From Azospirillaceae bacterium (GTDB taxonomy: Bacteria; Pseudomonadota; Alphaproteobacteria; Azospirillales; Azospirillaceae): a stretch of 64,000 nt of DNA. Shown here piece after piece: positions 1 through 64,000 of the stretch. The stretch's first letter is position 1. Every line of letters starts with the position of its first letter. Location: contig JARLIO010000031.1 in NCBI GenBank assembly GCA_031291675.1, positions 1-64,000 of the forward strand, read 5' to 3'. The notes under the pieces are model-generated. The model made no database searches, was not told the origin of the DNA, and worked only from the letters and a program-made list of their open reading frames with translations. A program made the translations under genes and the position numbers.

Positions 1-48
1 AGGGTTCCGGGTCCGACTAACGAACGGGCTCGAACGCACCAAGAATGA

Positions 49-597
49 ACCGACCTCTGTGCCGACGACGCTCAGCCAAAATACACCAAACCCCCGCCCG
101 TTTCATTCTTCGCGGGTCGGAAGCCCCGGTGGGGGACTAACGGGACGCCTGCGGTCCTTCCGATGTTTCTCATCGGCGTGGGGACCGGCTTGCCGTGGGG
201 GCTTATGGACGGGCTCTCCGTCAGCGTGGTTCCCAAGGAACGCGCCGGTATGGCGACCGGCATTTTCGGCACGACACGGGTGGCGGGAGAAGGCGTCGCG
301 CTGGCAATCGTCAACGCCGTCCTTGCCGGCCTTGCCAAAAACCGTTTGACCGTTTTCGCCCCGCAAGGCGGCTTAGACGTCGGGCCGGTGGCCCAGAAGC
401 TCGCGATGGGCGACGTCCACGGAGCGGCGGCGCTGCTGCCCAACCTGGCGCTATACGAAATCCAAGAGAGCTATTCTGCGGCCTTTCAGCATTTGTGCGA
501 TGTGCTCATCGCGATAACGCTCGTCGCTGCGTTCATCATCTTCGCGTTGCTCCGAAGCGACGGAGCCACCGGCCGCCGCTCTGGCATCATGGCCTGA
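49..597 (+). pseudogene. 5'-truncated DHA2-family MFS transporter, C-terminal fragment
   Basis: The frame is open from just after a TGA at 46-48. From about base 130 it reads like the C-terminal quarter of a 14-TM drug:H+ antiporter (EmrB/QacA, DHA2). A hydrophobic segment starts at the ATG at 163, followed by a VPKERAGMATG loop typical of the penultimate loop in this family, then a final TM segment (LIAITLVAAFIIFALL). Intact relatives are about 450-500 residues and only about 150 are present. The first 16 codons after the stop do not look like transporter sequence, so the 5' part has been lost or replaced rather than simply cut by the window edge. A 9-bp inverted repeat (41-49 and 102-110) lies in the replaced segment. 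The family call is firm; calling it dead is an inference. Confidence 0.6.
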
Positions 598-701
598 GGT
601 GCGGACGATGCGTCGATCGCGCCGTGCGTCCGGCCGGCGCAGTGCTGGACGGGACAGAAGGAAGGCTTGCGATCGGTTTGCACCGTCCGATCGCAACCGG
701 A

Positions 702-1697
702 TTACTCGCCGAATTGCGCCGCCGGTCTCGCATCAGCGATCCGCTGATCGAGCAATCGGTCGTGGCGGGGCGATCTTCCGAGACCGTCGCAATGGTCCGC
801 GAAGGCAGGCTCCGCATTTGAACCCAGATGGTCTGCAAGCTGTCGCGCCAGCGGCGTCAGACTTTCCCGGTCGCGCGTGCAGAGGTGGAGATGACGGGTC
901 GCCCAGGCATCGGTCAGGGGGGTGATCCGGATCGGCAGGGTTCGGCGACAGCGCCGCGCCGCGTTTTCGGGCACGATGCCAAGGGCGACGCCGTGCGCGA
1001 CCATACGGCAAATCCCCTCGAAGGTGCGCACCCGTACCCGCAACCGCAGCGCCGTGCCGCTCTGTGCGGCGTACCCATCGATATGATCCTGTAACGCGCT
1101 GCCAGGGGACAGGCCGACAAAATCCCGGCGCAGGATGTCGGCGAGAGCGATGCGCCGGCGCGTCGCCAGTTCGTCGTTGCGCGACATCACCACGACGAGC
1201 CGGTCAATGGCGAAGGGGCGCAGTGTCAGCCCGGCTGCGTCGACCGCGTCGGAGATGATCCCGATCTCGGCCCGGTCGCGCGACACGGCCTTCACGATTT
1301 CGCTGCTGAGGCGTTCCTTCAGATCGATATCGACCTGGGGATGGGCCGCGAGAAAAGGGGCGAGCCGTTCGGGTAGGAACTCGGTCATGGCCGCGGTATT
1401 GGCCAGCAGCCGGATCGTGCCCCGGAGCCCTTTGGCATAACCCCCGAGTTCACCGTTCAACTGATCGACCTGACGCAGGATCAGCCGGGCATGGTGGGCC
1501 AGCGCGTCGCCGGCGGCGGTCGGGGCGACGCCCCGGCGATTGCGTGCCAGCAGGCGAACGCCGCACGCGGCCTCCATACCCCGCAGGCGCTCGCTCGCCG
1601 CGGCCAGCGACAGGCAGGCCGACGCGGCGCCGTGCGTGATGCTTCCGGCCTCAATGACGCACAGAAACAGACGGAAGTCGGTGAGATCAAAGCGCAT
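702..1697 (-). CDS. LysR-family transcriptional regulator
   Basis: This is a 331-residue LTTR. An N-terminal winged helix-turn-helix starts at MRFDLTDFRLFL, with the usual AAASERLRGMEAACGVRLLAR recognition region. The periplasmic-binding-like effector domain begins near residue 90 (LRGTIRLLANTAAMTEF). The ATG at 1697 is chosen because it gives the standard LTTR N-terminus; an in-frame ATG at 1748 would add 17 untypical residues. It is divergent from the TSUP exporter at 1821, so it probably controls that gene and itself from the 123-bp spacer. The inducer cannot be read from the sequence. Confidence 0.85.
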   Translation of the reverse strand: MRFDLTDFRLFLCVIEAGSITHGAASACLSLAAASERLRGMEAACGVRLLARNRRGVAPTAAGDALAHHARLILRQVDQLNGELGGYAKGLRGTIRLLANTAAMTEFLPERLAPFLAAHPQVDIDLKERLSSEIVKAVSRDRAEIGIISDAVDAAGLTLRPFAIDRLVVVMSRNDELATRRRIALADILRRDFVGLSPGSALQDHIDGYAAQSGTALRLRVRVRTFEGICRMVAHGVALGIVPENAARRCRRTLPIRITPLTDAWATRHLHLCTRDRESLTPLARQLADHLGSNAEPAFADHCDGLGRSPRHDRLLDQRIADARPAAQFGE

Positions 1698-1820
1698 GTC
1701 TCGGAGAATAGCACGAATTGAGCCTTCGGTTTGCACGAAGTCTGTCATTGGATCATCCGGCTTGTGGCGCGACGCCGGATCCCGGCAGATGCCGTGTGAC
1801 GATTGCAAAGGGATGTTGCC

Positions 1821-2588
1821 ATGAGCGTGTTCGCGTCATCATTTCCCGCCGGGTCCCTCGCCTGGGGTGCATCAATCTTCTTTCTGGCCGGCCTCGTCAA
1901 AGGCGTGACGGGCATGGGCCTGCCGACGGTTGCCATGGGGCTGCTCAGTACCATCGTGGCGCCCGTGGTCGCTGCGGGACTGATGCTGGTGCCGTCTTTT
2001 GTCACCAATGTCTGGCAACTGCTGGCAGGTCCGGGACTGGCGGTTCTGGCGCGTCGTTTGCGGCTGATGCTGGCGGGCATCGCCGTCGGCACGTTCGCGG
2101 GGGCGGCGATCCTGGCCAGGGGTCCCGCGCGCGGCGCCACCATGGCACTGGGAGGCGCGCTCATCCTTTATGCCGGCAGCACGCTGCTGGCGCGTCGCCC
2201 CGCGGTTCCGGTGAGGTCTGAACGCTGGTTGTCGCTCATCGTCGGGCTTGCGACCGGCGTCATCACCGGGGCGACCGGCGTTTTCGTGATCCCGGCGGTG
2301 CCGTATCTGCAGGCGTTGAACCTCGACCGCGACGGTTTGGTTCAGGCGTTGGGACTGTCGTTTACGGTTTCGACGGTGACGCTGGCTGCCGGGTTGTGGT
2401 GGCAGGGCGCATTCGTTGCCCATGATCTGGGGTGGTCGCTGCTTGCCGTGGCGCCGGCGCTTTTGGGCATGCGCGTCGGTCAGACGATCCGCCAGCGGGT
2501 CAGTCCCGCGACATTCCGGCGCTGGTTTCTGATTCTGTTGATGGGCCTTGGTGTCGAATTGGTGCTGCGGTCGCTCTCGGCGGCATGA
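1821..2588 (+). CDS. TSUP/TauE-SafE family membrane exporter
   Basis: This 255-residue integral membrane protein has about eight hydrophobic segments. It begins with the family signature FFLAGLVKGVTGMGLPTVAMGLL, and a second, related half starts near SLIVGLATGVITGATGVFVIPAVPYL. TSUP proteins move sulfite, sulfoacetate or other organic anions across the inner membrane. Start: the ATG at 1821 gives a compact N-terminus; an in-frame upstream ATG at 1803 adds six polar residues. It is paired head-to-head with a LysR gene, a common TauE arrangement. The substrate is unknown, and the sulfur island of this window is 28 kb away, so sulfur export is only a possibility. Confidence 0.8.
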   Translation: MSVFASSFPAGSLAWGASIFFLAGLVKGVTGMGLPTVAMGLLSTIVAPVVAAGLMLVPSFVTNVWQLLAGPGLAVLARRLRLMLAGIAVGTFAGAAILARGPARGATMALGGALILYAGSTLLARRPAVPVRSERWLSLIVGLATGVITGATGVFVIPAVPYLQALNLDRDGLVQALGLSFTVSTVTLAAGLWWQGAFVAHDLGWSLLAVAPALLGMRVGQTIRQRVSPATFRRWFLILLMGLGVELVLRSLSAA

Positions 2589-2625
2589 CCGCTTATGGTG
2601 CGGACTCTGCGGCGCCGAAATCCGG

Positions 2626-4152
2626 TCATGATTGACCCGGCGGGCGCAGCGCCTCCAGGATTTGTTTCAGCGTGGTGATGGCCGCTTCGATTTCGGCTTC
2701 CGGGGTTCCGGCATAGCCCAGGATCAGGCCCTGTGCCCCGTCCGGGCCGCGATAGCAGCGGGACAGCGGCGCGGTCCGGAGGCCTGCTCTGGCGGCGGCG
2801 GCGGCGACCACGACGTCGTCGAAGGCGGGTTCAAAATCCGGGGACGGTCGCGCGATCAGATGCATGCCGCCGGGATCGGGGGCGATGTCGAGCAGGCCGT
2901 GCAGGTGGCGGGCCGCCGCAGCGACCAGGGCCTGCTGCCGGCCAGCATAGAGCAGCCGGGTGCGGCGCAGATGCGCCGTCAGATGGCCATCGGCAATGAA
3001 GCGCGCCAGTGCGCCCTGGCCCAGCAGCGACGCGCCGGCCGGACTGCGGGCCCTCATGGCGTGGGCGGCGTCAACCAGGCTGGCGGGCAGGACCAGGAAA
3101 CTCAGGCGGAGCGAGGGGAACAGCAGCTTGGAGAAATTGCCCAGATAGCCGACGCGGCCGGAGCGATCCAGGGCGCGCAGCGGCGCCAGGGGGCGGCCCG
3201 AATAGCGATATTCGCCGTCGAAATCATCCTCGATGATCCAGCCCCCGGTTCTTTCGGCCCAGTCCAGCAGGGCGAGCCGTCGCGGCAGGCTCAACACCGT
3301 CCCCAGCGGGAACTGATGCGACGGGGTCACGATGGCCAGACGGGCATCCGGCGCCATCGCCAGGGCGGTTTCCATTGAGAAGCCGGACTCGTCGATCGCG
3401 ATCGGAACCGCTCGGACGCCGGCATCGGTCAGGGCCTGATCGATCCCGGCATAACCGGGCTCCTCGACCCACGCCGGCTCCCCGTCCGCGAGAACGATCC
3501 GGGCAAACAGCGAAACGCTTTCCCGCACACCCGCGGTAATGACGACGGTCTCGGGATCACAGACGAAGCCGCGCGCGGCGCCCAGGTAGGCGGCGATCGC
3601 CTGGCGCAGCCCCCCATGGCCGAAGGGAGGCGGTGCGCCCGCGTCCCGCCAGGAGGGATTGCGCCATTCCCGTTCCAGCAGCCGGGCCCACAGCGCGAAA
3701 GGAAACGCACGCCTGTCAGGCTGTCCCAGGGGAAACGCAATCGACCCCGCGTCGTCCGGGCCGGGCTCCGGGGCGTGGTCGCTCAGCACCGCCTGGGTTC
3801 GCGGCGGCAGCAACGGCGTCGTCACAAGTGTCGCTTGCCGGCGCTCCCGGATCATGCCCGGTGCCCGCAGCAGCGCGTCGGGTAGGTCCGGTGCGACGAA
3901 GACCCCGGAACCGGGCCGGGAAACCAGATAGCCCTCGGCGATCAAATGGTCGAGGGCTGTGAGCACCGTGCCCCGGGCACAGTCCAGCTCTTCGGCCAAC
4001 AGCCGGGACGAGGGCAGCCTGGTGCCCGCACCCAGTCTTTGTTCCAGAACCGCGCGACGCAGTTGCCCGACGATCTGCGCCTGCAGCGACGACGGCTGTG
4101 CCGCGTCGAGGACGATCCCCAACCTTGGTGTCTTGCGATGCCGTTGCGCCAT
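2626..4152 (-). CDS. MocR/PdxR-type GntR regulator with aminotransferase domain
   Basis: This 508-residue protein (counted from the ATG at 4152) has an N-terminal GntR winged helix (about residues 12-85, with QAQIVGQLRRAVLEQRLGAG and RLPSSRLLAEEL). The C-terminal domain is a fold-type I aminotransferase with IIEDDFDGEYRY (about 306-317) and a probable PLP-binding lysine in NFSKLLFPSLR (K342). Family members use PLP as cofactor or effector and usually act on a divergent neighbour, here a flavin-binding PPOX-family gene. An in-frame ATG at 4167 is an alternative start that would place a CTGG half-site inside the gene. Confidence 0.9.
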   Translation of the reverse strand: MAQRHRKTPRLGIVLDAAQPSSLQAQIVGQLRRAVLEQRLGAGTRLPSSRLLAEELDCARGTVLTALDHLIAEGYLVSRPGSGVFVAPDLPDALLRAPGMIRERRQATLVTTPLLPPRTQAVLSDHAPEPGPDDAGSIAFPLGQPDRRAFPFALWARLLEREWRNPSWRDAGAPPPFGHGGLRQAIAAYLGAARGFVCDPETVVITAGVRESVSLFARIVLADGEPAWVEEPGYAGIDQALTDAGVRAVPIAIDESGFSMETALAMAPDARLAIVTPSHQFPLGTVLSLPRRLALLDWAERTGGWIIEDDFDGEYRYSGRPLAPLRALDRSGRVGYLGNFSKLLFPSLRLSFLVLPASLVDAAHAMRARSPAGASLLGQGALARFIADGHLTAHLRRTRLLYAGRQQALVAAAARHLHGLLDIAPDPGGMHLIARPSPDFEPAFDDVVVAAAAARAGLRTAPLSRCYRGPDGAQGLILGYAGTPEAEIEAAITTLKQILEALRPPGQS

Positions 4153-4203
4153 AACTGGTCCATACATCTTTTGCCGAACTGGATCTTTATCCCGGGCCAG
4201 TTT
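4153..4203. promoter_or_regulatory. Candidate MocR operator with repeated AACTGG half-sites
   Basis: The divergent spacer contains AACTGG at 4153-4158 and again at 4177-4182 (24 bp apart, direct), plus an inverted copy CCAGTT at 4197-4202. MocR regulators typically bind direct repeats in the promoter they share with their target gene. The TauR subgroup uses a CTGGAC-type core, which this resembles. The role is inferred from position and repetition only. Confidence 0.4.
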
Positions 4204-4241
4204 ACCGCGAACCTGTCGTCCCAACCCCCTCATTCAGGACA

Positions 4242-5018
4242 ATGGCAGCAATGACGAGCGCAGACGGACGCGGTGCCGACACCTTTCCCAAGACACCGGT
4301 CAATCAGGTGAAGCGGGCCCCGGAGCGCGGGCACTATGACCGGGCGACGATCTACGCGATCCTGGACGCGGCGCTGGTGTGCCACATCGCCTATGTCATC
4401 GACGGACGCCCCTATTGCACGCCCACGGCCTTCTGGCGGGAAGGTGATCATCTTTACTGGCATGGCTCCTCGGCCAGCCGGATGATCCGCGCGCAGGGCC
4501 AGGGTCTTGATGTCTGCCTGACGGTGACGCATCTCGACGCCCTGGTGATGGCGCGTTCGGGCTTCCACCACTCGGTCAACTACCGGTCGGTGATGGCATT
4601 TGGCTGCGCCCACGTCGTCGAGGACACCGCGGAGAAGCTGCGGCTGATGGACCATTTCATCGACCGCCTTTATCCAGGCCGTTCGTCCCTGATCCGGCCG
4701 CCAAACCCGCCGGAAATCAAGGGGACAACCATGATCGGAATGGCAATCGAGACGGCCTCCGCGAAGATCCGCGACAAGCATGTTGCGGATGACGAGGAAG
4801 ACTATGCCGCCATCGCGGCCTGGACGGCGCTGTACCCGGTGACCCAGATCGTCGGCGCCGCCTCACCTTGTCCGCGCCAGGGTCCCGGTGTCACCCTGCC
4901 CGATGACATGGCCGATTTCGTGCCCGGCGCCCGCCTTGATGCGGTGATGGCCAAGACCTACCGGCGAACCTTCGGGTTGTCCGACGAGGCGGATGACGTA
5001 CCGGACACGCGGGGATGA
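4242..5018 (+). CDS. Pyridoxamine 5'-phosphate oxidase-family flavin-nucleotide-binding protein
   Basis: A split-barrel flavin-binding protein of 258 residues. The pattern RGHYDRATIYAILDAALVCHIAYVIDGRPYCTPTAFWREGDHLYWHGS is that of the PPOX-like family commonly found next to MocR genes; H and S residues in the WHGSSASRM stretch correspond to the FMN phosphate-binding region. Whether it oxidises a B6 vitamer or binds flavin/F420 for another reaction is not known. Start: ATGs at 4242 and 4251 are both in frame and neither has ideally spaced purines (AGGA at 4235). It is divergent from the MocR gene and is its likely target. Confidence 0.8.
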   Translation: MAAMTSADGRGADTFPKTPVNQVKRAPERGHYDRATIYAILDAALVCHIAYVIDGRPYCTPTAFWREGDHLYWHGSSASRMIRAQGQGLDVCLTVTHLDALVMARSGFHHSVNYRSVMAFGCAHVVEDTAEKLRLMDHFIDRLYPGRSSLIRPPNPPEIKGTTMIGMAIETASAKIRDKHVADDEEDYAAIAAWTALYPVTQIVGAASPCPRQGPGVTLPDDMADFVPGARLDAVMAKTYRRTFGLSDEADDVPDTRG

Positions 5019-5142
5019 CGCCGGGTCCCGACTGCACAGCGCGGCGCGCATGATCATCGAGACACAGGTCCCACCCGCCCGCTGACCGCCACGCCGCGTT
5101 CGCGCCGGTACGTTCATATCCTCGTGATGCCAAGCGACTTTC

Positions 5143-6792
5143 TTATTCTTGAGCCGGCGGCACGATCGCGGACGTTGTTTTCCCGGCCATGCTGAGGCCG
5201 CACACATACCCCATGGTCATGTGTGGGCCGATCGTGGTGCCGGCGCCAACTACCCGTGTGCCGATGGAATTGGCCATTGCGTTGCCGGCGGCGTAGAGGC
5301 CGGGGATCCGCTCTCCCGCGGTATCCAGAACTTGTCCCTCTGCGTCGGTTATCGGCCCGCCCTTGGTGCCGAGGATCGAGCGGTTGACGGGGATGGCGTA
5401 GAACGGCGCCCGTTCGATGGTGCCCAGCGCCGGATTGGCGGTAGCGCGGTCCGATCCGGCCCGGAACCGCTCCCACGGGGCTTCACCCCGGTGGAAATCG
5501 TCGTCACGTCCATTCTGAACGAATCCATTGTAGCGGGTCACTGTCGCCTCCAGGGCCTCGGGCGCAAGACCGATCGTCCGGGCGAGTTCCGTCAAGCTCC
5601 GCGCCCTGCGAACCCAATTGCGCGCCTTCAGGGCGTAGAAGGCAAACGGCAGCGAGCCCCACAGAAAGCGGCGGTCGCAGACAAGCCAAGCGGGCAGGTT
5701 GACCGGCTGGCCAGCGTCATCGCGCCGGTCGAGTGCGGCGCCGAGGTTGTAGTCGTACTCGCTGCAAAACCGTTCCGCCTGGCCGTTGACGACAATCGCG
5801 TTGGGCCCGACGTGCCAGGCGACCGGCATGCCATGGGCCCGCCCCTCGTATCGGACGGGTAGCGCCGGATGGATGTTGGCCTGGTCCATTTGATCGATCG
5901 CCGCCCCCACCGTCTCGGCAAGATCAAGCCCGCCGCCGGTGTTGGTGTCGGGCGTTGTCAGCCAGTCGGTGGGGCCCGGAAAATGGCGTTCGTAGCGTTG
6001 CCGGTTCCACTCGAAGCCGCCCGTGGCAATCAGCACGCCGCGTCGGGCCGTGATCGCGCGTCCATTCGCCAGCCGGACGCCGTCGACGCGTCCGCCCCGC
6101 CGGACCAATGCCGCGACGGTTTGTTCGGTACGCACCTCCACGCCATGTTCGAGACATCCGGCGATCAGCCCGGCCATCAGCGCCGAACCCTGGCCCCGTT
6201 CGCCGGTCAGCAGTCGTTTCAAAAGGGTCGGCCCGATCGCGAACGCTGAATAGAGGGGCCGTTTCCAGGGATTCGGCCAGAACATGTCATGATAGGTGAA
6301 GAGGTGGGGCAGCGTCGATGGTCGCAACCGACGGGCGAAGCGACCGGCAACCCGTTTCGCCAGCGCCAAGGGGGAGACCATGCGCCCGCGGGCCTTGGCG
6401 CCCGCAGCATCGACCGGATCGGGTTCCGGCGTCAGGGCGAAACGCAGCGGTGTCGTCCGCTCGACCAGACGCAACATGGGCCCGGCGTTGTCGGCCAGCG
6501 CCTTCCACAAGGGACGATGGCGGTTCGCCTTGGCCGGGCCGAGCGCCGCCTCGATATAAGCCAGCGCCTCCGCGGCGCTGTCATTGATACCGGCTTCAGC
6601 GGCCAGGTGATTGGCGGGCACCCACATGCCGGCCCCCGACATGGCACTGGTACCCCCGAGCAGATGGCTTTTCTCGAGCACCAGCACCGAAAGCCCCGCG
6701 TCGGCAGCGGTGAGGGCGCAGGTCATTCCGGCGGCTCCGGAGCCGATCACGATCGCGTCGAACACGTCCGCCGATGTCTTGTCCTCAGTCAT
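5143..6792 (-). CDS. FAD-dependent oxidoreductase, fumarate reductase/3-ketosteroid dehydrogenase type
   Basis: This 549-residue flavoprotein has an N-terminal dinucleotide-binding motif, DAIVIGSGAAGMTCALTAADAG, and the FAD-contacting GGTSAMSGAGMWVPAN stretch of the KstD/FrdA superfamily. The C-terminal GLYAAGNAMANSIGTRVVGAGTTIG segment closes the FAD site. Such enzymes desaturate or reduce carbon-carbon bonds beside a carbonyl. It is the last gene of the leftward operon that starts at 12831 and begins 13 bp after the enolase-superfamily gene. The ATG at 6792 is preferred over 6822, which would overlap that gene. The substrate is presumably an intermediate of the compound imported by the operon. 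Confidence 0.85.
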   Translation of the reverse strand: MTEDKTSADVFDAIVIGSGAAGMTCALTAADAGLSVLVLEKSHLLGGTSAMSGAGMWVPANHLAAEAGINDSAAEALAYIEAALGPAKANRHRPLWKALADNAGPMLRLVERTTPLRFALTPEPDPVDAAGAKARGRMVSPLALAKRVAGRFARRLRPSTLPHLFTYHDMFWPNPWKRPLYSAFAIGPTLLKRLLTGERGQGSALMAGLIAGCLEHGVEVRTEQTVAALVRRGGRVDGVRLANGRAITARRGVLIATGGFEWNRQRYERHFPGPTDWLTTPDTNTGGGLDLAETVGAAIDQMDQANIHPALPVRYEGRAHGMPVAWHVGPNAIVVNGQAERFCSEYDYNLGAALDRRDDAGQPVNLPAWLVCDRRFLWGSLPFAFYALKARNWVRRARSLTELARTIGLAPEALEATVTRYNGFVQNGRDDDFHRGEAPWERFRAGSDRATANPALGTIERAPFYAIPVNRSILGTKGGPITDAEGQVLDTAGERIPGLYAAGNAMANSIGTRVVGAGTTIGPHMTMGYVCGLSMAGKTTSAIVPPAQE

Positions 6793-6805
6793 TTTCAGGA
6801 CCTGC

Positions 6806-7909
6806 TCATTGTCGGATCGCAAACAGCGGCGCGCCGAGCGCCGCCTGATCGACGGTAATGCCGAGCCCCGGCGTCAACGATGGCAATCCGCCCCGCGCCC
6901 CGTACGGCCAGTCACCCTCAATGTAGGTTTCCTCGACATAGGCGGTGACGAACGAACCGGCGACAAGGAAACGCGCCGGGGTGCTCGCGGCAAGATGGGC
7001 GGAGGCGGCGGCGATGATTCCGCCACCCGACATATCCTCGATCGTCACGGGCCGGCCCCAGGCGACACAGCAGTCACGCGCCAGCGCCAGCGGCGCGATT
7101 CCGCCGAACCGGCTGAGTTTCAACATTGCGAGGTCAAAACCGTCGGCCGCGTGGGCACGGAAGACACTGGTGAGGCCGTCGAGGGACTCGTCGAGCACGA
7201 ACGGTCGCTCGGTGCGGCGGCGGACGGTCAGGTTATCCTCCAGTTCGCGGCACGGCTGCTCGATGATGAAGTTCAGATCGCGCGTGGCGTTGAGGAGATG
7301 CAACGCCTCGTGCGGATGATAGTTGGCGTTGGCGTCGACGATGATGCGGTCGAACAGTGGGGCGGTTTCCAGGCAGGCCTCGATCCGCCGCACGTCCTCC
7401 CGCCAATCGTTGCCGATCTTGACCTGGACCGTACGGAACCCGGCCTCGGCAAGCGCCCGGCACTGGTCGCGCATCGCCTCCGGCTCGTCCATCACCGCCA
7501 TTTTCAGCATGGGGAACTCGGCCTGATGGATGCCGCCGAGCAGCGTCGCCACCGGGACACCGGCGGCTTTGCCCGCGATGTCCCAGCAGGCAATGTCGAT
7601 CGCGGTCTTGGCGTATTGATGCCCCTTCAACGCCCGGTTCATCGCCTCGTGAACCACGGCGATCTGGCGCGGATCGACGCCGATCAGGCCGGGACCGATC
7701 TGGCGCAGGGACGCGAGCGCGCCCTCATGCAGGGCCACCATGTATTGCGGCGACGACGCGTGCTCGCCCCAGCCTTCGATCCCCTCGTCGGTATCGATCC
7801 GCACGACGGCACTGCGGAATTCGGTGAAGCGGCGTCCGCCGGCCAACTTGAAGCCGCCGTTGCGGACGGTGTAGGTGACGCCGAAAACCTCAAGTCCGAT
7901 GATCTTCAT
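6806..7909 (-). CDS. Enolase-superfamily (mandelate racemase/muconate lactonizing) enzyme
   Basis: 367 residues with the capping domain followed by the TIM barrel. Visible catalytic elements are K164 in VQVKIGN, metal ligands D192 (VDANANY), E217 (IIEQPC) and D240 (LDESLDG), and K264 in LKLSRFGG. The first lysine of the usual KxK pair is a glutamine (Q162), so one lysine on each face remains. This pattern and the IIAAASAH segment resemble the hydroxyproline-betaine 2-epimerase and cis-3-hydroxyproline dehydratase subgroup. The likely role is epimerising or dehydrating an imino-acid-like substrate. It has 15-bp spacing to the CMD gene upstream and 13 bp to the flavoprotein downstream. Subgroup assignment is moderate. 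Confidence 0.85.
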   Translation of the reverse strand: MKIIGLEVFGVTYTVRNGGFKLAGGRRFTEFRSAVVRIDTDEGIEGWGEHASSPQYMVALHEGALASLRQIGPGLIGVDPRQIAVVHEAMNRALKGHQYAKTAIDIACWDIAGKAAGVPVATLLGGIHQAEFPMLKMAVMDEPEAMRDQCRALAEAGFRTVQVKIGNDWREDVRRIEACLETAPLFDRIIVDANANYHPHEALHLLNATRDLNFIIEQPCRELEDNLTVRRRTERPFVLDESLDGLTSVFRAHAADGFDLAMLKLSRFGGIAPLALARDCCVAWGRPVTIEDMSGGGIIAAASAHLAASTPARFLVAGSFVTAYVEETYIEGDWPYGARGGLPSLTPGLGITVDQAALGAPLFAIRQ

Positions 7910-7924
7910 TCTGGTACCTTCCGA

Positions 7925-8470
7925 TCACTTCGCCGGTTCCGCGGCGCGATAGTCGTAGAGCTGGTCATCCAGCTCAACCTCAACGATGTCGTTGAACAGG
8001 TTGTTGGCAACCATCTGGCCGCCGAGGCCGACGATATCCACGAGCTGCTCGTTGGTGTAACGGGCTTTCAATGCTGTCCACAGCGCCGGATCGGGTTTCG
8101 CGCCGCCATGGGCGCGCGAAACCTGGTGTCCGAAATCGATCAGCTCCTGCTCTTCCGCGGTTGGCGCGTAGGTCTCTGGCCGCAGTCCCTCGTCGATCAG
8201 CAGGCGACGGAAATAGGTCGTGCAGATCAGGCACGCGTTGCCGCTGGAAATCGCGTGGCAGAACAGCCAGACGCCCCGCTTGCCGATCACCGGGATCAGC
8301 TTATTGTACAGGGTGTAGAATTCCATGTAGGTGTGGAAGACCGGTAGCGATTGGAGCAGGGTCTTCTTCATGTTGGTGATGCGGCCACGGGTTGCGATCT
8401 CGCCGTCATAGGCGGCGCGAACCGCTGGCGAAGCCGTCGCCGGGTCGATCATCGGGATGTGGGTGGTCAT
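7925..8470 (-). CDS. Carboxymuconolactone decarboxylase/AhpD-like protein
   Basis: A 181-residue all-helical AhpD-fold protein. It has the CLICTTYF motif, a CxxC redox pair, within NACLICTTYFRRLL, then the AEEQELIDFGHQVSRAHGG helix typical of the family. Members are either peroxidase partners or true decarboxylases, and the CxxC favours the redox type. The start ATG at 8470 has GGAG about 8 bases upstream. It lies 14 bp downstream of the DAO-type oxidase, which makes H2O2 if it is a true oxidase, so peroxide or radical defence for the pathway is one plausible role. Confidence 0.8.
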   Translation of the reverse strand: MTTHIPMIDPATASPAVRAAYDGEIATRGRITNMKKTLLQSLPVFHTYMEFYTLYNKLIPVIGKRGVWLFCHAISSGNACLICTTYFRRLLIDEGLRPETYAPTAEEQELIDFGHQVSRAHGGAKPDPALWTALKARYTNEQLVDIVGLGGQMVANNLFNDIVEVELDDQLYDYRAAEPAK

Positions 8471-8484
8471 AGCGTTTCTCCAAA

Positions 8485-9786
8485 TCAGGGGTGTGACGGT
8501 CGGGGCCGGAGGCGTCCCATGACGCTGTGCGCCACCTGGGCGCCGGTTTCGTAATAAGCTTCCTTGAAGCCCCGGAGGGCGATCGGCGCCGGAGCGGTAG
8601 GTTCGAGCGGCAACGCCGTGAAGGGTCGGCGACCAAGGATGTGTTCGGCCAGCGTACGGCCGTAAACGGTGCCGGGGGCGATGCCTCGGCCATTGCAACC
8701 ACTGATCGACAGTCCGTTGGGACCGAGCCGGCGCAGTTTTGGGAGATCGTCACGGGTCATACCGATCACCCCGTGCCAGCCGCTCTCGAAGCCGGTTCTC
8801 GGGAGTTGCGGGAAGATCCGTTGGAGCTCCCGCTCGGCCCAGGCCCGGTGGACCGCCTGTCCCCCGAAACGGCCGGCGCCGACGCTGCCCAGCAGCAGAC
8901 GCCCCGCCCGGTCGCGGCGGATCGACGTTGGCACCAGCAGCGTATTCCAGGTCCCCTGCCGCTCCGGCAGGATCTCTTTCAGAAGCTCCGGCGCGAGCGG
9001 CGCGGTGGCGAGGTTGAAGTAAGGCAGCATCACCATCTCCCGCCTGATCTCCGGCGCCAGCCTGTTGGTGTAACCGTTGGTGGCGAGGATCAACCACGAC
9101 GCCCGGACCGTGCCGACGGCCGTCCGGACGGTCCAGCCATCCCGTTCCGCGGTGAAGCCGGTGACCCGGCTCTTCGTGTGGATTTTGGCGCCGGCACCGA
9201 GCGCCGCGCCGGCCAGACCGCGCGCGTAGGCCAGGGGCTGGATCGTTCCGGCGCGATGGTCCCAGAGCGAGCCGGCATAGGTCGTGGTGCCGATCTTGGC
9301 GGCGGTGGCGGTGGCGTCGAGAAATTCGACCGGCGCGCCAATCGCCGCCCACTGGTCGGTGCGTTCGCGGACCGCGGCGAGCCCCGCGCGACCAACCGCG
9401 CAATGAAGGGTGCCGTTGGTTTCGAGTTCACAGTCGATCCCAAAGCGGTGGATCAACGCGAAGACCTCGCGTGGACCATTCCCCAGCAGTTCAAGCAACG
9501 AGCCGCCCCGTTCATGGCCCAACCGGGCGACGGTCTCGCTCGGCGTCAACCACAGGCCGGCGTTGACCAGCCCGGTGTTGCGGCCCGAGCCGCCGAACCC
9601 GATCTCCTCCGCCTCCAGCAGGACGACCGACGTTCCCGCCTCAGCGAGGTGCAGCGCGGCGGACAGGCCGGTGTAACCGGCGCCGATGATCACCACGTCG
9701 GCGGACCGATCACCCGCGAGCGGAATGGTCTCCGGTGCGGCGGGTGCGGTTCCGGCCCACAGCCCGTGTGTTCCCCATTCGGTCAT
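8485..9786 (-). CDS. DAO-family FAD oxidase (glycine oxidase/PuuB-like)
   Basis: 433 residues with the FAD-binding motif DVVIIGAGYTGLSAALHLAEAG near residue 29 and the GFGGSGRNTGLVNAG stretch seen in gamma-glutamylputrescine and related amine oxidases. The C-terminal ISGCNGRGIAPGTVYGRTLAEHILG closes the flavin site. It likely oxidises a secondary amine or amino acid to an imine with release of H2O2. It follows the two ABC permease genes by 35 bp, so it probably acts on the imported substrate. Confidence 0.85.
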   Translation of the reverse strand: MTEWGTHGLWAGTAPAAPETIPLAGDRSADVVIIGAGYTGLSAALHLAEAGTSVVLLEAEEIGFGGSGRNTGLVNAGLWLTPSETVARLGHERGGSLLELLGNGPREVFALIHRFGIDCELETNGTLHCAVGRAGLAAVRERTDQWAAIGAPVEFLDATATAAKIGTTTYAGSLWDHRAGTIQPLAYARGLAGAALGAGAKIHTKSRVTGFTAERDGWTVRTAVGTVRASWLILATNGYTNRLAPEIRREMVMLPYFNLATAPLAPELLKEILPERQGTWNTLLVPTSIRRDRAGRLLLGSVGAGRFGGQAVHRAWAERELQRIFPQLPRTGFESGWHGVIGMTRDDLPKLRRLGPNGLSISGCNGRGIAPGTVYGRTLAEHILGRRPFTALPLEPTAPAPIALRGFKEAYYETGAQVAHSVMGRLRPRPSHP

Positions 9787-9821
9787 GACGTTTTCTCCTC
9801 AAGCCGGACCATCACCGTTCC

Positions 9822-10487
9822 TCACAGCGCCAGTTTTCGCAGAAGCCGCTTTTCCAGCAGCGTCACGATACGGGTGAAGGGAAAGGCGATGACGAAGTAG
9901 ACGACGGCTACGGTGGTCAAAATCTCGACCGGGCGGCCGATGCTATTTGAAATATTCTCGCCAACCGACATCAGGTCGGAGATGCCGACGGCAGCGACCA
10001 GGGCCGTTTCCTTGAACAGGGTGATGCTGTTCGACAGCAGAACCGGGGTTGCCCGCAACGCCATCTGCGGCAGAATCACGTAGCGCATCCGCGTCCAGCG
10101 TGACAGGCCGAGCGCCACGCTGGCGTCGCGTTGCTCGGAACCGATCGATCGCAGGGCCGCGCGGAAGGTTTCGGACGTGACCGCGCCGGTGAAGAGCGAC
10201 AACGCAACCACGCCCGAGGTGAAGCTCGCCGGCTCGAAGCCGAGGACCAGCGGCAGGCAGAAAAATACCCAGAACAGCTGGATCAGGACCGGCGTGCCCC
10301 GGAACAGTTCGACAAAGGCCACGGCCGGCAGGCGCAGCAGCCGCGATGGCGAGGATCGCGCCAACGCCAGCGCGAGCCCGAGCAGCGATCCCAGAGCCAT
10401 GCAGATCAGGCTCAGCAGGATCGACGTACCGAGCCCCTGTGCCAGGGGGACGGCGAATTTCCAGATCAGGCCGAAGTTGAAGTCCAT
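9822..10487 (-). CDS. Polar amino-acid ABC transporter permease (HisM/GlnP type)
   Basis: 221 residues with five or so TM segments and the family EAA loop in RSIGSEQRDASVALGLSRWTRMRYVILPQ. It opens with FAVPLAQGLGTSILLSL, the usual HisMQ start. It pairs with the next gene upstream as a heterodimeric channel, with only 6 bp between them. Confidence 0.9.
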   Translation of the reverse strand: MDFNFGLIWKFAVPLAQGLGTSILLSLICMALGSLLGLALALARSSPSRLLRLPAVAFVELFRGTPVLIQLFWVFFCLPLVLGFEPASFTSGVVALSLFTGAVTSETFRAALRSIGSEQRDASVALGLSRWTRMRYVILPQMALRATPVLLSNSITLFKETALVAAVGISDLMSVGENISNSIGRPVEILTTVAVVYFVIAFPFTRIVTLLEKRLLRKLAL

Positions 10488-10493
10488 GTCCGC

Positions 10494-11162
10494 TCACCTC
10501 TCGGCTCTGACGCGGCGGCGTTCGAGCCAGCCGACCCATTGGCTGACCGGCAACGACACCACGAGGTAGATCAGCGCCACCACCGTGAAAGTTTCGATCG
10601 GCCGGTAGATCTTCGCGGACAACATCTTGCCGCTGAACATCAATTCCTCGACGGCGACGAGCGACAGCAGCGAGCTGGTCTGGAACGCCAGAATGCCGTT
10701 GGTCAACAGGACGGGAATCACGAGGCGCAAGGCGGTCGGAAAAATGATGTGAGCCACCCGCTGAAAGGGTGAGAGACCGAGCGCGATGCCGGCATCGATT
10801 TGGTCACGGGGCACAGCCTGGACGGCGCCGCGAAAGGCTTCGGCGTTGAAGGTGCTGAGGATCAGGCTAAGCGCCAGGATGCCAAGCGCCCGTGACGACA
10901 GATAGACGTCCAACAGCATCGGCACGCAGTAGAAGAACCAGAAAATCTGGACCAGGAACGGCGTGCAGCGGAAGAACTCGACAAACAAAGTTGCCGGCAG
11001 TCGTATCAGCCGCGACGGACTGAGCAGCAGCAGCGCGATGACGAATCCGCCGAACACCGCGATCAGATTGGCCGCCGCGGCGATCTCCAACGACAGGCTG
11101 AGCCCGTCGATCAGAGTGTCGGCATTCCGGAAAACGGATGCGAAGTCGTAGACGTAGTTCAT
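10494..11162 (-). CDS. Polar amino-acid ABC transporter permease (HisQ/GltJ type)
   Basis: 222 residues. Hydrophobic throughout, with the EAA motif AVQAVPRDQIDAGIALGLSPFQRVAHIIFPT coupling it to the ATPase. The ATG at 11162 gives the typical short N-terminus (MNYVYDFASVFRNADTLIDGL) and lies 4 bp after the ATPase stop. It forms the membrane pore with the downstream permease. Confidence 0.9.
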   Translation of the reverse strand: MNYVYDFASVFRNADTLIDGLSLSLEIAAAANLIAVFGGFVIALLLLSPSRLIRLPATLFVEFFRCTPFLVQIFWFFYCVPMLLDVYLSSRALGILALSLILSTFNAEAFRGAVQAVPRDQIDAGIALGLSPFQRVAHIIFPTALRLVIPVLLTNGILAFQTSSLLSLVAVEELMFSGKMLSAKIYRPIETFTVVALIYLVVSLPVSQWVGWLERRRVRAER

Positions 11163-11166
11163 CGCG

Positions 11167-11958
11167 TCAGCCGCCAATATGGAACACGCGATGAACGAAA
11201 TCGCGTGCCCGCTCTGTCCGCGGCGATCCGAGGACCTGTTCGGGCGGCCCGTCCTCGATGATCCGGCCCTCTGCGCAGAACAGAACACGCGAGGCGATCC
11301 GACGGGCAAACCACATGTCATGGGTGACGATGATCATCGGCAGGTTCTGTCCGGCGAGTTGCAGGATGACCTGCTCGACCTCGGCCACCAGTTCGGGGTC
11401 GAGCGCCGAAGTCACCTCGTCGAACAGCATCAGGGCGGGGTCGAGCATCAAGGCCCGGACGATGGCGACACGCTGCTTTTGTCCTCCCGACAGTTGGGAG
11501 GGATAGGCGTCGGCTTTCTCCGCCAGACCGAACCGGTCGAGCAGCGTTAACGCCCGCGCGGTCGCGGTCTTCCGGCTTTCCCCGTTGACCTTGCAAGGCG
11601 CCAGAATGAGGTTGCCCACGACATTGAGGTGGAGAAACAACGTGTAGTTCTGAAACACCATGCCAATCGAACGGCGCACCCTGGCGTCGATCCGCGTCCG
11701 TCGCCCGGTAACCGTGACATAGGAGGCGCCCGCGAAGGTGATGGCGCCGTCATCAATCTGCTCCAGCCCCATGACGACGCGCAACAACGTGCTCTTGCCG
11801 CCGCCGCTGGGGCCGATCACCACCACCCGTTCGCCGGCGGCCATTTCGAGATCGATGCCCCGCAATACGGGGGCGCCTTTGGCGTAAGACTTGTAGACGG
11901 CGTCAATCCGCAGGAGCGGATCAGGACGCGCGGATTTGAAACTGTTCGACATGATCAA
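11167..11958 (-). CDS. Amino-acid ABC transporter ATP-binding protein (GlnQ type)
   Basis: 263 residues with Walker A GPSGGGKST, Q-loop VFQNYTLF, signature LSGGQKQRV and Walker B LMLFDEVTSALD, followed by the H-loop VTHD. These are the features of the HisP/GlnQ subfamily. A second ATG two codons in (11952) is equally possible. It energises import of the ligand bound by the product of 12007-12831. Confidence 0.92.
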   Translation of the reverse strand: MIMSNSFKSARPDPLLRIDAVYKSYAKGAPVLRGIDLEMAAGERVVVIGPSGGGKSTLLRVVMGLEQIDDGAITFAGASYVTVTGRRTRIDARVRRSIGMVFQNYTLFLHLNVVGNLILAPCKVNGESRKTATARALTLLDRFGLAEKADAYPSQLSGGQKQRVAIVRALMLDPALMLFDEVTSALDPELVAEVEQVILQLAGQNLPMIIVTHDMWFARRIASRVLFCAEGRIIEDGPPEQVLGSPRTERARDFVHRVFHIGG

Positions 11959-12006
11959 CTCAAAGAAACAGGCAGGAGGGTTTTCGTTCCCTCCCGCCCC
12001 GGGGCC

Positions 12007-12831
12007 TTATTTGCTGGCGGAAAGAACTTGATCGATGGCCTCATTGATCAGGCGATCGACCTCGCCGGTCGCCTTCTGATCCTCAATGAAGATGTTGATG
12101 ACCTGGACATCCGCGGCAGACAGGCTCCGCGGCAAGCCAAAGCCAACGCCGCGGTGCGCGAGCGCGGGCACCGGCTCGAATACATTCGCCCATGGCTGAT
12201 GGCCTTTGACAAAAAGCAGGTTCATCGCTGACTCGTTGGCAACGATGTCCGCGCGCTTGGACTCCACAGCGAGGTTAACTTCCTCGTTGGTCGGCAGGCG
12301 CAGGATCTTCGCATGCTTGATCGCGCCCGTGATCGTCTTGTCCTGGGCCGAACCGGCGATCACCGAAATCGTGACATCTTCTTTGTCGATGTCGGCCGCC
12401 CCCTTTGGATTCGGCGGGATCTTCGGGTTGTCCTTGCGGTAGGCGAGCGAATAGGTCGCGTCGTTGACCGGGATTGAGAAGTTGACGGCGATCGCCCGTT
12501 CGGGCGTCCGATCAAGCGCCGGCGCGAGATCCCATTTCCCGGCCTGCACGCCCGCCACCATGTTGTCCCATGTGGTGTCGACGAATTCGGCTTTGACACC
12601 GAGTTCAGCGGCGAAACGCCGTGACAGCTCGGCAAAGAAGCCGGTGTAGTTTCCAGAAACCGGATCGCGGATCAGGAACGGCGGTGCCGACGCGGCACCG
12701 ATGCGGAGAACGCCCGCCTGACGAATGCCCAGCCAATAGCTTTTCGTCTCTTGAGCCCGCGCCGCGCCACTGAACAGGGCGGTCGCTACGAACGCCGTCA
12801 CCACGCCGGCGGACAACCACTTCAGATTCAT
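12007..12831 (-). CDS. Periplasmic amino-acid-binding protein (SBP family 3)
   Basis: 274 residues with a classical signal peptide (NLKWLSAGVVTAFVATALFSGAARA) and an SBP_bac_3 body (IRQAGVLRIGAASAPPFLIRDPVSG, then TGFFAELSRRFAAELGVKAEFVDTTWDN). It delivers a small amino-acid-like solute to the two permeases downstream. It is the first gene of an eight-gene leftward operon. The 5' region (12832-13160) carries two palindromes that probably control it. The ligand is not predictable from sequence alone. Confidence 0.9.
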   Translation of the reverse strand: MNLKWLSAGVVTAFVATALFSGAARAQETKSYWLGIRQAGVLRIGAASAPPFLIRDPVSGNYTGFFAELSRRFAAELGVKAEFVDTTWDNMVAGVQAGKWDLAPALDRTPERAIAVNFSIPVNDATYSLAYRKDNPKIPPNPKGAADIDKEDVTISVIAGSAQDKTITGAIKHAKILRLPTNEEVNLAVESKRADIVANESAMNLLFVKGHQPWANVFEPVPALAHRGVGFGLPRSLSAADVQVINIFIEDQKATGEVDRLINEAIDQVLSASK

Positions 12832-12874
12832 GTTGAGCCCCAAAACAAGTTTATTTTCAAAGACATAAGGCATA

Positions 12875-12895
12875 ACAACACGTTATCAGTGTTGT
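12875..12895. promoter_or_regulatory. Operator-like palindrome, 7-bp arms, 7-nt spacer
   Basis: ACAACAC and GTGTTGT are perfect reverse complements separated by GTTATCA. It lies 44-64 bp upstream of the ATG of the amino-acid SBP gene, where it could overlap the promoter. The 21-bp size suits a dimeric regulator. Its arm overlaps in sequence with the spacer of the second palindrome (AACAACA). Confidence 0.5.
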
Positions 12896-12996
12896 ATGTC
12901 GGGGTTATGCGGCTTCATATCCCGCTTGAAACTGGCTATATCATATGATTGATGATGGAAGTAGACAATTTTCGCATAGGTTTGTGTTTTGTGAAT

Positions 12997-13023
12997 TTAT
13001 TAACATAACAACAATGTTAATAA
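12997..13023. promoter_or_regulatory. Operator-like palindrome, 10-bp arms, 7-nt spacer
   Basis: TTATTAACAT and ATGTTAATAA are perfect reverse complements around AACAACA. The spacer length is the same as in the palindrome at 12875-12895, and the centres are about 125 bp apart. This suggests two binding sites for one regulator of the leftward amino-acid operon. The regulator itself is not obvious nearby. Confidence 0.5.
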
Positions 13024-13160
13024 TGACCCGAACGTCGTGCCGCTTGGCGTGGAATTTCCGTCAGCGGATACTCAAGAGTATCGACCCCAGGGTCGGGCCG
13101 ATCGGGTGCGCCGGCGGTGTGGCCGATCGGGGTTCCAACGATCGGCGGGCGATCATGGGG

Positions 13161-13934
13161 CTATTGGTCGAATCCGGGCGCGACCTGCTGTGCCAGCCGC
13201 CGATAGGCGGCCCACTCCGGATCGACCAGCCCGGAAGCGGCGTGGGCCTGGTCCCAATCCTCATACTGGCGGGCGGTGCGTTCGCAGACCGCGGCGGTGG
13301 GCAGCCGCAGTTTCGCCCCGCTGCTCAGCGCAGCGACCTGGGCGCGGCAGGCCTGTTCCAGATTGAACATCAGAACAAAGGCTTCGCCGACGCTGCGCCC
13401 GCAGGTCAACAGACCATGGTTGCGCAGAATCATCGCCGGCGCGCTGCCAAGGTCGGCGATCAGGCGATCGCGTTCGCCGAGATCCAGCGCAATGCCTTCA
13501 TAGTCGTGATAGGCGATGCGATCATAGAACAGCAGGGCCCATTGGTTGAGCGGCAGCAACCCGTCTTCAAGGCAGGACACGGCGACGCCGGCGACCGTGT
13601 GGCCGTGAAGCACACAACCGACGTCGGGGCGCGCGCCGTGGATCGCCGAATGGATTGTGAAGCCCGCCGCATTGATGCCATGTCCGATCGGGTCGTCGAG
13701 CACAGAACCGTCCGGTGCGACCGTAACCAGTTCCGAAGCCGTCACTTCGGTGAAGCGCTGGCCGTAGGAATTGAGCAGGAACCGTTCCGGTTCCCCCGGT
13801 AATTTGGCGGAGATATGGGTATAGATGCTGTCGTCCATGCCGAAATGGGCGATCAACCGATAGGCCGCGGCCAGGTCGGCGCGCACCGGCGACTGATTGT
13901 GCCCCGGTCCGACCGGGGCGAGGTCCGTCTCCAT
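13161..13934 (-). CDS. Class II aldolase/adducin-family protein
   Basis: 257 residues with the fold of the fuculose-phosphate aldolase family. Probable zinc-binding histidines are in VLHGHTVAGVAV and MILRNHGLLTCG, and a glutamate or aspartate in the N-terminal third would complete the site. Members cleave or decarboxylate aldol-type acids. Its ATG overlaps the agmatinase stop codon by one base (TAATG), so it is translationally coupled and is the last gene of the polyamine-type operon. Confidence 0.85.
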   Translation of the reverse strand: METDLAPVGPGHNQSPVRADLAAAYRLIAHFGMDDSIYTHISAKLPGEPERFLLNSYGQRFTEVTASELVTVAPDGSVLDDPIGHGINAAGFTIHSAIHGARPDVGCVLHGHTVAGVAVSCLEDGLLPLNQWALLFYDRIAYHDYEGIALDLGERDRLIADLGSAPAMILRNHGLLTCGRSVGEAFVLMFNLEQACRAQVAALSSGAKLRLPTAAVCERTARQYEDWDQAHAASGLVDPEWAAYRRLAQQVAPGFDQ

Positions 13935-14992
13935 TATCCCGCTTTCCTTCCAATCGAGGGGCTGAACACCATCAGGGCCAGGATCTCGAACAACAGCTGG
14001 GCGGCGGCGTGGGCGGTATTGGTCGTCGCGTCATATTGCGGCGCGACCTCGACAACGTCACCGGCAATGATGTCGAGGCCGGCAAGTCCGCGCAGCAGTT
14101 CCAGAGCCTCGCGGGTGGTCACGCCGCCGATCTCCGGGGTCCCGGTCCCGGGCGCGAACACCGGATCGAGGCAGTCGACATCGAAGGATACATAGACGGG
14201 TGCATCGCCGACAACCGCCCGGGCCTTGGCGATGATTGCCGGGATCCCCAGGGTCGATATCTCCTCGGCATGAACCACGGTCATGCCGCTGTCATAGGAA
14301 AACTCCCAGAAGAACTCCGATGAGCCCCGGATGCCGATCTGAATCGTCCGGGTCGGGTCAAGGACACCCTCCAGCACCGCCTGGCGGAACGGGCCGCCAT
14401 GGTGGAATTTGCTGAAATCGAACGGGCCGCCGGTGTCGCAATGGGCGTCGAAATGGATCAGCGCCACCGGCCGGTCCTTGCCGATGGCCTTGAGGATCGG
14501 CAGCGTCACCGAATGATCGCCGCCAACCCCGAGCGGGGTGACGCCCGCCGCGACCATCGCCGTGACGTAGTGCTCGATATCGGCATGGCACATGTCCAGG
14601 CTGTAGCGCGAGCGGAACGGGATGTCCCCAATATCGGCGACGCGCAGGTCGCGGGTCGGCAGGCATTTCAGCACATGTTCATAGGGGCCGACACGCTCGA
14701 TGGTGCGGACCGCGCGCGGACCAAAGCGGGATCCGCTGCGGTTGGTGACGCCGAGATCCATCGGGATGCCATAGAGCGCGACCTGAAGATCACCGAAGTC
14801 GGGTGCCGCGGGATCCAGCGGGCGGTAAACGGTGTCCAGCAAGGTCGGCAGGCCGATAAAGGGCGCGCTCCGGGTGCCGGTGGGACCGATCACCGATGCG
14901 GCGACGCGGGCGAAGGCGGGGTCGTGGGTCATGCTGCCCACGGCATCGCCATATTTGGCGCGCAGCCGCGCGAGTTCGTTGCCATCGATCAT
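13934..14992 (-). CDS. Agmatinase-family ureohydrolase
   Basis: 352 residues with all binuclear manganese motifs: GGDHS (H160), FDAHCD (D182, H184, D186) and SFDVDCLDP near residue 270. Family members hydrolyse a guanidino group to urea (agmatinase, guanidinobutyrase, guanidinopropionase) or a formimino group. Its place behind a PotABCD-type importer points to a guanidino or amidino compound as substrate. The exact substrate cannot be read; 'agmatinase' is a family name here. It starts 22 bp after the TIM-barrel gene. Confidence 0.88.
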   Translation of the reverse strand: MIDGNELARLRAKYGDAVGSMTHDPAFARVAASVIGPTGTRSAPFIGLPTLLDTVYRPLDPAAPDFGDLQVALYGIPMDLGVTNRSGSRFGPRAVRTIERVGPYEHVLKCLPTRDLRVADIGDIPFRSRYSLDMCHADIEHYVTAMVAAGVTPLGVGGDHSVTLPILKAIGKDRPVALIHFDAHCDTGGPFDFSKFHHGGPFRQAVLEGVLDPTRTIQIGIRGSSEFFWEFSYDSGMTVVHAEEISTLGIPAIIAKARAVVGDAPVYVSFDVDCLDPVFAPGTGTPEIGGVTTREALELLRGLAGLDIIAGDVVEVAPQYDATTNTAHAAAQLLFEILALMVFSPSIGRKAG

Positions 14993-15014
14993 GGTGGTTC
15001 TCTGCTTTGCGGGG

Positions 15015-15872
15015 TTATTGCTCGTGAAGCGGCGCCGGCGCGGTTTCCCGCCACAAGGTTCGGGCGATGTCCCGCAGGCTCAGCGCCTCCTGCCGCCGAT
15101 CCGATAATTCCAGGCCGTCGGCATCGGTTATGGCGTATTCGGTCGGTCCCAGCTCGCTCAGGAACACCAGCCGGTCGTCGGCGTCGGCCTGTGCGCGCCA
15201 GCGTGTGAAACCTTCACGCCACCAGCCCTCGAACAGCTGCAGCCATTTGGCATGCTGCGGGAAAGCCAGCGGCACCTGGATCTGATTGCGCGTCGCGATC
15301 CGGCCCTGGAAGCTGTCGGACCGCGCCAGGATCCGCGAGATCATCAGCGACATCTCCGCGCTCAGCGGCGGGATCATCTCGCGATCGACGACATAGTGCG
15401 ACAGGTCGGCGGCCAGCCGCATCTCCGGCACCGCATCGAGCAGTTGCAGGGTGGCGAACAGGTCGTTGGTGATCGAGGCCCGGTGGGTTTCGAACTGCAA
15501 CGGCATGCCTTCCTCGCGGCCGATCCGCAGCCATTCCCGCACCACCGCGACCATGCCGTCGATCGACACCGGCATGACCTGGCCGACGATCACGACGAAC
15601 GGTGCGCCGATGTCCTTGGCCAGGGCGATCGCCGGGCGCAGCGCGTCGATGGTGCGGGGAAACGCGGTCAGGCCCCCGTCGAGGCCGTATCGGGCGAACA
15701 AGGGCACGGTGCGGCGTGCCGCCTCGATATCCATCGCGCCCAGGTCGATGGTCATGCCGTCCCAGCCGTCCGCGGCGACCGCGGCAAAGCGCTCTTCGAC
15801 TGGTTGCTCCGGCGTCCCGGGACGGCGCTGCTCGGTGGCCCACAGGGATTGGTGCAGTCGCAGCTCAGGCAT
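15015..15872 (-). CDS. TIM-barrel protein of the xylose isomerase-like/sugar phosphate isomerase family
   Basis: 285 residues. Starts LRLHQSLWATEQRRPGTPEQPVEERFAAVAADGWDG and carries LQFETHRASITND and RLAADLSHYVVDRE, which match the glutamate, histidine and aspartate positions of AP-endonuclease-2-type barrels. The function is likely isomerisation or epimerisation, but no substrate is evident. The ATG at 15872 overlaps the desaturase stop by 8 bp, a sign of coupled translation. Confidence 0.7.
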   Translation of the reverse strand: MPELRLHQSLWATEQRRPGTPEQPVEERFAAVAADGWDGMTIDLGAMDIEAARRTVPLFARYGLDGGLTAFPRTIDALRPAIALAKDIGAPFVVIVGQVMPVSIDGMVAVVREWLRIGREEGMPLQFETHRASITNDLFATLQLLDAVPEMRLAADLSHYVVDREMIPPLSAEMSLMISRILARSDSFQGRIATRNQIQVPLAFPQHAKWLQLFEGWWREGFTRWRAQADADDRLVFLSELGPTEYAITDADGLELSDRRQEALSLRDIARTLWRETAPAPLHEQ

Positions 15873-16854
15873 GTTTGACCTCGGGGACCGGCGTCCGGTC
15901 GTCATCGATCCAGACCTGGTCGGCCGGGAAGGCGGTTTCGCTGCCGCTGCGCCACAGCGCCGCCAGGACCCGGCGTTGGAAGCCGAGATAGCTCATGCTG
16001 CGGGCCGGAACGCCGCGTCCCGCAGCGATCGCCTGGTCCAGCTCGTGAAGTCGGAAGAACGGGACCCCGGGAAAAGCGTGGTGTGCGGTGTGGTAGGGCA
16101 TGTTCCAGGCCATCCGCCGCACCAGCAGGTTGGTTCGGGTCGACCGGGTATTTTCGAAGATGTTGGTGGTATGGCTCAGGCCGAGATGCTCGATCGTATT
16201 CTGCAACTGCTGGGTGATCTTGGTGACCAGCATCGGCGCCAGCCAATAGAGCAGGGCCGCCCAGGACTGAAAGGCCAGTGACAACGCCAGGATCACGAGA
16301 TAGCCGGCGAGATGCAACCGCCCTTCGCGAATGACCCCGGCCTTGCGGTTGTCCGGGATATAGGGTTCGCGGACAATGCCGCGGCTGAAGCGCAGAATCC
16401 GGGTGACCCGGCTGGTCCAATAGCTGATCCCGGACAGCCACAGCAGGTAGCTGCCGAAGGTATAGGGCGGGCGTCCCGCCAGCTCACCGTCGCGATCGGG
16501 GTCCTGGGTGAAGCGATGGTGCGCGAAATGCTGGATCTGATCGAAATCACGCGGATAGATCAGGATGAAGCCGAGGATCCGGCCGAACAGCTCGTTATAG
16601 CGCCGGGTTGCGAACACGGTGAAATGGCTCATCTCGTGCTGGCCGGCATAGAGGAAATTGATCAGGGTGCCATGGACCAGGAACACCGGGATCGCCCACC
16701 AGTGTCCCCCGCTCAGATGCAGGGTGACGCCGGTGACCAGGATCGCGGCGGCATGACCGCCGAGCTGGGCAAAGCCCTGGCGGTCAGACTTGGCCGACAG
16801 CGCTTTGAGGCGGTCGGCGCTGATCAGGTCGCGGCGCGCGAAGACTTCATCCAT
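15865..16854 (-). CDS. Membrane fatty-acid-desaturase-superfamily di-iron enzyme
   Basis: 329 residues with three histidine boxes, HEMSH (73-77), HFAHH (109-113) and HTAHH (255-259), plus EHLG at 222-225. Several TM segments lie between the boxes, so the protein should be an inner-membrane di-iron oxygenase. The superfamily includes acyl desaturases but also hydroxylases of alkanes, xylene and sterols. It lies 20 bp behind the second polyamine-type permease and overlaps the TIM-barrel gene, inside a catabolic ABC/ureohydrolase operon. Action on an imported small molecule is therefore as likely as lipid desaturation. The ATG at 16854 (MDEVFARRDL) is the first start after the permease stop. Confidence 0.85.
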   Translation of the reverse strand: MDEVFARRDLISADRLKALSAKSDRQGFAQLGGHAAAILVTGVTLHLSGGHWWAIPVFLVHGTLINFLYAGQHEMSHFTVFATRRYNELFGRILGFILIYPRDFDQIQHFAHHRFTQDPDRDGELAGRPPYTFGSYLLWLSGISYWTSRVTRILRFSRGIVREPYIPDNRKAGVIREGRLHLAGYLVILALSLAFQSWAALLYWLAPMLVTKITQQLQNTIEHLGLSHTTNIFENTRSTRTNLLVRRMAWNMPYHTAHHAFPGVPFFRLHELDQAIAAGRGVPARSMSYLGFQRRVLAALWRSGSETAFPADQVWIDDDRTPVPEVKHA

Positions 16855-16874
16855 CAAAGGGATCTCCGGGTTGA

Positions 16875-17705
16875 TCAGTCGGCGGCGGACCGGCGGCGCC
16901 ACAGTATGCGCCCGACCAGTACCGCCGTGGTGAGAAGGGTCAGTACGACGGACGCCGCGGCGACCGCCGGATCGATATTGTCCCGCAGGCCCATCCACAT
17001 CAGGCGGGGCAGGGTTACCGCGTGGATCGAGGTGATGAACAATGTCACCGCCGTCTCGTCCCAGGACTGGACGAAGCACATCACCCAGATACCGCCGAGC
17101 GCGAAGCGGATGTTGGGCAGGATCACCAGAAAAGCGCGTTGGCCCAGGCTGGCACCGAAGCTGCGCGCCGCCAGATCGATCCGGCGATCGATGCCGGCCA
17201 GTGCCACCAGCACCATGACCACCGCGGCGGGGACGTTCAGCACGGTATGGGCCAGCACCACCCCGGCCTCGGTATCAAAGCCGATCATGGTCTGGAACTG
17301 GGACATCCCGGTCAGCAGGAAATAGAGCACCATCGCCGAGACCACGGGCGGCACCACCATCGGCAACAGCACAAAGCCGATCAGAACCGGCGCGCCGCGC
17401 GGCCGCAGCAGCCACAGCCCGAGGCCGAACAGCGTCGCCAGCGCCACCGCCAGCGTGCTCGACGCCAGGGCGATGCGCAGGCTGACCAGGGTCGCGTCGC
17501 GCCACGCCGGATCCGTGACCAGGGTCGCATAATGGCGCAGGCTGAGATGGCCGTTCGGCATCGACAGGAAGCGGTTGGGCGTCAGCGAGATCGGCACCAC
17601 GGCGATCAGCGGGGCCAGCAGGAAGGCGGCGGTCAGGACGGCCAGGGTGACCGCGACCGGGCCGGGGCGGTAGGAGCGGATCGGCGGCGAGGGCTCGGAC
17701 GTCAT
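16875..17705 (-). CDS. Spermidine/putrescine-type ABC permease (PotC-like)
   Basis: 276 residues, six TM segments, BPD_transp_1 domain with the EAA loop AARSFGASLGQRAFLVILPNIR. The ATG at 17705 lies 4 bp after the stop of the PotB-like gene, and the protein starts with a short polar N-terminus before TM1 (VAVTLAVLTAAFLLAPLIAVV). It forms the importer channel with the PotB-like partner. Confidence 0.9.
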   Translation of the reverse strand: MTSEPSPPIRSYRPGPVAVTLAVLTAAFLLAPLIAVVPISLTPNRFLSMPNGHLSLRHYATLVTDPAWRDATLVSLRIALASSTLAVALATLFGLGLWLLRPRGAPVLIGFVLLPMVVPPVVSAMVLYFLLTGMSQFQTMIGFDTEAGVVLAHTVLNVPAAVVMVLVALAGIDRRIDLAARSFGASLGQRAFLVILPNIRFALGGIWVMCFVQSWDETAVTLFITSIHAVTLPRLMWMGLRDNIDPAVAAASVVLTLLTTAVLVGRILWRRRSAAD

Positions 17706-17709
17706 CGTC

Positions 17710-18555
17710 TTATCCCACCAGATCTTTGGGCTTGGCGAAGCGGACGAACAGGGCCAGCAGTCCGCCGACGACGACAACCATCGCGACGCTGATCGCGGCG
17801 GCCAGCCCCCAGTCCGGGCTCTGGAAAATCCGGACATAGACCAGTTCGGCGACCATCACCGCGCGGCCACCGCCCAGGACGGCCGGGGTGATGAAAAAAC
17901 CCAACGCGAACACCAGGACCAGCAGTGTGGCGCCGATGATGCCGGCCTGGGTCATGGGCAGGAACACACTCCAGAAGGTCCGCAAGCGCGACGCGCCCAG
18001 GCCGCGGGCCGCCATCAGCACCCGGTCATCGACCCGGCGCATCGACGATGCCAGCGGCAGCACCGCGACCGAGACCAGATAATGGGTCATGCCGACAATG
18101 ACGCCGAATTCGTTATGCACCAGTGCCAGGGGCTGATCGAACAGCCCGAGGCTCTGGCCCCAACTGTTGATCAGGCCGCGATTGGCCAGCAGCGCCACCC
18201 AACCGAAGGCGCGGGTCAGGACCGAGATCCAGAACGGTACCAGCACGCAGAATTCCATCGCCAGCCGCTGGCGTGGCGTGCCGCGGACCCAGACATAGGC
18301 CATGATATAGGCCAGGGTGACCGCGATGGCCGTGACCACCAGGCAGATGCGGGTGGTGCGGACAAACACCGAGATCACCAGCGCGTCGCTGACCAGCGCG
18401 CCATAGTGATCGAAGCCGAACCGCGGCAGCGTGACGCTCCAGCGGGCAACGCCCAGGAACGGGATGACATAGGCCAGGACCAGGAGGAGGGGCAGCGGTG
18501 CGATCAACAACGCGCGCTGCAGGCGGCCCGGGGCGGCCTTCAGGGCTGTGGACAT
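17710..18555 (-). CDS. Spermidine/putrescine-type ABC permease (PotB-like)
   Basis: 281 residues with six TM segments and the EAA motif MAARGLGASRLRTFWSVFLPMTQ. It belongs to the PotB/opine/AgtB group. It follows the binding-protein gene by 25 bp. Confidence 0.9.
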   Translation of the reverse strand: MSTALKAAPGRLQRALLIAPLPLLLVLAYVIPFLGVARWSVTLPRFGFDHYGALVSDALVISVFVRTTRICLVVTAIAVTLAYIMAYVWVRGTPRQRLAMEFCVLVPFWISVLTRAFGWVALLANRGLINSWGQSLGLFDQPLALVHNEFGVIVGMTHYLVSVAVLPLASSMRRVDDRVLMAARGLGASRLRTFWSVFLPMTQAGIIGATLLVLVFALGFFITPAVLGGGRAVMVAELVYVRIFQSPDWGLAAAISVAMVVVVGGLLALFVRFAKPKDLVG

Positions 18556-18580
18556 GATGCTCCCTCCTCCGGTCGGGCGA

Positions 18581-19696
18581 TCAGGCGGAGATCAGCCGGG
18601 TGTAGGCGTCGAGCGCCTCGGAGTAGTGGGCGGCGTACCAGCCCATATCCATCGCGATCTGTTTGGCGGCGTTGGCCGGGTCGGCACAGTTGAGCCGGCG
18701 CTTGTCGGCGGGAATCAGCGCGTCGGCGGCGGGATTGGCCGGGCCCTGGCCCAGCATGTCGAACATCACCAGTTGCTGTTTCGGGTCCTGGGCGGAGGCG
18801 ATGAATTTCATCGCGGCATCCTTGCCCACGGGATTGTTCTTGATCACGGCCATGCCGCCCGGGGTCAGGATGCCCTGGTCCCAGATATATTTGACGCTGC
18901 CGTCGGAATCCTTTTCGATCAGACCGGCGCGGGTCGACCAGACCAGAGCCATCGAGGCCTCGCCGGACAGCAGGACGTTCTGGCTTTCCGCGCCGCCCCC
19001 CCAGAACGAGACGATATTGTCCTTGAACGCCTTGATCTTGGCATGGGCCCGGTCGAGATCGAGGGGATAGAGCTTGTCCGGCGCGACGCCATCGGCCAAC
19101 AGCGCCGCTTCCCACATCCCGGCGCCCCATTTGTACAGGGACCGCTTGCCCGGGAACTTCTTGACGTCGAAGAAGTCGGCCATGCTGGTCGGCGCCTTGT
19201 CGCCGAACTTGGTCGAATCATAGGCGATGACATAGCTGTAGAAATAGGTCGCGACCTCATAGTCCCAGACAAAACCGGGGCGCACTTTGGTCTTGTCGAC
19301 GACCGCATAGTCGATCGGTTCGAGCATGCCCTGCTTGCCCAGCGTGATGGCCGAGTAGGGATCGGCATCAACGACGTCCCAGGTCGGCTTGCCGCTCTTG
19401 AACTGGGCGATCAGGGCGCCTTCGGTCGGGCCGGTGCCGTCCTGCTTGACGGTGATCCCCGTGGCGTTGGCAAAGGGCACGCCAAAGGCCGTATCATAGG
19501 CCTTGGACGCGTCGCCGCCCCAATTGACGAACACCATCTCGCTGCCGGCGGCCTCGGCCGTGGGCATGCGCAGGGCCAGCGGGGCTCCGGCCGCGACAAG
19601 GCCGGCGATCCGCAGGAAATCGCGCCGGGGCAGGGTCCCGGCTTTGACCTGGGTGACCAGACGTCCCAGGCAGTCTTCGAGGAATTTCGCGTCCAT
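18581..19696 (-). CDS. ABC substrate-binding protein, PotD/SBP_bac_8 type, with Tat-like signal
   Basis: 371 residues. The N-terminal LPRRDFLRIAGLVAAGAPLAL (from residue 23) has a twin arginine followed by a hydrophobic stretch, so export by the Tat pathway is likely. The body has the extracellular SBP fold seen in polyamine, thiamine and iron binders (VFVNWGGDASKAYDTAFGVPF, NATGITVKQDGTGPTEGALIAQFKSG). The ATG at 19696 leaves 23 residues before the twin arginine; an ATG at 19714 would add six. The ligand is unknown but should be a cationic or guanidino compound, judged by the operon. Confidence 0.85.
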   Translation of the reverse strand: MDAKFLEDCLGRLVTQVKAGTLPRRDFLRIAGLVAAGAPLALRMPTAEAAGSEMVFVNWGGDASKAYDTAFGVPFANATGITVKQDGTGPTEGALIAQFKSGKPTWDVVDADPYSAITLGKQGMLEPIDYAVVDKTKVRPGFVWDYEVATYFYSYVIAYDSTKFGDKAPTSMADFFDVKKFPGKRSLYKWGAGMWEAALLADGVAPDKLYPLDLDRAHAKIKAFKDNIVSFWGGGAESQNVLLSGEASMALVWSTRAGLIEKDSDGSVKYIWDQGILTPGGMAVIKNNPVGKDAAMKFIASAQDPKQQLVMFDMLGQGPANPAADALIPADKRRLNCADPANAAKQIAMDMGWYAAHYSEALDAYTRLISA

Positions 19697-19770
19697 GAGG
19701 TTCTCCGTCGGCAAGAGCGGTCGTCAAAGGGCGGGCGTCACAAAACGGTCAGCGGATCGGCGAAGGGCGG

Positions 19771-20874
19771 TCAGCCTGTCGCCGCGGGAAGCACAAAGCC
19801 GTCGGCGGCATTCCAGGTGAACAGCAGCGGCGCGCCGGCGGCGCTGGAGGCCAGGGGCAGCAATGTCGAGACCGGGATGCTGAGCCGGATGCCGCCCGTG
19901 GTTTCCAGGGCCAGCACGGTTGTCGAGCCGAGATAGGTGCGTTCCACCACCCGGACCGCGACCGCGTTGTCGCCGGGCTCCAGGGCCGCATCCGGGGCCA
20001 GCAATCGCACATGTTCCGGCCGGACCGCGACCGAGGCGGGACGCCCGGGCGCCCCGTCGACGTGGGGAGCGGCCAGCCGCCGGCCCTCGCAGCAACCGAC
20101 GACGAAGGCGCCGTCGACGACCGCCTGATCAAGCGGCAGGATATGGATTTCGCCCAGGAATTCGGCGGTGAACCGGTCGACTGGCCGTTCCCAGATTTCG
20201 CGGGGTGTGCCGGCCTGAAGCAGGCGGCCGTGATCAAAGATCGCCATTCGGGTCGACAGCCGCAACGCCTCGGACTGATCATGGGTGACGAACACGAAGG
20301 TCGTGCCGAAATCACGGTGGAGGCGCTTGACCTCGTCCTGCATCGCCTCCCGCAGATTCTTGTCGAGCGCCGAAAAAGGCTCGTCGAGCAGGACGACCTC
20401 GGGTTCGAACACCAGGGCCCGGGCCAGGGCAACGCGCTGCTGCTGTCCGCCGGACAGCCGGGCCGGGCGCTTGCTCTCATGGCCGCTCAGGCCGACCAGG
20501 TCGATCATGTCGCCGACGCGCCGGCGGATCTCGGCCGCGGGACGGCGCCGCACCCGCAGCGGGAAGGCAATATTGTCGGCGACGCTCATATGCGGGAACA
20601 GGGCATAGCCCTGGAACAGCATGCCGAATGACCGCTGCTCGGCGGGGCGCCGGGTGATGTCGCGCCCGTCCATCAGGATCTGGCCCCGGGTCGCCTGCTC
20701 GAACCCGGCCAGGATCATCAGAAAGGTCGTCTTGCCGGATCCCGATGGCCCCAGCAGCGTGACGAACTCACCGCGGCCGATCTCCAGCGAGACGTCCTTC
20801 AGCGCCGGGAACGGGCCATAATTCTTGGCGATCCCGATGGCTTTGATCTCTCCCGCGTGGCCGTGCTGCGACAT
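19771..20874 (-). CDS. ABC transporter ATP-binding protein (PotA-like)
   Basis: 367 residues with Walker A GPSGSGKTT, Q-loop LFQGYALFPH, signature LSGGQQQRV and Walker B VVLLDEPFSALD. The C-terminal TOBE-type regulatory domain (about 270-360, SVAVRPEHVRLL) marks the spermidine/maltose branch. It is the first gene of an eight-gene leftward operon ending at 13161 and has a 74-bp gap to the binding-protein gene. Confidence 0.92.
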   Translation of the reverse strand: MSQHGHAGEIKAIGIAKNYGPFPALKDVSLEIGRGEFVTLLGPSGSGKTTFLMILAGFEQATRGQILMDGRDITRRPAEQRSFGMLFQGYALFPHMSVADNIAFPLRVRRRPAAEIRRRVGDMIDLVGLSGHESKRPARLSGGQQQRVALARALVFEPEVVLLDEPFSALDKNLREAMQDEVKRLHRDFGTTFVFVTHDQSEALRLSTRMAIFDHGRLLQAGTPREIWERPVDRFTAEFLGEIHILPLDQAVVDGAFVVGCCEGRRLAAPHVDGAPGRPASVAVRPEHVRLLAPDAALEPGDNAVAVRVVERTYLGSTTVLALETTGGIRLSIPVSTLLPLASSAAGAPLLFTWNAADGFVLPAATG

Positions 20875-21013
20875 CCTGTCTCGATTCCCCTGCCTCTGGG
20901 AAGCGACGATAAGTGCGCCGTTTTCTCACGACAAATGATTTATTTTCCCGTTTTAACAAATGGATTTCACCACAAAAGATTTGCCTACGGTTTCAGCAAG
21001 AGAAGTTCAAGGC

Positions 21014-21916
21014 CTAGGCACGGGTTGGCGCCGAATTCATCGAACCGAAGTCACGCCGCAGCCAGTCCATGAAGGCAATGACGAGAGGAGCGGCCACTTT
21101 CTTGGGCGAAGTGACAAGATAGTAGGCGCGGACCGAACGAACGGAAATATCGAAGGGCCGCACCAGCAGGCCCTCGGCCAGCGCCCGGCCGCAGGTCAGT
21201 TCGTCGCCGATCGCGATGCCCTGGCCGGTGCTGGCGGCGGCCAGCACCAGATTGAGGTCGGCAAACACGATACCGCGTTCGACCCGGGGCGCCTTGATCC
21301 GCGCGGCGGCCGACCAGCGCTGCCAGTCATCGAAATCGACGAGATGGAGCAGCGGGTGCGCCAGCAATTCCGACGGATCGGTAAAGCCGCCGACCCGGTT
21401 GAGAAAAGCGGGACTGCACAGGGGCGTCAGCTCGACGGTACCTGCCAGCTCCACGGTGTAATCCGGCCATTGGCCGGTGCCGAAGGCGATGAACAGGTCG
21501 ACATCGTCGCCTTCGACCTCGTCGGGGCGCCGTGGTGTGACGATGCGCAACACCGCGTCGGGATAAAGGTCACGGAAGGCGCCGATCTTGGGGCACAACC
21601 ATAATGATCCCAGGCCCGCGGTGCAACTGACCGTCAAGGTGCCGCCGAGATGGCCTTCGCGGTGCCCGGTCGCGGCCTGATCCAGCAGGTCGAGCGCCTT
21701 GCGGACATCGTCGGCGTAACGCCGCCCGCGCACCGTCAGCCGGGCCCCTTTGCCGGCCCGCTCGACCAGGGCGAAGCCGACTTCCGCCTCCAGGGCGCGC
21801 AACTGGTGACTGACGGCGCTGCGGGTCAGGTTGAGTTCGTCGGCCGCCTGCCACACCGTGCCATAGCGGGCGAAGGCATCAAGGGCGCGCAGCGCCTGCG
21901 TCGACGGAATTCGCAT
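21014..21916 (-). CDS. LysR-family regulator (GcvA-like)
   Basis: 300 residues. The N-terminal HTH RIPSTQALRALDAFARYGTVWQAADELNLTRSAVSHQLRALE and the LCSPAFLNR stretch are typical of the GcvA group. The ATG at 21916 is chosen over 21925 because it gives the common N-terminus. It is immediately upstream of, and co-oriented with, the PotA-like operon (140-bp AT-rich gap), and is its best candidate regulator. Confidence 0.85.
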   Translation of the reverse strand: MRIPSTQALRALDAFARYGTVWQAADELNLTRSAVSHQLRALEAEVGFALVERAGKGARLTVRGRRYADDVRKALDLLDQAATGHREGHLGGTLTVSCTAGLGSLWLCPKIGAFRDLYPDAVLRIVTPRRPDEVEGDDVDLFIAFGTGQWPDYTVELAGTVELTPLCSPAFLNRVGGFTDPSELLAHPLLHLVDFDDWQRWSAAARIKAPRVERGIVFADLNLVLAAASTGQGIAIGDELTCGRALAEGLLVRPFDISVRSVRAYYLVTSPKKVAAPLVIAFMDWLRRDFGSMNSAPTRA

Positions 21917-21981
21917 TGTCACCATCCCTGAACCAAGGGGCTTCGGATAAAGGGGCCTCGGACAACAGCGGCCGGCCGGCC

Positions 21982-22917
21982 TCAGTAACCATGGTCGCGG
22001 AAAATCGGGTCGAGCACCGGTTCGCCGGCCGCGATGCGGCGGACCTGGTCGGTGATCTGCGCGACGATGGTATCGGTCGGGGCGTCGGCGGCATCATGCG
22101 GTGACACCAGAATGCGCTCATGCGCCCAGAAGGGATGGTCTGCCGGCAGGGGTTCCTGCGCGAAGACGTCGATGGCCGCGCCGCCGAGATGGTCCCGGTC
22201 CAGGGCCGCCAGCAGTGCGCCCTCGTCGAGTTGCTCGCCACGGCCGGCGTGGATCAGGATCGCTCCTTGCGGCATGGCGGCAAACAGCGCGTCGCCCAGG
22301 ATCCCGCGTGTCTCCCGGGTCAAGGGCAACAGATTGATCAGCACGTCGCTGGCCGCGGCGACCCGTGTCAGCGCGCCGGGCCCGCATTCCACGGTGACGC
22401 CCGGGATGGCTTCGGCCCGGCGCGAACTGCGGGCAACGGCGCGGATCGGAAAACCCAAGGTGTGCAAAGTCCGTGCTGTCGCCTGGCCCATCAGGCCGAA
22501 GCCCAGGATCCCGACGCGGATGTGCGACGGCGCATTGACCGGCAATCGTTGCCACAGTGCCAGCCGCTGGTTTTGCCGGTGCTCGCCAAAGCGCCGGGTC
22601 CACCATAACAGGGTCCAGGCGACAAATCCGGCCATCAGGCGGGCCTGTTCGGGATCGCGGACGCGCACCACCGGGATGTCGGGCAGGCTGGGGCAGGCCA
22701 GGATGCTGTCAACGCCGGCGCCAAGCGACGACACGAATTGCAGGCCCGGATAGGCGGTGAAGGCGTCGGCCGCCGGCTCCCAGGCGATGGCAAAGCGGAT
22801 GGCGGCGGGATCGTCGATCGCTTCGGGGGTCCGGATGTCGAGATCGCGAAACCGGTCACCGAAAAAAGCGGCCAGATCCAGGGAAGTCGACAAATAGACG
22901 CCGCGGGGCAGGGGCAT
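21982..22917 (-). CDS. D-isomer-specific 2-hydroxyacid dehydrogenase (GhrA-like)
   Basis: 311 residues with the Rossmann motif VGILGFGLMGQATARTLHTLGF. The catalytic trio is visible as arginine in IHAGRGEQLDE, glutamate in FAQEPLP and histidine in SPHDAADAP. It probably reduces glyoxylate, hydroxypyruvate or a related 2-oxoacid with NAD(P)H. It precedes the LysR gene by 65 bp in the same direction and may be part of the same catabolic set, or independent. Confidence 0.85.
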   Translation of the reverse strand: MPLPRGVYLSTSLDLAAFFGDRFRDLDIRTPEAIDDPAAIRFAIAWEPAADAFTAYPGLQFVSSLGAGVDSILACPSLPDIPVVRVRDPEQARLMAGFVAWTLLWWTRRFGEHRQNQRLALWQRLPVNAPSHIRVGILGFGLMGQATARTLHTLGFPIRAVARSSRRAEAIPGVTVECGPGALTRVAAASDVLINLLPLTRETRGILGDALFAAMPQGAILIHAGRGEQLDEGALLAALDRDHLGGAAIDVFAQEPLPADHPFWAHERILVSPHDAADAPTDTIVAQITDQVRRIAAGEPVLDPIFRDHGY

Positions 22918-23018
22918 GGGGCTCTCCGGATCGGGATGGTTGATGGCGCGGTGCGCGCGGTGCCATCTCTACCGATCCTCTGACGATCTGGCCACACCAC
23001 AACACCGCTTGCTACGGA

Positions 23019-23040
23019 CCATATCGTTGGACCAATATGG
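23019..23040. promoter_or_regulatory. Candidate Phd-type autoregulatory operator
   Basis: CCATAT and ATATGG form an inverted repeat that encloses a smaller palindrome, TTGGACCAA. It lies 35-56 bp upstream of the antitoxin ATG, as expected for a self-regulating toxin-antitoxin promoter. Confidence 0.5.
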
Positions 23041-23074
23041 GTAGAAGCGAAAAATGGACCAAAGGAGCGGACCC

Positions 23075-23326
23075 ATGCGGATCAGCGTCAGCGAGGCCAA
23101 GGGCCAATTGCTTGATCTTGTGCGGCGGGCCGAAGCCGGGGAAGAGGTGATCCTGACACGGCACGGCGCTGAAGTGGTACGCCTTGTCCCCGCCGTAACC
23201 CGGCCGAGTGCCGCCCAAAGACGGCTCTTGCTAGAGGAGATGTTTGGGAAGGCTGGCGATCCCGATGGGTTGTCCGCGGCGCGAAGTCAGGATTTTTTGT
23301 ATGATGATGAAGGAATTCCGCAGTGA
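23075..23326 (+). CDS. Phd/YefM-family antitoxin
   Basis: 83 residues. The N-terminal DNA-binding half reads MRISVSEAKGQLLDLVRRAEAGEEVILTRHG, typical of Phd/YefM. The C-terminal half (SQDFLYDDEGIPQ) is the toxin-binding tail. The ATG at 23075 has AGGAG about 8 bases upstream; an upstream in-frame ATG at 23054 lacks this. Its stop overlaps the toxin start by 4 bp (GTGA). Confidence 0.85.
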   Translation: MRISVSEAKGQLLDLVRRAEAGEEVILTRHGAEVVRLVPAVTRPSAAQRRLLLEEMFGKAGDPDGLSAARSQDFLYDDEGIPQ

Positions 23327-23700
23327 CCGTGGTGGTCGACACCTCCGCATTGTTTGCGATCCTGTTTGGCGAATCCGAGGGGCGGCGGTGCATCACTGTG
23401 CTGGCCGAAGCCGAGCGGCCGCTGATATCGGCTGCAACCGTGGCCGAAGCCCTGATTGTCGCTGGCCGCCGCGGGCAAAGAACCGAAATGGAGCGGTTGA
23501 TCGCCCGCCTGGGCGCGGAAATCATCCCAATGACCGATGGGGCCGCGGTGGCGGATGCCTATGATCGGTGGGGCAAGGGCGTCCATCGGGCCGGCCTCAA
23601 TTTTGGTGATTGCTTCGCCTATGCCTTGGCGAAGGATCGGGGCTGCCGGATTCTTTTTGTCGGTGAAGATTTCGCGCAGACAGACCTGCCCGCCGCATAG
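23323..23700 (+). CDS. vapC: PIN-domain toxin (VapC family)
   Basis: 125 residues with the PIN-domain acidic residues D6 (VVVDTSAL), E42 (ATVAEAL), D96 (NFGDCFAYALA) and D116 (VGEDFAQTD). VapC toxins cleave tRNA or rRNA and are silenced by the cognate antitoxin. The start is a GTG overlapping the antitoxin TGA, so the two are translationally coupled. The pair is a Phd-type antitoxin with a PIN toxin. Confidence 0.88.
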   Translation: MTVVVDTSALFAILFGESEGRRCITVLAEAERPLISAATVAEALIVAGRRGQRTEMERLIARLGAEIIPMTDGAAVADAYDRWGKGVHRAGLNFGDCFAYALAKDRGCRILFVGEDFAQTDLPAA

Positions 23701-23828
23701 CGCTGCTCGCTCTTGGCCCGGGCGTGGCGCCCCGGCATGAGGCGGCAACGATGCCGCGCCAGGACCGGGACGCCGCGGCGATGGGGGACAGCGGCGCCCG
23801 CTCCTTTCGTCCGTCGGGTCAGGTCCGA

Positions 23829-25794
<1,966 letters not shown>

Positions 25795-25845
25795 TCCTGA
25801 CTCCGTATTCAGTGACGAGTTGATGGGCGCGCGGCCCCAGCACTG

Positions 25846-25872
25846 CTAGCGCTCTCACCCATCGGCTGCTAA
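25846..25872 (-). promoter_or_regulatory. Degenerate CIRCE element (HrcA operator)
   Basis: CTAGCGCTC, nine bases, then GGCTGCTAA. The consensus is TTAGCACTC-N9-GAGTGCTAA, so each arm matches at seven of nine positions. It sits between the predicted promoter and groES, the usual place for HrcA repression of groESL. The mismatches may weaken binding. Confidence 0.6.
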
Positions 25873-25882
25873 TGCGAGATGA

Positions 25883-25911
25883 AATGTAATAGAGGTTATA
25901 ATTCACGTCAA
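25883..25911 (-). promoter_or_regulatory. Sigma-70-type promoter for groESL
   Basis: On the minus strand, TTGACG (25906-25911) and TACATT (25883-25888) are separated by 17 bp. The start point would fall at about 25876, at the edge of the CIRCE-like element. This matches the usual repression geometry. Confidence 0.55.
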
Positions 25912-26048
25912 CTAAGGTGAAACGGAAAAATTTATACATAAATACTATGTTAAATTGTGACCTGCTGCAAATGAGCCAATCCCGGCGACCCTTTTTTCGT
26001 CTCCCTGATTTCAATCCCCGTGACGTTCCAGGCTTTCGGTTTCGTCGG

Positions 26049-26294
26049 TCAGGGGGCTTCGACGATGTCCAGTCGATGTTCGATGCGTTCAACACGATCG
26101 GCGAGGCGGTCAAGACCGACTTGAAGCCGGGCATCAGTTTCTATCAGAGCGCCGGTTTGACGAATAATGGTCGCTTGTCCTTGTTCCAGGGACGTCAGCC
26201 GCAGTCGCATGTCCCTCATGTCTTCGCGTATGAGCGATACATCGGCCCGAAGGGCTCGGAGGTGCTCCAGGAGCAGGTTTTCAATTTCAGCCAT
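26049..26294 (-). CDS. Small coiled-coil protein of unknown function
   Basis: 81 residues starting MAEIENLLLEHLRALRADV. The whole protein is charged and heptad-like (IREDMRDMRLRLTSLEQGQ, LDRLADRVERIEHRLDIVE), so it should form a helical coiled coil. Similar short proteins with a 'LEQGQATI...LDRLADRVERIE' pattern are common in alphaproteobacteria with no assigned role. It lies between groES and tRNA-Thr. Confidence 0.6.
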   Translation of the reverse strand: MAEIENLLLEHLRALRADVSLIREDMRDMRLRLTSLEQGQATIIRQTGALIETDARLQVGLDRLADRVERIEHRLDIVEAP

Positions 26295-26428
26295 CGGTTC
26301 GGCTCCATCATCATCAGGGGATGATAGCCCATTGCCGCGGGGGCGTCTAATCGGACGGCCCAGCAGCCGAAGCCGCTCGTGCCCGAAGTTCGTCGATGGA
26401 AATATCGGGGCCAACCCCTTGGGAAGAA

Positions 26429-26503
<75 letters not shown>

Positions 26504-26968
26504 CTAACCAATATCGACCCCTCGACCACCGCGGAGACCTCCACAGCCAGTCGGCGGCGCCGCTTGTGCCATTTTGCCGTGACGCCGTCAATATCTTTGT
26601 GACAGTCATTCGACATTGGCGATCCCGGCGGTTTGACGTGGCCCGTGTGCCGGGCCAGGTTCCGTTTCCAGGGGCACGATTTGTGCCACAACGCCGCCAG
26701 GGATGCAAGCCCCGTTAAGCAATTTGGCGCGCCGCGAAATCCGGGTGTCGCACCCCGGTCACGAAAGGCCCGATCCGTCAAAAAAGGTGGCAAGAGACTG
26801 CGGCGCCTCGCCGCGTCGCGCCTTGGCCAAACAGGATCGCGACCCTACATCATGACGACCGGCACGGGAAACGGGACCGTTCGTTGCGGTGCCGGGCCCC
26901 CGCGCCTCGTCTGTCCGCCCTGTTGCCTGCCGTTCCCGGTCCGCCTCAAGATCAAGTTTGTTGCCACC
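26504..26968. other. 465-bp region without a supported gene
   Basis: This lies between the 5' end of tRNA-Thr and the small protein gene at 26969. No frame has convincing coding character, and the longer open frames reading through here run into the tRNA or lack a start. It should contain the tRNA promoter near 26504-26545, but I see no strong -10/-35 pair. Confidence 0.5.
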
Positions 26969-27217
26969 ATGAGCCGTCAGCCCGATTGCCGTTCCGATGA
27001 TCCCGCCGGTGACGAGCCAACCACCCCGGACGGTGCGCCATCGGGTGCCACGACCCCGCGGTCAGCCGCGGCGCAGCGCCGGGAACGTCAGGCGGCGGCG
27101 CTGCGCGACAATCTGCGCAAGCGCAAGCAGCAGGCACGGGCGCGCGCCACACCGTCGGGCGGGTCGGCGGACGCGCCACAGGGTCTTCCCGATGTCGACG
27201 ATAAGGGCTTGACGTGA
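26969..27217 (+). CDS. Small conserved-looking charged protein of unknown function
   Basis: 82 residues. The N-terminal half is acidic and disordered (SRQPDCRSDDPAGDEPTTPDG), followed by a basic helix (AAAQRRERQAAALRDNLRKRKQQARARA). Short proteins with an RRERQ...LRxNLRKRKxQ helix are found next to murA in many alphaproteobacteria. The function is unknown. It is the first gene of the likely group with dcd, murA and DUF2948. Confidence 0.6.
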   Translation: MSRQPDCRSDDPAGDEPTTPDGAPSGATTPRSAAAQRRERQAAALRDNLRKRKQQARARATPSGGSADAPQGLPDVDDKGLT

Positions 27218-27326
27218 GCCGGGCGGGCCTTGAGCCGTTCGGGCGAACAGTCTACAAAACCGTTTGCCCGTGTTGTGCCCATCGCGGTTCGGGACCGCAC
27301 CCTACGCCCTTGCAGGAGTATCGATA

Positions 27327-27881
27327 ATGGCGATCATGCCGGACCACTGGATTCGGGACATGGCCCAGAGCCGGGGAATGATCGAGCCCTTCGTCGAAAA
27401 GCAGAACCGCGACGGCGTGATTTCCTTTGGACTATCGTCCTATGGCTATGATGCCCGCGTTGCCGATGAATTCAAGATCTTCACCAATGTCGACAATGCC
27501 ATCGTCGACCCCAAGGCGTTTTCCGACCAGGGCTTCGTTGACCGCAAGACCGCGGTCTGCGTCATTCCGCCCAACAGCTTTGCCCTGGCCCGCACCGTGG
27601 AGTATTTCCGGGTTCCCCGCGATATCCTGGTGATCTGCCTGGGCAAGAGCACCTATGCCCGGTGCGGCCTGATCGTCAATGTCACGCCGCTGGAGCCGGA
27701 ATGGGAAGGCCATGTGACGCTCGAGATCTCGAACACGACGCCGCTGCCGGCCAAGGTCTACGCCAATGAAGGGCTGTGCCAGTTCCTGTTCCTCAAGGGC
27801 GACGGTCCCTGTGAGACCTCGTACCGCGACCGTGCCGGCAAATATATGGGCCAGCTCGGCGTCACGCTGCCGCGGCTTTGA
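27327..27881 (+). CDS. dcd: dCTP deaminase
   Basis: 184 residues from the ATG at 27327, with AGGAG about 9 bases upstream. It has [14 protein letters not shown] near the N-terminus, the nucleotide-binding [23 protein letters not shown] with the catalytic glutamate in PLEPEWEG, and the C-terminal [13 protein letters not shown]. It deaminates dCTP to dUTP for dTMP synthesis as a homotrimer. It ends 17 bp before murA. Confidence 0.96.
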
Positions 27882-27898
27882 TCCAGGATTAGTGAACA

Positions 27899-29176
27899 AT
27901 GGATAAGATCAGGATAAGAGGCACGCGTCCCCTCCACGGGGCCATCACGATCGGTGGCGCCAAGAATGCGGCGTTGCCGCTGATGGTCGCGAGTTTGCTG
28001 ACCGAGAAAGCGTTGATCCTCGACGATGTGCCGCGTTTGGCCGATATCGCGACGCTGTCCAATCTTCTGGCCCAGCATGGCGTCGAGATCGGCGTCGAGG
28101 GCAAAGGGTCGGGCTCGCGGGTCATGACCCTGACGGCCCGTGACATCACCAACATGGTTGCGCCTTATGATCTGGTCCGCAAGATGCGGGCCAGCTTCCT
28201 GGTGCTGGGACCGCTGGTGGCGCGCTTTGGTCACGCCCGCGTGTCGCTGCCCGGTGGTTGTGCCATTGGCACGCGTCCGGTTGACCTCCACATCAACGGC
28301 CTGACCGAGATGGGAGCCGAGATCGAGATCGACAGCGGTTATGTCGTCGCCCGTGCGCCAAACGGGTTGCATGGGGCCTCGGTCGTGTTTCCCACGGTTT
28401 CGGTCGGTGCGACCGAAAATCTGATGATGGCGGCGGCCCTGGCCGATGGTGAGACGCGGCTGATCAATGCGGCCCGCGAGCCGGAGATCGTCGATCTCGG
28501 GACCTGCCTGATCGCAATGGGGGCGGAGATCGACGGCCTGGGCAGCGATACCATCCGCGTCCAGGGGCGTTCGACGTTGCACGGGACGCGACATAGTGTC
28601 GTGCCCGACCGGATTGAGGCCGGCACCTACGCCATGGCCGCGGCAATCACCGGCGGCACGGTGGAACTCGTCAATGCCCACCTTGAACATTTGACAGCCG
28701 TTGCCAAGGTTCTGTCAGGGGCCGGTGTCTCGGTCAGTCCGACCGAACGGGGGGTTCTGGTGTCGCGGGCCAACGGGGCCTTGCGCGGGGTTGACGTGAT
28801 GACCGAACCGTTCCCGGGTTTCCCGACCGATCTTCAGGCCCAGATGATGGCCTTGATGGCGACGGCGACCGGTGCGGCGATGATCACCGAAACGATTTTT
28901 GAGAATCGCTATATGCATGTTCCGGAGCTGATGCGGATGGGTGCCAACATCACCATCCATCGGTCTTCGGCGCTGGTACGTGGGGTGCCGAAGCTGACGG
29001 GAGCCCCGGTGATGGCGACGGATCTGCGGGCGTCGGTATCACTGGTGCTGGCCGGGCTGGCTGCCGAGGGTCTGACCGAGATCAATCGGGTCTATCATCT
29101 TGATCGGGGATACGAGCGGCTGGAGGAAAAGCTGGCTGCCTGTGGGGCCGACATTGAACGGGTCAAAGGAGACTGA
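27899..29176 (+). CDS. murA: UDP-N-acetylglucosamine 1-carboxyvinyltransferase
   Basis: 425 residues. [12 protein letters not shown] binds UDP-GlcNAc, and the catalytic, fosfomycin-targeted cysteine is C121 in [15 protein letters not shown]. MurA transfers enolpyruvate from PEP to UDP-GlcNAc, the first committed step of peptidoglycan synthesis. It is followed 5 bp later by DUF2948, a typical alphaproteobacterial order. Confidence 0.97.
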
Positions 29177-29181
29177 ACGGT

Positions 29182-29709
29182 ATGACCAAGGCGCGTCCGC
29201 TGAAACTGCGTGCCATCGATGCTGAAGATCTCAAGGTCATCTCGGCAGCGCTGCAGGATGCCATCATCCCGATCGGGGACATGACCTATTTGAGCGATGA
29301 GCAATGCTTTGCCCTGGTCGCCAACCGCTTCAAATGGGAGGACTGCGACGACATCCCGCTGGTTCCGCGTGACCCGGCTGCGGGGCCGTTGAGTGATGGT
29401 GATGTCCGCTTCGCGGAGGACGCGCCTTTCGAGCGCACCAATTGCGGCGTTTGCTTCAGTGGCATCACCGGTGTCAAATGCCGGGGCATCGATTTGCACG
29501 ATCGGCGCCAGTTTCTGCTGCTGCTCGCCGTCGTTGAAGAAAACGGCCGGCTGTTCCTGCATTTCGCTGGCGATGGCTGCATCCGGTTGGAGACTGGAAA
29601 CTGGAGCTGCCGGCTTGAGGATATCGGCGATCCCTGGCCGACCGGCCTGTGTCCGTGCCATGTCACGACGGACGAACCGGAACCGAGCCAGCGTGCCCAG
29701 ACGGCCTGA
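29182..29709 (+). CDS. DUF2948 family protein
   Basis: 175 residues. The family pattern LKLRAIDAEDLKVISAALQDAI, the WEDC segment and HDRRQFLLLLAVV are present. The function is unknown. The family is nearly always found between murA and hisD/hisG in alphaproteobacteria. Here murA is present upstream but the his genes begin 14.6 kb downstream. Confidence 0.9.
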   Translation: MTKARPLKLRAIDAEDLKVISAALQDAIIPIGDMTYLSDEQCFALVANRFKWEDCDDIPLVPRDPAAGPLSDGDVRFAEDAPFERTNCGVCFSGITGVKCRGIDLHDRRQFLLLLAVVEENGRLFLHFAGDGCIRLETGNWSCRLEDIGDPWPTGLCPCHVTTDEPEPSQRAQTA

Positions 29710-29727
29710 TCCGCAACGCGGATGGGG

Positions 29728-29752
29728 GCCGCCTCTTTGTCAGAGAGGCGGC
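29728..29752 (+). terminator. Rho-independent-type terminator after DUF2948
   Basis: GCCGCCTCT and AGAGGCGGC form a perfect 9-bp stem around a 7-base loop, followed by GTCTTTCTG. It ends the dcd-murA-DUF2948 group just before the organosulfur island. Confidence 0.75.
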
Positions 29753-29801
29753 GTCTTTCTGTGGGCGGGCGACAGGGCTATCAAGCCGACCCGCCAGCTC
29801 C

Positions 29802-30977
29802 TCACGAATAGAAGTCCGGCTGCGGCACCGTACCGTTGAGCGCCCAGGCCCCGAGCTCCTTCAGCTTGTAGTCGACGGGATCGTGGAGCGAGTGGGTGCG
29901 AAGGTTGCGCCAGAAACGGTCCAGACCATAGCGCGCGCCGGTGGCCCGGGCGCCGGTGACGTCGAACAGCCGGTTGGTGGCGTCGAGCCCGGCCCGGGTC
30001 GCCGCGACCTTGGCGGTGGCAATCGCGACCGCGACCTGACCCCGTTCTGCCGGGCTCAGCTCATCACGCTTCTCCCAGGCCGCCTGGAGCCGCGCTGTCG
30101 CCTGATCGCCCAGGGCCGCCGCGCCCGCGAGCCCGACATGCAACTCGCCATAGTGATGCAGGACATAAGGATCCTCGGCCGCCGCGGTGACGCCAGAACT
30201 CCGCCATGGCCGCGCTGAACCGAGCGTGAATTCGCGCGCGGCGGCCAGCGCGCCCTCGCCGATGCCCAGATAGATCGCGGCGAGGATTGCCTGGGCGATC
30301 AGCGGCCGCAGGGTGCACGCGACCCCGCCAAAAGGACCGGGCGGTCCCAGGATCTCGTCGTGGTCCACCGGGACGCCGGAAAATGTGACGGTGCCGCTGT
30401 CGGTCTGACGCTGCCCCATATTGTCCCAGTCATCGAGTATCGCAACGCCCGGTCGCCGGGTGGGGATCACGAAGACACGGAGCCGTCCGTCGGGATCGTC
30501 GGCCGAGACCAGCAGCATGTCGGAATCCGAAGCGCCCGAGCAGAAACTTTTGGTGCCGTCGAGTGTCCAGCCCTGAGGGGCCGGGGTCAGCGTCGTCCGG
30601 CGGTCAAGCGGGTTGAGTGCGTTACCCCAGAACAGCGGCTTTCGGACCGTCTCGGTCAGCAGCGCGTCGCGCTGCGCGGCCGAACCGTAGAGCAGGACCG
30701 AGGCGACCATCAGATGCTGGAAGGCGAACAGATGGGCCAGCGAGGAATCGACCTGCGCCAGCGCGCGTACCGCACCAAGGATTGCCGGCCAGGTTTCGCC
30801 GGCGCCGCCGAAGCCGGGAGGAACCGCGAGCGTCAGCAGGCCGGACCGCCGGATCGCGTCGCGTTCGGTCTTGGCGGTGCCGCCGGCACGGTCGCGTTCC
30901 ACGGCCGTGGCGGCGAGAAGATGTTTCAGCTCCGCAAGTGCCGCGCGGTGGGTCGGATCGGATAGGGTGACTGTCAT
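29802..30977 (-). CDS. Acyl-CoA-dehydrogenase-fold flavin monooxygenase (DszC/SfnB/MsuC type)
   Basis: 391 residues with the acyl-CoA dehydrogenase fold. It ends with DRFWRNLRTHSLHDPVDYKLKELGAWALNG, a segment shared with sulfur-acting group D monooxygenases (DszC, SfnB, MsuC) rather than true acyl-CoA dehydrogenases. Such enzymes use reduced FMN from a partner reductase and O2 to oxidise sulfur compounds. An SsuE/MsuE-type reductase is encoded at 34410. It follows the amidohydrolase-like gene by 81 bp in the same direction, so it is probably in the sigma-54-controlled leftward transcript. Methanesulfinate oxidation (MsuC role) is one possibility. Confidence 0.8.
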   Translation of the reverse strand: MTVTLSDPTHRAALAELKHLLAATAVERDRAGGTAKTERDAIRRSGLLTLAVPPGFGGAGETWPAILGAVRALAQVDSSLAHLFAFQHLMVASVLLYGSAAQRDALLTETVRKPLFWGNALNPLDRRTTLTPAPQGWTLDGTKSFCSGASDSDMLLVSADDPDGRLRVFVIPTRRPGVAILDDWDNMGQRQTDSGTVTFSGVPVDHDEILGPPGPFGGVACTLRPLIAQAILAAIYLGIGEGALAAAREFTLGSARPWRSSGVTAAAEDPYVLHHYGELHVGLAGAAALGDQATARLQAAWEKRDELSPAERGQVAVAIATAKVAATRAGLDATNRLFDVTGARATGARYGLDRFWRNLRTHSLHDPVDYKLKELGAWALNGTVPQPDFYS

Positions 30978-31058
30978 TAGAACGCGCTCCGCGTCGGTTG
31001 CAGGTTGCCGAAGGCCACCCCGGGCCGGTTTGGTGGCCAGACCCCGAGGATGTCGCTC

Positions 31059-31913
31059 CTAAAGGTCGAGCCCCAGCAGGCGGCGGGCGTTGTCGAAGAA
31101 CAGCCGGTCCAGCACGGTCTCGGCAAAGCCGAGCGCCCGATAGTCGTCGACGGTCTGTCGCATCGCGCGGAAAGGATAGGAACTGCCGAACAGGATCTGG
31201 TCGGCCAGCGCGCCGTTGGCCGCCTCGACATAGAGCCGGCCGCCGGGCTGGAAGATGTACATGTCGGGGATGATGTGGACGTTGGGATGACGGAAGGCGA
31301 TCCCGATGATCGCCGCGGCGTTGGGCCAGAAGCCGTGATGACAGACGATGTTCAATTTGGGGAAGGCTGCGGCGATCCGCGCGACCGGCGCCGGGTCGTT
31401 GAAGCGGGGATCGGGCGTGGTTGGCCCGCTCATCAGGAACACCGGCACCTTGAGCTGGTCGCATCGCGCGTAGATCGGCAGCAGCAGCGGATCGTCGAAG
31501 GGGATCGCCGGGTCGAGGAACCCGGGTTCGACATTGATGCCCTTGAGCCCCAGCCGGACGATCGCCCGTTCGATTTCAGCGATCGCGGCGGCAAGACCCT
31601 GGCGTTGCGGATCGACCGAGCCGACACCGATCAGCGATGGGCGGCCGGTCACCAGCGCGTGCACCTGGTCGTTTGAGGTGGCGACGGCCGGCGTGTCGCG
31701 GCCGATGATCGCGGCCGCCAGGATGCCGGCCTCAGAAATCTCGGTGAGATAGTCCTCCAACCGGAGAGAGCGGGTGAAATGCTCGGGATCGCGCGAGCCG
31801 ACCCGCCGGTTGAGCCACACCGCTCCGTCATAGGCCGGGGTTCCCGGTGTGGCACCATAGAAATCGTGGAGGAAGGCCGGGCGGCTGCGCAGATCGATAA
31901 TTTTACGAGACAC
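31059..31913 (-). CDS. Amidohydrolase-like (ACMSD/Amidohydro_2 fold) protein with degenerate metal motifs
   Basis: 284 residues from a GTG at 31913 (GGGAG about 10 bases upstream). The TIM-barrel layout of Amidohydro_2 is clear: KIIDLRSRPAFLHDFYG, GLKGINVEPGFLDP, LNIVCHHGFWPNAAAIIG, and ILFGSSYPFR near the end. In active relatives the first strand carries HxH and the last GSDYP. Here these read RSR and GSSYP, so the HxH pair and the catalytic aspartate are missing. It may bind metal differently or not be hydrolytic. A -24/-12 promoter lies 54 bp upstream. No specific substrate can be given. Confidence 0.7.
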   Translation of the reverse strand: MSRKIIDLRSRPAFLHDFYGATPGTPAYDGAVWLNRRVGSRDPEHFTRSLRLEDYLTEISEAGILAAAIIGRDTPAVATSNDQVHALVTGRPSLIGVGSVDPQRQGLAAAIAEIERAIVRLGLKGINVEPGFLDPAIPFDDPLLLPIYARCDQLKVPVFLMSGPTTPDPRFNDPAPVARIAAAFPKLNIVCHHGFWPNAAAIIGIAFRHPNVHIIPDMYIFQPGGRLYVEAANGALADQILFGSSYPFRAMRQTVDDYRALGFAETVLDRLFFDNARRLLGLDL

Positions 31914-31966
31914 GTTTGTTGTGCTCCCTTGACTTGAACCGGCTTTCGCCGGAAGAGCGGGTGTCA

Positions 31967-31981
31967 GCAAATCCGGTGCCA
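31967..31981 (-). promoter_or_regulatory. Sigma-54 (-24/-12) promoter for the amidohydrolase-like/monooxygenase operon
   Basis: On the minus strand the sequence is TGGCACCGGATTTGC, matching TGGCAC-N5-TTGC. The predicted start is near 31955, giving a leader of about 42 bases to the GTG at 31913. It lies between the sigma-54 activator gene and its leftward neighbours. Confidence 0.8.
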
Positions 31982-32093
31982 GTGGGAGTTGTCTTTGATT
32001 CCCGGCGGCCACGCCCGATGCCGGGGTCCTGGTGCCGTTGCCATGGCAACACCGGCGGGGTTGGCTGCTGCATTGGCAACGGCGGCGCCGCGA

Positions 32094-34118
32094 TCAGGCG
32101 CGGGCCCACACGGCATCCTCGACGCGGATGCTGGCGCGCAGCAGGCCGAGGCCGTGGAAGCTGTCGGCGACGGCCTGCTGCTGACGCACGGCGTCGTCGT
32201 CGAGGGGCCTGGCACCGTAGGTCAGCCGGCTGAACGCGAGCTCCAGCGCGTCGGTGCCGATCCCCAGCGCCCCGCTCATCGTCCGGGCGGCCTCCGCTCC
32301 GTGGCGCGCCGCATATTCGCCGGCCTTGCTCAACTCGTCGAGCAGGATGAGGATCGCCTCGGGATTGCGCTCAGCGAATGGCGGTGTCGTCAGGTAGAAC
32401 TGATGGTTGGGAACCAGACCGTTGCCATCGGTCAGGACCCGGGTGTCGCCCCGGAGCTGCGCCGAGGACAGCAGGGGGTCCCAGATCGCCCAGCCGTCGA
32501 TGGTGCCCTCCAGCAGCGCCTCCAGCGCCTCGGGTGGTCGCATGTGAATGGCGCGAATGTCGTCGAGCGACAGGCCCTGGGCCTGCAACGCCCGCAGCAG
32601 GAAGTAATGGACGTTGGACCCGGTGTGCAATGCCACCTTGCAGCCCCGCAGGTCGGCGGTGCTCCAGAACGGGCTGTTGCGGCGGACCATCAGGGCCTCG
32701 GCGCCGGGAGCGGGCGGATCGAAGCCGACATAGAGCAGCGGAACGCCGGCAGCCTGGGCAAACACCGGCGGCGTCTCGCCGGTCGCGACGAAGGCGACGC
32801 GGCTGTTCTCCAACGCGTCCATCAGTTGCGGCCCGGACACGAACTCCGTCCAGGTGACGCGATAGCGGTGCTCGGCCAGTCTTTGTTCGACGGCGCCCCG
32901 CATCTTGAGGATCGCGGAGGTGCCGTATTTCTGATAGCCGATCGGCAAATCGATGGTTGTTCGCGCGGCACGGCCGGCCGGCACGGCCCGGCGCCGCGGC
33001 GGGATCGTGCCGAGATGGGCGAGCTGGGTCCGGAAGGCGTTGCGGGTCATGCCCAGGCTGTCGGCCGCCTTGATCTGGTTGCCGGCGACCAGATCAAAGG
33101 CGGTGCGGATTGCGGTGCGGACCAGTCGCTCATGGATGTCGGGCTCGCCGGCCGCGACCGCGCGCTCAATCAGCTCGCGAACGCCGCTCTCCAGATCCGT
33201 GCGACGGGACTCCTCAGCCATGGCCGAACCCTGCCCGTGGCAGCGCAGGCGAACCTCGTCAGGACCGATCACCGGGCCGGCCGCCAGCAGCACCGCATTG
33301 TGGATGAGGTTCTCCAGTTGGCGGATGTTGCCGGGCCAGGGGCACCGGGTCATCTGGCGGAGCGCCTCGACCCCCAAGGTCAAGTCCGGTCGGCCGAGCC
33401 GCTCCCGGTAGATCGCCAGGAAATGCCCGGCCAGTGTCGCGATGTCACCGGGCCGCTCGCGGAGTGGCAGCAGCCGGACCGAGGCGACGTTGAGGCGGAA
33501 ATACAGATCCTCACGAAAGCGCCGGGCCCGGACTGCCGCTTCCAGATCGACATTGGTCGCGGCGATGACCCGGACATCGACCGGGATCGGTTTGCGGGAC
33601 CCGACCCGGACCACCTCGCGTTCCTGCAACACCCGCAACAGCTTGACCTGAAGCGCCGGCGGCATGTCGCCGATCTCATCCAGCAGCAGGGTTCCGTTAT
33701 TGGCGGCCTCGAACCAACCGGCCTGGGTCTTGAGCGCGCCGGTGAAGGCACCCTTCTCGAAGCCGAACAGTTCGGCCTCGGCCAGGGTATCGCTGAACGC
33801 ACCGCAGTTGACCGCCACGAAGGGCCCCGAGGCCCGCCGGCTGTTGGCGTGCATGTAGCGGGACACCAGCTCCTTGCCGGTCCCGGTCTCGCCGATCACC
33901 AGCACCGTGGTATCGCTGGGGGCGATCCGGTCGAGCTCGGTCCGCAGGCGCTGTGAGGCCGGATCCTCGAAGACCATGGCGCTGGCGCGCTCCGGCGTTG
34001 TGTGTCCGCGCCGCGCCTCGGGCGGAAGGGCAACAATCTGCGGCTGGTCGAAACCGGCGGGCCGGATGCCTGGTGCGGGGGCCTCAGAGGGCTGGCCGGA
34101 AAGCGTGGTCCTGATCAT
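32094..34118 (-). CDS. Sigma-54-dependent activator fused to an SsuA-like sulfonate-binding domain
   Basis: 674 residues from the ATG at 34118 (a TTG at 34157 is an alternative). It has no N-terminal receiver. The AAA+ domain is complete: Walker A GETGTGKE (76-83), GAFTGA (123-128), Walker B LLLDEIGD (144-151) and the [10 protein letters not shown] region (261-270). A Fis-type HTH follows (about 330-370, [16 protein letters not shown]). From about 385 to 672 the sequence is that of the periplasmic aliphatic-sulfonate-binding protein SsuA ([65 protein letters not shown]), with no signal peptide. It should be a cytoplasmic one-component sensor in which the binding domain reports sulfonate or sulfate-ester presence. 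Both flanking transcripts start at -24/-12 promoters. Confidence 0.88.
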
Positions 34119-34248
34119 GGCGGCACCGTCGGATGATGAGGCTCCTCGATCCAACAATCTTGGTCCGAAATTTGGTCATCATACAACACAATAATTCATG
34201 GCAATCTATTTATAATAACGTAGCGGGTTGGTCGCGATGGCGGTTTCG

Positions 34249-34290
34249 GGCTGTTGCCATTGCAGCAGAAGGGATCGGGCGGCTGTTGCC
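34249..34290 (+). promoter_or_regulatory. Candidate upstream activator sites: direct repeat GGCTGTTGCC
   Basis: GGCTGTTGCC occurs at 34249-34258 and 34281-34290, exactly 32 bp (about three helical turns) apart. The sites lie 65-106 bp upstream of the -24 element, the usual range for enhancer-like binding of sigma-54 activators. Confidence 0.5.
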
Positions 34291-34354
34291 GATGAAGCGG
34301 TCAGTCAATGCATTGTGTGAAATTATTTGTCAATAAATCAATATATTAAGCCAA

Positions 34355-34369
34355 TGGCACGGCGCTTGC
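34355..34369 (+). promoter_or_regulatory. Sigma-54 (-24/-12) promoter for the FMN reductase-sfnG operon
   Basis: TGGCACGGCGCTTGC, a near-perfect match to TGGCACG-N4-TTGC. The start point should be near 34381, with a leader of about 29 bases to the ATG at 34410. The divergent sigma-54 activator gene is next door. Confidence 0.88.
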
Positions 34370-34409
34370 GATGTCGATCTGAATTGTGATCAACCGGAGC
34401 CCGTGTAAA

Positions 34410-34976
34410 ATGAGCGCCCTCAAGCTCACCGCCCTTTCCGGCAACCTCAAGGGGCCGTCCCGGACCCATTCGCTGGTCGCCGCGGTGGTCGCCGCGATTG
34501 CCGAGCGCATCCCCGTCGACCGGACTGACATCGTGGTCGGCGATCTCGCCCCGGAACTGGGGGGCTTGGTCGATCCCGCCCACATACCACCCCGGGTCCA
34601 GGCGGCGATCGACGCCATCGTCGGCGCCGATCTGCTGGTCGTCGGCTCCCCGGTCTACAAGGGATCCTACACCGGCCTTTTCAAGCATCTGATCGATTTC
34701 ATCGATCCCAACGCGCTGATCGGTCTGCCGGTGGTGCTGACCGCGACCGGCGGCAGCCTGCGCCACGCTCTGGTGATCGAACATCAACTCCGCCCGCTGT
34801 TCGGCTTTTTTCTGGCGCAGACCGTACCGACGGGCGTGTTCGCGCTCGACAGCGATTTCACGGCCTACCAGCTGACCAGCCCGGACATTCAAAGCCGCGT
34901 CCACACGACCGCCGAGGAGGCGGTGCGGATCGCAGTCCCCGGTCGCGCCCGGCGCGCGACCGCCGTCGCCGCCTGA
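34410..34976 (+). CDS. NADPH-dependent FMN reductase (SsuE/MsuE family)
   Basis: 188 residues with a flavodoxin-like fold. LTALSGNLKGPSRTHSL is the phosphate-binding start, and VVGSPVYKGSYTGLFKHLIDFID is the SsuE/MsuE signature around the flavin. It supplies FMNH2 to two-component monooxygenases such as SfnG, encoded 26 bp downstream. The start ATG has CGGAG upstream and follows the sigma-54 promoter. Confidence 0.9.
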   Translation: MSALKLTALSGNLKGPSRTHSLVAAVVAAIAERIPVDRTDIVVGDLAPELGGLVDPAHIPPRVQAAIDAIVGADLLVVGSPVYKGSYTGLFKHLIDFIDPNALIGLPVVLTATGGSLRHALVIEHQLRPLFGFFLAQTVPTGVFALDSDFTAYQLTSPDIQSRVHTTAEEAVRIAVPGRARRATAVAA

Positions 34977-35002
34977 CCCCCCGCCTTCAGGAGAGATCCC
35001 CG

Positions 35003-36100
35003 ATGACCAACGCTCCGCTTCCCGTCAAGTTCGCCTACTGGGTTCCCAACGTGTCCGGCGGCCTCGTGATTTCAAAGATCGAGCAGCGGACCCATTGGGA
35101 TATCGACTATAACCGGCAGTTGGCCCGGATCGCCGAGAAGGCCGGGTTCGAGTATGCGCTGAGCCAGATCCGCTTCACGGCCGGTTACGGTGCCGACAAC
35201 CAGCATGAATCGGTGGCCTTCACCCATGCCCTGCTGGCCGCGACCGAGACGCTCAACGTCATCGCCGCGGTCCTGCCGGGGCCTTGGCACCCGGCGCTGC
35301 TGGCCAAGCAGGTCGCGACCATCAGCCACCTGACCAAAGGCCGGATCGCGGTCAACGTCGTCAGCGGTTGGTTCCGGGGCGAGTTCCACGCCATCGGCGA
35401 GCCCTGGCTCGATCACGACGAGCGTTACCGCCGGTCGGAGGAGTTCATTCGGGTCATCCGCGGGATCTGGACCGAGGATGCCTTCTCGTTCAACGGCGAC
35501 TTCTATCGCTTCCACGACTACAGCCTGAAGCCGAAGCCGCTGCAACCGCTGCCGGAGATCTTCCAGGGCGGCAGCTCGCGGGCGGCCCGCGACATGGCCG
35601 CCCGGGTGTCCGATTGGTACTTCACCAATGGCAACACCCCGGACGGGGTCAAGGCGCAGATCGACGATATCCGCGCCAAGGAGGCCGGCACGGGCCACCA
35701 TGCCAGGATCGGTGTCAACGCCTTTGCGATCGTCCGCGAAACCGAGGCGGAAGCCCGCGCGGTCCTGGCGGAGATCCTGGCGAAGGCCGATCCCGAAGCC
35801 GTCCGGGGTTTCCACCACGAGGTCCAGAACGCCGGCAATGCCTCGCCGGAGCGCGAGGGCAACTGGGCAAAATCGTCCTTTGAGGATCTGGTCCAGTATA
35901 ATGATGGTTTCCGGACCAACCTGATCGGCACCCCGCGTCAGGTCGCCGAGCGGATCGTCGCTTTGAAGGGGATCGGCGTCGATCTGGTGCTGCTGGGCTT
36001 CCTGCACTTTCAGGAGGAGGTGGAGTATTTCGGCAAGCAGGTGATCCCCTTGGTCCGCGAACTGGAGGAAGCCGCCGCCAACACTGCCAGGGCGGCTTGA
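35003..36100 (+). CDS. sfnG: FMNH2-dependent dimethyl sulfone monooxygenase
   Basis: 365 residues of the bacterial-luciferase-like family. The N-terminal VKFAYWVPNVSGGLVISKIEQRTHWDIDYNRQLA and later ARDMAARVSDWYFTNGN and FEDLVQYNDGFRTNLIGTPRQ match SfnG closely along the whole length. SfnG oxidises dimethyl sulfone to methanesulfinate and formaldehyde using FMNH2. It is the second gene of the sigma-54-controlled operon. A sulfonate monooxygenase (SsuD/MsuD) for the final desulfonation is not in the window. Confidence 0.9.
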   Translation: MTNAPLPVKFAYWVPNVSGGLVISKIEQRTHWDIDYNRQLARIAEKAGFEYALSQIRFTAGYGADNQHESVAFTHALLAATETLNVIAAVLPGPWHPALLAKQVATISHLTKGRIAVNVVSGWFRGEFHAIGEPWLDHDERYRRSEEFIRVIRGIWTEDAFSFNGDFYRFHDYSLKPKPLQPLPEIFQGGSSRAARDMAARVSDWYFTNGNTPDGVKAQIDDIRAKEAGTGHHARIGVNAFAIVRETEAEARAVLAEILAKADPEAVRGFHHEVQNAGNASPEREGNWAKSSFEDLVQYNDGFRTNLIGTPRQVAERIVALKGIGVDLVLLGFLHFQEEVEYFGKQVIPLVRELEEAAANTARAA

Positions 36101-36129
36101 GGGGCAAGCCCGGGTTGACAGCCCCTCGC

Positions 36130-36148
36130 CCCCGGGTGGGGCCCGGGG
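36130..36148 (+). terminator. GC-rich hairpin after sfnG, possible attenuator
   Basis: CCCCGGG and CCCGGGG pair across a five-base loop, followed by TTCTGT. It lies in the 84-bp gap between sfnG and the transporter genes and could end or dampen transcription before them. Confidence 0.4.
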
Positions 36149-36184
36149 TTCTGTGGTGAGTTTCGCACCTGAAGGAACGCGTTC

Positions 36185-37009
36185 ATGTCCGCCACCCTTG
36201 TCGTTGCCGCCGTAGAGGATCGGGCTGCGCTCGCCATCGAATCCCTGTCGCTGTCGTTCGGCGGTGTCATGGCGCTGAGCGGCATCGACCTGACGGTCGC
36301 GCCCGGTGAGATCCGGGCCGTGATCGGCCCGAACGGTGCCGGCAAGAGCTCGCTGATCAATGTTGTCAGCGGTCTCTACCGGCCCGATCACGGCCGCGTC
36401 TGGCTCGGTGGGCGGAGCTTCGCGGCGGTGCCGACCGACCGGCTGGCCGCTCTTGGCGTCGCCCGCACGTTCCAGAATCTGGCCCTGTTCAAGGGGTTGT
36501 CGGTGCTGGATAACGTCGCCGTCGGCCTTAACCACGGTTTCCGGGCCGGGGTTTTCGCCCAGATCGCGGGGCTCCCCGGCGCCCGCCGCGAACGCGCCGC
36601 GGCGCAGGAACGGGCTGCGGCGGTGCTGGATTTCTTCCATCTCACCGACATGCGCGACCGGCTGGTCGGGACGTTGTCCTATGGCGTCCAGAAGCGGGTC
36701 GAATTGGCCCGCGCGGTGGTCGCGCGACCGCGCCTGTTGTTGCTCGATGAGCCGATGGCCGGGATGACGCTGACCGAGAAGCGCGAACTGACCGGCTTCA
36801 TCCGCGCCATTCGCGATGAGCTCCAGGCGACCATCGTGCTGATCGAACATGATATCGGGGTCGTGATGGGCCTGTCCGACCGGGTGGCGGTCCTCGACTA
36901 CGGCCGGCTGATCGGCGACGGCACACCCGAGGCGATCCGTGCCAATCAGGCGGTCATTGACGCCTATCTCGGCGTTGCCCACGACCTGGAAGCCGGGGAG
37001 GGGATCTGA
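36185..37009 (+). CDS. Branched-chain-amino-acid-type ABC ATPase (LivG-like)
   Basis: 274 residues with Walker A GPNGAGKSS, signature LSYGVQKRVELARA and Walker B LLLLDEPMAGM. It has the extended insert seen in LivG (PGARRERAAAQERAAAVLDFF). It forms, with the next four genes, a complete HAAT-family importer. The location behind sfnG suggests an organosulfur ligand rather than an amino acid. Confidence 0.9.
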   Translation: MSATLVVAAVEDRAALAIESLSLSFGGVMALSGIDLTVAPGEIRAVIGPNGAGKSSLINVVSGLYRPDHGRVWLGGRSFAAVPTDRLAALGVARTFQNLALFKGLSVLDNVAVGLNHGFRAGVFAQIAGLPGARRERAAAQERAAAVLDFFHLTDMRDRLVGTLSYGVQKRVELARAVVARPRLLLLDEPMAGMTLTEKRELTGFIRAIRDELQATIVLIEHDIGVVMGLSDRVAVLDYGRLIGDGTPEAIRANQAVIDAYLGVAHDLEAGEGI

Positions 37010-37012
37010 GGC

Positions 37013-37900
37013 ATGGATCTGTCCTTCTTCACCGAAGTGCTGGTGGGCGGCCTGTTGTCAGGTGTGATGTACTCGCTGGTCGCGATCGGCTTTGTGCTGA
37101 TCTACAAGACCTCGGGCGTGCTGAATTTCGCGCAGGGTTCGCTGCTGCTGTTCTCGGCGCTGACCTTCGTCAGCCTGATCGAGCGGGGGCTGCCGTTCTG
37201 GGCCGGCATCCTGATCACGCTGGCGGCGATGACCGCGATCGGCGCGCTGATCGAGCGTGTGGTGCTGCGCCCGCTGGTCAACCAGCCGCCGATCACCCTG
37301 TTCATGGCGACGCTGGGCGTCTCCTACGTGATCGAGGGCGCGGCCCAGCTGCTGTGGGGCACCCAGGTTCACGGCCTCGACCTTGGCATCGACGACAGGC
37401 CGCTGGAGATCAGCGGCGTGTTCGTCAGCACCTTTGACCTGTTCGCGGCGGGTGTCGCCGGGGCGATGGTGGCGGTGCTGATCCTGTTCTTCCGCTACAC
37501 CGGCATCGGCCTGGGTTTCCGGGCGGTTGCCGATGATCCGCTGGCGGCGCTGTCGCTGGGCTTGCGTCTCGACCGCATCGGAACCGCGGTGTGGACCGCC
37601 GCCGGCATGGTGGCGCTGGTCGCCGGGCTGTTGTGGGGTGCCCGGCTCGGCGTGCAGTTCTCGCTGTCCCTGGTGGTGCTGAAAGCGTTGCCAGTGCTGG
37701 TGCTCGGCGGTTTCGATTCGATCGCCGGGGCGATCGTCGGCGGGCTGATCATCGGTGCGGTCGAGAAGCTGGCCGAGGTCTATATCGGCCCGTTCTTTGG
37801 GGGTGGCATCGAGGGCTGGATCGCCTATGTCGCGGCGCTGGGGTTCCTGTTGGTACGGCCGGCCGGGCTGTTCGGCCAGAAGCTGGTGGAGAGGGTCTGA
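37013..37900 (+). CDS. Branched-chain-amino-acid-type ABC permease (LivH-like)
   Basis: 295 residues. Starts FTEVLVGGLLSGVMYSLVAIGFVLIYKTSGVLNFAQGSLL, a hallmark of LivH, and has eight or so TM segments. It starts 3 bp after the LivG stop. Confidence 0.92.
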   Translation: MDLSFFTEVLVGGLLSGVMYSLVAIGFVLIYKTSGVLNFAQGSLLLFSALTFVSLIERGLPFWAGILITLAAMTAIGALIERVVLRPLVNQPPITLFMATLGVSYVIEGAAQLLWGTQVHGLDLGIDDRPLEISGVFVSTFDLFAAGVAGAMVAVLILFFRYTGIGLGFRAVADDPLAALSLGLRLDRIGTAVWTAAGMVALVAGLLWGARLGVQFSLSLVVLKALPVLVLGGFDSIAGAIVGGLIIGAVEKLAEVYIGPFFGGGIEGWIAYVAALGFLLVRPAGLFGQKLVERV

Positions 37901-37905
37901 CGGGC

Positions 37906-38973
37906 ATGAGCGACATCGCGATCAAGACGGGCCGTCGGTCGCTTCCGGGTCTGTCTCCCCAGGCGTTCGGCGTTGCGGCCTTGCTGGCCATTGCCTTCGG
38001 TGTCGTGCCGCTGGTCGGCAGCGAGTATCTGTTCGACGCCCTGCTGACGCCGTTCCTGGTGCTGTCGCTGGCCGGGCTTGGGCTCAACCTGCTGACCGGA
38101 TATACCGGGCAGGTGTCGCTGGGCTCTTCGGCATTCATGGCGGTCGGGGCCTACGCGGCCTGCAATCTCGCGTTCCGGCTGCCGGGGCTGCCGTTCCTGG
38201 TCGATCTGGTGGCGGCCGGCGTGATCGCGGCGGCGGTCGGACTGGTCTTCGGGCTGCCGAGCCTGCGCCTGCGCGGCTTTTATCTCGCGGTCTCGACGCT
38301 CGCCGCCCAGTTCTTCGTGCAGTGGGTGTTCAACAAGATCGGCTGGTTCTCCAACGACAGCGCGTCCGGCATCGTCACCCCGCCGCCGCTGTCGATCGCC
38401 GGAATTGCCGTGACCAGTCCGGTCGGCCGCTATCTGTTCACGCTGTCGGTGGTCGTCGCGGTGACGGCGCTGGTGTGGCGCCTGGTCCGCTCGCCCACCG
38501 GATCGGCTCTGATCGCGGTGCGTGACCACGAGACCGCGGCGCGGGTGATTGGCATCCCGGTGCTGCGGACCAAGCTGCTGGCCTTTGCGGTTTCGTCTTT
38601 CGTGATCGGCATCGCCGGCGTGCTATGGGCCTTCGCCTATCTGCGCAATGTCGAACCAGCGGGCTTCAATCTCGACCGTTCGTTCCAGATTCTGTTCATC
38701 GTCATCATCGGCGGCCTTGCCTCGCTCCGGGGCGCGTTCCTGGGCGCTGCGCTGATCGTCATCTTCCCGCTGGGACTGGCCCGCCTCGGCGACGCGTTGC
38801 TGGGCGGTCTGTTCGACAGCGGCGTGCTGGAGATGAGCCAGCGCGTCGTTCTGGGTCTGCTGATCATCGTCTTCCTGATCGCCGAGCCGGCCGGGCTTTC
38901 GGCCCTGGTCGACCGGATGACCCGCCGGATCACCCCCTGGATCACCCCCTGGATCACCGCCGGCCGCGCCTGA
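37906..38973 (+). CDS. Branched-chain-amino-acid-type ABC permease (LivM-like)
   Basis: 355 residues from the ATG at 37906, five bases after the LivH stop. It has LLTGYTGQVSLGSSAFMAVGAYAA and the cytoplasmic loop VRDHETAARVIGIPVLRTK of LivM. The C-terminal tail contains a short tandem repeat, ITPWITPWITAG, encoded by a repeated 15-bp unit. Confidence 0.92.
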   Translation: MSDIAIKTGRRSLPGLSPQAFGVAALLAIAFGVVPLVGSEYLFDALLTPFLVLSLAGLGLNLLTGYTGQVSLGSSAFMAVGAYAACNLAFRLPGLPFLVDLVAAGVIAAAVGLVFGLPSLRLRGFYLAVSTLAAQFFVQWVFNKIGWFSNDSASGIVTPPPLSIAGIAVTSPVGRYLFTLSVVVAVTALVWRLVRSPTGSALIAVRDHETAARVIGIPVLRTKLLAFAVSSFVIGIAGVLWAFAYLRNVEPAGFNLDRSFQILFIVIIGGLASLRGAFLGAALIVIFPLGLARLGDALLGGLFDSGVLEMSQRVVLGLLIIVFLIAEPAGLSALVDRMTRRITPWITPWITAGRA

Positions 38974-39030
38974 AAATGCGGCCCGTTCCCCGGGCCATCC
39001 CTGCCTTTCAAGTCAACGGAGACAAGCTCG

Positions 39031-40368
39031 ATGTCGCTTCCGAATATCCTCAGACGTGCCTTTTTCGGCGCGGTTCTCGGCTCCCTGGCGCTGCTGCCGG
39101 CCGTCGCTGCCCCGGCTGACGAGCAGTATTTCCCGCTGCAGAGCTACCGCGTCGGCCCCTACGCCGCCGGTGGCACCGGCTTCTTCGGCGGGTTCATCGA
39201 CTATCTCAACCTGATCGACATCCGCGACGGTGGCGTCAACGGGGTCAAGCTGACGTGGGACGAGTGCGAGACCCAATACGAGGTCGAGCGCGGCGTCGAG
39301 TGCTACAAGCGGCAGAAGAGCCACGCTGGTATTGCCGCCTGGAATCCGCTGTCCGTTGGCATCGCCTATGCGATGATAGACGACGTCACCGCGGACAAGG
39401 CACCGTTGATCACAATCAACCATGGCCGCACGGATTCGACCGATGGCCGGGTGTTCAAATATGTCTTCCCGCTGCTGCTCAATCCCTACAGCGAGACCTC
39501 CGGCATCGTGAATTACATCGCGGCCAGGGAGGGCGGACAGGACAAGCTCAAGGGCAAGAAGCTGGTGGTGCTCTATCACGGCTCGCCCTACGGCAAGGAG
39601 ACGATTCCCATCTACCAGCTTCTGGCCGAGAAGTACGGCTTCTCGCTGGAGCAGATCGAGGTGCCGCATCCCGGCAACGAGCAGCAGTCGCAGTGGCTGA
39701 CCATCCGCCGCGCCAAGCCTGACTATGTGATCCTGCGTGGCTGGGGGGTGATGAACCCGGTTGCCCTCAAGACCGCCCAGAAGGTCGGTTTCCCGGTGGA
39801 TCACATCATCGGCAATGTCTGGTCCAATTCCGAGGAGGACGTGATCCCGGCCGGCGACGCCGCCAAGGGCTACACCGCGATCACCACCCAGGCCTCGGGC
39901 GCCGAGTACCCGGTGCTCCAGGAGATCGTCAAGACGGTCTATGGCGCTGGCAAGGGTAATCTGGAGGACAAGAAGAGAATTGGCTCCGTCTATCACAACC
40001 TCGGCATCGTCAACGGCATTCTCAATGTCGAGGCGGTGCGGATCGCCCAGGAGAAATTTGGCCACCGGACGCTTACCGGCGACGAGGTGCGCTGGGGTTT
40101 TGAGCATTTGAAGCTTGATCCGGCGCGGGTCGAGGCTCTCGGCGCCAAGGGCCTGTTCCATTCGATCAATGTCAGCCTCGCCAACCACGAGGGCGAAGGG
40201 CGCGTCACGTTTCAGCAATGGGACGGCGCCAAATGGAAGGTTGTCTCCGACTGGATCGCGCCGGATTGGGCGCTGCTGCGGCCGATCATCGAGAAATCGT
40301 CGCTTGCCTACGCCAAAGAACACAGCCTCCCGGTTCGCGATCCGGCCGTTGAAGAGGCGACCAACTGA
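39031..40368 (+). CDS. ABC substrate-binding protein (Peripla_BP_6 type)
   Basis: 445 residues with a signal peptide (FFGAVLGSLALLPAVAAPADE, probable cleavage after AVA/AAP). The body is the amide/branched-chain type binding fold (GLKLTWDECETQYEVERGVECYKRQK-like segment at about 70-95, which belongs to a subgroup longer than LivJ). It captures the ligand for the LivFGHM-like importer. The ligand is unknown; sulfones, sulfonates or sulfate esters are the contextual guess. Confidence 0.85.
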   Translation: MSLPNILRRAFFGAVLGSLALLPAVAAPADEQYFPLQSYRVGPYAAGGTGFFGGFIDYLNLIDIRDGGVNGVKLTWDECETQYEVERGVECYKRQKSHAGIAAWNPLSVGIAYAMIDDVTADKAPLITINHGRTDSTDGRVFKYVFPLLLNPYSETSGIVNYIAAREGGQDKLKGKKLVVLYHGSPYGKETIPIYQLLAEKYGFSLEQIEVPHPGNEQQSQWLTIRRAKPDYVILRGWGVMNPVALKTAQKVGFPVDHIIGNVWSNSEEDVIPAGDAAKGYTAITTQASGAEYPVLQEIVKTVYGAGKGNLEDKKRIGSVYHNLGIVNGILNVEAVRIAQEKFGHRTLTGDEVRWGFEHLKLDPARVEALGAKGLFHSINVSLANHEGEGRVTFQQWDGAKWKVVSDWIAPDWALLRPIIEKSSLAYAKEHSLPVRDPAVEEATN

Positions 40369-40388
40369 CCTGCCCGGAGGGAGCCGCC

Positions 40389-41165
40389 ATGACGATCCGT
40401 GAAATCCTGCTGTCCCTGGACGGGGTGGAGGCCACCTACAACCACGCAATCCGGGCCCTGTCGGGCGTCCATCTGACGGTGCGGACCGGGGAAATTGTGG
40501 CACTCCTGGGGGCCAATGGCGCCGGAAAGACGACGACGCTGAAAGCGCTGTCGGCCCTGTTGGGCGCGGAACGGGGGCAGGTGACCGGCGGATCGATCAC
40601 CTATGACGGATCCGATGCCGTCCGCCGGTGGCCGTACGAACTGGTCCGTCAGGGGCTGGTCCAGGTGCTGGAAGGGCGGCATTGCTTTCGCTCGCTGACG
40701 GTCGAAGACAATCTGGTCGTCGGCGGGCTCGCCCGGCGGCGATCGCGAACTGAACATCGTCGCGATCTTGACCAGATCTACGCGCTGTTTCCGCGGCTGC
40801 GCGACAAGCGGCGCACGCTCGCGGGCCTGGCCTCCGGCGGTGAACAGCAGATGACGGCGATCGGCCGGGCCCTGATGGCCGGTCCCCGGCTGCTGGTGCT
40901 CGATGAACCGTCGATGGGGCTGGCCCCGTTGCTCGTCGAGGCGATCTTCGATGCCCTCAAGGCTCTTAACCGGGAGGAGGGGCTATCGATCCTGGTCGCC
41001 GAGCAGAACTCGGCCGTGGCGCTCCGTCACGCCGACCGCGCGGTGGTGCTGGAAAATGGCCGAACCGTGCTCGAAGGAACGGCGGCCGAACTGCGGGAGC
41101 GGGACGACATCAAAGCATTCTATCTCGGCTTCGGTGTCGTCGATGGTGCCGCCCGTTCGCACTGA
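40389..41165 (+). CDS. Branched-chain-amino-acid-type ABC ATPase (LivF-like)
   Basis: 258 residues with Walker A GANGAGKTT, signature ASGGEQQMTAIGRAL and Walker B LLVLDEPSMGLAP. It is the second ATPase of the importer and lies 20 bp after the binding-protein gene. Confidence 0.92.
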   Translation: MTIREILLSLDGVEATYNHAIRALSGVHLTVRTGEIVALLGANGAGKTTTLKALSALLGAERGQVTGGSITYDGSDAVRRWPYELVRQGLVQVLEGRHCFRSLTVEDNLVVGGLARRRSRTEHRRDLDQIYALFPRLRDKRRTLAGLASGGEQQMTAIGRALMAGPRLLVLDEPSMGLAPLLVEAIFDALKALNREEGLSILVAEQNSAVALRHADRAVVLENGRTVLEGTAAELRERDDIKAFYLGFGVVDGAARSH

Positions 41166-41197
41166 CTCTGAATTCGGTATACCTCACAGATAAGGAC

Positions 41198-42451
41198 ATG
41201 AGCATGAGTCTGGCCCTGGTTACCGACCAAATCGCGCCGCAGGGCGTGCCTGGTCTGCCGCGTCCGGCGAGCCCGGCCGCGATCATCGCAAACGATGCCG
41301 AGGCGATTGCCGCCGCCCAGGCGCTGGCCCAGGCGGTCGCGCCGACCGCCGCGGCGCGCGACCGCGAACGTCGGCTGCCGATCGCTGAACTCGACGCCTT
41401 CTCGCAGAGCGGGCTGTGGTCGATCAATGTGCCGAAAGCTTTCGGTGGGCCGGAACTGTCCTACGCGACGGTGGCCAAGGTGGTACAGATCGTCTCCGCC
41501 GCCGACCCCTCGCTGGCGCAGATCTCACAAAACCATCTGGGCGTGATCGCCGCCATTCGCACCGTCTCGGACGAGGCCCAGCAGCGGCTGCTGTTCGGCG
41601 AGGTGCTGAAGGGCGTGCGCTTTGGCAACGCCTTTTCCGAGTTTGGCACCAAGCGTGCGGCGGAATTCGCGACCCGCTTCACCGACGCGGGTGACGCCGT
41701 GATCGTGACCGGCCGCAAATTCTATTCGACCGGCGCGCTGTTGGCCCATCTGGTGCCGATCGTCGCCGTCGATGACCAGAACCGTGCCTGGTACGCCATC
41801 GCCGAGCGCGACGCCGAAGGGCTGAGCGTGATCGACGACTGGTCGGGCTTCGGCCAGCGCACCACCGCCAGCGGCACCGTGATTCTCAATAATGTAAAGG
41901 TGCCGAAGAGCCATCTGGTGCCGGGCTACAAGGGCTATGACAAGCCGACGGCGGATGGCGCCATCTTTCAGATCATCCAGGTCGCGGTGGATGTTGGCAT
42001 CGCCGAGGCGGCGATCCACGACACCATTTCCTTCGTCCGGAATCACAGCCGGCCCTGGGTCGATGCCGGGGTCGACCGCGCATCCGACGATCCCTACACA
42101 ATCCAGGCCGTCGGGCGGCTTACTCTCCGGCTGCACGCCGCCGAGGCGTTGCAGGACAAGGCCGGTCTCGCGGTTGACGCGGCCGTCGCCAAACCCGATG
42201 CCGACACCGTCGCCAAAGCCCAGATCGCGGTCGCTGAGGCCAAGATCCTCAGCACCGAGATCGCGATCGAGGCGACCAACACCCTGTTCGAGCTGGCTGG
42301 CACCCGCTCGGTGCTGGCCGAACACGGGTTCGACCGGCATTGGCGCAACGCCCGCGTCCATACCCTGCACGACCCGGTACGCTGGAAATACGCGATTGTC
42401 GGCAATCATGCCCTCAACGGCGTCAACCCACCGCTGCACGCCTGGAGCTGA
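41198..42451 (+). CDS. sfnB: SfnB-family acyl-CoA-dehydrogenase-fold sulfur oxidase
   Basis: 417 residues with the SfnB layout: an extended N-terminus, ELDAFSQSGLWSINVPKAFGGPELSY, GFGQRTTASGTVILNNVKVP, and a C-terminal DRHWRNARVHTLHDPVRWK. SfnB is linked to dimethyl sulfone or methanesulfinate use in Pseudomonas. It is the last gene of the rightward sulfur operon, 32 bp after the LivF-like ATPase. It shares its C-terminal motif with the product of 29802-30977, so the island carries two members of the family, one at each end. Confidence 0.85.
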   Translation: MSMSLALVTDQIAPQGVPGLPRPASPAAIIANDAEAIAAAQALAQAVAPTAAARDRERRLPIAELDAFSQSGLWSINVPKAFGGPELSYATVAKVVQIVSAADPSLAQISQNHLGVIAAIRTVSDEAQQRLLFGEVLKGVRFGNAFSEFGTKRAAEFATRFTDAGDAVIVTGRKFYSTGALLAHLVPIVAVDDQNRAWYAIAERDAEGLSVIDDWSGFGQRTTASGTVILNNVKVPKSHLVPGYKGYDKPTADGAIFQIIQVAVDVGIAEAAIHDTISFVRNHSRPWVDAGVDRASDDPYTIQAVGRLTLRLHAAEALQDKAGLAVDAAVAKPDADTVAKAQIAVAEAKILSTEIAIEATNTLFELAGTRSVLAEHGFDRHWRNARVHTLHDPVRWKYAIVGNHALNGVNPPLHAWS

Positions 42452-42458
42452 GGCGATC

Positions 42459-42484
42459 GACGTCACGTCCGGGGCCGTGACGTC
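42459..42484. terminator. Perfect hairpin between convergent sfnB and pentapeptide genes
   Basis: GACGTCACG and CGTGACGTC pair perfectly around an 8-base loop in the 45-bp convergent gap. No strong U tract follows in either direction, so it may work bidirectionally or with Rho. Confidence 0.55.
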
Positions 42485-42496
42485 TGCCGCGTTGTT

Positions 42497-43942
42497 TCAG
42501 GACTGCGTCGCCCTCGTGTAGGCGGCGTGGAGCAGGCGTTTGAGGGCCTGATTGTGCCCGTCGAATTGAACCGAAAAGGTGCCTTTCCGCGGATTGGCGT
42601 CGATGACGATGAGCTCGACGTCGTCCGCGGCACAAGGTGGGTCATTCAGCATCAGCGTGCCCTGGATCCGTGCGCCTGCCTGTAAGTGGCCGCCGCCGCG
42701 CAAGCGCATCCCGCCGATCGACCAGTCGAGCGAACGGAAATCCTCGCCCTCTGCCAACAGGCTCAGACCCGATGAGCGGTAGCGCCGATGCCGCCGCCGT
42801 TCCTGGTCGGCGCTTCGCGCCGTCGTTGGTGTCGGGGTGGGTTCGGTGATCGCGATCGACAAAATGCTGTCATCAAGCGTGGCATCTGTCAGATCGATCC
42901 CGCGCAAATCGGCAGCATCGAAATTCGTGGGCCAGCTCCGCCCGTCGGCCAGCGGGAATGCACCGGCATTGACCCCGGCGAGGTTGGCCGAGGCCAGATT
43001 GGCGCGCCGGAAACTGGTTCCGCGTAAATCCGCCCCGCTGAGATCGATGCCTTGCAGGTCGCTATAGGACAGGTCCGCCATCTGCAAGGTGACGCGACGC
43101 CAGGAGCCGCCGACGAAGCGGCATCGGCGCAGGCGCGAACCCGACAGGGTGCGGCCGCTCATCGCGATCGGGGGTACGACGACGAGATCAAGGTCGAGAC
43201 GCCGGCCGACCTTCCCGCCGGTCGCGGCCCATTGCTCATGGCTGGTCACCGCGGCCAGGAAGGCGCCCGGGGTCATCGGGATGTAGTCGGGCTCGGCGAT
43301 TGCCCCCGCGGTCAGCGCACAGCCCTTCGTGGTTTCCAGCGCTGAGGCCATGACCACCGTTTTGGCCAGGATCGCGCCTTTCAGCACCGCCCCGCTGAGG
43401 TCGGCCCCCAGCAGCACCGTCCTGGTCAGTTCGGCGCCCGACAAATCGGCGTCGCTGAGATCGGCACCGGTGAGATCGGCTCCATTGAGATGGGCGTCAA
43501 TCAGAATGGATTGGTTGAGCTGGGCTTCGACCAGCGTCGTGGCGCCACCCCGCTGGGAATTGCTGCCATCGGCGGTCTGCAATTGGCCGGCGCGCAGATC
43601 GGCGCCCCGCATGTTGGCATTGGTCAACAGACAGCGATTGAGATTGGCGCCGCGCAGGTCGGCGCCGACCAGGTTGGCGTCGGTCAGATCACAAGCTTCG
43701 AGATCGGCGCCGAAAAGATCGGCGTTTGACAGGTTGGTGCCGCGCAGATTGGCTTTGGCCAGGTTGGCACCGGAGAATTTGGCGCTCGACAGGTTGACAC
43801 CGGCGAGCGCGAAGGACGACAGGTCGCAAAAACTGAGATCCGCCTTGCGACCGCCGCGCGATCGCAGCCACCGTTGATGGTCGAGGATCGCCTCGCGGAT
43901 CTGCTGGTCGTTCAGCCGTGGGGATTTCTCGATCACGGTCAT
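42497..43942 (-). CDS. Pentapeptide-repeat protein with C-terminal PilZ domain
   Basis: 481 residues. About residues 25-200 and 310-370 are A(D/N)LxX repeats (for example ANLAKANLRGTNLSNADL), which fold into a right-handed quadrilateral helix. The C-terminal 100 residues are a PilZ domain with a basic RRHRRYR motif and DWSIGG (DxSxxG), the c-di-GMP-binding residues. The start ATG at 43942 (MTVIEKSPRLN) has GGAAGG 13 bases upstream. A c-di-GMP-responsive scaffold is the simplest inference. It is convergent with sfnB and divergent from hisG. Confidence 0.85.
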   Translation of the reverse strand: MTVIEKSPRLNDQQIREAILDHQRWLRSRGGRKADLSFCDLSSFALAGVNLSSAKFSGANLAKANLRGTNLSNADLFGADLEACDLTDANLVGADLRGANLNRCLLTNANMRGADLRAGQLQTADGSNSQRGGATTLVEAQLNQSILIDAHLNGADLTGADLSDADLSGAELTRTVLLGADLSGAVLKGAILAKTVVMASALETTKGCALTAGAIAEPDYIPMTPGAFLAAVTSHEQWAATGGKVGRRLDLDLVVVPPIAMSGRTLSGSRLRRCRFVGGSWRRVTLQMADLSYSDLQGIDLSGADLRGTSFRRANLASANLAGVNAGAFPLADGRSWPTNFDAADLRGIDLTDATLDDSILSIAITEPTPTPTTARSADQERRRHRRYRSSGLSLLAEGEDFRSLDWSIGGMRLRGGGHLQAGARIQGTLMLNDPPCAADDVELIVIDANPRKGTFSVQFDGHNQALKRLLHAAYTRATQS

Positions 43943-44300
43943 CGCGTCAAAGCCTTCCGCATTGTCGTTGTGACAGCGTTTTTCAAAAGCATGATCCCCA
44001 ACGCGGCGCACCGGCAAATGACCACGGTCATGGCCCTGGGCCATCGCAACATCGCCGCTAATAGTCAATTTTCATGATGATAATTTCAACATGATAAATG
44101 ACTCGCCTAATATTCGCAATGGTTGTCCCGGGCGGTTGTCCCGGGCGGGTTGTCTCCGGGCGCGATCCGCGACCGGGGCCGGGGCCCGTTTCATCACGCC
44201 GGCCGCGAACCGGGGCCAGGACTCTGGACGCGTCAGGGGCAAGCCGCTTACACTCCGCAGCCGTGCGCTGAACCCTGAGACCCGAGTGTCGGAGTAGCCC
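43943..44300. other. 358-bp intergenic region upstream of hisG with tandem repeats
   Basis: No supported gene. It contains the divergent promoters of the pentapeptide and hisG genes and the GGTTGTCCCGGGC tandem repeat listed separately. An AT-rich stretch at about 44060-44120 is the likely promoter area. Confidence 0.5.
44121..44162 (+). repeat. 13-bp tandem repeat with a degenerate third copy
   Basis: GGTTGTCCCGGGC is present twice back-to-back (44121-44133, 44134-44146), followed by the related GGGTTGTCTCCGGGCG. The CCCGGG cores can pair with each other, so the leader of hisG could form alternative hairpins. Confidence 0.5.
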
Positions 44301-44975
44301 TTGTCTTTGTCTTTGTCGTCGGCCGATGCGTTGGTGCTGGCCTTGCCGAAGGGACGCATCCTGTCGGAAGTGCGCCCGTTGCTCGGCCTTGCCGGGATCG
44401 AGCCCGAGGCCGCTTTCGACGATCCGGAAAGTCGCTTGCTGCGCTTTGCCACCAATATCCCCAATCTGAGCCTGATCCGGGTCCGGTCGTTTGACGTCGC
44501 GACCTTCGTGGCCTTCGGCGCGGCCCATCTGGGGGTGGCAGGCAACGACGTCCTGATGGAATTCGATTATCCCGAGATCTATGCGCCGCTCGACCTTCGC
44601 ATCGGCCGCTGCCGCCTCGCGGTTGCCGAGCCCGAGGATATGGTCGAGGGCGACGATCCGGCCCGCTGGAGCCATGTCCGGGTTGCCACCAAATATCCCG
44701 AGATCACCCGCCGCCATTTTGCCGCCCGGGGTGTGCAGGCCGAGTGCATCAAATTGAACGGTGCCATGGAATTGGCGCCGACGCTGGGCCTGTGCCGGCG
44801 AATCGTCGACCTGGTGTCCAGCGGGGCCACACTGAAGGCCAACGGGCTGGTGGAGATCGAGCATATCGCCGATATCAGCTCGCGGTTGATTGTCAATCGT
44901 GCGGCCCTGAAGACGCGGCCCGACGATCTGACGGGATGGATTGAACGGTTCAGGATGGCAACCGATGCCCTGTGA
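44301..44975 (+). CDS. hisG: ATP phosphoribosyltransferase, short form
   Basis: 224 residues, the length of the short form that needs the HisZ subunit (not in this window). It has [11 protein letters not shown] at the start and the PRPP-binding region [19 protein letters not shown]. The start is a TTG with GGAG seven bases upstream. It makes the first histidine-pathway step from ATP and PRPP. The end overlaps hisD by 11 bp. Confidence 0.94.
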
Positions 44976-46266
44976 GTTGAACAGCCGCGCCGCCGATTTC
45001 GCGGCGCGCTTTGAGGCCCTGCTGGCCGGCAAGCGCGAAGCCCAGGCCGATGTCCAGAGCGTGGTCGCCGCGATCGTCGAATCGGTGCGTCGCGATGGCG
45101 ATGCCGCGGTGATCGATTACACCGCCCGGTTCGACCGGATGACCATTACCGCGCAGGGGCTGGCGATCGGCCGCGACGAGGTCGATGCCGCCATCGCCCG
45201 CTGTGCCCCGGAAACCCTCGCGGCGCTGCAGGTGGCGGCGGAACGGATCGAGGCATTCCACCGGTGCCAGACCCCCGAACCCTTGCAATTCACCGATAGT
45301 GCCGGGGTCCGGCTGGGCGCCCGTTGGACGGCGATCGGTGCCGTCGGGCTCTATGTGCCCGGCGGCACTGCTGCCTATCCCAGCTCGGTGCTGATGAACG
45401 CGATCCCGGCCAAGGTCGCCGGAGTGTCGCGGCTCGTCATGGTGGTCCCGACCCCTGACGGCCGGCTCAATCCGCTGGTGCTGGCGGCGGCGCGGCTCGC
45501 CGGGGTGGATGAGATCTATCGGATTGGCGGCGCCCAGGCCATCGCCGCCCTGGCCTATGGCACCGCGACGATTCGGCCGGTCGACAAGATCGTCGGTCCC
45601 GGCAACGCCTATGTCGCCGCGGCCAAGCGCCAGGTGTTTGGCACCGTCGGCATCGACATGATCGCCGGTCCTTCGGAAATCCTGGTCGTTGCCGACGCCG
45701 TCAATGACCCGGCCTGGATCGCCGCCGATCTTTTGTCGCAGGCCGAACATGATGCCAGCGCCCAGTCGATTCTGATCACCGACGATGCGGGCTTCGCCCA
45801 GTCGGTGCAGGCGGCGATCGAGCGCCAGTTGGCGGCGCTGCCGCGCCACGAGATTGCCGGCGCCAGTTGGCGTGACCATGGCGCGGTGATCCTGGTGCCC
45901 GACTGGGCGGCCGCGGTGCCGTTGATCGATCGTCTGGCGCCGGAACATCTGGAACTGGCGGTCGCCGACCCCGAAGGGTTGGCCGGGAAAATCCGCAACG
46001 CCGGGGCGATCTTCCTCGGCCGGCATACACCCGAAGCGATCGGCGATTATGTTGCCGGGCCCAACCATGTGCTGCCGACCGCGCGCAGTGCCCGGTTCTC
46101 GTCGGGGCTCAATCTGCTCGATTTCATGAAGCGGACGACACTGGTCGGTTGCACGGCGGCGAGCCTCGCGGTGATCGGTCCCGCCGCGGTGACATTGGCC
46201 CGGGCCGAGGGGCTCGAGGCGCATGCCCGGTCGGTGGCGCTGCGCCTGGGCGAGCCCGTTCCGTGA
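44965..46266 (+). CDS. hisD: Histidinol dehydrogenase
   Basis: 433 residues from the ATG at 44965, inside the end of hisG. Family motifs: [43 protein letters not shown], the zinc-ligand stretch [13 protein letters not shown], and APEHLEL. It oxidises histidinol to histidine in two NAD steps. Its TGA overlaps the GTG of the next gene. Confidence 0.96.
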
Positions 46267-46748
46267 CGGCCGAATCGGATCGTCAACGCATTATCGATGT
46301 CGAGCTGGTGGAGCGCAACGAGGTGCACCGCCGGCCCGAGGTCGAGCATGAGCGGGCGGTCGCGATTTTTGACCTGATCGAAGACAATCAATTCATGCCG
46401 TGTGAGCATCCCGACGCCGGGCCATTTGCCTTGCGGCTGAGAATCGAGGACAATCGACTGATCTTCGATGTGCGGACGGCGGAGGGCGAGCCTCTGACCG
46501 AGATCGCCGTATCGTTGCTGTCGTTTCGTGCCATTGTTCGCGATTATTTCCTGGTTTGCGACAGTTATTATCAAGCCATTCGCAAAGCGACACCGTCGCA
46601 GATCGAGGCCATCGACATGGGACGGCGCGGCCTGCATAACGAAGGTTCCGAATTGTTGCGTGAACGGCTGGCTGACAAGGTGACGATGGACCTCAAGACC
46701 GCACGGCGGCTGTTTACCCTGATCTGCGTGCTCCATATTCGGGGCTGA
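46263..46748 (+). CDS. UPF0262 family protein
   Basis: 161 residues from a GTG overlapping the hisD stop (GTGA). It has the family features RIIDVELVERNEVHRRPEVEHERAVAIFDLIEDN and FDVRTAEGEPL. The function is unknown. It is conserved behind hisD in alphaproteobacteria, and its stop overlaps the phosphatase start (TGATG). Confidence 0.9.
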   Translation: MTAESDRQRIIDVELVERNEVHRRPEVEHERAVAIFDLIEDNQFMPCEHPDAGPFALRLRIEDNRLIFDVRTAEGEPLTEIAVSLLSFRAIVRDYFLVCDSYYQAIRKATPSQIEAIDMGRRGLHNEGSELLRERLADKVTMDLKTARRLFTLICVLHIRG

Positions 46749-47197
46749 TGGTGAACGCAGCATTGCCCTCCAGCGTCCTGTTTGCTTGCACCTACAATGC
46801 GATCCGGTCGCCGATGGCGGAGGCCCTGCTGAAACGCTATCACGGCACCCGGATCTTCGTGGACTCCGTCGGGGTGCGCGACGGGGAAATCGATCCGTTC
46901 GTCATCGTGGTGATGAACGAAATCGGCATCGACCTGTCACGGCACCACTCGAAATGCTTCGAGGATCTGGAGGACACCAGCTTCGATCTCGTGGTGTCCC
47001 TGTCGCCGGAGGCCCAGCACAGCGCTGTCGAGATGACCCGGACCATGGCCTGTGACGTCGAGTTCTGGCACACCTTCGATCCGACCGCGCTGGAAGGTTC
47101 GCGCGACGTGATGCTCAGTGGCTTTCGCACGGTGCGCGATTGGCTTGACCGCCGCATCCGCGACCGATTTCCGGTGATCGGCAGCCCGGCGGTGTGA
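46748..47197 (+). CDS. Low-molecular-weight protein-tyrosine-phosphatase-family protein (arsenate reductase-like)
   Basis: 149 residues with the P-loop CTYNAIRSPMAE (C-x5-R-S) near residue 14 and a DP motif (TFDPTAL) near residue 112 that supplies the general acid. It acts either as a phosphotyrosine phosphatase or as an arsenate reductase. It is a standard neighbour of UPF0262. Confidence 0.88.
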   Translation: MVNAALPSSVLFACTYNAIRSPMAEALLKRYHGTRIFVDSVGVRDGEIDPFVIVVMNEIGIDLSRHHSKCFEDLEDTSFDLVVSLSPEAQHSAVEMTRTMACDVEFWHTFDPTALEGSRDVMLSGFRTVRDWLDRRIRDRFPVIGSPAV

Positions 47198-47327
47198 CGG
47201 CCGCGCGCGCCGGGTCACCGTGGTGCGGCGGATACGCTGCGCGGGGATGTTGCCGATTTTCCGGTTGAACCTGGGATCGAAGCGGCCCTAACTGGCGTCT
47301 ATCCGGGGGCCGACGACAGGGGACGAG

Positions 47328-48170
47328 ATGATGCGGCGGCTATTGTGCCTCTTGCCGATGCTGGGGTTGATCCTGGGCCTGTGCCGGTGCAGCGCCGTTC
47401 CGGTGGCGACGCCGTTTACTGTCGACACGCAGCCGCGGGTGCAATCGGCGGCGCATTGGCAGGTGATTGCCGATCACGTGGCCGCGGCGGTGTCCGACTA
47501 TCTCGTAGAAAAATCCGGCCGCAAACCGGACGAACCGCGGGATCCGGTCGTGCTGATGGCAAACCGGGTGGGCAAGACCTTGTTTGCCGAGGTGTTTCAG
47601 CAGGACTTGACGACGGCGTTCGTCCAGCGCGGCCATGCCGTGGCCACCCAGCCGCGCACCGATCTCGCCGAGATCCGCTATGACGTGATCCTGGTGGCGC
47701 ATCGGACGCCGCGCGACAATGCTACGCTGCCGGGCCCCTACACCGCGCTGGGGTCGGGGGTGTATGTCGGTTCGGCGCTGGCCCGGGCCGGCGCGCAGAC
47801 GAGCCTGGGGCTGTTGGGCGGCACCCTCGTCGACGCTGTCCGGGTTTTGCCCGATGAAACCCAGACCGAACTGGTGCTGACGATCTCGATCGAGAAAAAT
47901 GGTTTCTTTGCCTATCGCGACAGCGCCGTCTTTTACATCAATGATCCCGACACCTGGCAATATTATGCCTTGACCCCGGACAGCGTGCCGCCGGTCAACG
48001 CGCCGGCGGCCCGCCTGACCGGGCAGATGTTTGGCACCGACATGGTGGAATGCGCGCTGCGCGACGGCAGCCGCCTGTCGATGCCCTGGACGCGGTGCCG
48101 CGCCATGGGGGGCCAGCTGTACCGCAGCCTGGAGCCCGGTGCGTTGTATCCGGACAGCGCCAGCCCTTGA
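47328..48170 (+). CDS. Putative secreted protein of unknown function
   Basis: 280 residues. A signal-like N-terminus (RRLLCLLPMLGLILGLCRCSAVPVA) has a cysteine pair, but neither position fits the usual lipobox well. The body has no family I recognise; a glycine/alanine-rich segment (YTALGSGVYVGSALARAGAQTSLGLLGGTLVDAV) sits in the middle. ATG ATG at the start allows either codon. It is preceded by 130 bp after the phosphatase gene and may be a separate unit. Confidence 0.55.
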   Translation: MMRRLLCLLPMLGLILGLCRCSAVPVATPFTVDTQPRVQSAAHWQVIADHVAAAVSDYLVEKSGRKPDEPRDPVVLMANRVGKTLFAEVFQQDLTTAFVQRGHAVATQPRTDLAEIRYDVILVAHRTPRDNATLPGPYTALGSGVYVGSALARAGAQTSLGLLGGTLVDAVRVLPDETQTELVLTISIEKNGFFAYRDSAVFYINDPDTWQYYALTPDSVPPVNAPAARLTGQMFGTDMVECALRDGSRLSMPWTRCRAMGGQLYRSLEPGALYPDSASP

Positions 48171-48181
48171 TCAAGGGCTGG
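48160..48181. terminator. 22-bp perfect palindrome at the end of the secreted-protein gene
   Basis: CCAGCCCTTGA followed directly by TCAAGGGCTGG. It overlaps the stop codon (48168-48170). With no loop it could only form a short-looped stem and it lacks a T tract, so it may be a weak bidirectional terminator between convergent genes. Confidence 0.4.
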
Positions 48182-48240
48182 GGACGACGCGGATTTGAGC
48201 CGCGACGCCGCAAGAGGGGTAACGGCGGGGATGGGACCTC

Positions 48241-49050
48241 TCACGTCTCGACCTCGTTGCCGGGAAGGGTGGCGTAGATCACGAGACGCAGGTGGTGATC
48301 CTCGTCGATAACAAAGCTCGCATGCTCGTAGCGGACCAGACCGGCGCTATCGGTGATGAAGCTTCGCTTGCCCTGGCAGCACCCATGAACATCGTGGCGA
48401 TGCCAGAGGTCATGGAAAGGTCGTGATGTGGCGCACAGCGTCCCGACCAGCGCGAGCATGTCCGGGTCGTCGGGGGCTTGCGCGAAATCGCGGCGAAAGC
48501 TTGCCACGATCTGCGCCGCATGGCGATCCCATGCCACGATCCTGCTGGATAGCGTGTCGTCGCGAAACAGCATCCAGAGCATGTTGCGCTCGGCTTCTGT
48601 TTGCTCGGAAAAACCGAACAGGCGATCGGAGCTGGTGTTCCAGCCGATCACATCCCAGCGCAGATTCAGGACATGGGCGGGCCGTGTCGGCAGATCATCG
48701 ATCAGGCGGCGCACGAACGGGGGAAGGCGGCACCAGCGTTTGGCGAGCGTCGAGGGCGGGCGATGGTGGGCCAGCAGGAAGAGATGGCGCCGCTCCGTCT
48801 CGTCGAGACGCAGCACGCCGGCCACATGGTCGAGAAAGGCGGTCGAAACGCTGATGTCACGCCCCTGTTCCAGCCATGTGTACCAGGTCAGGCCGACGCC
48901 GGCGAGCGCCGCCACCTCTTCCCGGCGCAGGCCCGGTGTGCGTCGTCTTTGGCCTGCGGGCAGGCCGACATCGAGCGGTGACAGGCTCTCCCGTCGGCGA
49001 CGCAGGAAATCGGCAAGTTCGGATCGTGTGTGCGCAAGCCGACTGTTCAT
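48241..49050 (-). CDS. XRE-family regulator with MmyB-like ligand-binding domain
   Basis: 269 residues. The HTH is LADFLRRRRESLSPLDVGLPAGQRRRTPGLRREEVAALAGVGLTWYTWLEQGRDISVS, the standard MmyB type. The C-terminal domain with NILRWDVIGWNTSSDRLFGF-like features (residues 125-150) is the PAS-like MmyB fold that binds small lipophilic ligands. It is divergent from a DHA2 efflux gene, which it probably represses. Confidence 0.85.
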   Translation of the reverse strand: MNSRLAHTRSELADFLRRRRESLSPLDVGLPAGQRRRTPGLRREEVAALAGVGLTWYTWLEQGRDISVSTAFLDHVAGVLRLDETERRHLFLLAHHRPPSTLAKRWCRLPPFVRRLIDDLPTRPAHVLNLRWDVIGWNTSSDRLFGFSEQTEAERNMLWMLFRDDTLSSRIVAWDRHAAQIVASFRRDFAQAPDDPDMLALVGTLCATSRPFHDLWHRHDVHGCCQGKRSFITDSAGLVRYEHASFVIDEDHHLRLVIYATLPGNEVET

Positions 49051-49054
49051 CTTA

Positions 49055-49067
49055 TTACTTTTAGTAA
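49055..49067. promoter_or_regulatory. Candidate MmyB regulator operator
   Basis: TTACT-TTT-AGTAA, an inverted repeat immediately upstream of the regulator start codon, in the divergent spacer shared with the MFS gene. Proposed from symmetry and position only. Confidence 0.35.
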
Positions 49068-49136
49068 CAGCATAATTTCTTACATAGTACCATGATCCTG
49101 GGGGGTCTATCGATCGGCTTCAACCTTGGAGCCGCC

Positions 49137-50633
49137 ATGTCCACCACCCTTGTTAATGCTGCCCCACGCCGTTGCCTCCCGTCCTCTGCTCCCTCGCTCT
49201 CGTTCCTTGGACTTGGGGTCTTGCTGTTGGGTGGGTTCGTCGTGACCTTCGATGTCTTCGTGGTCAATGTGGCGATCCCGGGCCTGAAAACCGACATCCA
49301 TGCCGACTTTTCGCAGATTGGTTTCATCGTTGCCGGCTATGCCCTGGCCTTTGGTACGGTGCTGATCACCGGTGGGCGGCTTGGTGATATTTACGGCCGG
49401 CGCCGGATGTTTGTCCTCGGCATGGCCGGCTTTTCGTTGAGCTCCGTCCTGTGCGGCCTTGCCTTCGATCCGGAAAGCCTCATCGCTGCGCGCCTTCTTC
49501 AAGGCACCTGCGGCGCCATCCTGTTGCCACAGGTTTATGCCTTGTTGCGCGTTCTGTACGACGATGCCGGCCGTCGTCGCGCGTTCGGCCTTTTCGGAAT
49601 GGTGCTCGGCCTTGCGGCCATCGCTGGTCAGATCCTCGGCGGTCTGATCGTCTGGAGCGATCTGTTCGGGCTGGGCTGGCGTATTATCTTCTTCCTCAAT
49701 CTTCCGATCGGCCTTGTGGCCATAAGGCTTGCCGGCACCATCCCGGAATCGAAGGCAGCGGAAGCCGCCAGGCTCGACGGACCGGGTCTCGCCCTGGTGA
49801 CAATCGGCCTGATATTGCTGCTGGTGCCCTTGCTGGAAGGCGAGGCGGCTGGCTGGCCGACCTGGACCGCGGCGAGCGGCAGCGCCGGATTTTTCTTGTT
49901 GGTGGTTTTCGTTCTCTGGGAGCGGTGGCTGGCGCGTGCCGGCGGCTCGCCGACGATTGATTTCGCCCTTTTCGGCAATCGTGGATTCGCCGGCGCCGCG
50001 AGCGTCGTGCTGCTGATCTACTCGACTCCCGCCTCATTTTTTCTGTGTTTTTCCTTGATGATGCAGTCGGGCTTCGGGGTGACGCCGCTCAGGGCCGGTA
50101 GCCTGCTGACGCCGATGAGCATCGGTTTCATCGGTGCTTCGTTGATCGCCAATCGGCTGGTCACCCGGTTTGGATACAAGGCCGTTGCGGGCGGAATGGT
50201 GGTCTATGCCGCTGGCTTTTTCTGGCTGTGCCAGATCGCGCCCGCTCTGGGCAGCATGATTTCGGGTGGCGTGGGGCATCGCTTCGTTTTCATCATGGGA
50301 ATGGTCCTGTTCGGCATCGGCCAGGGACTATCGGGCCCGCCGCTGCTCAGCTTTGCGATTGGATTCGTCGAAGCGCATTATGCCGGTATGGCCGCCGGCA
50401 TCATCTCCACAATGCAGCAGATCGGCGGTGCCTTCGGCATTGCGATCGTGAGCATGTTGTTCATGCGCCTTCTTGCGGCGCATCCGGTGGTCGGTCATCA
50501 CGATGTGACCCCTTATGCCGCCGCGTTTGCGGGCGCGATGCTCTATAACGTCGCCGCCACACTCGCTGGGGCCGTTTTGATCCTGTGGATCACGCGAACG
50601 AGGATGAGAAGGGTTCAGTCCCTCACTCGGTGA
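49137..50633 (+). CDS. DHA2-family MFS efflux transporter (EmrB/QacA type)
   Basis: 498 residues from the ATG at 49137 (GGAG six bases upstream). About 14 TM segments. Family motifs: motif A region GGRLGDIYGRRRMFVLGM, motif C-like FGLFGMVLGLAAIAGQILGGLI, and a D in TM1 (FDVFVVNVAIPGL). It exports lipophilic drugs with protons. An intact relative of the fragment at the left end of the window. Confidence 0.88.
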   Translation: MSTTLVNAAPRRCLPSSAPSLSFLGLGVLLLGGFVVTFDVFVVNVAIPGLKTDIHADFSQIGFIVAGYALAFGTVLITGGRLGDIYGRRRMFVLGMAGFSLSSVLCGLAFDPESLIAARLLQGTCGAILLPQVYALLRVLYDDAGRRRAFGLFGMVLGLAAIAGQILGGLIVWSDLFGLGWRIIFFLNLPIGLVAIRLAGTIPESKAAEAARLDGPGLALVTIGLILLLVPLLEGEAAGWPTWTAASGSAGFFLLVVFVLWERWLARAGGSPTIDFALFGNRGFAGAASVVLLIYSTPASFFLCFSLMMQSGFGVTPLRAGSLLTPMSIGFIGASLIANRLVTRFGYKAVAGGMVVYAAGFFWLCQIAPALGSMISGGVGHRFVFIMGMVLFGIGQGLSGPPLLSFAIGFVEAHYAGMAAGIISTMQQIGGAFGIAIVSMLFMRLLAAHPVVGHHDVTPYAAAFAGAMLYNVAATLAGAVLILWITRTRMRRVQSLTR

Positions 50634-50666
50634 CCGGTGCTTTCGGGCCCGCGCCACTGTCTCTTT

Positions 50667-52490
50667 CTAGCCGCGGTTTTTGCCAGCACGACGCTTCCAT
50701 GGCCATCGGCGCGTGGTTGCCACGGCAAAGCGGGACAGGTGCGCCAGGGGTTGCTCGAACAATGGCAGACGTGCCGAGGTCTTCCGGTCGGGTTGGAGGC
50801 TGAGGCCGACTTTGACGATGCGGCCATTTTCCATATCGCGAATGATGAGTTCTACCGTGCCCAGGCGCAGCCGGTCGCCGATTTCGCCGGCATGCTGGAA
50901 TTCGGCATCGAACAGGTCGGCCAGGGTGCGGTTCGCATTCTCGACCGTCAGGGGCAGGCCATAGAGTTCGGCCAGCGTCCCGAGCGTCACCCCCGGGTGA
51001 AAGGCCAGATCGCCGAAAAAGTCGCGATCATCCTCGGACAGCGGCCGGCTGCCGGCATAAAGCCGGTCCAGCAGCGGGATCCGTGTCGGGGCGGCAAACA
51101 GATAGACATGATCGCCGACGGTCCAGGGGCGGGCGGCGTGGACCGGGATGACGCGGCCGCCGCGGATCACCAGAGCCGGCCGGGCCCAGCGGGGCAGGCG
51201 CTGGCCCCGGGCCACCGGGCTGCCCTCCAGGATCGAATAGGCGACCAGTTCCTGGTCGGCATTACCGGGAAGGTCGAGCTCGATCCGGTCGACCGGGCCC
51301 AGGCGGCGCGGGACGATCAGACGCAGCCAGCGCGCCATCGGACGGATCATCCAGCCCTGAACCAGCAGTGACACCGTCACGATGATAAAGGCGACCGCAA
51401 AGAACAGCGAGCCCTGGGGCAACGCCATCAGGTTGGGCACGATCGCCAGCAGGATCGAGACCGCGCCCCGCAAGCCAACCCAGGCGATGAAGGTCGTTTC
51501 GGCGACACCGATGCGAAACGGGATCAGACAGAGCGAGACCGCCAGGGGCCGTGCCACCAGGATCAGAAACAGGGACAGGGCGATCGCCGGTCCCAGGACC
51601 GGGCCAAAACTCGACGGGGTTGCCAGCACGCCCAGCATCACGAACATCACGATCTGGCTGAGCCAGGTCAGGCCGCTGAGGAAGCGACGCAAGCCGAGAC
51701 GGCCGCGCAGCGGCAGATTGCCGACGATCAGGCCGGCAACATAGACCGCGAGAAAACCGGAGCCGCCGGCGTCCGTCGTTGCCGCAAAGGTCAGCAGCGC
51801 CAGCCCCAGGGCGGCGATCGGCAACAGGCCGGGATCGAGGCGCAAACGATTGAGTGCCAGTGCGATGACGCCGCCACCGACCGCGCCCAGCGCCATCCCG
51901 ATCCCGGCCTGGCGCAGCAGGTCGATCAGCAGGGACCAGCCCGGCGCCGTGGATCCGGCCGCGATCGCCCCGGACAGGCTCAGGGTCAGAAAGATCGCGA
52001 CCGGATCGTTGGTCCCCGATTCGATTTCCAGGATCGAGCGGGCCCGGCCGCGGATCGTGACCCCGCCGACGCGTAGCAACAGAAAAACCGCGGCGGCGTC
52101 GGTCGAGGCCACAACCGCGCCCAGCAGCAGGGCCTCAAGCCGGCTCAGGTCGAACAGGAACTGTGCGGCGATACCAACCAGGCCGGCGGTGATCAGGACG
52201 CCGACGGTCGCCAGCGTCAAGGCCGGCGCCGCGGCGCGGCGATAGCTGAGGATCGGGGTATCGAGCCCGCTTTCAAACAAGATGATTGCCAGCGCGATGC
52301 TGCCGATCAGATAGGCGGCCTCGACACTCTCGAAATGCACCACGGCCAGGCCGTCCGGGCCGGCGACAACGCCGATGGCCAGGAAAAACAGCAGCAGCGG
52401 CGCACCGATGCGCAGCGCGATTACGCTGGTGACGATACTGAGCACCAGGAGTATCGCGCTGACGAGGATGATGGAGTTGATCAGTTCCAT
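50667..52490 (-). CDS. Potassium/proton antiporter of the NhaP2/CvrA type
   Basis: 607 residues. The first 390 form a CPA1 antiporter with the ESGTNDPVA active-site motif and FESGLDTP. The C-terminal part has a TrkA_C-like domain (DRIELDLPGNADQELVAYSILEGSPVARG) and a final CorC/HlyC-like domain (VTLGTLAELYGLPLTVENANRTLADLFD). It exchanges cytoplasmic cations for protons and is probably gated by a nucleotide. It is convergent with the MFS gene. Confidence 0.9.
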   Translation of the reverse strand: MELINSIILVSAILLVLSIVTSVIALRIGAPLLLFFLAIGVVAGPDGLAVVHFESVEAAYLIGSIALAIILFESGLDTPILSYRRAAAPALTLATVGVLITAGLVGIAAQFLFDLSRLEALLLGAVVASTDAAAVFLLLRVGGVTIRGRARSILEIESGTNDPVAIFLTLSLSGAIAAGSTAPGWSLLIDLLRQAGIGMALGAVGGGVIALALNRLRLDPGLLPIAALGLALLTFAATTDAGGSGFLAVYVAGLIVGNLPLRGRLGLRRFLSGLTWLSQIVMFVMLGVLATPSSFGPVLGPAIALSLFLILVARPLAVSLCLIPFRIGVAETTFIAWVGLRGAVSILLAIVPNLMALPQGSLFFAVAFIIVTVSLLVQGWMIRPMARWLRLIVPRRLGPVDRIELDLPGNADQELVAYSILEGSPVARGQRLPRWARPALVIRGGRVIPVHAARPWTVGDHVYLFAAPTRIPLLDRLYAGSRPLSEDDRDFFGDLAFHPGVTLGTLAELYGLPLTVENANRTLADLFDAEFQHAGEIGDRLRLGTVELIIRDMENGRIVKVGLSLQPDRKTSARLPLFEQPLAHLSRFAVATTRRWPWKRRAGKNRG

Positions 52491-53011
52491 CGGCGGGCAT
52501 CCTCAGCGGGCGGAAACGAAACACCGCCTGATCATGGCCCAAGGGTTCGTCCAACCGCAAGGTTGGGGGCAACCGGGGCTGCCGGAGCCTTTAACAATGT
52601 TTCAACTGCAACCCGACGATCGCTCCGGAAGCCGGCTCGCAGGAGGTTCCGCGAGTCTGGATCCATGCCACGTCGCCGTCGCCGTCGCGCTGCGACCTGC
52701 CCGATTGCCGGGTCGGGCCGGTGGCGGGTCCGATAGGGCGACGATCGCCCAATCAGTCAGCTTATGTGCGATGCGGTGTCAGGGGACACGACCCTATTCG
52801 GCGTCGTCTCCCAACAGGGCCTCCAGCGGCGCGTGCCGTGGCGATGAAGCAAGCGTTCCAGAACGGGAGCGCTCCGCTCCCCATCGCCGGCGGCGTCCCA
52901 AATTTGTCGCAACACGCGGCGCCGGCGTTGCGGTTTCCTGCGGGAGGTGGCCGCCGCGGCGTTCGGGTCCATTTCCGGGAGCTTTCGCGGCCGAACTGAA
53001 AGAGGTGAGGT
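52491..53011. other. 521-bp intergenic region without a supported gene
   Basis: This lies between the antiporter start and the lipoprotein gene. It contains GTGTC-AGGG-GACAC (about 52778-52791), a motif that reminds me of ends of REP-associated elements, and a GTCGCC run near 52672. The open frames across it have no recognisable protein. It may be a decayed mobile-element remnant. Confidence 0.35.
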
Positions 53012-53231
53012 ATGAACAGGATTGCAGCGGGTCTTTGTGCGCTTCTGCTGCTGGGGACGGGGGGGGTGCAGTAACTTGTCGCATCGTGAGAACCGCGCCC
53101 TGATCGGTGGCGGCCTCGGCGTCGCCGGTGGTGCGTTGATTGCAGCGACCGCCGGTGGCAGTGTGGTTGCCGGGGCCTTGATCGGGGGCGCCGGGGGCGC
53201 TGCGATCGGCGCGGTCACGGCCAATAAATGA
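53012..53231 (+). pseudogene. Glycine-zipper lipoprotein interrupted by a frameshift in a G8 run
   Basis: The frame from ATG 53012 gives a lipoprotein signal (MNRIAAGLCALLLLGTGG) and then stops at 53072. Skipping one base of the eight-G run (53059-53066) continues as GGC-SNLSHRENRALIGGGLGVAGGALIAATAGGSVVAG..., a glycine-zipper membrane protein ending at 53231. With seven Gs the 72-residue gene is intact and has a lipobox-like TGGC. Either a sequencing error, a real mutation, or slippage-based on/off switching explains the break. Upstream GAGGTGAGG serves as ribosome-binding site. Confidence 0.7.
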
Positions 53232-53271
53232 TTCCCGGCCGATCCGATGGGTGTGCGTTGGCGGAGCGGAA

Positions 53272-53970
53272 ATGCGGATTCTGGTCGTCGAGAATCATCG
53301 TGAAACGCCGGTGGGCGCGGTCGGCAGCGAACTCGAACGCGCCGGCGCGATTCTCGACATCGTGCGGCCGCTCGAAGGTGATCCCCTGCCTCGCGGCGCC
53401 GACGCCCATGCCGGGCTGATGATCCTGGGTGGACCGCAGAGTGCCACCGATGATGCCGGTCATCCCTATTATCCGGCCCTGCTCGATCTGATCCGGGCTT
53501 ACGCGGCCGCCGGAAAGCCGGTGTTCGGGATCTGTCTCGGCAGTCAACTGGTCGCCCGGGCCTTCGGCGCCACGGTGCGGTCGCAGGGCTGGCTGGAGGT
53601 CGGATTCGGCACCGTCACGCTGACCACAGATGCCCGGGATGACCCGGTGTTTGGTGTTCTGGGTGCCGTCGAACCGGTGCTGCACTGGCATTACGACACA
53701 TTCGATCTGCCGCCGGGGGCGCGGTTGCTGGCCCGCGGTGCCGCCTGCGAGAACCAGGCGTTCCGCATCGGCGGCAATATCTACGGCGTGCAGTTTCATC
53801 CCGAGGTCGATGCCGACCTTGTCGCCGCGTGGCTCGCGCCCTTGCCACGGCCGCTGACCACCGACTTCGCCGCACTGGCCACGGCGCTGGGCGGGGCCCC
53901 CTGGCCGCGCATTGAGCAACTGGCCGTGACGCTGGCGTCGCGCTGGCTGGCCCTGGCCGGCGCTGCTTGA
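53272..53970 (+). CDS. Class I glutamine amidotransferase (GMP synthase-like)
   Basis: 232 residues from the ATG at 53272 (GGAG upstream). The catalytic cysteine is in GICLGSQL, the histidine and glutamate in VQFHPEVD. It resembles stand-alone GATase-1 proteins annotated as GMP synthase-like, which hydrolyse glutamine or gamma-glutamyl compounds. The substrate is not known. It is convergent with the MocA gene. Confidence 0.85.
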   Translation: MRILVVENHRETPVGAVGSELERAGAILDIVRPLEGDPLPRGADAHAGLMILGGPQSATDDAGHPYYPALLDLIRAYAAAGKPVFGICLGSQLVARAFGATVRSQGWLEVGFGTVTLTTDARDDPVFGVLGAVEPVLHWHYDTFDLPPGARLLARGAACENQAFRIGGNIYGVQFHPEVDADLVAAWLAPLPRPLTTDFAALATALGGAPWPRIEQLAVTLASRWLALAGAA

Positions 53971-53990
53971 CCGCGCCTGGCGTCCTGCCC

Positions 53991-55637
53991 TCAGTGTCGG
54001 CTCAGGACGTCGGCGTAGCTCTCCGGGGTGTCGATGTCGAACAGGATCTGGTTGTCGTCGACGCTGACCTCGCAGACCTGATCGCGATAGGCGTCGATCA
54101 GGTGTCTGGCGCCAGAGTCGCCCCGAAGCTCCTGCATCGCCGCGAAAAATCGTCGGTCCCAGAGCACCGGATTGCCGCGTTGCCCGTCGAAGGTCGGGAC
54201 GCAGATCGTCCGGCCTTCGACGGGATTGTAGGCTGCGATCAGCCGGCTTAGCACGACAGCCGGCACGGTCGGCATGTCGCCGAGGCAGATGCAAACCCCG
54301 TCGATATCCTCGGGCAGCGCCGCGACGCCGGCTCCGAGGCTGGTGCTGAGGCCGTCGGCAAAGGCGGGGTTGTGGACCAGGGTTACCGCCCGACCGGCGA
54401 GCGCCGCCGTCACCGCGCTCTGTTGATGACCGGTGACAACGATCACCGGTGCGGCCTGCGAGGCCAGGGCGGCCTCGACCACCCGGGCCACCATCGGTGT
54501 GCCGCCGACATCGATCAGCAATTTGTTGGGGCCGCGCATGCGCCGGGATTGTCCCGCGGCCAGGACGATGGCGGCGATCCGCGGTGCGGACGGGACTTTC
54601 GGCGTCGCCTCGGCGCGCGGCAGTGGCCGGCTCTGACTCTCGCTCAGCAATCCCCCCAACCCCATCAGGCAGATGTCGTGGCTGGTCACGGTCAGCCCGG
54701 CGGCAAGGCGTTCCAGCACCCAGTCGAGGCCATTGGTCGTCGGCGACCGGGCGCAACCCGGAAGTCCCAACACCGGGATCCATGCGCGGGCGGCGCGCGG
54801 TTCCGGCACCGGCAGATCGGCCAACAGCAGCAAATTGCCGGGATCCACCGGCATGCCGAAATGACGAACCTGGCCACCGGCCTGTTCGATCGCGGCAGGC
54901 ACGACGTCGCGGCGGTCGGTGATCGCCGAGGCGCCGGCGATCAACACCAGATCACTGCCGGTGAGCCGGACATCGGCAATGACCCGGGCCAGGGCGTCCC
55001 GCTCGTGGGCGACCCGGAACTCCTGATCGAGGCGACAACCCAAGGCCGCCAGACGGTTCCGGGTCACGGCCGTGGTTTTGTCGAGCATCGCGCTTTTGGT
55101 GCCGTCGAGCCGCGTCTGAACCAGGGAGCAGGACAGGGATTGAAACGGCGCGATCCGGATCAGCGGTGGGCCCGCCGCCGCCTCTGCGGCGCAGCGATCG
55201 ACTACGGTCCGGGGCACGGCGAAGGGGATCACCTTGATTGTCGCCACCATCTGGCGCGGTTCGACGACGGCGAACGCCGGCAGCGTGGCGATGGTCACGG
55301 CCTCGTTGACCAGGTTGAGCGCATGCAGGCGGGACACGTCGATCAAGACCAGACCGGGAACCGTCGCAAACAGATTGACCCGGCCGGTGAAGGCGGCGCT
55401 GGCGACCAGATGGGCCCCGGTCGCCGCGGTCGCGACCCGGGCCGCCGCCCAGTCCTCGCCGTCATCGTCGGCACCCGGGCGGGCGACAACGACATCGTGG
55501 ATGCCCGCGTCGCGCAGCGCGGTGATATCGGCGGCGCTGAGGACGCGGCCCTTCCGGAACGGCCCCTGCGGCAGCTTCACGGCATGGGCCAGCAACGCGC
55601 CTTCGGCGTCATCGAGCGGTATCCGGCCGAATTCCAT
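53991..55637 (-). CDS. MoeA-like/MocA fusion: molybdenum cofactor cytidylyltransferase
   Basis: 548 residues. The N-terminal 340 residues resemble molybdopterin-binding (MoeA/MogA-type) proteins (LPQGPFRKGRVLSAADITALRDAGI, LVLIAGASAITDRRDVVPAAIEQAGG). The C-terminal 200 are a MobA-like nucleotidyltransferase (IAAIVLAAGQSRRMRGPNKLL, CLGDMPTV). The fusion fits attachment of CMP to molybdopterin for xanthine-oxidase-family enzymes. It is the last gene of the leftward cluster starting at 58938. Confidence 0.85.
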   Translation of the reverse strand: MEFGRIPLDDAEGALLAHAVKLPQGPFRKGRVLSAADITALRDAGIHDVVVARPGADDDGEDWAAARVATAATGAHLVASAAFTGRVNLFATVPGLVLIDVSRLHALNLVNEAVTIATLPAFAVVEPRQMVATIKVIPFAVPRTVVDRCAAEAAAGPPLIRIAPFQSLSCSLVQTRLDGTKSAMLDKTTAVTRNRLAALGCRLDQEFRVAHERDALARVIADVRLTGSDLVLIAGASAITDRRDVVPAAIEQAGGQVRHFGMPVDPGNLLLLADLPVPEPRAARAWIPVLGLPGCARSPTTNGLDWVLERLAAGLTVTSHDICLMGLGGLLSESQSRPLPRAEATPKVPSAPRIAAIVLAAGQSRRMRGPNKLLIDVGGTPMVARVVEAALASQAAPVIVVTGHQQSAVTAALAGRAVTLVHNPAFADGLSTSLGAGVAALPEDIDGVCICLGDMPTVPAVVLSRLIAAYNPVEGRTICVPTFDGQRGNPVLWDRRFFAAMQELRGDSGARHLIDAYRDQVCEVSVDDNQILFDIDTPESYADVLSRH

Positions 55638-55691
55638 CCCCTGGTCCTTTTTTGCTTCTGATTTTTACGTGATTTCTGCGGGCGTAAGCCG

Positions 55692-56405
55692 TCAGGTTCT
55701 GGCGCCCCCGCTGTCGTCCGTGCGCCGCACCTGGATGATCTGGGCCAGGATCGCGGTGGCGATCTCGGCGGGGGTCGCCGCCTTGATCGCCAGCCCGACC
55801 GGTGCGTGGATACGTTTGATGTCGGCCTCGCCAAAGCCGGCCTCGCGCAGCCGGTCGATCCGTGCCGCATGGGTCGACCGGCTGCCCAGCGAGCCGATAT
55901 AGAATGCCGGCGAGCGCAAGGCGGCATGCAAGGCCGGATCATCCAGCTTGGGGTCGTGGGTCAGGGTGACGATCGCGCTGCGGCGATCCGGCCGCAACTG
56001 TTGCAGGGCGTCATCGGGCCATTCGCTGACGATCGTGACCCCGGGGAACCGGGCATCGGTGGCAAAGGCGCCACGCGGATCAATGACGACGACATCGAAG
56101 CCGTCGACCACCGCCATCGGTGCCAGGGCCTGGGCGATATGGACGGCACCGACCAGCAGCAGGCGCGGCGGCGCATTGAAGGATTGGACGAACCATCGCC
56201 GTTCGTCGTCTTCGATGACCCCGCTGCGATCCGCGTCGAGCCACTGGCGGATCACGGTCAGGTCGGTGGCGTCGAACCCGAGACCACCATGGGCGACGGT
56301 ATCGGTGACCAGCGTCTGCAACCCGGTGCCCAGGTCAGTGACCAGGGCGACCGGGTGTTTGTCGGCGCGGGCGCTGACCAGGCGGTCGAGAAGATCGCGC
56401 TTCAT
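55692..56405 (-). CDS. XdhC/CoxF C-terminal Rossmann-domain protein
   Basis: 237 residues. The Rossmann part starts RLLLVGAVHIAQALAPMA and contains FYIGSLGSRSTHAARIDRLREAGF, typical of XdhC_C. XdhC-like proteins insert or sulfurate the molybdenum cofactor of xanthine-oxidase-type hydroxylases. The N-terminal XdhC part is a separate protein upstream; the two genes overlap by four bases (ATGA). Confidence 0.88.
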   Translation of the reverse strand: MKRDLLDRLVSARADKHPVALVTDLGTGLQTLVTDTVAHGGLGFDATDLTVIRQWLDADRSGVIEDDERRWFVQSFNAPPRLLLVGAVHIAQALAPMAVVDGFDVVVIDPRGAFATDARFPGVTIVSEWPDDALQQLRPDRRSAIVTLTHDPKLDDPALHAALRSPAFYIGSLGSRSTHAARIDRLREAGFGEADIKRIHAPVGLAIKAATPAEIATAILAQIIQVRRTDDSGGART

Positions 56406-56727
56406 ACGACGGCCTCGACATAGATCTCGATCTTGCCGCCACAGGCCAGGCCGACCGCCCAGGCCTGTTCGTTGCTGATGCCAAAGCGCAGGATCCGCGG
56501 TTCGCCATCGCGCATGGCCTGTTGGGCCTCATGCACGACCGCGCTTTCGATGCAGCCGCCCGAGACCGACCCGACCATGGTTCCGGCTTCGTCGACCGCC
56601 AACTGGCTGCCGACCGGGCGCGGTGACGACCCCCAGGTCTGGACCACGGTCGCCAGCGCGACCTTTCGGCCTGCGGCATGCCAGGCTGCCGCCTGCTCCA
56701 GGATCTGATCCGGTGTGGCAAATGCGC

Positions 56728-56731
<4 letters not shown>
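56402..56731 (-). CDS. XdhC/CoxI N-terminal-domain protein
   Basis: 109 residues. It contains VALATVVQTWGSSPRPVGSQLAVDEAG and GSVSGGCIESAVV, the XdhC_CoxI signature with the conserved cysteine. Together with the downstream gene it makes a split XdhC. Its ATG overlaps the stop of the VWA gene. Confidence 0.88.
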
Positions 56732-58002
<1,271 letters not shown>

Positions 58003-58011
58003 CCGCCGGCC

Positions 58012-58938
58012 TCAGGAGGCGATCGCCGCGGCGGACAGTTCGGCCCGAACCTGGGTCAGGATGCGGTTGGCCTCGCTGCCCTGGATCCGCGCGATGTCAT
58101 CCTGGTATTTCAACAGGGTCCCCAGCGTGTCGTCGATCACCGCCGGATCCAGTTCCAGCCGGTCGAGCTGCGTCAAGGCCTGGGCCCAATCCAGGGTTTC
58201 GGCGACGCCGGGCAGCTTGAACAGGTCCATCCGGCGCAGGCGCTGGACGAAGCCGACCACTTCGGCCGCCAACCGCTCGCCGGCACCCGGTGCCTTGAGG
58301 CGGATGATGGCGAGTTCCCGCGCCGCATCGGGATAATCAACCCAATGATAGAAGCAGCGCCGTTTCAGTGCATCATGGATTTCCCGGGTGCGGTTCGAGG
58401 TCACGATCACGATCGGGGGTTCCTCGGCGCGGATCGTCCCCATTTCCGGGATCGTGATCTGGAAGTCCGACAGGACCTCAAGCAGATAGGCCTCGAACGG
58501 TTCGTCGGTACGGTCGATTTCGTCGATCAGCAGGACGGGTGGGCCGTTCGGCGTCGGTTCCAGCGCCTGCAGCAACGGGCGTTTGATCAGGAAACGCTCA
58601 TCGAAAATGTCGGCCGCCAGCCGGTCGCGGTTTTGCACGCCTTCGGCTTCGGCAAGCCGGATCTCGATCATCTGGCGCGAATAATTCCACTCATAGACCG
58701 CAGCCGCGAGATCCAGCCCTTCGTAGCATTGCAGGCGCAGCAGGCGACGATCGAGTGTCTGGCTCAGAACCTTGGCGATTTCGGTCTTGCCGGTCCCGGC
58801 TTCGCCTTCCAGGAACAGCGGACGATGAAGTTTTAGCGCAAGAAACAACGCCGTCGCCAACGAGCAGTCGGCAACGTAATGACCCTGGTGCAGCAGGGCG
58901 TGGGTCGCGTCAACGGAAGTCGGCAGCGCATGAACCAT
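58012..58938 (-). CDS. MoxR-family AAA+ ATPase (CoxD-like)
   Basis: 308 residues with Walker A GEAGTGKTE, Walker B LLIDEIDR and sensor 1 VTSNRTREIH. MoxR/CoxD ATPases partner with a VWA protein to install or rearrange metal cofactors. It is the first gene of the leftward operon MoxR-VWA-XdhC(N)-XdhC(C)-MocA. Confidence 0.9.
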   Translation of the reverse strand: MVHALPTSVDATHALLHQGHYVADCSLATALFLALKLHRPLFLEGEAGTGKTEIAKVLSQTLDRRLLRLQCYEGLDLAAAVYEWNYSRQMIEIRLAEAEGVQNRDRLAADIFDERFLIKRPLLQALEPTPNGPPVLLIDEIDRTDEPFEAYLLEVLSDFQITIPEMGTIRAEEPPIVIVTSNRTREIHDALKRRCFYHWVDYPDAARELAIIRLKAPGAGERLAAEVVGFVQRLRRMDLFKLPGVAETLDWAQALTQLDRLELDPAVIDDTLGTLLKYQDDIARIQGSEANRILTQVRAELSAAAIAS

Positions 58939-59069
58939 GATGATGAATTATAGACCAGAGGATGTTTTCGCGCTGCCAAAAAGAGAGCATCGCGCGCCCG
59001 CCATGGCAGCATCGGGTCAGGCTGGCTCCGCCGTGCTGAGTGTGGACGGGGCCGTTGATTGATGCGCGC

Positions 59070-60044
59070 CTATTCGGCTGCTGCCGCCATCACCGCCGGA
59101 GCGGTCAGCGAGCGCACGATAGCCGTCATCACTGGCGGGCACACGCCGTTTCCCAGGAGCATGATGCGATCCCGGCGGCAGCCGTGATCCAGCTTTCCGC
59201 AAAAACCCATGGCCCGCTTCAACTCCGGCACCTGGAGCATTCGCAGCATCGGCGTGTCGGCATTCCAGGTGACCAGCCCGAACCGGTCCAGGGTGGTCAA
59301 AGTGCGGATTGGCTTGTCCAACGCCTGCCAGCCCCCGCTGCCGTCCGAGCCGTAGTAGACGATGAGAAAGTCCTTTCCTCGCCCCAGATCCTGCATCGCC
59401 CTCTCTGCACGAGCGATGGTGTTTACGGCACGCCCATCCCTGTAAAGCGGACGTGATGACCACGTTCCCGGTGGATCCAGGATGTCCCTCGCGGTCTTCG
59501 TAACACTGCCGAAAGGCAGCGGTACCTCGTCGGGCATCCGCTCACGGTCGCACAACAGGAACAGGCGCCGCCGGGTCTGGGGGACGCCGAAGCTTCCGGC
59601 ATCCAGCACTTGGCGGCGAACATAGTAGCCCAGAGCACCGAGTTCGGCCACGAGCGGGTCATAACCGTCCCACTTCCTCATGTGGACGACGTTTTCCAGA
59701 ACCATCCACCGGGGCGACAACACACGGGCGAAATTCAGAAGATAGCGGGCCGTCCGCTTGCTGTTCTCGTTACGCGGAGCATTGCCCTTGGCGCAGGTGT
59801 GGTTGGTGCATTCCGGGGAAGCCAGGATCAGGTTGATGTCGCCGAGGTCCAGGCCGAGGTCGACCGGAGAGGACTTTTCGCCGAGCGTGACGTTCGGTGC
59901 CGCAGCATTGGGAAAGTTCGCCTTGTAGGTTTGGCTGGCGATGTCCCAGGCATCAATGCCGCAAACAATCTCCGCCCCCGCGACCTGGGCACCCAGGCTG
60001 CTGCCACCGCCACCACAGAAAAGGTCAAGGGTTCTCAATCTCAT
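59070..60044 (-). CDS. DNA (cytosine-5-)-methyltransferase
   Basis: 324 residues from the ATG at 60044 (MRLRTLDLFCGGGG). Motifs: I TLDLFCGGGGSSLG, IV SPECTNH (PEC in place of the common PPC/PCQ, but with the catalytic cysteine kept), VI ENV, VIII QTRRRLF, and X GNGVCPPV. The target-recognition region is short. It methylates cytosine in a short site, protecting host DNA from the nuclease(s) of this locus. It is the last gene of the leftward defence group. Confidence 0.9.
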   Translation of the reverse strand: MRLRTLDLFCGGGGSSLGAQVAGAEIVCGIDAWDIASQTYKANFPNAAAPNVTLGEKSSPVDLGLDLGDINLILASPECTNHTCAKGNAPRNENSKRTARYLLNFARVLSPRWMVLENVVHMRKWDGYDPLVAELGALGYYVRRQVLDAGSFGVPQTRRRLFLLCDRERMPDEVPLPFGSVTKTARDILDPPGTWSSRPLYRDGRAVNTIARAERAMQDLGRGKDFLIVYYGSDGSGGWQALDKPIRTLTTLDRFGLVTWNADTPMLRMLQVPELKRAMGFCGKLDHGCRRDRIMLLGNGVCPPVMTAIVRSLTAPAVMAAAAE

Positions 60045-60205
60045 GGTGTCAGTTTCTATCAAGTCAGACGAACCAAAGCCAGATCGGAAACACCGGTTCA
60101 CAGTGCGACATCAAAAAGAACGGAATGCCGAGAGTACTTTCCCGTGGCAGCAACCCATTCACGTAGATCTCGTGACGTTCCGGTGTTCGGGTAGGTCTGG
60201 TGTGC

Positions 60206-60607
60206 TCAATCCGTATTTTGCTTGACAGCTTCAACCACTCGGGCAAGGCAGCATTGAAGATCCGATTCAATCTGGTGTTCCCAGAGCCGCACTACCTTCC
60301 ATCCCATTCGCCGGAGTTCCCGGTGATTGCGGGCGTCGCGTCGGCGGGTCGCCTCTATCTTCGCCTCCCATTTCTCGGACAGCTTGTCTCGCCACAGCGG
60401 GAACCGCCAGCCGTGCCAGAAGTCACCATCGACGAAGAGCGCCACCCGGGCCGCCGCAAAGACGAAATCCGGTCGCCCCGGCAACGTCCGAACGTGACTT
60501 TCCCATTCCAGGCCGAGCGAGGACAGACCGGCGGCCACCGCCTTCTCCGGTCCTGTGTCCTTTCCTCGGATGCGGGACATCACCGCGCTTCGTGTCTCGG
60601 GAGACAT
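60206..60607 (-). CDS. vsr: Very short patch repair endonuclease (Vsr-like)
   Basis: 133 residues from ATG 60607, or 149 from an in-frame GTG at 60655 closer to the AIPR stop. Family motifs are SRIRGKDTGPE, GRPDFVF, VFVDGDFWHGW and the R-x-N helix (ARNHRELRRMGWKVVRLWEH). Vsr nicks at T:G mismatches made by deamination of methylcytosine. Beside a C5 methyltransferase it limits mutation at methylated sites; it might also serve as the restriction nuclease. Confidence 0.9.
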   Translation of the reverse strand: MSPETRSAVMSRIRGKDTGPEKAVAAGLSSLGLEWESHVRTLPGRPDFVFAAARVALFVDGDFWHGWRFPLWRDKLSEKWEAKIEATRRRDARNHRELRRMGWKVVRLWEHQIESDLQCCLARVVEAVKQNTD

Positions 60608-60672
60608 GATGTCGCCACGGTGGCGCCTGGGCCGCTTGGGATCGGTCGTCTCCACCTCTGCGGGCTCTCGGT

Positions 60673-62463
60673 CTATCGCATTTCTGGCGAACCGCCGATG
60701 GGGTGGCTGTAGCTCGCCGCCAGTACGGCCTGCCAGCACTCGGCTTTTTTGGCCCATTCCGAGACCATCCGTCCGTCTGCTGACGAGAGTAGCACCCGGT
60801 TGATCTCTTCCGCCCAGGTGCGGATCAGCTGCTTCATCTCGCCGGAAATAGCTTGGCTGTTCCAGATGCGATCGAGGTCGATGCGGCTGCCCAGACGGTT
60901 GGCGATCAGAGCCACCGTGTAGACGGTGACGTTGGCTTGGAACGCTGGAACCAGAGGGCGGACGATCTTCTGGGTTTCCTTGAACAGGATCGCCTTGGCG
61001 ACCATCCGCTTCCAGGTCGCCACGTCCGGCAGCGGTGGCGCGTCCTGCCCCTCGGGCGGGGTCAAAGCCTCCATGAACCGTTCGAAGTTCTTCTGGGAAC
61101 CGAAGCTGACGTCGTGGGGCTTCTGGTCCCAGGTATTCATGTACTTGGCGAGGTCAGTCTTCGTGATCTTTCTCGACGTCGGGATGGCGTCCTTGAGCTG
61201 CTTCAACTTCGCGGGCGTCGACCCATCCCTGGCGAGCATGGTGTTGTAGCTTCCTGCGGCGCGCTCGTAGAACCAGCGCCCGACGCCATCGGGGCAGTAG
61301 GTGGTCAGCGCGAGCTTCTCCAACTCGACGTGGAAGGGCTTATTGGCCGACAGGTCGGAGAGCTTCACCGCATTCTGGCTGTTGGCGAAGCGGGAGATGT
61401 CGGAGATCAGCGCCTCCTCCTGGACCGAATCGGCCGACCGCAGGACGATGATCTTGGCCGGAACCCGGACCTGTGACAGGTCGATGGACGAATCCTTCTT
61501 CTTCGAGAAATACAGGGAGGCCGTCGTCTGCCCGCCGTTGACGATCTGCATTCCCCGCATCCACTGGATGCCGGGACTGCCGTCCGCAGTTCTGCCGAGA
61601 AATAGCTCGTCCGCGACCAGCACAATGCCATTGTTGTAGGCCATGAAGCGATCGGGTGCCGTCCTCAAGGTATCTCTGATGCCGCGATTGACCTTGCCGG
61701 TCACGCTGAGAAACGACCGGACGTTTGCTTCCAGAAGACGGGCGCCGTACTTCTCGTAGATGAACCGCAATGCCTCACCCGGGATGACCGTCAGGGCGTA
61801 GTCGTAGTCGCTCGTCTCGCCAGGCACGTACACGCACGGCAAAGCCCCGCCGGACACCTGAGTGAAGTCGACGGTCAGTTCGTCACGCGGTTTCCCTTCG
61901 GACCAATGGCGGTGCAGACGTTCGATGTCCATCACCTCCAGCTTGATGGTCTTGCCCTGGACCAAGCGGACGGCGAAATTTTTTGATTTTGCCCTGCAAT
62001 CAGTGAGTACATAGATACGAATCTGGTCGATTAGATTGTACCCATCTTGAATGTTTATTACCAAAGGATAGACATCGTTAGAAAGATCTATTTTCTTACT
62101 CAACTGACCTCCAGCGCAGCCATTAACAAAAGCTACGCATTGGGAGGCAGCTGTCTTGGTTTCCGAGTCCGGGACCGGCGTGATTTCGTCCACGCCCTCG
62201 TACAGGCTGACGAACAGATCGACCTGGTCGCAGTCTTCCGAAATCGCGTATCCGCTGAGCCGCAGCTTGGCCCGCCCGACCGTGGCCTCGAAGTGGCAAA
62301 CTTTCGGCTCGAACGTCATGCCGATCTCCGCCATGTGCTGCATGACGATCTCGGCGAAGACTGACTCGGGGTAGGGGTAAGCGTCACCCGTATCGCCCAT
62401 GCGGTCAGCGATTTCCGTCCGCACCTCTGTCTGGGTTTGCCGAAGAAAATCCACGAGTTCCAT
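60673..62463 (-). CDS. AIPR-family (abortive phage infection) protein
   Basis: 596 residues. The AIPR signature GMQIVNGGQTTASLY is near residue 320, with RFMAYNNGIVLVAD before it and SRFANSQNAV after it. AIPR proteins occur in phage-defence loci. The start ATG is one base after the stop of the DUF4420 gene, so the two are tightly linked. A local AT-rich stretch (about 61975-62110) falls inside the gene. Confidence 0.88.
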   Translation of the reverse strand: MELVDFLRQTQTEVRTEIADRMGDTGDAYPYPESVFAEIVMQHMAEIGMTFEPKVCHFEATVGRAKLRLSGYAISEDCDQVDLFVSLYEGVDEITPVPDSETKTAASQCVAFVNGCAGGQLSKKIDLSNDVYPLVINIQDGYNLIDQIRIYVLTDCRAKSKNFAVRLVQGKTIKLEVMDIERLHRHWSEGKPRDELTVDFTQVSGGALPCVYVPGETSDYDYALTVIPGEALRFIYEKYGARLLEANVRSFLSVTGKVNRGIRDTLRTAPDRFMAYNNGIVLVADELFLGRTADGSPGIQWMRGMQIVNGGQTTASLYFSKKKDSSIDLSQVRVPAKIIVLRSADSVQEEALISDISRFANSQNAVKLSDLSANKPFHVELEKLALTTYCPDGVGRWFYERAAGSYNTMLARDGSTPAKLKQLKDAIPTSRKITKTDLAKYMNTWDQKPHDVSFGSQKNFERFMEALTPPEGQDAPPLPDVATWKRMVAKAILFKETQKIVRPLVPAFQANVTVYTVALIANRLGSRIDLDRIWNSQAISGEMKQLIRTWAEEINRVLLSSADGRMVSEWAKKAECWQAVLAASYSHPIGGSPEMR

Positions 62464-62464
62464 G

Positions 62465-63478
62465 TCACAAAACTCCCAATTGCTTCAGCACCGTCACCAG
62501 ATCGGCGTCCACCGAGTTTACAAGGTCCAGATCGACCACATAACGGGCCTTGGTCACAGCCGGTGGTACGGCACCCCGGATCAGTCTCGGAAAGCCCGCG
62601 TCGATCGGCAGAAGCCTCGTGCGAACATGGAGGAACTTTCGAACATACCGTTCCGAGAAGGCGTCGAAAAAGCCGACCCGGAGAAGACGACTGTCCAACA
62701 GCGCTGTGCTGTCAATCTGCTCACGCACCTTCTCCCGAACTGCAGCCACCAAACCAGGAAGATTAAGGCCAGTCTCGTCGAGAGTAAGCCGGACACCGGC
62801 CACGAAAAGCGGCTGCCTCACGGCGTCGTCGAGCTGTTCCAGAGATCCGATGGTCGCAGGGAAGCCCACGGCCGCGATGGTTGCCTTGACCTCGATGGCA
62901 CCGGGGCCGATCTCGAAATCCTGGATGGCGTCCATCGGCCCCTGCCAGCAGTCGAGGGCGGCCGCAGCGGGGACGCCGACGTCGAGGAGGCGGTTCAGGA
63001 TCGTGAGTTCGCCGAAAAGCCCGACTTCGGATTCGGCACTCAGCACGCCGTCGCGGCCCTTTTCCATGAACTCCTGCCAGGCCCTGATCCGACCGACGAA
63101 AAGCGGGAAGAGCCGATCATCGCCAACGTGCCCGGACGCCTCAAGCAGGCCGAGCACGTCCGCCGCCATCGTGGCGAACATCTCAAGACTGCCGGTCACT
63201 TGTCGGGACAGGGAGAACCATTCGTGTGTCCCGCCCAGGAACTGCCCCTCCGGCCGTTCGACCCGGAATCCTCTGCCCTCGGGGAGAGCGCCGAACGAAC
63301 GCGAGGAAGGAAGACGGAATCCCACGAGAACCGCTTCTTCGTCCCCAGGGAATCGCCTCCCGACGAGAACCTGGCAGGGGGCTGCGACGTCCACTGGGAT
63401 CGTCCGCCAGCCATCGCCGTGTGTTCCCCCGCCGAGTGCCCGCCAGGCGGAATGCAACCGCTCAATCAACGCCGCCAT
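62465..63478 (-). CDS. PD-(D/E)XK motif protein (DUF4420 family)
   Basis: 337 residues from the ATG at 63478 (GGAG at proper spacing), overlapping the previous gene by 17 bp. The nuclease-like core has GLFGELTIL, WQGPMDAIQDFEIGPGAIEVKAT, giving the D...ExK arrangement of restriction-nuclease folds. It is a probable effector nuclease or recognition subunit of the defence locus. Confidence 0.85.
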   Translation of the reverse strand: MAALIERLHSAWRALGGGTHGDGWRTIPVDVAAPCQVLVGRRFPGDEEAVLVGFRLPSSRSFGALPEGRGFRVERPEGQFLGGTHEWFSLSRQVTGSLEMFATMAADVLGLLEASGHVGDDRLFPLFVGRIRAWQEFMEKGRDGVLSAESEVGLFGELTILNRLLDVGVPAAAALDCWQGPMDAIQDFEIGPGAIEVKATIAAVGFPATIGSLEQLDDAVRQPLFVAGVRLTLDETGLNLPGLVAAVREKVREQIDSTALLDSRLLRVGFFDAFSERYVRKFLHVRTRLLPIDAGFPRLIRGAVPPAVTKARYVVDLDLVNSVDADLVTVLKQLGVL

Positions 63479-64000
63479 ATTCCAACTCCCAAAGAACGGC
63501 GTTGACCTTGTATTCAACCTTGACGTTGGCCTCCAGGCGGCTGGACGGGAAACTCATGGCGAACGCCGCCACGCCGCATTGAACAAGGGGACGTCCGGCT
63601 GCATCGACAGGAGACTCGAGAACGTAGATGAAAAGAACGCCACGCTCAGGATGGGCTGGTACGCCCTCGGCTCCCAAGCCCCGTACGCACCGGATGGACG
63701 GTCCGTTTGGCGCGTACGGCAACTCCTTGTCCTGGTTGCGACCGGTATCCCTTTTCCAGGTCTGTCGCGTGATTTCCAGAGCGGCCTTCCACGCAGGCTC
63801 ATCCAGGTCGATGGTTTCGTCGCGTGGGGACATCAGGCGGCCGATCGAATACCGGTCCGGTTCCGAGCTCTTATCGTTTCGCTCGAGTCTCTGCACCTTG
63901 ACGCCGTCGCAAAGCGTCTCTTCGCCGCCTTTGCCGCCGCCGATAAGCGCAACAGTCCAGCTTGTCAGCTCCCCTGCGGCGGACATGGATTGGATGAATT
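63462..64000 (-). CDS. Z1-domain-type protein, C-terminal part, cut by the window end
   Basis: The frame is open to the right edge of the window; the visible part begins FIQSMSAAGELTSWTVALIGGG. The end (FAMSFPSSRLEANVKVEYKVNAVLWELEYG) resembles the tail of Z1-domain ATPases, which regularly precede DUF4420 and AIPR genes. The ATPase motifs would be outside the window, so the call rests on context and the tail. Confidence 0.6.
   Translation of the reverse strand, partial: FIQSMSAAGELTSWTVALIGGGKGGEETLCDGVKVQRLERNDKSSEPDRYSIGRLMSPRDETIDLDEPAWKAALEITRQTWKRDTGRNQDKELPYAPNGPSIRCVRGLGAEGVPAHPERGVLFIYVLESPVDAAGRPLVQCGVAAFAMSFPSSRLEANVKVEYKVNAVLWELEYGGVD

Follow-up and report, generated by a model that had tools for sequence, protein, structure and literature searches.

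What does an amidohydrolase-like protein do in a gene cluster for dimethyl sulfone use when the residues by which its family binds metal are missing? The question is raised by a gene, here called AmiH, in a 64-kb stretch of Azospirillaceae DNA, the whole of which is referred to as the window. An earlier note had placed this gene under sigma-54 control and had stated that dimethyl sulfone use includes no known step for which a hydrolase of this kind is required; it suggested that the gene might encode a new reaction or a metal-free enzyme in sulfur metabolism. The absence of such a step fits two pathway papers, whose accessible parts contain neither the word hydrolase nor amidohydrolase. A summary of the locus is given in Table 1.

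Table 1. AmiH, selected codons and neighbouring features in the window.
Feature	Position	Strand	Basis
MsuC-like methanesulfinate monooxygenase, downstream of AmiH	29802..30977	-	Best solved relative 6u76, E 4.6e-122
AmiH, amidohydrolase-like, 284 aa, RxR replacing HxH	31059..31913	-	ORF; PF04909; closest solved relative 3irs, E 6.7e-40; AF2 pLDDT 95.2
S245 codon, strand-8 metal Asp position (GSSYP)	31179..31181	-	Aligned to Asp of 2dvt, 3s4t, 4inf, 4icm
H193 codon, retained strand-6 His	31335..31337	-	Aligned to His of 4qs5, 4inf, 4icm; invariant
M161 codon, strand-5 metal His position	31431..31433	-	Aligned to 3s4t, 4qs5; invariant 47/47
R9-S10-R11 codons (RxR, end of strand 1)	31881..31889	-	R9, R11 invariant: 47/47 clade, 51/51 wider alignment
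Sigma-54 (-24/-12) box of AmiH transcript, TGGCACCGGATTTGC	31967..31981	-	Exact consensus; kept in 10/10 Azospirillaceae loci
Sigma-54 activator with C-terminal SsuA-like (sulfonate-binding) domain	32094..34157	-	Pfam, NCBIfam; same fusion beside AmiH in Methylocystis
Sigma-54 box of divergent sfn transcript	34355..34369	+	Exact consensus
FMN reductase (MsuE-like)	34386..34976	+	PF03358; msuE in Azospirillum sp. B510
SfnG dimethyl sulfone monooxygenase	35003..36100	+	TIGR04021, 620.8 bits, cut-off 382.95
Branched-chain-type ABC importer (LivG, LivH, LivM-like, binding protein, LivF-like)	36185..41165	+	Family search
Acyl-CoA-dehydrogenase-family protein	41198..42451	+	PF08028/PF02771

Predicted fold and metal-site positions of AmiH

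The ORF starts with GTG and is preceded by AAGGGAG, which resembles a ribosome-binding site. Its sole Pfam match is PF04909 (Amidohydro_2), with 86.2 bits against a curated cut-off of 26.4. The luciferase-like flavin barrel of the SsuD/MsuD type (PF00296) is absent, and no NCBIfam model matched at E 0.001. As the PF04909 match begins only at profile position 56, the first strand falls outside of it. This strand reads IIDLRSRP, and the motif of the last strand is GSSYP. The AF2 model, built from an alignment of 51 sequences, is very confident (pTM 0.93). Its best structural match is BB4693 (3irs; Foldseek E 2.9e-21; VIA Z 37.5, rmsd 1.8, 271 residues aligned), followed by CAC3332 (3cjp, Z 25.2) and then by dihydroxybenzoate, gamma-resorcylate-type and carboxyvanillate decarboxylases together with ACMSD (Z about 22-24).

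HxH, the strand-5 His and the strand-8 Asp, which we take to be metal ligands of the Amidohydro_2 family, are all replaced in AmiH, and only the strand-6 His is retained (H193). R9 corresponds to the first His of HxH in a relative from the same genome; for R11 that alignment has a gap, and its partner was assigned from the motif D-x-H-x-H. M161 takes the place of the strand-5 His in the profile alignments, and position 245 is Ser in 46 of 47 clade members (see below) and Asp in none. The earlier description of an Amidohydro_2 protein with RSR instead of HxH and with GSSYP is hence borne out by the ORF, the family match and the alignments. Moreover, the sequence and profile alignments place no other His or Asp at the metal positions of the relatives, where a re-formed canonical site was looked for. 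Judged by sequence, AmiH is a protein that has lost four metal ligands.

R9, R11, R72 and H193 are invariant throughout the clade and in the wider alignment (47/47 and 51/51 rows). H45 is found in all 47 clade rows, D217 in 46, and position 129 is Glu in 42 and Asp in 5. Invariant positions are enriched at the catalytic mouth of the barrel (16/32) compared to the opposite mouth (4/32; 30 orthologues, Fisher p 0.0025), with the mouth ranges taken from predicted strand ends and that of strand 8 set by eye. This conservation and the invariant residues argue for a working site and against decay. A sequencing error or a one-off mutated or decayed amidohydrolase is ruled out, since RxR and other residues of the barrel mouth are kept in 47 rows.

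RxR reaches beyond this clade. It is present in 18 of 22 more distant loci, absent from three (L109, L111, L112) and was not determined in one (L118), and the solved BB4693 carries it as well. AmiH belongs to this BB4693-like RxR group (hmmsearch E 1.4e-103). Two genomes of one family (G577, G656) each gave at least seven AmiH-family matches at E 1e-25, with seven candidates scored in each, and RxR is found in 5/5 of their aligned rows. Some of these copies (L094-L096) stand in tandem, and TctC receptors adjoin those in L095. Neighbours sampled in the sister group (10 proteins from G577, G656, L097, L098 and L100) comprise TctC receptors, hydroxyisobutyrate-type dehydrogenases, fumarase subunits, a LysR regulator and a TauD-family enzyme. 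RxR in a broad sister group and in BB4693 therefore indicates an old change. The loss of HxH is thus real but not peculiar to sulfur metabolism; a sulfur-specific origin is ruled out by the carboxylate-type contexts sampled in the sister group. RxR may serve as an anion clamp in general.

Genomic context and regulation

A maximum likelihood tree of 71 rows separates 47 sulfonate-type rows from the others by a branch with support 100/99; it was midpoint-rooted for drawing, and some outer branches are long and unsure. The window protein lies inside this clade, nested in Azospirillaceae. Clade members share 48% to 78% identity with it and span Alpha-, Beta- and Gammaproteobacteria and Campylobacterota. 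A strict RPAFLHDFYG-type motif had initially defined the clade by 46 loci, i.e. 44 unique ones after removal of two copies (L107 of L006, L128 of L104). It was dropped in favour of the tree, which added six members missed by the motif (L123-L127, L129). The 47 tree rows and three loci with a broken or cut gene (L027, L028 and L029) make up the resulting 50, among which near relatives were all retained. In Methylovulum miyakonense (L027:8001-8848) the AmiH gene is broken in frame, and the locus has open sfnG- and msuC-type genes.

An oxygenase of the SsuD/MsuD, SfnG, TauD or methanesulfonate-monooxygenase-like Rieske type is encoded in the cluster in 46 of the 50 loci. Forty-four of these were recorded within 8.1 kb by bit-score cut-offs (39/44 unique loci and 5/6 added ones). 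The other two, L087 and L010, have a Rieske oxygenase truncated where the fetched stretch ends, the L010 contig being assigned by number and coordinates. The same cut-offs gave 0/22 for the more distant relatives, a comparison that favours the clade, as the cut-offs were set after inspection of the data and the reference proteins came partly from clade loci, and whose control is imperfect, several loci being cut short (e.g. L094, L096, L099, L101, L114). Control loci L097-L099 have TauD-family neighbours below the cut-off (65-121 bits; PF02668 for L098). Sulfonate/nitrate-type ABC-importer genes occur in L096, L102 and L113, of which only the L096 permease passed. The orthologues are hence not confined to unrelated operons but cluster with sulfur genes, a check the earlier note had called for.

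Among the 44 unique loci SsuD is found in 29, SfnG in 14, the MsuC/DszC type in 14, the Rieske type in 7 and TauD in 5. With SfnG within reach in so few, a gene peculiar to dimethyl sulfone use is ruled out. The short Azospirillaceae loci L030-L041 have an SsuD-type gene adjoining AmiH in 12/12 cases, where the label rests on a weak SfnG match, the family match of L003 and the place of the gene. TauD is accompanied by an SsuA-type importer in L009 and L014. Further neighbours that handle sulfite are SoxC (L085) and TauE/SafE (L010, L087, L124). At least three switches of the partner between SsuD, Rieske type and TauD are required on the tree (42 rows, labelled by us). AmiH thus appears to follow a chemistry rather than one oxygenase.

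No such oxygenase was found in four of the 50 loci (L018, L022, L028, L127). L018 and L022 are Methylibium MAGs without such a Rieske gene. L022 has a transporter gene and only 2.7 kb of upstream sequence; L018 has nitrilase-like and haloacid-dehalogenase-type neighbours and no sulfur gene by the labels used. The L028 contig ends just past AmiH, with sfn-type Liv and acyl-CoA-dehydrogenase genes present. SsuD was not found at 1e-60 in the genomes or records of L009, L014, L018, L022, L028 and L127, a search run with no positive control. A survey of 145 relatives gave 13 genomes with AmiH (E below 1e-140), all of them among the 25 with SsuD (1e-80); this is no independent statistic, because 12 of the 13 belong to one genus (g11). 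Twelve of the 25 SsuD genomes are without AmiH. Taken together, AmiH and its orthologues form a single clade linked to sulfur metabolism.

SsuD is missing from the cluster in the window, which encodes SfnG and the MsuC-like protein; the genome has two SsuD genes at other places. At 30978-31058 the SsuD gene that adjoins AmiH in other Azospirillaceae loci is absent. Azospirillum sp. B510 has the sigma-54 activator/SsuA fusion and AmiH-SsuD-acyl-CoA-dehydrogenase type (MsuC-like), divergent from msuE-sfnG-Liv transporter; its AmiH protein is WP_012977059.1. LivG, LivH and the binding protein of the importer were labelled by family search, LivM and LivF by position and the B510 annotation. DMSO2 transporters are described as yet to be characterised in the part of PMC8234197 available. 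Hence the importer is a candidate DMSO2 transporter, as it adjoins sfnG in the same order as in B510.

Other lineages combine AmiH with other modules. Ferriphaselus and an Aliarcobacter plasmid (Campylobacterota) show ssuA-ssuD-ssuC-ssuB-AmiH. Methylocystis plasmids carry SfnG divergent from AmiH-SsuD-acyl-CoA-dehydrogenase type-RibA/B-MsuE. Two genomes (G382, G850), whose rows lie near Burkholderiales and Thiobacillus in the tree, encode on one strand a Rieske oxygenase, an NTF2-type beta subunit, a reductase, a Rieske/cNMP protein (ferredoxin), a sulfonate-type ABC importer (binding protein-permease-ATPase-permease-ATPase) and AmiH. A similar same-strand run occurs in six further loci, in which the oxygenase is truncated at the end of the locus. 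The Rieske spacer of these Burkholderiales-type operons has 17 residues where measured (2/2, G382 and G850). M. nodulans shows msmABCD-like genes, TauE/SafE, a molybdopterin oxidoreductase and cytochrome c divergent from MFS-AmiH, and its alpha subunit has a 26-residue spacer. According to the part of PMC4433239 seen, a spacer of 26 residues distinguishes methanesulfonate monooxygenase, the long spacer is present in every organism with proven growth on methanesulfonate, and short-spacer proteins of Methylibium and others are annotated as MsmA. The same source (Table 1 therein) lists no amidohydrolase in the 20.3-kb msm segment of the methanesulfonate user Filomicrobium strain Y. This segment and the SsuD genomes without AmiH indicate that the AmiH step is not obligatory and at most accessory in many hosts.

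A plasmid of Methylobacterium bullatum (L127:3292-8676) has MFS-AmiH-SorA-cytochrome c-YeiH type, and neither such a Rieske oxygenase nor SsuD was found on it. SorA, a sulfite dehydrogenase (score 676, cut-off 600), lies ~35 nt downstream of AmiH, which is WP_339164193.1 in this species. No candidate for sulfur release other than AmiH is apparent between the importer and the sulfite dehydrogenase. The cluster might represent a stand-alone route for an imported hydroxysulfonate.

Three exact matches to the sigma-54 consensus are present in the window, two of them in Table 1. The third box-like match (TGGCACTGTTGTTGC) is found at 57708-57722 (-). The box of AmiH lies 54 nt upstream of the gene. 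All 10 unique Azospirillaceae loci, the window included, show TGGCA[CT]N5TTGC ending 38-54 nt before the AmiH start codon, compared to 1 in 20,000 mononucleotide-shuffled upstream stretches of 100 nt. Each has a further box on the opposite strand, 2.4-3.8 kb upstream of AmiH. In other lineages, 28 clade loci scanned over the 4 kb before and the 1 kb after the start of the gene yielded no such box, and three Methylocystis loci yielded none either. Hence the predicted sigma-54 control belongs to Azospirillaceae and not to the clade. A box precedes AmiH and an activator is encoded close by, so that the proposed sigma-54 control is well in line with the sequence. The SsuA-like domain covers residues 402-685 of the activator in the window and 375-660 in Methylocystis (L126:2372-4357(+)). 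The window protein has no clear membrane segment (highest 19-residue hydropathy 1.09). The fusion is possibly a cytoplasmic sulfonate-sensing activator that travels with AmiH. Its B510 copy is annotated by NCBI as a substrate-binding protein.

Proposed reaction and its alternatives

The SsuD/MsuD, TauD and Rieske methanesulfonate monooxygenase types of oxygenase have in common that they hydroxylate the sulfonate-bearing carbon; for MsuD this is described in PMC8234197. Since the partners of AmiH share this step, cleavage of an alpha-hydroxysulfonate is the simplest common reaction. We tentatively propose, with less than even confidence, that AmiH is a metal-independent lyase which converts alpha-hydroxyalkanesulfonates such as hydroxymethanesulfonate (HMS) to aldehyde and sulfite. 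The substrate would be the immediate product of the oxygenase or an adduct re-formed from free aldehyde and sulfite. R9, R11 and R72 would hold the sulfonate where relatives hold the metal. H193, aided by D217 and E129, would take the proton of the hydroxyl group, whereupon sulfite leaves. Substrate, reaction and the role of each residue are inferred here, and the fold is a model.

A figure legend in PMC8234197 (MsuD scheme) indicates that hydroxymethanesulfonic acid may give sulfite and aldehyde without enzyme. The accessible part of PMC6459274 reports a dissociation constant of ~2e-4 M and a break-up of ~43 per second at high pH. As the reaction is fast at high pH, a proton-taking base such as H193 would speed it near neutral pH. 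HMS is also reported in aerosol in the parts of PMC9227704 and PMC11250035 available. No paper on an HMS enzyme was apparent by title among the matches listed in the open-licence literature. Several points count against the lyase. HMS also breaks up by itself. The 17-residue spacers are short compared to the long ones of proven methanesulfonate growers. R9 and R11 are common to relatives in carboxylate contexts and may bind anions generally. Finally, four of 50 loci show no oxygenase and the Filomicrobium msm segment shows no amidohydrolase.

AmiH could also act in the same pathways on another organosulfur anion, e.g. a sulfinate (desulfinase-like, in analogy to the decarboxylases that share its fold) or an activated sulfonate. 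Among characterised proteins the closest in fold are decarboxylases, which expel CO2 from an anion, and the window cluster encodes both the producer of methanesulfinate (SfnG) and the enzyme that oxidises it (MsuC). However, methanesulfinate is then already handled by MsuC in that operon, and the Rieske or TauD loci make no sulfinate as far as the known chemistry goes. We regard this as an unlikely though plausible variant.

The loss of all four metal ligands would also suit a catalytically dead protein that binds the sulfonate or the partner oxygenase as carrier, scaffold or stability factor. AmiH indeed abuts or overlaps the SsuD ORF in 20 of the 44 unique loci (within 200 nt, same strand). 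Such a role is improbable given that R9, R11, R72 and H193 never vary in the clade, that the partner oxygenase does, and that none was found near the M. bullatum gene.

It is improbable as well that AmiH uses the carbon product, be it an aldehyde, formaldehyde or a conjugate, instead of a sulfur compound. Several hosts belong to presumably methylotrophic genera, and formate dehydrogenase genes lie near AmiH in L124 and L142. Against this, the M. bullatum cluster combines AmiH with sulfite genes and has no C1 gene among the 15 features listed, and the Aliarcobacter ssu operon has none among 20.

AmiH might still be a metal enzyme with a site rebuilt from H193, D217, E129, H45 or other conserved residues, whose conservation is given above. 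This is rather improbable, as the classical ligand positions are occupied by Arg, Arg, Met and Ser and the two Arg would be expected to repel a cation. That the gene is a mere passenger of sulfur loci, for which the 12 of 25 SsuD-bearing relatives without AmiH could be cited, is very improbable in view of its linkage to changing partners across four classes or phyla and the strong conservation of the protein.

The lyase reading can be widened. AmiH would then found a new family of metal-free C-S lyases with amidohydrolase fold, acting on aldehyde-bisulfite adducts after alpha-hydroxylating oxygenases, with a stand-alone route in Methylobacterium by which leaf bacteria use atmospheric HMS for sulfite and formaldehyde. 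We consider this version doubtful. If the lyase reading itself is right, it would add a step to the use of methanesulfonate, alkanesulfonates and dimethyl sulfone that, in the parts of the literature seen, has until now been left to spontaneous decay. It would account for how cells could keep formaldehyde and sulfite from being trapped as a stable adduct, and would present an amidohydrolase barrel that works with an arginine clamp instead of a metal. Moreover, part of a large family annotated only as amidohydrolase family protein would gain a function, and microbial use of atmospheric HMS would become testable.

Comparison with known systems

A description of the AmiH clade was not found in the open-licence literature, including the accessible parts of PMC8234197, PMC13352529, PMC11852219, PMC9227704, PMC6459274 and PMC4433239. 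The closest solved protein, BB4693 of Bordetella bronchiseptica (PDB 3irs, 3k4w), is uncharacterised; no publication on it, nor on 3IRS as an amidohydrolase, was found in the same literature. It shares with AmiH the whole-length fold, RxR, the Met at the strand-5 site and the strand-6 His. In contrast, the two proteins are only 32% identical, the alignment of BB4693 lacks FLHDFYG, W33 and N35 of the clade, and BB4693 lies outside the tree sampling.

ACMSD and the gamma-resorcylate and 5-carboxyvanillate decarboxylases have the same barrel and the strand-6 His. They differ by HxH, the strand-5 His and the strand-8 Asp, presumably metal ligands, where AmiH has R, R, M and S. The sulfite lyases SuyAB, Xsc, CuyA and IslA would share with AmiH the outcome, i.e. 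C-S cleavage with release of sulfite. These enzymes have other folds and cofactors, whereas AmiH matches only PF04909. AmiH is encoded in or beside clusters for the known routes via SfnG-MsuC-MsuD/SsuD and MsmABCD. As far as the accessible parts of their descriptions go, the methanesulfonate routes list no hydrolase or lyase after the oxygenase, and AmiH would be an extra enzyme at this point.
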